DNA from: Simmondsia chinensis | Taxonomy: Eukaryota > Streptophyta > Magnoliopsida > Caryophyllales > Simmondsiaceae | NCBI GenBank assembly: GCA_018398585.1 | Contig: JAGTTD010000006.1 | Coordinates: 880,501-944,500 of the forward strand | DNA: 64,000 nucleotides | Direction: 5' to 3' | In this document: one piece after another, positions 1-64,000 of the stretch | How positions within the stretch are numbered: the first letter of the stretch is position 1 | How the letters are laid out: each line of letters opens with the position of its first letter | Translations under genes and position numbers: made by a program | The notes under the pieces: model-generated | What the model was told of the DNA's origin: nothing | The model's database searches: none | The model's input: the letters and a program-made list of their open reading frames with translations, nothing else

Positions 1-483
1 AAAGGGCCCCTATTACGCGCGATGATATTATTTTCCGTCAATGGAGTTGACCTAGGAATTGCTTGTTATTAATGCTACAATAAAATAAAAAAATATACGG
101 TTCAACGCCCTTATTCTTATATCTTTGTCATTTTATTGCTACATTAATAAAAATATAATTGTCATGTAAGTTCTGTTGATTAAAAACGAAGTTATCACGT
201 CAAAGAAGAGACTTTTTATTAATACAACAAAAATTTAGAAATATTTGTATTAATATGAAAAAATTTATAGATCCTTTTTATAAGTCAAAAAAATTAATAT
301 TTTTTTATTATTTTTAAAAATTTAAATATTAAAATATAAATAACCTTATAGTTATCAATTTTCAATTTTTGCTGGATTTTCGGCTTCGGATTTTATAAAC
401 ACCATTACCGCCGACTGTTTACCGTTCGTACACTCAAACATTTTGCTCCTCCCACTCATTCTCTCTCTCTCTCTGAAACCGCC
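1..483. other. AT-rich upstream region of the SAP gene
   Basis: No coding region is visible. The first 350 bases are strongly AT-rich with A and T runs. Nearer the gene the sequence becomes pyrimidine-rich, with a CT run at 461-474 just before the start codon, as in many plant 5' leaders. Confidence 0.5.
391..400 (+). promoter_or_regulatory. Possible TATA box
   Basis: TTTATAAA-like sequence about 85 bases upstream of the SAP gene start codon, followed by a CT-rich leader. The spacing fits a short 5' UTR. This is inference from position only. Confidence 0.35.
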
Positions 484-3400
484 ATGGAAGAAAGCTCTGC
501 AGCTCGACCGTCCGATTCAAATCCTAGGGTTTCAACCACTGCTTCGAAGTTTCTTACCGACCTTCCCTCTCGCGGCCTATTTTCCTCCACTGTTTCCTCT
601 TCCAATTTGGTGATCTCTTGCTCTATAATCATCTTTTGAAACCCTAACCTTTTCAGTTCTTGTCGATTAATTGAGTGGTTCATGCTGAATATCTATGTTT
701 GAAGTTTGGTTGTAATCTCCGTTTCTGGAAGTTTGATTTTCCGTTGAATTATCGTGCAATTTGTGTTACAGTCCAAAATATAGTAGTTAAGCGAAGGGTA
801 GTTTATGTATTAATAAATATATTAAGTCTTTTATTTCAATTATACCCTTCCCTTGACTCTATATACAGAGGCCCTGAGTGTAGAGGAGGGTATGGATGAT
901 GAATGTTGAGTCTCTCTTGCCCTCTCTCTCTGCGTCTCGGTCTGTCCTCCCCTCTTTATCTCCCCTTACCTTCCCTCTTACAATACAAAATTACTTTACT
1001 TGTAAATCTCTGTACCTTAGTACGAATTATACAAGTTATATACAAATATACTAATATTTTGAGTTGATTGCGTTGGTTGATTGTATTGGATCGATATGAT
1101 TTGTGTCAATTTATGCCTGTTTGCATTGACATGCCTGTATTCGTTTGACTTGAGTAAAGTTCTTTCATATGATCTAAAAAGGAAACTATACCGAAACTAG
1201 AGAAACCAATAAAATACTAAAAGCAAAGGGATAAGAGAGAAAACATAAAGGGTAACATTGATTTCATGGATAGTTTGTAATACAATTCATTCTGCCTATA
1301 CGTAGAATAACCCCCTATACTACCTATTAGGCTACCCGCATACTACAGACTCAAATACCTGTTTTGGGCATTTATCAATATTTTCCCCTTCGAGAGATCC
1401 TTGTCCGCAAGTGTGTAGGTATGGCATTCTATAGTTTCTAAAAAAGTAGACAATTGTTCGTTTATACTGATACAGGCAAAATTAAGTAACCCACATTGAT
1501 GGATGAGTTAATGAAGTTCCAATATATGTATATCCAAGGAGTTATTCCACCCATTGCCAATTTGTTGTGGGATCAAACCTCCTTTATTTTGTATCATCCT
1601 TGTCCTCAAGGGTCTAGGTATGGCATTCTATAGTTTCTAAAAAAGTAGAAAATTCTTCGTTTATGTTACCTTTTTATTAGGTAGTCTTTTATTTTTAGGG
1701 TTAGGGGTCATTCAAAAACAACCTGTATACGAGATAATACCTTGTAGGGGTAAAGTTGCGTACATCTTACCCTCCCAAGCCCTACCTTGGCCGGAGCTTT
1801 TTGAGGCATTGGGTTGTCGTCGTTGTTGTAGCGTGCAATTTGTGTAGGATGGTTATGCTGTGCTATTATGGGACAATTTTAGTCAATAGTTCAGTGGATT
1901 TCGAGTTATTTACCCCGTTGGTCCTTGATGTTTTTTCTTTTGTTCAAATTGGTTGTTCGTCTCTTCTTTTGTTCAAATTAGTCCCCCGTCTTTTCTTTTG
2001 TTCAAAAGATTTCCTGTTGTTATGTTCTAGGACAAAATTGGTCTCTCATCTTTATAATTTTTACCTAATTTTGATTACTGGATAGGGGACTAATTTTGCA
2101 TAAAATGAAATATTAGGAACTATTTTTAGCAAAAGAAAAGAAGGACTGATTTGAATAGAGTTATGAATATTAGGAGTCAGTTTGAAAAAAAAAGAAAAGA
2201 AAAGATCAGGGACCAATTTGAACAAACTTAAAAACAGTGAGGACTAACGGTGTGGTTAACTTGTGGATTTCTGGTTTAGATACTGATGAGTGGCGGTCTA
2301 CTTGGCTGCTTAATTGGTCTTTCATGCTGTGTCTTTCTTGGTTTGAAATTTAGTTATAGCCTGTGGGCTTTGATCGGCCAATTTGTATTGATTTTTGATA
2401 ACTGTATGCTCAAAAAGAGAGCAGTAAAAGGCAGACATTTTAGATGATATTTCTATTCCTTTCCAAAGGAATTGTATAGCCTCTAATTTTTCCACGGAAC
2501 TTTAAGTTGTTACTCCTGAAATAATATTAATCCCACTTCCCATAATAGGTGCTGCCAAAGTAATGGTTTATTTTTCCAACAATAGGATTATTATGCTTTG
2601 ACTAACTTATACTAGCCACTGTAGGAGACATTGTTTCTGTCCATTAAAGAGAAAGTTGAGTACATTATACTTACTGGCGCCGTAAAGTGTGCAAATGAGC
2701 TATTGAGATTGGTGTAGTAGGTAGGCTACCCTCCTTCAAGCATGAGATATTGGGTTCAATGCTCATTTACACTTCTCTTCGCGCGTTCGTGACCCTATTT
2801 AGTTTAATGTTGTGCCTTCTTATCATTATAAAAAATCTTGTTAAAATAAACCTTATGTTTCAAATCTAAGCTTCATATCACCAAGCAGTTAGGCATCTGT
2901 TTGGGCAGAGGGAGTATAGGTTTTTTTTTTTTTTTCGTTGTCTCCTCTAATCTTCCAAAGATAGCGTTTCACTTCTCTTTAGAAGCCATACAGGCCTGGC
3001 TTTACTAATTGCGTAGGAAATAATTGACATAATCCTTTAACTGTTTGATTCTTTCTATATGAGATGATGTCAATGTGGGTGGGGGAAGATCACTCTTGTA
3101 TGAAGTGTCACCTTTAGGGCATATTTAGGCCTAAACTCAAATGTTCGAAAAATCTAACAAAGATCTATTTTAGCGGTTAGCAAAAGCTTTGGACCTAAGT
3201 AGAGAATCAGTGCTTATATCTCGCCCGCTATTGCAGGGTGGGATGCGAGTTTATATTTGCGACCATGACACCTCCCCTCCAGGTATGCTTTTCAAATTCA
3301 AAACTATTAATCTTAAGGCCTATTTGGCCTAGCTTTTTTCTGGAAAAATGTGTGTGTGTGTGTTTTTTTTTTTGTTTTGTTTTTTTGGAAAGACAATATT

Positions 3401-6400
3401 TCAGATTTTTATGGCGTTTAGCTAGGAAAATAAGTGCTTTCAAATAAAGTAGAAACTGTTTTTTATGCTTTTAAGTAGAAGTTGGAAATACTTCCCTGTT
3501 ACACAAAATCAAAAGAAAAAAAAACTACAAAAACATTCAAACAAAAATACCCCTGTTGGCAACGGTTTTTACAAATGTGTTTATGCAAAAAGCGCTTTTA
3601 AAAAAAACATTTTTTCATAGTTGGGCGGAACAGACCTTTGGTTGGTTGTTTCAAAGCATTTATTTTCTTTAGGCATATTATCTCATGGATTCATCTATTT
3701 GTTTTGACTCTTAAACATGAACTTTACTAACTGTTCTTGTAAGTTTTCTCTTTTGAATCTACCGTTTGTTGGGTGATTTTCCTGCTTAATGTATAAAGTT
3801 TCTCTTGCTACCCTTTGTTTCAAATTTGTACTCTGTAATTGAATATTTACAAAAATGAAAAAGGAAATTATTATACGAGTTCTGAATCGTATGGTCCTTC
3901 CAATTTGTCTATGCAGAGAACCAAGTAATAAAGACGGATCAGATGAACATCTTAATTAGATCTCTCACTTTGAAGAAGCAAAAGGGTGAAGCGGCTGATG
4001 GGTCTAGGAAGAGGTATTCATCCTTGCTTTGAAGCAGGAAAAAGAACGATCAACTTGTATCTTTTGCATTTTTACATGTTTTAAACAAGAGTAACGAGTG
4101 CAATCACGTCGTATCGAATTTGAGCGTAGAATGCATGTGGCCAGAAATGATGGGATCTTAGAGAGACAATTTTCTAGATGTTTTCTGATTTCAAATGATA
4201 TTCAAGCATGTTTATTCGGTACCTGAATAAGTACTTGAACTTGAGTTGGGTACATAAAAGCATTTACCTTTAAACAATACAACTATTAGCATTTATAAGA
4301 CTCTTCTAGGGTAGCTGTTTTCCTTCTAACACTATTTTATTCTATCTTATATTTTATCCTTTTTTTTTTCCCTATACATATGATAGGCTAACAACTTTGA
4401 TATTTGGGTTGTCTAGTCTATATTTCTTCTATTAATTCTAACAACGATAGACTTGTCTACTGGCCCTTTTGGCGAATAACATAGCTCTCATTTCTATGTG
4501 CGTGCAATTGTATGATTAATGTATAAAGAAGCCCCACTTGTCTCCACAGTCCACAAGTCTTCTGAACTAAATTCAATATTTTTGTTCATGCAGAGCATCT
4601 GAAAGAGGTGTGGATGGAAGGGCTTCGGCAAAGAGACCCATGACTAATGGTCAAAATAGTTCTCAACAAGGTGAGCATACTTACGTAGTTGTCGTCTCTG
4701 TAATTAAAAACCCGTATAATACCAATATTAGACACATATTCGCATTTACTTGTTTAAAAAGGGTACAACAACAACAGTCCCAGTGTCCCAAGGGCTCCCG
4801 CATAAGCAGGGTCTGGGGGGTGGATATACGCAGCCTTCCCCCTCTAGGGTGCTACCGTGAAGGGAGGCTGTTTCCGGGGACCCCCAATCAGAGAAACGTG
4901 TCATCATGGGAGCACAGTAGCATGTAATTTAGGGTCTTTACATATAATATCCAATAATACGGTAAAACATGCTTTTTCTAGATGTTATCCATATAATACA
5001 AGTATTATAGCACATATCTATATTTTTCCCATTTAAAAAATAGATAATAATTGAAAATAATCAATATCAATACCTAAATTAAGTATCCATATATTTTGTA
5101 TTATGAAATTCGTCACTTTAACTCTCAAATTATGTACTTCAAATCCGTTATGGTAGGCACAGGAGATCTGTTGATACTATATTATTTACCATATGTCATG
5201 CTTCTGCTACCGCTAGTGTGACTAATGCTATCTTTTAATTTAATTTTATAAGTCAACAAACTTTTAAACAAAATTTTCATATATACGGCCAAGTAATACA
5301 CATACGTATTAGATTTTATTTAATCCCCATATTGTATTTTACTATGTCGTTTGTTATGAACATTTTTCTGGGTTGAGCTCATACTGGAATCTGTTGTAAT
5401 GCTCTTTTTTGTTTTATTAATGTAGAAATCGTGACAGAAAATACTACTTGCACTGCTACTTCTAGTACTTCCTTGATGACATGAAGGTTTTTTTTTTTTT
5501 TTGGGATTACAACTTCATGCATGTCTCTATTAAAAGCATTTTAATCTGATTATACTGACATCGTGTTTGAATAAAATTCTACATCTTAAGATGTTGCATT
5601 ATAGTCAAAGATATAAATCTTGTTGGATATTGATATTCATCACTCATAGCAGAGGTCAAGGCATGTAAAATGATTCAATATGTGTGGTGAGTAAATTTGA
5701 TGTCAACTGGACTAGGATATGACAGTTAAGACTCGAACCTATGACCAAATGTCAAAGTCGATTATTTTGTAAGATTTTTCTTTGTTTTTGCTCTACTTTG
5801 ATGTGTCTAATGCTCCACTTGTTTTTACGGAAAATGTTCTATGCCTTATTACTATTATTCTTTTTCGTATCTACATAACTAGGGATGGCTATGGGGCGGG
5901 TAAAACCCGTTACCCGCGGGTATCCACCCCATTTGGGCCGGGTACGGGTATAGATGAGGCGGGTAACGGGTACGGGTAGGGTACACATGTCAATATCCGT
6001 CACAGGTATGGGGCGGGTACGGGTATAGGCTTGTACCCCCCCGCCCCGCCCCGCCCCGCCTCCGCATGTACCCAGCCCGGCCCGCCCCGTACCCGCATAT
6101 ACCCGCCTTATAATCACATATTGGAGTTACTCGTTGTGTTATTTTATATAAAATATTACTTATGCAATTTATAATTATGAATTCATAGTTATTATTGAAG
6201 GGAAAAAAGAAAAGAATTTATGGCTAATAAGTTGGACATGGATAGGTAACAAGGCAGGTACGAAGCGGGTAAGGGCGGGTACAGGTGAGCAGGGGGCCGG
6301 CAGGGGCGGGTAATGGGTACCCGTTGGGTACCCGTGGGTAATGGGGTGGGTACGGGTATGGGTGGCGGGTACAGGTACCCACTTCATACCCGTGACGGGT

Positions 6401-8437
6401 AATGGGGCGGGTATGGGTGTAGGATTTGGATGGTGGGTACGGGTATGGAGGAGGCGCCCCCCGTACCCGCCCCATCCTGCCCCATTGCCATCCCTATAAC
6501 AATAACTACAAATATGGATGACATTTTCCTCAATTGAGGGGAAATTGACTTCCTTTGAATGAAAGGGGAAACCATTCCCTTCATAGAGGGCAAAACATCT
6601 TCCGCCATAGTCTCATGTCACATGTCACATGTCTCACTTCAACCTTAACGTGGCTAATTATAAACGCCATGCAAATTTACGGAATGAATTTATTTTCTTC
6701 AACTAGAAAGATGAAACCTTTAAGAGACAAATATTTTTTGAGTGAAAATATTTTGAGAAGAAAAATTTTCCGTAAGGAGAAAATGTTTTCCTTTTGAACC
6801 AAACAGAGCCTAAATGTCTTACCAGCGTCCAAATCTCTATGTTTGAAAAGGGTACTTCAAGCCATAATGGAGAGTCGAAGTAGTCCCCTAGGGACATAAC
6901 CTAGTGGTAGAGAACATAGGCGGTCTTATACCCACCCGGGTTTGAATCTCTACTATGGTACTTGTGGCTTCCCTTTATGGGGATTTTAAGGGGTAAACCC
7001 ACCTTCCTCCCCCGCGGCGCACGCTGACCTACCCAAGAAAAGAAAAGGAGAGTAGAAGTAGCCATGTTTTATGTGATATGTTGGAGGAAATTTTCAAACG
7101 AACGTAAAATTTTTTTACTTTGGTTTCATCACTCTCTCCTATTCTATTAATCTCGAATGTTCCAATCATCTAACAAGCTATGTAGATAACTTATTTGGTA
7201 CTGTAGTATTATGATTGATATTTTCGTTGTTTGGTTTTTGATTTTACTTTGTTCTCCATAGGTTCAGAGGGATCAAACATTCGCACCCCAGAAAAGGAGT
7301 ACCAGAATTTGACAGTAGAGCGGCTTCGTGCCCTTTTGAAGGAAAGAGGTCTTTCCCTTAGAGGACGCAAGGTAAGTATTGTAGTACTTAAGATATACAC
7401 GTCACTATTAGGCCGTTAGTGATAGATTCAAAATTGTCTTTTCAGGGCCTAAGCAAGTTTTCCAGATAGTAATATTATAGGGTAAATTACACTTCAATGC
7501 CCTAAGGTTTACAGTAAACCGTTTACTGCAATTCTTTTGAGGTCATATACTTTGGGTTTGAACTTTTTAGTCCAACTGCAGTGGCCAGTGATTTCTCGAC
7601 AGGATTTTATAGAAAGGTGATTTCAATACGACGGAAAGGTGATGTCATGCGCTAGAAAGGTGAATTTGGACTAAGAGATTATTTCACCCTAACCAAACGG
7701 ACCAGAGTATTGAAATGCAATGTTTGTGGATTAAAAAATCAATTTACCGAACTTTGGTTTTTGAAGTGTAATTAACACTATATGTCAACACAGGGCTTGT
7801 TTGGTTTTTAAAATTTAAAGACTAGGTTTTTCCAACAATTTTTTGTTTGAATTTCTTGTTTTTAGGTTTTATAGGGCTTGTGCAAAAACTAAAAATCAAA
7901 AATCAAAAATAATAAAAATTTTATGTTCAAAATCTGGTTTTTGATTTCTCAGAAACCAAAAGCTGCAAGCAGAGAGTCATACCAAATGTGTATGTATGTT
8001 AATTGATGAGACAATAGTTGATAATAGGAAAATGCAAAAGGTAGCTATACTTCAAAGGTTGAATTTAGTATCACATCAGTGATTGTGCACACACTAAGGA
8101 AATCCTTGGTGCTATTCTTCAAACATGTTCATCTAGCATAACTGATAGTACTACAAGAAAGAATCTATATAATTATCATTCAACAACAGCAGTAACAGCA
8201 AACCCAGTGTCTAAAAGGGCTCCCGCCAAGGCAGGATCTGGGACGGTTAGATGTGTGCAGCCCTACCCTTACAGAGTGTTATCTTGAACGGAAGTTGTTT
8301 CCAAAGAGCCTCCAGCCTTAAAAAGCTATATAATTTATCCTTCCTGGCACTTTATTTCCATGTTCATTCTTCCTGACATTTCGCGTCATTTGGTGTAGGA
8401 CGAGCTGATTGCACGTTTAAGAGCAGCTAGTGAGTGA
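484..8437 (+). CDS. SAP-domain protein (small nuclear DNA/RNA-binding type)
   Basis: Six exons: 484-609, 3237-3282, 3917-4013, 4594-4670, 7262-7371, 8399-8437, giving 164 residues. Exon 2 is only 46 nt and supplies the GGMRVYICDHDTSPP stretch; it restores the frame between exons 1 and 3. The C-terminus (about residues 127-162, containing LTVERLRALLKERGLSLRG and then DELIARL) is a SAP motif, a helix-loop-helix that binds nucleic acid in chromatin and RNA-processing proteins. The middle is basic and serine-rich. The protein resembles a conserved, poorly characterised plant SAP protein (from memory At5g63460). The start at 484 is the first ATG after a CT-rich leader. Introns 2, 4 and 5 carry MITEs and an RTE fragment. 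The exact function is unknown. Confidence 0.87.
1695..1835 (+). mobile_element. RTE-type LINE 3'-end fragment
   Basis: Diverged copy of the RTE 3' untranslated end seen intact at 24275-24435: a GGGTAAAGTTGCGTACATC-like core, then a CCCTACC block, then a degenerate TTG/TCG-repeat tail at about 1815-1831. It lies in intron 1 of the SAP gene and is 5'-truncated. Confidence 0.65.
1890..2260. repeat. Inverted-repeat element (MITE-like)
   Basis: The left half repeats TTTTCTTTTGTTCAAATT-type units and the right half carries their complements (GGACCAATTTGAACAAAC near 2210-2228). A related element occurs at 49065-49500. Ends and target duplication are not clear. Confidence 0.45.
2690..2840 (+). mobile_element. 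tRNA-derived SINE copy
   Basis: A box A-like GGTGTAGTAGGTAGG and a box B-like GGGTTCAATGCTC, about 45 bases apart, resemble a Pol III type 2 promoter. Related copies are at 42840-42960 and 54122-54305. The copy is diverged and lies in SAP intron 1. Confidence 0.5.
3318..3652. repeat. MITE with GGCCTATTTGGCC-type ends
   Basis: Starts near AGGCCTATTTGGCCTAGC and ends near the complementary TTGGGCGGAACAGACC, in SAP intron 2. Related copies are at 33445-33716 and 62268-62545. It contains a GT run and T runs. The target duplication is unclear. Confidence 0.45.
4762..4925 (-). mobile_element. RTE-type LINE 3'-end fragment
   Basis: Read on the minus strand it ends in a TTG-repeat tail (CAACAACAACAG on the plus strand at 4767-4779). 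It carries the RTE 3' UTR block with GGCTGCGTATATCC- and CCTGCTTATGCGGGAGCC-like motifs, so it is a 5'-truncated LINE end in SAP intron 4. Confidence 0.75.
5880..6496. mobile_element. hAT-like nonautonomous element filled with GGGTACGGGTA minisatellite
   Basis: Terminal inverted repeats TAGGGATGGCTATGGGGCGGG and its complement (CCCCATTGCCATCCCTA at the right end) enclose 617 bases. The interior is two GC-rich blocks (5885-6110 and 6240-6480) of degenerate GGGTACGGGTA and ACCCGC units separated by an AT-rich core. TAGGGATGGC ends are typical of plant hAT elements. An 8-bp target duplication is not convincing. Confidence 0.65.
6510..6815. repeat. MITE with GGAAAATGTTTTCC / AACCAAACAGAGCC motifs
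   Basis: Internal blocks of GAAAATGTTTTCC type and a right end AACCAAACAGAGCC recur at 32088-32440, 32735-33052, 54371-54684 and 59643-59951. The left end is unclear here. It lies in SAP intron 4. Confidence 0.45.
6885..7050 (+). mobile_element. tRNA-derived SINE copy
   Basis: Box A-like ATAACCTAGTGGTAGAG (about 6896-6912) and box B-like GGGTTTGAATCTC (about 6939-6951) have tRNA-like spacing. They are followed by a body with a CCCTTTATGGGG hairpin. Lies in SAP intron 4. Confidence 0.6.
7480..7790. repeat. Inverted-repeat MITE-like element
   Basis: The left end GGTAAATTACACTTCAATG pairs with the right end TTGAAGTGTAATTAACAC, in SAP intron 5. The middle is unremarkable. Confidence 0.45.
7795..7990. 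repeat. Tourist-like MITE fragment
   Basis: Begins GGGCTTGTTTGGTTTTTAAA and ends with a diverged CATACCAAATG, matching the better preserved copies at 39666-39875 and 56953-57183. Lies in SAP intron 5. Confidence 0.4.
8183..8323 (-). mobile_element. RTE-type LINE 3'-end fragment with imperfect target duplication
   Basis: Minus-strand RTE 3' UTR block with a degenerate TTG tail. Flanks TCTATATAATTATCATTC (8165-8182) and GCTATATAATTTATCCTTC (8324-8342) look like a decayed target-site duplication. It sits in the last intron of the SAP gene, about 60 bases before the final exon. Confidence 0.7.
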
Positions 8438-9270
8438 AACGTCCATCTAATGCTATGTCGCCCTAGGTAAGTTCGTGTTCTTTTGGCAGGTAAGTGAGAT
8501 TGCCGATCTCCAAAAGAACCTTTTTGTACGTCTTGTCTTAGGGTCGACTTTACTAGTCTTTTAACACTAGACCAAGGCCTCATTGACGCTGAGAAGTATC
8601 TTTTGTCGTAATGTGACAAAAGTACCACTCCGAACTAATTGTTTGTACGGGCTTTTGTATGATAGTATATTATATTTTTGCCTTAATTTTTGGGATTGTT
8701 GAGTAACTTCTTGACGACCAATCCTGTAATATACTTCTTAAAATGGTCGTCTTATACTTCTCAGAAAATCGCATGTTATAGTCTCGTTTTTTCCGATTAA
8801 TCTCCTTTTGTCAATGTCGTTAGAATTTCGTTAAAAAGTTAGGTGCTATGCACCCGAGCATTAGGGATCAAATCTATAGTAAACAATAAAAGTTCAGTTA
8901 GATGAAAAATACACACAGATAACTGTAAATTGTAGATACATGATTTGAGCTGGAACTATGTCAATGAATAATCTTAACTTGAACTACTTTAATAAATGTT
9001 ACTGTAAGTTATTTTAGTCCATGTATTAAATGTTCTTAACGTTTTATAATTTAGGTACTCCACGTGTAAAGTTTGTGAAAGATTTGTTAACTATATTTGC
9101 CAAATATGGATAATCGTTATAATTTAAATAACAACAGGTGGTTTTCTGAAAAATATGAAAAGACCATAGTGGTTAAACGAATAATAATCACTTTAGTTAG
9201 GATTTTATGTAAATAATCATATAAATCTTGGTAAAGGTTGCTGGGATGACAATATGTTCTCGTAAAGTTG
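8438..9270. other. 3' flank of the SAP gene
   Basis: Contains the probable 3' UTR. A 10-bp perfect stem (GTTCTTTTGG at 8477-8486 with CCAAAAGAAC at 8510-8519) lies between and across two strong 5' splice consensus sites (8467 and 8490). The rest is AT-rich with no coding potential seen. Confidence 0.4.
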
Positions 9271-9494
9271 TATATTATATATATATATATATTATATTAG
9301 GGGATAGCTATAATGAGCAATAAATGAACTATCCAGAGTCAAAATTATTGTCATCTTTTTCCCATAAAAAAGGGCCCAAAAGGTGTCATCCTTTGCATTG
9401 TTAACATTTTTTTATTTATGTTGGCTATGTTTGTTTTATTGTTGTTTTGTGGTTTACTGTCTATTACTTTATTATTTCGTTTATTTTTATGCTT

Positions 9495-9628
9495 TTCTGG
9501 GTCGGGGGCCTTGAGCACAGTCTCCCTCTGGGGTAGCACCCCGAAAGAATAAGGCTGTGTATATTTTACTCCCAGACCGACCCTACTCTGGCGAGAGCCC
9601 TTGTGGCATTGACATTGTTGTTTTTATT
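9495..9628 (+). mobile_element. RTE-type LINE 3'-end fragment
   Basis: Starts near GGGTCGGGGGCCTTGAGCAC, then the CTCCCTCTGGGGTAGCACCC block, the GGCTGTGTAT block and a short TTG tail. It matches the 3' end at 24275-24435 and is diverged. Confidence 0.7.
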
Positions 9629-10099
9629 GGATGTGTCTAGTTGAATATGGTATATTTGTTTAAAAATTTTTAGTTTTAGTTTTTGTTTTGTTTCTATTTT
9701 ACATGAGAAATACTAATTTTTTGTTTCTTCTTAAAAGTAGAAATAGGTTCTATTTTTATGAAATATTTTTCTTTCTAAGTCAAATACCTTTAAATCTTAA
9801 AAAAAAAAAAATTTCCTGAAAAACGACTTCTAAAGTTTTAAAGTAAGCTTGTCCAAATAAACCCTAATACATTTTGTATAGGGGTTTGACGTGGTTCAAG
9901 TATGGCTATCTTTATACGGACGTGTTTAGATAAAATTGGTGAAATAGGCTCCTAAAAATATAGAAATGAGCATTTGAATGCATTTAAAGGGGATTAATTT
10001 CTCTATGTAAAATGTAAAATATATAAAATATAATATGTATGTAATATATATACTAAATTGACAAATTAAACAAAATATAAAAACTTTTGCGATAAATGA
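9629..10099. other. AT-rich intergenic sequence
   Basis: I see no gene or well-defined element here; there are A and T runs and a TA-rich patch near 10020-10050. Confidence 0.4.
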
Positions 10100-10740
10100 C
10101 CCAAAAGTTCCTGCTAGGGCTTTATCTCAATAGTGAGAGACATGTGAGGGGATAGAGTGTTGCTTTTAGGGGTGTAAATGAGCCCTCGCAAGCCAGCTCC
10201 CCAACGCTCACGAGCCGGCTGGTCATAAAAGCTCGCTCACTTTGAGCTTGAGCCGAGCCCGAGCCAAGTAAATTTCGAGCTCATAAGCTCACGAGCCTAA
10301 ACGAGCTTTTTTAGTATAATATATTTGCTTAAATATTACCCAATGAAGTCATATTAGAGTATAAATGAGCCGAGCAACAGCTTAAACGGGCCCAAACGAG
10401 CCTATATTGAGTTTAAGCAAGCAGAAATATTGCAAGCCTAATTTGAAGTTCACCTAGCTTAGATCAAGCCGAGTTCGAGCCCAAACTTTCAAAGCTCTGC
10501 GAGCTTTGAGCTGTACCCAAGCCGAGCTTAAAGCTAACGAGTCAAGCCTCAAGCCTGGTAGGCTCGGGCTCGACTCGGCTCATATACGCCCCTAATTGCT
10601 TTATGCTAAAAGTCTGGAGTTCGATTCCTTCCTTAAATCTCTCACTTAACTTAACTGACTTCCGTAGTATGTGGGTCGCTACATAGATCGAGATTTACCC
10701 GATAATCAAATTTTCCGTCAGCAAAATAACCCAGAAGTAT
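10100..10740 (+). mobile_element. tRNA-derived SINE split by a hAT MITE
   Basis: The two halves, 10100-10166 and 10595-10740, align with the uninterrupted copy at 11095-11285: both share a GATAGAGTGTTGCTTT-like block, a box B-like GGAGTTCGATTCC, and a distal GTGGGTCGC block. The hAT element at 10167-10594 is inserted between box A and box B regions. Confidence 0.65.
10167..10594. mobile_element. hAT-type MITE with AGCTCGAGCC-rich interior
   Basis: Ends TAGGGGTGTAAATGAGCC and GGCTCATATACGCCCCTA are inverted repeats. Flanking 8-mers GTTGCTTT (10159-10166) and ATTGCTTT (10595-10602) match at 7 of 8 positions, the hAT duplication length. The interior is a string of GAGCTCGAGCCGAGC-like units. 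Related copies lie at 44925-45175, 52005-52375, 55140-55652, 60450-60754 and 61501-61924. Confidence 0.8.
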
Positions 10741-11094
10741 AATATTTGTGAAGACAAATTTTGTAAGGAAGGCAAAGAAGTAGGTTAATGTACGGCATTT
10801 GCATTCAACCGAAGCAGAAAGTGGACATTAACTTTCCATGTACCAACCACATCAACTCTAAGCTACATTTTATAGCACGTTTGTTATTACTCTCTTCCTT
10901 TAAATTTTTTTTTTTGTTCTTTTATAAATTGAACAATTATTTTTTATTTTTATTGTCTTAATTTTTTTGGTGTCACTCGAATTTGAAATAAAGTCTAAAT
11001 AAAACACTAAAATAAGAAATAAAATAGGGTTTTTATTTTCTAATAAAATTAAAAATTTGTAAACAAAAAATAATATTGGACATACCTGCAGGAT

Positions 11095-11285
11095 CTTGCC
11101 TTAGCAGTAGAGATATGCTAGGAGATATAGTATTGCTTTTGACCAAAAGGTCTGGAATTCGATTCCCCTCTCAAATCTCTTCTTAAGGAATCTCTGACTT
11201 AACTGGTTCATGTGGTTTGTGAGTCGCAGCATGAGACGGGGTTTACCAGATAACTGGATCTCTCGTTGGCAAATAATATTAAACA
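11095..11285 (+). mobile_element. tRNA-derived SINE, uninterrupted copy
   Basis: Contains box B-like GGAATTCGATTCCCC and the same head and distal blocks as the split copy at 10100-10740. It shows TATTGCTTTTG once, where the split copy carries the hAT insertion. Confidence 0.6.
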
Positions 11286-12072
11286 TGCCCATAAATTTAG
11301 GGGCACTTTATATCCTTTTTTTTATAATCTTACTTTTAAGAAATAAAAATAAGGTTTTAATCTCTCTCTCTCTCTATGTATATATTTTTTTCTTACTTTG
11401 GCTTTTATATTTGTAGTTTCCTCTTAAACTATGAAAAAAAATAAAAATGACAAATTAAAAATTAAAAAAATAATTTCTAAAATATGATTTTAAGTTTTTA
11501 AAAAAATGTAAATAAAAGCCAATACTAAGCATGCCTGTGTATTCTTGACCAATGAGTTAAGAAGAATGGTTAAAAATATTATAATCATAATTATATATAT
11601 TGTATATAACTAATTGTTATTATTATTCATCTTCATACATATATTATTTATTTAGAGATGGGTATGAAGATAAATATAAATGATTAAATATTTTTTATTC
11701 ATTTATTTGAATATAATAGTAGAATTTTTGTTTTTTATTGATAATTTTCTTAACAACTAAATTAATTCATTCACCTATTAACATATAAAGTATAATAATT
11801 TTATTTACACCTAAAATAATATGTTTACTTATCTTAATAAATAAATTATTCAACTCAAAAAAATTGTTTTAAATTATAAAAAAAAAAGCCCCCCCCCCCC
11901 CCCTTTTTTTTTTTTTTACATTGTGTACATAATATAAAACTTAGTATATAAAATTAAAGAAATATTTTGAATGTCGCTGCATCATCGACTACTATTAAAT
12001 ATATCAATATAGATACTCCAAATATTCTCTGTTATATATTGTTATTCTTGTAGTTAACTTTCCGTTTAGAGG
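11286..12072. other. AT-rich intergenic sequence with homopolymers
   Basis: No gene is visible. Contains a CT run (11361-11376), an A run, then a C16-17 run directly followed by a long T run (11889-11917). Confidence 0.5.
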
Positions 12073-12077
12073 ATTAT

Positions 12078-12754
12078 TGATACAGACCAAAGGAGGTTCC
12101 ATTTAAAAATCAATTAACATTGGGTGGAGTAACTTATTAGGTATAGATATTGGCCTTTCCTTGGATAACCCACTGATGTGAGATCCAAATTGCATGTATC
12201 AGACTACGACGCTCCGTATTCACGTCTAAGCGAGTTTGCTTTGCACTAGATTTCTAGTCTCTGGCGAATACTGCAATTTCGACGTCACACCACGCAGTGG
12301 ACATGTCTTTGCATTAGAGTTATTCTAGTCCTGGGCGAACAGTGCAATACTGACTCCACCACTTGAGATTTGGAATGAGAGATCGTACAGCTACGTTAAT
12401 CAGGACTCAAGACTTTACCAGGTTGAGATCAACATTAGAGCACACCTAGGGACTTTCATGAGATTCAGAATGAGCTTCTTCAAATGTGGCAATCGACTTT
12501 GCAACACGTCATGCATAGGCCCCCCGTAAGACCACTGAATGATATTGGCCCCCCGTTTGACCAGTGAACGGCATCGGCCCCCTCATATGACCAGCAATCC
12601 ATGGCGCAAGATTGATGGCTCTGATACCAATGATACAGATGAAAGGAGGTTCCATCCCAAAACCAATTGGCAATGAGTGGAGTAACTCCTTGGACATATA
12701 TATTGGCCTTTTCTTTGATAACCCACCGATGTAGGACCCAAATTACCTGTATCA
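12078..12754 (-). mobile_element. TRIM retrotransposon (short LTRs, minus orientation)
   Basis: Two direct repeats of about 124 bases (12078-12201 and 12631-12754) both begin TGATACAG and end TGTATCA. Next to the right copy, the minus strand reads TTGGTATCAGAGCCA (12616-12630), the usual primer binding site for initiator methionine tRNA. Flanking 5-mers ATTAT and ATTCT match at 4 of 5. The 430-base interior has no retroviral-type genes, as expected for a TRIM. In minus orientation the right repeat is the 5' LTR. Confidence 0.85.
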
Positions 12755-12879
12755 ATTCTTTTATGCAACAGTCATGATATTGAAATTAGTTCACTGAAGG
12801 TTTGATATTAAACTAAAGGAAATTATCATTTAGATATCTAGAGGTTTGACTATTTATCACTTAGGCACTCTGACCTTAG

Positions 12880-13205
12880 ATATTGTTGACGGTTGCTTGC
12901 TTGATTGCTGATGGTACGGCTGCTATTTTGTTAATGGTTTTTTCGCTGCTTTGCCTTGTTGCGGTCTTTGTTACTTTATCTTGTTGCCGACTTACTTTTA
13001 ACTTTTTATTGGTTACTTTCTACTTTTTACCTGCGTACTTTTCACTTATACTCTGCCTTTACCGTTTGTTTCTTGGGTTAGGGCTCGCAGACACAGCCTC
13101 TCTTTAGAGTAGCACCCTGAAGGGGTAACACCGCGTACATCTCACCCCGAGACCTTACTCAGGCGGGAGTCCTTGAGACACTGAGTTTGTTGTCATTGTT
13201 GTTAT
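12880..13205 (+). mobile_element. RTE-type LINE 3'-end fragment
   Basis: A longer 3' UTR piece: T-rich GCTGCT/TTGTTGC stretch like that at 24185-24260, then CACAGCCTCTCTTTAGAGTAGC, the CGCGTACATC block, and a short TTG tail near 13190. 5'-truncated. Confidence 0.75.
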
Positions 13206-13464
13206 ATATCATTGTTCTTGAAAATGTCACGTCTCTTCTCTATTATTTGTTAGCCTTTGATAGTAGTAAATTTATCCAACTCGATCTTTTATTTTTATTT
13301 AAAGTAGTCTATAGTATAATAATTGTGAGTTTATTCAAGCTAGCTTATTATTTATATTTAAACTAGTCCATCATATTTTATTTTATGAAAAAAATTAGCT
13401 CCTTCTTCTTTGATTTTTCTATGTGTTTGTCACATTGGAGTTTATTTTAGTATAAAATAAATAC

Positions 13465-13952
13465 GAGATGTTATTTCAAATAAAAATAAGAAATTAAATA
13501 AAATATATTTATCAATATTGTAAACTATTTTTAAAAAAAATTAAGATTTCAAATATAATAGAGATAAAACTATTACAGGAGCAAATTTATTATTGTTAGA
13601 ATAAAATTCTTTTTCATAATAATTTTATAGCTATTATTTTTTGTAAATCACATTGCTACTCTAATAATAATTATAATAATAACAACATCCTTTAAAAAAC
13701 ATATATATATTTCAAATAAAAATAATCAACTAAATAAAATAAATTTATAAATATTATAACCTATTTTTTTAAAAGTTAAGATTCAAATTTAAATGAGATA
13801 ATATTATTATAGGGGCAAAGTTATCATAGCTAGAACAAAATTATTATTTCAGAATAATTTTATAGCTATCATTATTTATAAGTTATATTACTATTCTAAC
13901 AATAATTATATACGATATTAATAACATCATTTAAAAAACTTATATATATATA
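13465..13952. repeat. AT-rich tandem repeat, copies 1 and 2
   Basis: Two units of about 235-240 bases (13465-13710 and 13711-13952) share TTCAAATAAAAATAA, an AACCTATTTTT block, TTCAAATTTAAATGAGATAA, and ATTTTATAGCTATTA blocks. Copies 3 and 4 lie beyond a LINE insertion. Confidence 0.75.
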
Positions 13953-14645
13953 CAATAACAACAACAGACCCAGTGCCTCAAGGGCCCCTCATAAGCGGGG
14001 TCGGAGGGGTTGATGTATGCAGCCTTCCCCCTTTAGGGTGTTAAACCTGAAGAGAGGCTGTTTCCGAGGACCCCTAACCCGAGATTCATGCCATCATCGC
14101 ATCGTAGCAACCTGTGAGCAAAAGGGGGCAACAATGCATAAGAGCAGGACAAAGCATAAAGTAAGTATTACGAAGCACAACGCTCTAGAGGGGACTTTAA
14201 GGCAATATCATGCGCGACACGGCATGCAAATAAGCAAGTAAACAGATAGTAAACAGGACATGCACCCTTATATGAATTATACCTAGGAACATTAGTATAG
14301 CAGAATAAACAACGGTGTGAAACCGCTACATCCACTACTTCTATGATGGTCCTCCATCTAGCTCTATTTCTATCTATTTCTATCACATGCCATCTCCTCT
14401 GTGGGTTTAGATGGGTGGGTAAGTTCCTACTGTAACGCGTGCCTTCATCTCTTCTTTGGCCTGCTTCTTCCCCTCCTGCCTAGCATGGTACGGAGCTGAT
14501 TGCATCTCCTGACTGGGGCAGTGGTTTGTCTCCTCGTAATGTAACGTGCCCGAACCAGGACAACATTGTTCAGATGCTCCTATCCCGCTATATTGGATAC
14601 ACCTATTTTAGACCTCCACAAAGCTATATTTAGAGCCATCTCTTC
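13953..14645 (-). mobile_element. RTE-type LINE, 3' part including the end of the reverse-transcriptase ORF
   Basis: The minus strand runs from degenerate coding sequence (remnants of the WFGHV...RRP-type C-terminus and of the IDRNRARWRTIIEVVDVAV region near 14300-14386) through the 3' UTR to a TTG tail at 13955-13970. It interrupts the AT-rich tandem repeat. The ORF has stops and shifts. Confidence 0.75.
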
Positions 14646-14655
14646 ATTTATGTTG

Positions 14656-14657
14656 AG

Positions 14658-14703
<46 letters not shown>
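14656..14703. repeat. TA microsatellite
   Basis: Uninterrupted run of about 24 AT dinucleotides at the junction between the LINE and copy 3 of the AT-rich repeat. TA runs also end the other repeat units. Confidence 0.9.
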
Positions 14704-14706
<3 letters not shown>

Positions 14707-15200
14707 AAATAAAAATAATAAGTTAAATAAAATAAATTATCAATATTACAACCTATTTTTAAAAAAAATAGGATTCAAATTTAAATGAGATAATATTATT
14801 GCTAGAGAAAAGTTATCATCGTAAGAATAAAATTCTTATTTTAGAATATTTTTATTGCTATCATTCTTTATAAATTACACTAATACTCCAATAAATAATT
14901 ATATGATAACAACATCTATGTTCAAAAAAAGAATAACAACATCCTTTATATATATATATATATATTTCAAATAAAAATAATAAATTAAATAAAATAGATT
15001 ATCAATACTATAACCTATTTTTTAAAAAATTGGGATTCAAATTTAAATGAGATAATACTAGTGCAGGGGTAAAGTTACCATAATTAGAACAAAATTCTTA
15101 TTTTAAAATAATTTTATAGCTGTTATTTTTTATAAATCATATTTCTACTCTAATAATAATTATACGACAACCATATCTTTTATAAAACCTATATATTTTG
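14704..15200. repeat. AT-rich tandem repeat, copies 3 and 4
   Basis: Units at about 14704-14965 and 14966-15200 are the same as copies 1 and 2, with the same TTCAAATTTAAATGAGATAA core. The array ends about 280 bases upstream of the AAA ATPase start codon. Confidence 0.75.
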
Positions 15201-15337
15201 TGTTTAAAAAATATTATTTATATATATGGTGATATTTTTATGAGAGGGTGAGAATATGAAAGGAAAAAATCATCGCTCTTTATTACATGCATAAATGCAT
15301 ATATAATTAAACCAACGAATAATCACATAATTGTTGC

Positions 15338-15402
15338 TCCCTCTCTCTCTCTCTTGTTACATATCTTCTCTTCTTCTCTCCCTCTCTCTCTCTCTTCCAT
15401 TT
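15338..15402 (+). repeat. CT-rich leader tract of the AAA ATPase gene
   Basis: Two CT-repeat blocks (15341-15354 and 15379-15394) in the presumed 5' UTR. CT-rich leaders are common in plant genes and may act in transcription start; that role is inference. Confidence 0.6.
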
Positions 15403-15478
15403 CTGTCTCTCAGAGCTCAGAAATACGCAGAAAAGGTAACCGCAGGAGAGAGAAAGCACTCTGCGAACTCCTCTAGCT

Positions 15479-33890
<18,412 letters not shown>

Positions 33891-34439
33891 AGTCCTCTGC
33901 GCGTATACGGAATCCCTCTCTCTCTCTGTGGTTCTCTCTCTACTCCTATGGCCACTAGTTGAGTCAAATCGTGTCGTGTCATATTTAGGCTAATGGGAGC
34001 TATTTTGGCCTTGTAACGGGAAATACTCATCTAAGTTATTAATTTTTTTTTCTTTTGTTAATGTTAAGTTAATTCCGAGGATGATTCTTATAAGGGGGAA
34101 GTAGCGCCCTTGTCTTCATGTATGAATAGGGACTCTGCTGAGTATAAATCATCAAATTTGACTAGGTTTTACTGGCCTTGATTGTGGGTCATTCTGCCGT
34201 AAATGAGCCGAGTATGAGTCCTCAAGGTTTGAAGTTTGAGCTCAGCTCAAAATTCGTCGAGCCTGAAGATTTAAGAGCTCGAGCTGGTGGGTTGGAACCA
34301 GTTTGATTTATTCAGAGTCGAAGTTGGGTTCTTTTTGGGCATGTTGGCTCACTTGGCTAAACATTCCGGCTTGGCATGTCTTTCTTTTGAAATATGTGAA
34401 CCACTTTGTGCGGTGTTTATATATATATATATATATATG

Positions 34440-34700
34440 GCGTTCTTATGAGGGGCGAATTTTGGTCCTACGTTGTAATGGACGGCTAAGATTTGTTAAA
34501 CATTAAAAAAAATTAACTTACGATCAAGATTTGTTGAGTATTGTAAAAAAAAATTTTCTTCTCTTACCCCTTTTTTTCTACCCCACGAAGGGATAACGGC
34601 TATAAATTATTATTATTATTTTTTTAATGTTTAACAAATCTTTGCCGTTCATTACAATAAAAGGTTAGGATTCACCCCTCTCATGCTCTCATAAAGACGC
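34440..34700. repeat. Foldback (long inverted-repeat) element
   Basis: A left arm of about 75 bases starting GCGTTCTTATGAGGGGCG pairs with the right arm ending CTCTCATAAAGACGC. Both arms carry TGTTTAACAAATC-type blocks. The element is flanked on both sides by TA runs, suggesting insertion in, or generation of, a TA microsatellite. Confidence 0.7.
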
Positions 34701-34734
34701 TACCCATATATATATATGTGGCTATTTGGGACGC

Positions 34735-35045
34735 AAGACGTTATATTTTGCTTATCATGTTAATTTAGTTTTTGTATTGTACAAGATTTATTGTCACAAA
34801 TTGATCATTGAGAAAAATTTTGCAATGAAAAACTTAATGGTATGGTTACTAGTTGGTTTGAACTAGGTCAGTAGTTGGTTTGCATTAGACTATTTGCTGT
34901 AAATATGATTTGTCCTTAAAAATGAGGTCATTAACGTAACTTCTATGTAATCGATGGACATGGCACAGGGATGCGACTAAAAGTATAATAATTAAATTGA
35001 CATAACGTGTAAATTATACGACTTTTGGTGTAAATAACTCTATAT
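34735..35045. repeat. Palindromic MITE (ATTTACACC family)
   Basis: Left half has ATGTTAATTTAGTTTTTGTA and right half AAATTGACATAACGTG with GGTGTAAATAACTC at its end; siblings are at 40665-41030 and 46015-46400. Confidence 0.5.
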
Positions 35046-36298
35046 CTTACTATGTACCAAGGTATAACTGTTTATAAATACGGACACCAAATCTTCAAAA
35101 ATGAGAAGATGAGCTTTGAATCAAGATGTGTAGCTTGTAAGCGGGAGTTTAACAATTATATTAGTTCTAAATAGTTTTTCTTAATCCCATTACAAAATTA
35201 ATTATTTTATCTGCAAGTCTATTTTACTTGTTATTAGTAGGAACTTTTTCAATAAACAATGTATATAACTTGAAAATTAGTTAAGTTGAAATAAAAAAAT
35301 TAAAATATTATTTTATATAACATATATTAAGATACAGAATCGAGTTCTCACCTTAAAATATTTTGGATATACAATTAGAATAATTAGGTATCCAATTATA
35401 TTGCCACTAAAACTAGAGCAATTGCAGATTTATATTATTGTTGCTAGTGCATGTGCATATATTAGTACATGAACATTAACCGACGTGATAATACTTCTTA
35501 AAAAATGGAAGTGTGTTAAAAAAAAAAAAAAAAAAAAAGGTAGTGAAGGTCGTTATTATTTAAAGTTCAGATTTAGTAGTTGTTATTATTTAGAGTAAAA
35601 ATGCTATTGTCAGAATAATGATATGATTTATAAAAAATAAAAACTATAAAATTGCCTTTTAAATAATGATTTTACGCTATTAATAACAATTTTACTCTCT
35701 TGATAACATTACCCTAGATTTAATGTTAATTATTATTGCATATTTATTTTCCTTAATTTATTATATAATTGACTGTTGAAGAAGTAGAAAAGAGAGAAAA
35801 AAAAAGAGGGTAAATTATATATTAGTATTTGAGGTTTGTGTAATAATTTTTTAGTTCAAAATTTATGAAATAATTTATTATTCCAGAAGTTTCAGTGTAG
35901 TTATTTTTTATCTAATTTCAAGCGTATGACATTAGCATTTCGATAAAAAGCTGACTTAAAAAAATTTAAGAAAAGTACTAAATTTGAAAAAATTGACGAC
36001 ATATTCAATAAGGATGTCAAGGAACTATCTGCTCCAAAAGCTTAAGCTAATATATCAAGGTCTAAAAATAATTTATACTCTAATAAAGGAAATAAATATT
36101 TTTGATCTTTTTGACAGTTTATTTTACCTTTAATTAAATTAAAAATATGTACACTGGACTAATAAAATATTTTACAAAATTTATGAATTAAAAAATTATT
36201 ACCAAAAAATAAACAATCTCGAGCTTGTAACTGTCAGCTCCAAGTCCGATCCTTGGTTCCTCAATTGCCCTCTCCCTTCAAGCTCCTTCAGATCTTTA

Positions 36299-39200
36299 AT
36301 GGCGTCCTCAGATCTATCGCCGCCGCAGCAACCGCCGCACCGCTCACCGTCGGATCTTTTCGGCGACGCCATTGACGACTCAAATCCGCTCTGGTTCAAG
36401 AAAGATCTTTTTCTCTCTCCTCAATTTGATCCTGAATCCTACATCGCCGACCTCCGCACCTTCGTCCCCTTCGCCACGCTCCGCCAGCAGCTGCATCTGC
36501 ATCTTTCATCGCTTAAGCGCGATCTCGTTGATCTTATCAACAGAGATTACAATGACTTTGTTAATCTTAGTACTAATCTTGTTGATGTTGATGCTGCGGT
36601 GGCGCGGATGCGCGCGCCTTTGGCGGATCTGAGGGATAAGATTGCGGCGTTTCGTGATGGTGTTGAGGTGTCGCTTGTTGCGGTTCAGGATGGGCTGAGG
36701 AAGCGCGCGGAGGCGGCTAGTGCCAGGGAGGTGTTGGAGTTGTTGCTTGATGCTTTTCATGTTGTTTCTAAGGTAGGTGAGGGTGTTTTAGGTTTTGGTT
36801 GAGTGAATTTCACCGTAGAATTTTGGGTTTTTTGCAGTTTTTTGGGCTTACAATGTGTTAAGAGTATAAAACTGATACAATCCAAAATCGATTCAGACCA
36901 ATGATGTGAGCAACCCGGTTACGATGTGGCCAGTGATGTCAGCAATTGTATCAAAAACTATTCTCATGCCTTCGTCTATCTGTTTAAGCTTTTGGAATAG
37001 CCAGTTAAGTAGGTGTGGATGTCTTTGATTTTTGATAAGAGTAATTTCACCATTGGATTTTGTACTTTGCAGTTTTCTAGGGTTGCAATGTATGGAAAGT
37101 GTTAAGACTTCACATGTGAGTATAGTCAGGATCCCGTGTAAAAATTGTGAGGGATAAGAGATCAATAAGCTTGGTGAGTTACTCCACTTAATACAAATTG
37201 ATTTTAGGATGGAACCATGTGGATCTCATATATATTAACTTTGTGGATTGGACCAGAATTTAACGTAACGCCGACTCTGAGTGTTGTAAGACTGTAATTC
37301 TTAGATGTTGTTCGAGTTATCTGTACGGTTTGATTTACCTGTTGACTGGAATGTGAGGTGAAGAACGTTGCTAAACTGTGTATATATATATATAGGTAAA
37401 AATGGGAATGTAAGAGTTTGGCAAAATGCTTTAATTTATCAACAGTAAATCCTTGCTTGCACTAGTCGTTTCGATTTTTGGGATTTGACATTGTGCAAGT
37501 TTTGGGGGAGTTGCGCATATCCTTGCGAATTAGGAATCTTTGGCGACTTCTATCTTTGCCTTTTCTTTTGATTTTTGGGCTTTGAGAGAACAAGGGGAAG
37601 ATGTGAAATTTTACCTGGCCGTAGGCTTGACCCATGAAGTCCTCTTATAGGTCCAAGTCGGGTTCCATACTAAAATCAATTGACTTTAGGTGGAGCAATT
37701 CCTAAGCTTATATGTTGATATCTTCTTTCTTACAACTCCGATGTAGAACTTTTAACTATATTTACGTGTAAAGTTCTCAACACCCTCCTTGCATGTAAGT
37801 CTATTTGACATTTGGATGCTCCTTGGTTGTACCATGGGAAAGGGCATCCTTCTTTTTGGATTTTCCAGACAAGAGGGAAGACTAATTGCGGATGGAAATC
37901 TCAAACCCACTCTAGTGCCATGTGAAATTTCAAAGCCTTAAGCCTAACCCATGGTTTTGGCATATATTAGGTCCATATATATGCCTAAGGGGGTTTCATC
38001 TTAAAACTAATTGGCATTAGATGAATTAGCTTATTAGGCTTCTATGTTGAGCGCTTCTTTCTCACAATTTTAATTATGTTACATTTTAACTATACTCATG
38101 TGAAGTTCTTGAAAGAAGAAATGGTACAAATCATGTGCATGCATTTGATTTGTCCAATGAGGGAGTTGTTTACTTGCTGGAAAACCATTGAAAAGGTGGG
38201 AGATTCGATTAGATTGCTGCTGTGCTATTAGAAGTTGAAATATAGCATAGCACTAATGTTATACAGATGATAAGAACCATTGAATGTGTTCATGTTTATG
38301 TTCTTGTTTTGTTTTGGAAAGTAACAACAATAATAGAATTCATTTTCTTTACTTATGGTTTACAGGTTGAGAAATTGATAAAAGAGCTACCTAGTGTCCC
38401 CGCAGACTGGTCAAATGGTGATGTGAATGCATCAGAAAAGAGTCATCTTAGCAATGGAGTGTCTCAGAAACACTCTGAAAATGGATCAAATGAAAGAGAG
38501 ACCCAGAGTATGCTTCTAGAGAGAATTGCTGGTGAAATGAACAGGTTGAAGTTTTATATGGCTCATGCAAAGGTCTACTCGCTGTCCTTTTTCTGTTTCT
38601 TAATCCGAACAAGATGGATATTGGATTCCTTACAAAAATTGGATGTGCAACTCCGTTTTCCTTGTTACTTGAGTTGGTTTTTGTTTCCTCTAATAGATGG
38701 ACCCAGTTGAAATGGTGATGGCTTTCTCTCTTATTTCTTATTTGTGATGCTGCCCTCTTATGCACGGTTGGTCTTGAGCCTTTTTCCTGTAAGTAGTGTG
38801 AATATGCTACATCAAGATGATTGAAGAAGTGACGCAATTTCATTTACTCTGGTTGGACTTCTTCACCTTCATGTTATCTTGTTTCTGTGCCTGTCTCTTT
38901 CTTCCATGCATATAATGAAGATCTTCCCCTTGATATTGATTGAGGAAAGGAGGTTAACCGTATTCATCCATGTGCATACTGAAGATCTTCAGTGCAATGC
39001 ACTTTGGATTAGAATTTTTTTTTTTCCCCCCCATATCTATGTGACCAACTTATATCCTTACTCTCATATAATTATGCCTCGATCCATGTTGCTTGACTTT
39101 TTGAATGCATATGTTTCGATATACTTTCGTTTCACTTATAGGTTTTTCCTTTTCTTAGCATCTTCTCAACTCTTGGCCGTGTTGCTTGTCTGCCAATTTG

Positions 39201-42200
39201 TATGCATGATCTGAGTAGCTTCGCGAGGTGGTTGTACACTCTTCATTGTTTTTCTCTGTTATGGCAGTACAGGACCTGCCTTTCGTTCAGAATATTGAGA
39301 AGAGGATCCAAAGTACCAATCTCTTACTTGATGCAAGCTTGGGACATTGTTTTGTGAACGGTCTAAAACATCGAGATGGGAATGCCATATACAACTGTTT
39401 ACGTGCATATGCTGCCATTGACAACACCAGTAATGCAGAGGAAATTTTTCGTACGACTGTTGTCGCTCCTTTGATAGCAAAGGTTATTCCACATGATTCG
39501 TCAGGTCTGGAAGGCACACCTTCCGGAGATGAACTCGAAGAGGATTTTCAACAAATTAAACAATATATTGATAAGGACTGTAAATTCCTGCTCGAAATTT
39601 CTTCTAGAGGTATAATACTCCTCAAAAGCCAATATTTCCACTGAGAGCAACCTGTAGAATGTTAAGAGCCTGTTTGGTGTTTTTTTTGTTCGTAGTTTTT
39701 GGTTATTGAGAAATTAAAAGTCAGGCTTTGAAAACATATTTATTTAGTTTTTACTCAAACTAAGAAAAAAACTTAAAACAAGAAACAAAAGATTAGAAAG
39801 AGTTGTTTCCAAAATATAGTTTTTATTTTTTAAAAAACCAAAAATTGCAAAAAGAAAAGGATACCAAACAAGCACTAAGCCAACTGATGATGTTGCATGT
39901 TTTTAAAGCTTGCACATCTACCTTAACCTTTGTGATGTAATATAAGCTAAATTATCGACGGTCTCTCCATATTGTCCATTTTTTGTATTTTAAAGTTCGA
40001 TGGAATATTGTCTTGGTTCTTTCTTTTTTTCTTCTTATGCCATATTGTTCTTATAGTCATAGAACTGTTTGATCTAAATCCAAAAAAAATGATATTTTCT
40101 TCTTATAAATTATTTGATGGCATGTTTAGGGCTTAACAATTAGAGCTCTTAATACTAATTGCCCATTATGCTTTTCTTTATGGTGCAGAGAATTCAGGCT
40201 TTCATGTATTTGACTTTTTGGCCAATTCTGTTCTCAAAGAGGTCCTTTCAGCAATACAGAAGGGAAAGCCTGGAGCTTTTTCACCAGGAAGACCTACAGA
40301 ATTCTTGAAAAACTATAAATCAAGCTTAGATTTCTTATCTCATCTAGAAGGTAGTGTTCTGAAGACCGAACTACCCAATGTTTTCTGTTCATGCATTACT
40401 GGGCTGAAGCTCCTTTTTCGTTCTGAGGTTCTATCTTTGTTGTTTAATAATCATAGTTTTTCATTTATTGTGCAAGGCTATTGTACATCCAGATATGCAG
40501 CCACGAAATTCAGAGCCGAGCCTGTATATATTGATTTCATGAAACAATGGAATCTTGGGGTTTACTTCTCATTGAGGTAATTAGGACTGGTAGTGGTTCC
40601 TTTAGAAGCATAATGATTTGCACTTTGTACATTCTTTCTTTTTTAATAGTGTTTCTTTTCTGATAAAAAAAGGTTATTTATGCAGTATCCTTTTTATTTT
40701 GCCTATTGTGTTAATTTAGTCTTTGAATAACTGAATTTCTTCCAATCAAGTCCAATTTTAAAATTCATGTTGGTTTTTAACTGAAACGTAACAACACATT
40801 TATCCTATTAAAAGTTGGACCTTTCTCCAAATACCCCCTCCATGTGGAAAGCACCTATATGTGCTAATTAACATTACACTTTCAACAAGAAATTAACATT
40901 AATTTCAATAGTTGAACTTGATTGAAACAATTTTAATTGCATATGGACTAAATTGACACAATCAAGAGTAAAAAGGCTAAATTGACACAATAAATATAAG
41001 AACTAATGGCGTAGATAATCCAAAAAAAGATGATTTGCACTGATGGTTTAAACTGTCTTCTACGGAATCGAATCTTTCAGGTTTCAAGAAATTGCAGGGG
41101 CCTTGGATTCTGCACTTATGGCTAATACTCTTGTAGTTGCTTCTGAAAATGGAAATGCTGAAGCTCTAATCTTGAAGCAAAGTGTTACTTTTCTCGAGAG
41201 TTTGAGATCATCTTGGAGCGCAGATGTTCTTGTCTTGTCGTGCTCTGACAAATTTCTTCGTCTATCTTTGCAGCTTCTTTCAAGGTAAGGGAAGTCTCTT
41301 TGATTCATTCCCGTTTGGTAGTTAAGTTTTGTGTGCTAGTCGACCGAGCTTTACAAAATGTTTGTGTAATAGGTACTCCAATTGGTTGTCATCTGGACTC
41401 AATGCTCGTAAGTTGGGCAACGCCAATGCCACTCCTGGATCAGAATGGGCTCTCTCTGCTGCACCTGAAAATTTGATTTACGTGTGTGCCTTCCATACAG
41501 TTCATTATATTTTCGTCTTCTGTTTACCTTTTCATGATTAAATAACTTGGCTTTTTTAAACTGGGTTGTTTCTCTTCCTAAATGGATCATTATACTGACT
41601 AGTTCAAAGTGCTAACGACTTAAAACTCCAGTCTCACGTAAAGCCAATCCTTACCAAAAGATAAAATAAAAGTGATTTTCTGTAGTTAGAAAGAGCTACA
41701 TCCCCTACTATTATCATTCGAAAGACATGGCCCCACACGCTACATCCCCTACTATTATCATTCGAAAGAATTGCCGGGGGGACCAAAAAAGGCCTTTCGG
41801 TTTCCCCCCTTCATCGGTCCTTTCTACCTTTCCGATTCGCTTGGTGTCTGGAGGCATCTCCCTTTTCTACCGTACAAGCCTCTGCTTCTTTTTCCTTACA
41901 AAGCTTTCCAACTCGGCCTTAAGAAGCTTAAAGCTGAAAAGTTAAAAACACTTTCCCAAATTCGATTAAATCATCTCAGTTTCCCTTTGTACATCTTCCA
42001 ATCTTTGCTTTCGATCCGGTTATCACAGTAAATAAGAGAGGGAAAAGCAAGTTAGCGAATACCACCCACCCTCTCCCCCTAACATGATTTTCTTTTAGAA
42101 TGTGTTTGAAATGTGGAAATTTTAGCAAAAGAAAATATGATGGAAGAAAACTTGAGAGGAAAAAAACTTGAAAGAAGTTTCATTTTTCTCATAGATTTGG

Positions 42201-45200
42201 AAGCAAAATGAAATTCTAAAAATTGAACTAAATTTACCCTCATTTTCTATCCCATTTGCTTCTAATTTTCCTCATTTCAAACACAAGAAACCATTTTCCA
42301 CCAAGTCTGATTTTTCTTTCTATGAAATTTTCCTGATTCCGAACACACCCTTAAAATTATACTCAGCTGACTTTTTGATTTATTGACCACAATATGATTA
42401 TGCTATCTTGTTTGTTCCCTATTTCACTGGCTAACCTATGAACTGATATGCCACAGATGCTTCTGTTTATGAAAATTATGCTGTTATATGATTGTAGTTG
42501 ACAAACGTATTATTCGTTTTCTGAGTTTCAGGTGATTCATGATATAAAGTATCTGGTTTCTGAGGTTTGTGGCAATTACCTCGAGCATGTGCTACAGCTT
42601 CTTGCTTCATGCCCCGCTGAAGTACTAGATCTTGTCAAAGAGAGTGTATTGCAGAGTGCAAAATCCTTGGAGAATATTGCACCGCTAGTGACGAAATCAA
42701 TTATAGGATCTCTAGTGGAGAAGTCTGTTGAGGTCAGTGGGATGTTTGGTCATTTAAAACTTACTGCATGTTTGATATAATGTTAAAAATATGGGGTTAG
42801 TCATTCCTCACATTAATGTAATAATAATAGAATTGTTCATTTTGGTTTAGTAGTTAGGTTTACCTATCCCCAAGTATGAGGTATTGAGTTTGAAGCTTAT
42901 CTCTCCCTCCTTCAAATGGTTGTTTCCCCACTGAGGGCAATATTTTCCTTGCCTTTGTGAAAGGAAAAAACAAAACGCAGTAACTGATACCCTCACAAAC
43001 TTACTTAGGTTTTGCAGATAGTAAAGTTTTCCGATCTTTTCAATTCTGGGTAGTGCAACACCTTTAACCTATATTGGGCATAAATTTTTTTCGCGGTGAA
43101 GTTTAAGGTTAAATTAGACAAGGGTAAAAGGTAGTTAATCATTACTTTTGGAGCCGTTAACCCCCTTTACTTTGAAACCAAACATACCCTTAATTTACGA
43201 GATTTGATAGCTGGTGGATGAAGTTACCACTCAATCTAAGTTAAGTGCCCAGGTGTTCTTGGTGGATGGAACCGATGGTACTAATGCCTTTCGTTCCCTG
43301 AACTCCAATTAGCGTGTGTGCCTGTATTCTTTGCTTTCCTTACGATTTGCTGACTAGAATTCTTGTATTCAGGACTTGAGACAGCTGAAGGGGATAACTG
43401 CCACATACAGGATGACTAATAAACCTCTACCTGTTAGGCATTCTCTTTATGTTTCTGGGGTTTTACGTCCTCTAAAGGTATGTATTCCTAGAGTTTTTTC
43501 ATTTAGGTCCCATTTAGTATCGTTTTCTCTATGCATCTTTTTGTTTTAGGGGAACTAGAATCCAAGTTTTGAAAATGGCTTCTTTCTGGTTTTTGGTTTT
43601 CAGCTTTTAACTTTCTTTGAAATTATGAGAAAATTAACAGCAAGATATCCAAAACCGAAAAAAAAAAAAAACAAAAAAGCCCAATTTTTAAAGAAAAACA
43701 AAAAGTTCAAATGAAAACCGATACCAAATAGGATTTGCTCCCTGTTTCTGTTTACATGTCCTACACATTTTTGTGTTATTTAAGTGAGGTTTTGGAGATT
43801 CCATCCTTGGATCTCTTGTCCTGGGCCTTAAATCTTGTTAGCCTTTGGCCTTTGGGACAAGGCATCATCAGTATATGTTCTATAATTGTCTTGACTTGTG
43901 CTAGTGAACTGGGTGGTAAAACGAGGATACGGATGAGGTTAGGGGACTGGAGATGTGCATGGAGCACTCAGTTTTATGAAATAATGAGCACGTCGCTATT
44001 GATTCAAATATTTGCATTGGTTATACATCCATGAATTAACATAATGTCCACAGGCTTTCTTGGAGGGAGACAGGGCAATGACATATCTAGATAGTGCAAC
44101 AAAAGAAGAACTTCTACGCGGTGCTGCGTTTGAAATTACTAGCCGGTATTATGAACTGGCCTCAGATCTTGTCAGTGTGGTAAGTATTTGTATTGATGTG
44201 CTATCCACAAATGTCCTTTCCAGATACCTGTAAGATAATAATAAACCGAAGTTTTTGCTTGTGCTTCCTAGGCTAGAAAAACAGAATCGTCTCTTCAGAA
44301 AATACGTCAAGGCGCTCAAAGGCGAGCTGGAGCGAGCTCAGATTTGTCAGACCACAATGTGTCTGATACCGATAAAATTTGCATGCAATTATTCCTTGAT
44401 ATACAGGTGCATATAAAATTACTGATTTTACTATTACTTGCATCTCTTTCATTGAATCAAATAAATCCATTACACAAGGTTATGCTGTTAATGTAGTAGA
44501 TTTTGAGCTAGCCGTTCTACATGTGGCCTTTATATAACTATGCTTTTATAATGACCATAATGTTGTCTAGTTACTAAACATGTTTATAAATGTAGTATTT
44601 GTGGACTATTAGAAGAGTAAAATATGGATTATTACGTAGCTATTCATTCAAATTTTCACAAACAACAACAACAGTCTCAGTGCCACAAGAGCTCCCACAT
44701 AAATAAGGTTTGAGTGGGTAAATGTATGTAGCTTTCCCCCTTTAGGGTGCTATCTTGAAGGGAGGTTGTTTTCGAGGACTCCTAACCTAAGGATCAAATT
44801 TTCACAAACATAGAGCTTAACATCTACTTGTTGCTTGCTTGCTTGCTTGCTTTTAAAAACCCAATCAGACCACCACAACCTACTACGTAACGTCTTTGTG
44901 ATCCTGCTGCCATGACACTACTGTTGTATATGAGTTGAGCCAAGCCCAAGCTCTAGGCTCAACTTATCTACATTTAATTTGACTCGGGCTCAGCTCAAAG
45001 CTTGTTGAGCTTTGAAACTTCAAACTTGAGCTCGAGTCTTGATAGGCTAAAAACGTCTGCATTTAAAACTTGATCAAAGCTCATTTAGGCTCAAACTTGG
45101 CTCTAAGCTAATAAATTGTATTAAAATAGGCTTGCTTAGGCTCAAGAGCCTATGAGCTCGTCTGAGCCTCGAGAACTTGCAATCTGGCTCAGCACAACAC

Positions 45201-45406
45201 CGCAATCGCTACTATTATGCACCCGGGAACTGCAATTTCGATTCCATGATTATATCTATATTATGACTGATGTTCTATATCTATATTTTAAGGAGTATGG
45301 ACGTAATCTGGCATCCCTTGGAATTAAAGCAGCAGATATCCCAGCATACAGGTCATTGTGGCAATGTGTTGCTCCTGCAGACAAGCAGAGTACCATTATC
45401 TTTTAA
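36299..45406 (+). CDS. COG2: Conserved oligomeric Golgi complex subunit 2
   Basis: 12 exons: 36299-36772, 38366-38572, 39273-39609, 40189-40350, 40477-40576, 41081-41284, 41373-41481, 42532-42732, 43373-43477, 44054-44179, 44272-44406, 45293-45406; 757 residues, close to the Arabidopsis length as I recall it. COG2 belongs to lobe A of the COG vesicle-tethering complex at the Golgi and supports retrograde transport and glycosylation. The N-terminus has the COG2 signature (NPLWFKKDLFLSPQFDPE, then the FVPFATLRQQLHLHLSSLK helix), followed by helical coiled regions. The C-terminus reads AADIPAYRSLWQCVAPADKQ, well conserved in plant COG2. The GC-rich first exon is typical of plant genes. The start is the only ATG in frame before the COG2 domain. 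Introns hold a TRIM, Tourist MITEs, an RTE fragment and a hAT fragment. Confidence 0.95.
37610..38115 (-). mobile_element. Degenerate TRIM retrotransposon in COG2 intron 1
   Basis: Direct repeats of about 180 bases (37610-37795 and 37925-38115) share AGGTCCA, an AAACTAATTGGCATTAG-like block, CTTCTTTCTCACAA and ACTCATGTGAAGTTCT-like ends. Between them CTCTAGTGCCATGTGAAAT resembles a decayed minus-strand initiator-tRNA primer site. A reverse-oriented LTR-like fragment is at 37140-37230, and another LTR piece at 36950-37016. Confidence 0.6.
39666..39875. mobile_element. Tourist-like MITE in COG2 intron 3
   Basis: Ends GAGCCTGTTTGG and CCAAACAAGCAC are inverted repeats; TAA is present immediately outside each end (39663-39665 and 39876-39878), the PIF/Harbinger duplication size. 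210 bases. Confidence 0.7.
40665..41030. repeat. Palindromic MITE in COG2 intron 5
   Basis: Left AAAGGTTATTTATGCAGTATCC and right CTAATGGCGTAGATAATCC are near complements, with inner TGTGTTAATTTAGTC and CTAAATTGACACAATA pairs. Confidence 0.6.
41690..42020 (+). other. Foreign-looking GC-richer insert in COG2 intron 7
   Basis: A stretch with higher GC and codon-like periodicity; two overlapping frames stay open for over 70 codons (41727-41945 and 41771-42031). It begins with a direct duplication of GCTACATCCCCTACTATTAT (41695-41725 and 41740-41770). It resembles neither the intron around it nor any gene I recognise; organelle DNA inserted in the nucleus is one possibility. Confidence 0.3.
42098..42350. 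mobile_element. Tourist-like MITE in COG2 intron 7
   Basis: Left GAATGTGTTTGAAATGTGG and right CCTGATTCCGAACACACCC are inverted repeats, with TTA immediately outside both ends (42095-42097, 42351-42353). 253 bases. Confidence 0.75.
42840..42960 (+). mobile_element. tRNA-derived SINE copy in COG2 intron 8
   Basis: Box A-like TTGGTTTAGTAGTTAGG and box B-like GAGTTTGAAGCTTATC, like the copy at 54122. Confidence 0.5.
43505..43735. repeat. Tourist-like MITE in COG2 intron 9
   Basis: Left GGTCCCATTTAGTATCGTTTTC and right GAAAACCGATACCAAATAGG are inverted repeats. Same family as 53176-53395 and 56953-57183. Confidence 0.6.
44664..44793 (-). mobile_element. 5'-truncated RTE end with perfect 16-bp target duplication
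   Basis: Minus-strand RTE 3' UTR ending in a TTG tail (plus-strand AACAACAACAACAG at 44664). The same 16 bases, TCAAATTTTCACAAAC, lie on both sides (44648-44663 and 44794-44809). The perfect duplication proves target-primed insertion into COG2 intron 11. Confidence 0.92.
44925..45175. mobile_element. hAT MITE fragment (AGCTCGAGCC family) in COG2 intron 11
   Basis: A run of GAGCTCAAGCCC-like units. The terminal TAGGGGTG ends are missing, so this is a partial copy. It lies about 120 bases upstream of the last COG2 exon. Confidence 0.55.
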
Positions 45407-45644
45407 TTTTTGTACTTTTTTGTTATACGTAGTGCAGAAGCACACCTTATATTAACGATCATAGCTTAATTTCCAATTATTTTCTGGGGTACTTGCAATT
45501 GTGTTATTGAGACTATTCAAATGCCCATTTTGTTCAAATGAATTTTTTTCGTGTTCCACTTTTGGGTTCATTTTTTGCAGGAAATGCTGATGACAATGGG
45601 ATTCCAAGTCAGGTAAGTATCATTGTACTGATATTCTATACTAA

Positions 45645-45790
45645 AATATGAAGATGGAGCTCGTGTAATGGCATCCGAATTCAAGGAGTGGCCTATGTTC
45701 GAATCTCATCAACCCTTTATTAGTGTAAAATGTGTGACGTTTGCCCCTTTCATACAAAGAACTCCTAAGGGTTTTTTCTTACAACTTATT
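45645..45790 (+). mobile_element. tRNA-derived SINE copy
   Basis: Box A-like GAGCTCGTGTAATGGCATCC and box B-like TGTTCGAATCTCATC with tRNA-like spacing. Confidence 0.5.
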
Positions 45791-46014
45791 TAAAAGGTTT
45801 TCATCAACCTAATTTCTTTTGTTTTCTTAGAAACAAAAAAAAAAAAAAGGAGAAATACAAAACATACATAAAAGTTGAACATTTATATAAGTGACCATTT
45901 CAAGTGATTAGTTCTCTTTTAAAATGTTAGGAAATCATTTCAAAGTTGATCGGAATAATTAATTAGTAGGACAAGAATCCTATATATATATATATATATA
46001 TATATAGGATTATG

Positions 46015-46400
46015 TATATCAAAGGTTCCTGTACTTTGTCCATTATATTAATTTAGTCCTTGTACTTTTAATTGTGTCAATTTTATCCTTGTACAGTTCA
46101 AAATATATCAATTTAGTTTTTGTACTTTTAATTGTATCAATTTAGTACTTATACAATTCAAAATGTGTCAATTTAATTATTTGGTCAAATTTAAGTTAAA
46201 TTAACGATGTAATTTTAAACAGTAAAATTATATTAAATGTAAGCAACTTATTATAAATTAGTCCGTATACTCAATTTAATCTAACTCATGGCCGTACTAT
46301 TAAAAATTTTATTCAAAACTTAACATGAATTTTTATCTAATAATTAAATTAACACACTTTAAATTGACATAATAGATAATATACAGGAACCTTTAGCGTA
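46015..46400. repeat. Palindromic MITE
   Basis: Left AAAGGTTCCTGTACTTTG and right TATACAGGAACCTTTAGCG are inverted repeats; internal TTAATTTAGTCCTTGTAC units are repeated three times with mirror copies in the right half. Confidence 0.7.
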
Positions 46401-46738
46401 AATAACTCACAAATATATATATAAATAGAAGAGGTGAACAAAGGCACCATTGCAGGAGCTCAAAATTTTATTAGTCATATTTTGCCAAGACAAGAAACAA
46501 ATATGGTAGGACTATTAAAGGTTGACAGCACACAATAATACTACTCAAACTATGAAAAGAAACCAAAAAATGACATGGTACTGACATAAGTTTAACTCAA
46601 ATCTTTCACCTAATATTTGAGCAATTATTGAATATCAACACAAATTCGGACAATTTTGTTGTGTTAAACACATGACATGACATGATGCGATTTGTCATCC
46701 CCACAATTCTCTAGCCTATCTCACTAAGAAAGTTTAAG

Positions 46739-47440
46739 GCATGTTCAGTGTCGTTTTCTAATTATAGTTTTTGGTTTTTGAAAAATTAAAAACAACTTTA
46801 GTTTTTCTGGTTTACGGTTTCCTATTTTAGTTTTGAGAAGAGAAATTATCATTTAAGTACCTTAACAATTGAGCATTTATCACTAGCTATCCTAACATTC
46901 CAATATATAAAAATTTTATTACTTAAGAACCTTGAAATTCTAAATTTTATCAACCAGATACCCTTTCTGTCAAAATTTGATATATTTTCGTTGGAAAATG
47001 CTAAACTCAAACATGATTCAACAATATATAAGTATCTTCTTTGGAATTTGAAGATCTATTTTGTCAAAAAATGTTGGCATGACACATGATTTCAACAATA
47101 CTAATATAAATAAACTTACATCAAAATTTGGTAAAGTTTACCATAATTCAATTAATGTTTGTTGAAAACATTGATAATATTTATATACATTATTGTAATC
47201 ATGTACTAAATTAGCATTTACGTATATATTTGTCAGATTCTTACAGAAAATATCAAATTGCATATGGGGTACCTCGATAATAAAATATTAAAAACCCAAG
47301 GTATTCCAATTCTATATATTGAAACATCGGGGTATCCAAGTGATAAGCAACCAAAAACAAGAAAAAATAATTTTCAAAATAAAGTTTTATTTTCTCAAAA
47401 GCCAAAAACTACAAACAGAAAATGTTACCAAACAAGCCCT
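46739..47440. repeat. Tourist-like MITE interrupted by a second inverted-repeat element
   Basis: The outer ends GGCATGTTCAGTGTCGTTTTC and GAAAATGTTACCAAACAAGCC match the 230-base family at 43505. The two halves are separated by about 500 bases (46850-47345) whose own ends, TTATCATTTAAGTACC and GGTATCCAAGTGATAAGC, are inverted repeats. Confidence 0.55.
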
Positions 47441-47491
47441 TGGATTGTTGTAGCCGTACCTCATAGTATGACTCCGTCTTGGGATTCAAGA

Positions 47492-49801
47492 TCATACCCA
47501 CCAAGTAATCGGACCCAAACCATCACAGTCGAGCGATCCCTGACACAAGTTCAATAACATCGGCAAAATTGTATTAATGCCAACGCCATAGCCAGAGTAA
47601 CACCATACCAAAAAACTAGCTCAAGTGGATAGAACTTACAGAAATAACCATAGGAGCAAAGGGTTTTGAGCCTTCCTCCTGTTCAAGGGGAATTGGAGGG
47701 TAAGTAACATCGACAACACGAACCCGGATCTCGTCTTCATCATAAATGTAAAAATCTTGATCACCGTACTTCCAAACCCATCTCACTTGGTTCTTGTTGT
47801 CAGGATCGGGCTCTGCTCGTGAAGGCTGTGGCATTAAGTAGGCTGGTACATATATGTCGTCAAAAGATCCGACAGACAAACGCAATCCATTCAAGTTTGA
47901 TTCTTTAAGTTTTGCAGAAATGGTTTCTCCCACAAATGGACGGAACATGATCATTCTAAACACGACCTGCAATAAAAGACTCGAGGAAGAATGGAACCCC
48001 ATTTTTTCAATCGGTAAAAGAAATATTATTAAGAAAGAACGTACAAAGAGCTAAAAATAAAATGTTCTAAAAAACACAACCACAACATAAAAAAGAAAAC
48101 TAAGAACTAATAACATAAAACCCTTTAATCCCTTTGCAGGTAAGCTAACACTAGGTCGATGAAAAACTCAACGTTCAGCAGCAAATGGGAAAAGACCCTA
48201 AAATCAAAAAAGACCCACTTCAAAGTTGAGATTCAGCCTTATGTCGCTTCGATTGTATTGAAAGTAATAAAAACCCACTTCAAAGTTAAAAATGGTTGCT
48301 AATATACACAATTCAGGCTACAGCAGCACAACAAGAAAAAAACTGAGATGGCTACTCAAGGGATAATGACTTAAGGATTGGTAATTCAGTCCATATAGCC
48401 TCCACTCCCTTCCTTGATTTCTACATTATCGCTTCACCTCCCCTCCTTTAAACCTTCACTTATAAAATATTTAATTTATAATAAGATTAACTCTCTTATC
48501 TTAATTTAACTGTACATTAGTCATGTCATTACATAGGTGAACTCTATTTTTTATTTATGTTAATAATATAATCTATCAAGGGAGTTGTTATTTACATGAA
48601 AAAAATTATTATTGTCAAAGCAATGATGGGACTTACTAACAATAAGAGCCACAAAATTGCCTCGAAAACTACGATCTTGCTCTAGCAATAACAATTTTGC
48701 ACTAGCAATAACACTATCCTTTATAAACTATAACATATAAATAAATATGAAAACTCTAGTTTTCACATAAATCCAACATTAGGTTGTATGGCAAAGGCAA
48801 TGGATGAATGCTAATCACATTTCCTCTCTCCCTAAACCTCTTTTTCTCTTCTCCCTCAATTTCTACTTTCTTTGCCCCCAATTTTCCTGGTTTTGTCTAT
48901 CAAATTCATCGAGTGACATATCTTCCTAACAATGAAAACCACCAACGGAGATGAGAAAACACAATAAAATTTCAATTTAAGGGCTTCAAGTAGAACACAA
49001 CAAATGATATCAAGAAAATCAATGAAAAAAAATAGGAGATTCAAAAGCAAACGAATTATCTACTCCGTTCATCCCTAATATTTGTAAATTTATTCAAATT
49101 AGTCCTTATCTTTTCTTTTATTCAAAATAGTTCCTAATATTGTTATTCAAATTGGTCCCCCACCCTTTTTCTTGTTCAAAATAATTTTTAATGTTTTATT
49201 TTATGACAATATGGTTCCTCATCTTCTATATTTTTACCTAATTCAATCACTAGATAAGCGATCAATTTTGTTCAAAAAGAACATTAGGGTCCATTTTGAA
49301 CAAAAGAAAAGACAAATGAAACTTTGAACAAACCTACAAACATTAAGGCCTATTTTGAACCAAAAAAAAGATGAAGGACCAATTTGAACGAACATACAAA
49401 CATTAGGGACTGTTTTGAACAAAAGAAAAGATGAAGAACCAATTTGAACGAACCTAAGAAACTATTTTGAACAAAGAAAAAGAGACAACTTTAAACAAAC
49501 ATACAAACTAACTCGATAATAAACAGACCTTGTATGTGGGAGCTCCTTCACTAGGCAACACGAATCCACCCTCAATCGACTGAATATCGTAAACCGATAC
49601 ACAAAGCCCTAATTTCGGAATTACCTTCACATAAAAACAAAAATTAGGGTTCATAGAAAGCAAATTAAAGCGAAATAAAAGCGGAATTACCTTGTCGAGG
49701 AAGATAGATTCGAGCTGGCCTCTAATGGCGTCATCGAGAGGAAGATCGAGCAGGCTGGGAGGTAACCGCAATTTGTGTTCTAATTGGCCTAATACGAACA
49801 T
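47492..49801 (-). CDS. RPC8: DNA-directed RNA polymerase III subunit RPC8 (Rpc25, Rpb7-like)
   Basis: Four exons on the minus strand: 49801-49691, 49624-49529, 47966-47640, 47539-47492; 193 residues. Rpc25 forms the Pol III stalk with Rpc17 and acts in initiation at tRNA and 5S genes in the nucleus. Residues 1-80 are the Rpb7-like N-terminal fold (MFVLGQLEHKLRLPPSLLD at the start). The remainder is the OB-fold RNA-binding domain (FDDIYVPAYLMPQPSRAEPD, then the YPPIPLEQEEG region). The last 48-nt exon encodes GSLDCDGLGPITWWV, the conserved Pol III-specific tail. Intron 1 is 66 nt, in frame and free of stops. An in-frame upstream ATG at 49987 would add 62 residues; the 49801 start is preferred because MFVL is the family N-terminus. 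Confidence 0.93.
49065..49500. repeat. Inverted-repeat/minisatellite element in RPC8 intron 2
   Basis: The right half has four or five diverged units containing GAACAAAAGAAAAGATGAA and GGACCAATTTGAACGAAC; the left half carries the complements. Related to 1890-2260. Confidence 0.55.
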
Positions 49802-49864
49802 TTTTTGCCCTGATTTTTTACCTTGCCGGAGAAATTCTTCAAGGAAGAGAAAGAGGAATGTGCT

Positions 49865-49885
49865 GGCGGCGGCGGCGGCGGCGGC
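49865..49885 (-). repeat. GGC/GCC trinucleotide repeat in the RPC8 leader
   Basis: About seven GGC units on the plus strand upstream of the RPC8 start, followed by a GA-rich tract at 49903-49942. On the minus strand this reads as GCC and CT repeats in the presumed 5' UTR. Confidence 0.8.
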
Positions 49886-49987
49886 AGTTGGTACCTGGAG
49901 AGAGAAAGCAGAGAGAGAGAGAGCGAGAGAGAGAAGGAGAGGGGAGGGTTTTGGAGGGAAAGAGTTTTGAGGGGAGGAAATTATCAT

Positions 49988-50404
49988 TTAAAACAGCCCC
50001 GAGTTTTTAATATTTTTCTTTTTAAGTACTTAATTTTTTTAATACATACAGTACGATATCTTAATGTCCCAAAAATTATATATAAACATTATTGGTTAAA
50101 TTTTACTAACAAATGCAAATACAATACATAATTATATATGAATTATTTTAGTATTTCTAAAAAACTTAGCAAATTACAAAGAAATTTAACGTATCTTATA
50201 AATATATCTCCATATTATTAAAATTATGTATTATATCAATATTTTTTATTAGAAAAATAATCAAATTTTGAGAGAAGGTATTCTAAAACTTATTTCACAT
50301 CAACATTTCCTAACAAAATTCATGTAATTCTAACAAAAGATGCTTTATTAATGAATTGATTATTTACTTGCAAGTGTACATGCACCCATCCTTAATTGGA
50401 TCAA
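49988..50404. other. AT-rich upstream region of RPC8
   Basis: No gene or clear element; probable promoter area of RPC8 next to 49988-50100. No obvious core motif was found. Confidence 0.4.
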
Positions 50405-50540
50405 ATAAAAGGTTGGAAAACCTCGAAAACAGTCTCTCGTCAGGGTCTTACCATGATGGGGTAAAACTGCGTACATCATTCCCCTCCCAGACCCTACACG
50501 ACCGAGAGCCCTTCGGGCACTGAATTTGTTGTTGTTTTTG
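50405..50540 (+). mobile_element. RTE-type LINE 3'-end fragment
   Basis: Has the AACTGCGTACATC and CCCAGACCCTAC blocks, GAGAGCCCTTCGGGCACTG, and a TTGTTGTTG tail at 50526-50540. 5'-truncated; no clear target duplication. Confidence 0.75.
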
Positions 50541-50725
50541 TTCTCTAGCATTCATTCAGAAAAGAAATATTCCCATAATCAAGTCATAATTCATGAGGAT
50601 ATTTTCCAGTCTCAATTCCTAATGCATCATCATCTCTGTAAGTTCTCAGTACTCGACCATAGTTGACTTTCAATAGAACGTAATTCATTAACATTCACAG
50701 TAATAGTACCTAAGTAATAAATATA

Positions 50726-50978
50726 CAACAACAACAACAAACCCAGTGCCTCAAAGACTTCCGCATAAGCAGGATCTGGAAGCGGTGGATGTACATAGCC
50801 TTACTCCTTCAGGATATAACCCTACCGAGAGGCTATTTCCGAGGACCCCTAATCTTATATGATTGGCAACGCAAAGACTTCCCAGGAGGTCACCCATCGT
50901 AATACTACTCTCGCCCAAGCACGCTTAACTTCAGAGTTCTAATGAGATCCAGTTACATTAGTGCCTGATAAATGAACC
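50726..50978 (-). mobile_element. 5S rRNA-derived SINE (SINE3-type) with RTE tail and target duplication
   Basis: On the minus strand the 5' part (about 50970-50863) is a nearly full-length 5S rRNA-like sequence, including the internal promoter: box A/IE with AAGTTAAGCGTGCTTGGG (50914-50931) and box C with GATGGGTGACCTCCTGGGA (50880-50898). It runs directly into the RTE 3' UTR (about 50860-50742) and a TTG tail (50726-50741). Flanks CTAAGTAATAAATATA (50710-50725) and TTAAGTGATAAATATA (50979-50994) match at 14 of 16. This is the architecture of a 5S-derived SINE: Pol III head plus LINE tail for mobilisation. It is not a functional 5S gene, since the first bases are diverged and no T-run terminator follows the 5S part. 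Confidence 0.88.
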
Positions 50979-50994
50979 TTAAGTGATAAATATA

Positions 50995-51399
50995 TATATA
51001 TACTTTATTTACTATATATTTTACGCCAACAGATTCTTTCGGGCTACATTAATTTTCACCATGAATCTACATATAAAATCAAACTTTGTTAATGACAAAG
51101 TGCAGAGCAAAACTCAATACAAACTATAATGTAAAAACCACTCTCAATATACCATTTCTCCTCCTAGAAACAATACAAAGAAATGTGCTAATACTGTCAA
51201 AATTTGATCAAATTCATCTTTCACTGTACAAAATCTAATTCACCTGACCATGAAGCATGCAAATTTGCAGCTCAAACCCAACATTCAGAACATCGTGCTC
51301 ATGTAGTATTATCGCGACTGGCATCAACGGAAGATAACTCTTCAGGATGGCGGACCGACCTCATGATATGAGGGTTCTTTTCCTTTTTAAATTGTAATT
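50995..51399. other. 3' flank of the RNase J gene
   Basis: AT-rich at first, then the probable 3' UTR of the minus-strand RNase J gene. No other gene is visible. Confidence 0.45.
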
Positions 51400-63838
<12,439 letters not shown>

Positions 63839-64000
63839 CTGAAAGCAAACCGAAAGGCATCAAAACCACCCAAACCAGAATTTAAGAGACATAAGAGAAA
63901 TGACCGGAGCCACCAATTCATAATCTTGACTATTAAACCATAGCATATTTGCTACACTAAGACAATTTCTTTTCTTATAAAAAATTTAAAATCTATACAG
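63839..64000. other. Intron or upstream sequence of RNase J
   Basis: The exon ending at 63838 opens with two bases of a split codon after a CTTTCAG acceptor, so a further 5' exon must exist. None is recognisable in the last 162 bases. Confidence 0.5.

Follow-up and report, generated by a model that had tools for sequence, protein, structure and literature searches.

BovB is a LINE of the RTE clade, and the vertebrate SINE3 elements, or DeuSINEs, possess a long central domain. A SINE with a 5S rRNA head and a BovB tail, Ped-1, has been described from the springhare (PMC3747384), and 5S-related SINEs are also reported in a fungus (PMC5063351). As for plants, the head of the tobacco TS SINE is tRNA-derived (PMC3747384), and a paper on rice describes plant SINEs as typically tRNA-headed (PMC7852121). 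A 2024 paper on the plant retroelement Cassandra cites animal SINEs to illustrate how a 5S promoter can be captured (PMC10853983), and the 5S of the Cassandra LTR is thought to have been gained from a SINE3 inserted into an LTR (cited in PMC10886601). We found no 5S-headed plant SINE in the open-access literature searched, which was covered mostly as titles and the starts of abstracts. AnnoSINE, an annotation tool for plants, includes 5S among its classes of SINE head (PMC8825457), so such elements may already have been annotated automatically in some genome.

The element studied here, a member of a family that we call F1, lies in a 64-kb window (the whole stretch of DNA analysed), for which an earlier note had proposed a 5S-like head joined to an RTE LINE tail. 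Correcting that note, we place the element on the minus strand; its parts are collected in Table 1. An Rfam scan matched the head to the whole of RF00001 (model positions 1-120) at 50981-50861 on the minus strand (53.3 bits, E = 2.6e-8), and the 5S likeness is thereby confirmed. This was the sole gathering-level Rfam hit in the window, relaxed cut-offs adding only weak microRNA and lncRNA matches. The internal Pol III boxes, described before as near-intact, are so with one reservation: no base is altered in the 27-base core, which we take to hold the A box and intermediate element, and the C box of the window copy, ACGATGGGTG, is one change away from AGGATGGGTG. The head is derived from 5S rRNA with its A box, intermediate element and C box, as in SINE3-type elements. 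At the 3' end we see the TTG repeats that had been reported, and the flanks hold a target duplication (TATATTTATCACTTA / TATATTTATTACTTA), previously given as 14/16 matching bases and measured here as 14/15. The head is unique within the window, whereas eleven more tails, all diverged and without a head, occur there.

Table 1. Features of the 5S-headed element and of related RTE LINE sequence (positions are those of the window)
Feature	Position	Strand	Remarks
Whole 5S-headed, RTE-tailed SINE, family F1	50726..50979	-	254 bp; 87.9% to F1 consensus; bounded by target duplication
5S rRNA-derived head	50861..50979	-	Rfam RF00001; starts at 5S +1 position
Intact 27-base 5S core (A box and intermediate element region)	50903..50929	-	Exact match in genome pattern search
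RTE-type 3' tail ending in (TTG)n	50726..50855	-	Matches 11/11 RTE LINE loci and eleven other window tails
Target site duplication, 5' copy in element sense	50980..50994	-	14/15 bases match other copy
Target site duplication, 3' copy in element sense	50711..50725	-	14/15 bases match other copy
5'-truncated partner-type RTE LINE 3' end	13944..14480	-	Tail 13954-14079 at 89% to SINE tail consensus; used as LINE-family query
RTE LINE fragment of the earlier note	23390..24435	+	More distant tail lineage, 72%; ORF 23709-24131 without Pfam hit

The surroundings of the element offer several observations of their own. Another RTE-type tail lies about 170 bases from the SINE in the opposite orientation (50411-50541, plus strand). 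Tail-only insertions at 44661-44788 and 57352-57446 have apparent target duplications of ~15 and ~18 bases, as judged by eye, a pattern expected of 5'-truncated LINE or SINE copies. Exons of RPC8/Rpc25, a subunit of RNA polymerase III, were recognized by Pfam at 47616-49987 (minus strand), less than 1 kb downstream of the SINE and on the same strand, which is probably a coincidence. A tRNA-headed, TS-type identity was considered and rejected, as the head is 5S and ARAGORN found no tRNA in the window (decayed ones can escape it). Plasmid sequences gave no match to the element, and contigs of viral and prokaryote genomes held no exact 21-mer of it; plant DNA is not expected in either collection.

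Fusion of the head to an RTE tail stood up to analysis. The tail had also been equated with that of the LINE at 23390-24435, which turned out to be only a 72% relative. Closest to the F1 consensus among the window tails is instead that of the truncated LINE end at 13954-14079 (minus strand, 89%), and the tail at 4765-4887 (minus strand) reaches 86%. Used as a genome query, the 13944-14480 piece scored at least 40 places, the window's own included, and the F1 tail consensus matches all 11 of the other RTE LINE loci compared, which were the best-ranked ones, at 83.8-93.1%. At one LINE locus (L128) an RVT_1 domain (E = 1.7e-23) lies ~1.2 kb upstream of an F1-like tail; the other three translated LINE pieces (from L128, L129 and L137) gave no Pfam hit, making one positive piece in four. 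Plant RTE LINEs terminate in (TTG)n or (TTGATG)n (PMC3747384), and the assignment to the RTE clade follows from the TTG tail and the gene layout rather than from a tree. F1 and an RTE-type LINE in this genome share their 3' tail, and the partner is a closer RTE lineage than the LINE at 23390-24435.

We searched the window's own assembly, which comprises 831,394,711 bases in 35 contigs. The window element retrieved itself and at least 39 near-full-length places on many contigs, at 85-87% identity, together with one additional short match. The F1 consensus, built from the window copy and 39 others, is 253 bases long, runs from GGGTTCATTTACC to the TTG tail and carries both the 5S core and the C box; median identity to it is 93.6%, the window copy (87.9%) being the most diverged of the 40. 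When the head alone served as query, all 20 further places retrieved extended beyond the junction, two of them ending inside the tail. As the first F1 copies had been picked by similarity, the junction itself was counted genome-wide: GTTGCCAACCCTATAAGGTTGG, with at most two mismatches, occurs at 6,289 sites (3,267 + 3,022), compared with a single site for the reversed pattern, a ratio that excludes a chance origin of the junction. The window copy has four mismatches in the junction and falls outside this count, so the true number is larger.

Contig C1 has 53 places with the exact junction, and the ends of the copies were assessed in the first 40. Thirty of these 40 align from within the first 8 consensus bases, 39 extend to position 235 or beyond, and 29 satisfy both end criteria; the remaining 10 at the 5' side start later than position 8, being either 5'-truncated or too diverged to align. 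Identity to the consensus in this sample had a median of 90.2% and a range of 78.0-94.8%; F1 copies are therefore fairly diverged, and present activity is doubtful. Across 99 aligned copies, linked sites at consensus positions 23, 27 and 215 (Fisher 5e-7, 3e-4) define at least three subfamilies. Some individual copies are unusual in structure. In one (L015, C10:19788119-19788287), a full F1 copy is immediately preceded by part of a second 5S head, giving a head-to-tail partial dimer, and another (L151) has a second 5S-core stretch inside its tail, as from a reverse transcriptase jumping back to 5S. The head-tail junction of the consensus (positions 114-131, CCAACCCTATAAGGTTGG) forms an inverted repeat whose 6-base arms could fold into a hairpin.

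To score target duplications, the 5' flank of each copy was compared with its own 3' flank, and flanks swapped between copies served as the control. Among the similarity-selected copies, 29/40 scored above the 99th percentile of swapped flanks, with a median duplication length of 17 and a range of 11-24 bases, as did 14/20 in a second set. The C1 sample was run with a higher threshold, at which only 17/40 copies pass (14/29 among those of full length). A permutation was confined to full-length copies, namely 55 of the 59 chosen by similarity (four dropped) and 29 of the 40 from C1 (11 dropped). Matched means were 12.5 and 11.1, respectively, against largest permuted means of 6.2 and 6.7, and 42/55 and 18/29 copies exceeded the 99th percentile. 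Most full-length copies therefore bear their own target duplications, well above the swapped-flank control. An empty-site comparison was tried at one locus (L017, inside an RTE copy) and was not clean, with ~40 bases missing and a weak duplication at the locus itself. The window element is, in sum, a member of a SINE family with dispersed copies, common ends and independent duplications, and the family sought by the earlier note, with the same 5S-to-tail junction in variable flanks, exists in the genome.

F1 is not alone. The exact 27-base 5S core occurs at 3,389 genome sites, true 5S genes included (reversed control, 0). We sampled the first 20 on C1 besides the window copy, at 0.13-2.07 Mb, regardless of their tails: 19 run into an RTE-like tail, and the twentieth (L152) is cut short before the tail and adjoins a tailed copy. 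Judged by eye and by alignment to the SINE consensus, none of the 20 resembles Cassandra or a bare 5S gene. Five belong to F1, twelve to a family F2 (L145, L146, L148-L150, L152, L154, L159-L162 and L164) and three to a family F3 (L153, L155 and L157). Both F2 and F3 start with AAGAGGG, differ in their junctions and end in TGTTCC or ATGTT without TTG repeats, ends that a simple shared-tail account leaves unexplained. The F2 junction, with at most two mismatches, was counted at 9,007 genome sites (control, 0). Duplications scored above every swapped pair in 6 of 11 F2 copies (L152, a tandem duplicate, was left out) and in all three F3 copies, the control here being very small. The genome thus holds at least three related families of 5S-headed, RTE-tailed elements. 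The earlier suggestion of a poorly described or new SINE family is upheld as to the family; its newness applies within the open-access literature searched.

The junctions of the three families differ in a way that bears on their ancestry. In F3 the 5S 3' end is complete (GTGTTGCACCCCT) and leads into CAGGTT and a G-rich stretch; the LINE has TCTCAGGTTGGGG at the corresponding place. Compared with F3, F2 is shorter by eight bases at this point and F1 has changed bases. We therefore tentatively regard F3 as nearest to the founder state, its consensus coming from three copies.

We also compared the head with the 5S genes of the host, which lie in arrays on contig C8 near 4.69 and 6.40 Mb (4.686-4.702 and 6.397-6.415 Mb) with units mostly of ~420-440 bases. 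The F1 head spans 5S from +1 to near its 3' end. Its consensus core is identical to the host gene at 94/98 aligned bases, with one gap, and the whole head at 110/117 bases. F1 has the C box AGGATGGGTG and its partner CTCCTGG, whereas every host 5S variant listed (the four commonest and three outlying genes, from overlapping array loci) has AAGATGGGTG and CTCTTGG. AGGATGGGTG is given as the canonical plant C box (PMC10853983), and the simplest reading, in our view, is that F1 may have retained the 5S of an earlier stage in its own lineage. Both C8 arrays depart from the canonical C box, with the matching CTCTTGG change. A predicted fold of the SINE head retains the pairing of GGGTT with AACCC, as in 5S helix I; this pairing amounts to one event. 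Elsewhere in the assembly, many plastid matK fragments, most with stops, were seen in contigs C8, C4, C13, C35 and others (L141-L144). Among named sequences, a COG2 exon came closest to Camellia and Nyssa (~70%), RPC8 to Beta, Bienertia, Ancistrocladus and Spinacia (60-65%) and a matK fragment mostly to cacti (~74%), a pattern that points toward Caryophyllales.

Taken together, these results are best explained by a non-autonomous retrotransposon, a 5S rRNA-derived, SINE3-type SINE that would be mobilized through its RTE tail and would have arisen by template switching; we assign this explanation as a whole a probability of about 93%. Under it, the internal 5S promoter, with its A box, intermediate element and C box, would direct Pol III to initiate at the element's first base. 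Four consecutive Ts occur nowhere in the F1 consensus, so Pol III would be expected to read through the tail into the flank. The LINE reverse transcriptase would take up the SINE RNA by its LINE-like tail and insert it by target-primed reverse transcription, and target-primed insertion would leave duplications of 11-24 bases, the signature observed. An RTE enzyme is the presumed mobilizer because the tail is common to SINE and LINE. In the founding event, a reverse transcriptase copying RTE RNA would have switched to 5S rRNA at its 3' end and read it through to the 5' end. Such a template switch is the most likely origin, because F3 joins the complete 5S 3' end to the LINE CAGGTT; the CT at the F3 junction could come from either template.

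Other explanations were weighed against the same data. A single chimeric retropseudogene, in which one template switch joined RTE RNA to 5S rRNA and which inserted a single time without later amplification, would fit a head that is unique in the window, and template switching can produce such chimeras. Copy number refutes it, since 6,289 junctions with common ends, subfamilies and separate duplications are found in place of the lone copy that the earlier note had named as grounds for rejection, and we give it practically no chance. The copies could, alternatively, have spread by segmental or tandem duplication, and a few loci were indeed copied with their flanks: L104 and L105 have a common target duplication and look like one duplicated locus, and L152 is part of a tandem locus duplication. 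For most copies this process is refuted, as their own two flanks match each other far better than they match the flanks of other copies; moreover, among the ten C1 copies that start past position 8, three have an above-threshold duplication. As the general mode of spread it is very improbable.

It is also conceivable that the 5S sequence belongs to a fragment of a Cassandra LTR that adjoins an unrelated RTE fragment, since the LTRs of Cassandra contain 5S throughout land plants (PMC10886601, PMC10853983). The near-universal entry of sampled C1 cores into an RTE-like tail (19/20, the remaining one being a truncated SINE copy) speaks against this, and the lone 5S pseudogene that the earlier note had named beside Cassandra as a possible refutation is likewise not seen in the sample. 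Furthermore, the 5S forms the 5' end of a 253-base element instead of sitting mid-LTR, and the duplications are 11-24 bases long. The sample covers the first 2.1 Mb of one contig, and Cassandra may exist elsewhere in the genome; as a source of the element described here, we hold it to be highly unlikely. A different question is whether 5S genes of some other species supplied the head, or it arrived by way of an intermediate element, instead of deriving from the 5S rRNA of its own lineage. The AGGATGGGTG and CTCCTGG of F1, which differ from every listed host variant (AAGATGGGTG, CTCTTGG), would favor such a foreign source. However, 94 of 98 core bases are the same as in host 5S, and a C box described as canonical in plants (PMC10853983) is also compatible with an older state of the same lineage, so a foreign head seems unlikely.

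Beyond the single locus, we lean toward the view that one template switch in a eudicot lineage founded a 5S-SINE superfamily, of at least three families and more than 15,000 counted junctions, the first in plants, and that plants thus have or had the kind of mobile 5S promoter module from which the Cassandra 5S has been proposed to derive. The families provide a plant candidate for that gain of 5S by Cassandra; no direct link between F1-F3 and Cassandra was drawn here. The high copy number of such a family in a plant suggests that large SINE expansions can be sustained by the 5S (type 1) Pol III promoter there as well, and the family offers a captured 5S promoter for comparison with the present 5S genes of the host, whose C box differs. 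On the practical side, 5S annotation of this genome must tell thousands of SINE heads from real genes.

The type of element is known from animals, and it is the plant host, the copy number and the presence of several families that are notable. Ped-1 resembles F1 in joining a 5S head to the tail of an RTE-clade LINE and differs in its mammalian host and BovB tail, a likeness drawn from its description. HaSE3 of the moth Helicoverpa armigera likewise has a 5S head, an RTE LINE 3' tail and a proposed template-switch origin (PMC3272025). It is, however, an insect element whose body and tail are common to the tRNA-derived SINE HaSE1 (PMC3272025), whereas in F1-F3 the head passes into the LINE tail without a separate body. 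The vertebrate SINE3 elements, or DeuSINEs, have a 5S-derived Pol III promoter head as F1 does (PMC3747384, PMC10886601), with tails from CR1 or RSg-1 LINEs instead (PMC3747384). Among plant elements, Cassandra TRIMs also use a 5S promoter (PMC10853983, PMC10886601); unlike F1, Cassandra is an LTR element, mobilized by LTR retrotransposons. Cassandra is recognized by 5S within LTRs and by a primer-binding site and a polypurine tract flanked by the two LTRs, and the cores sampled here are instead RTE-tailed or belong to a truncated SINE. The tobacco TS SINE provides a plant counterpart to the F1 tail: its 3' ~100 bases are nearly those of potato RTE-1_STu, and both end in TTG (PMC3747384). The head of TS is tRNA, and that of F1 is 5S.
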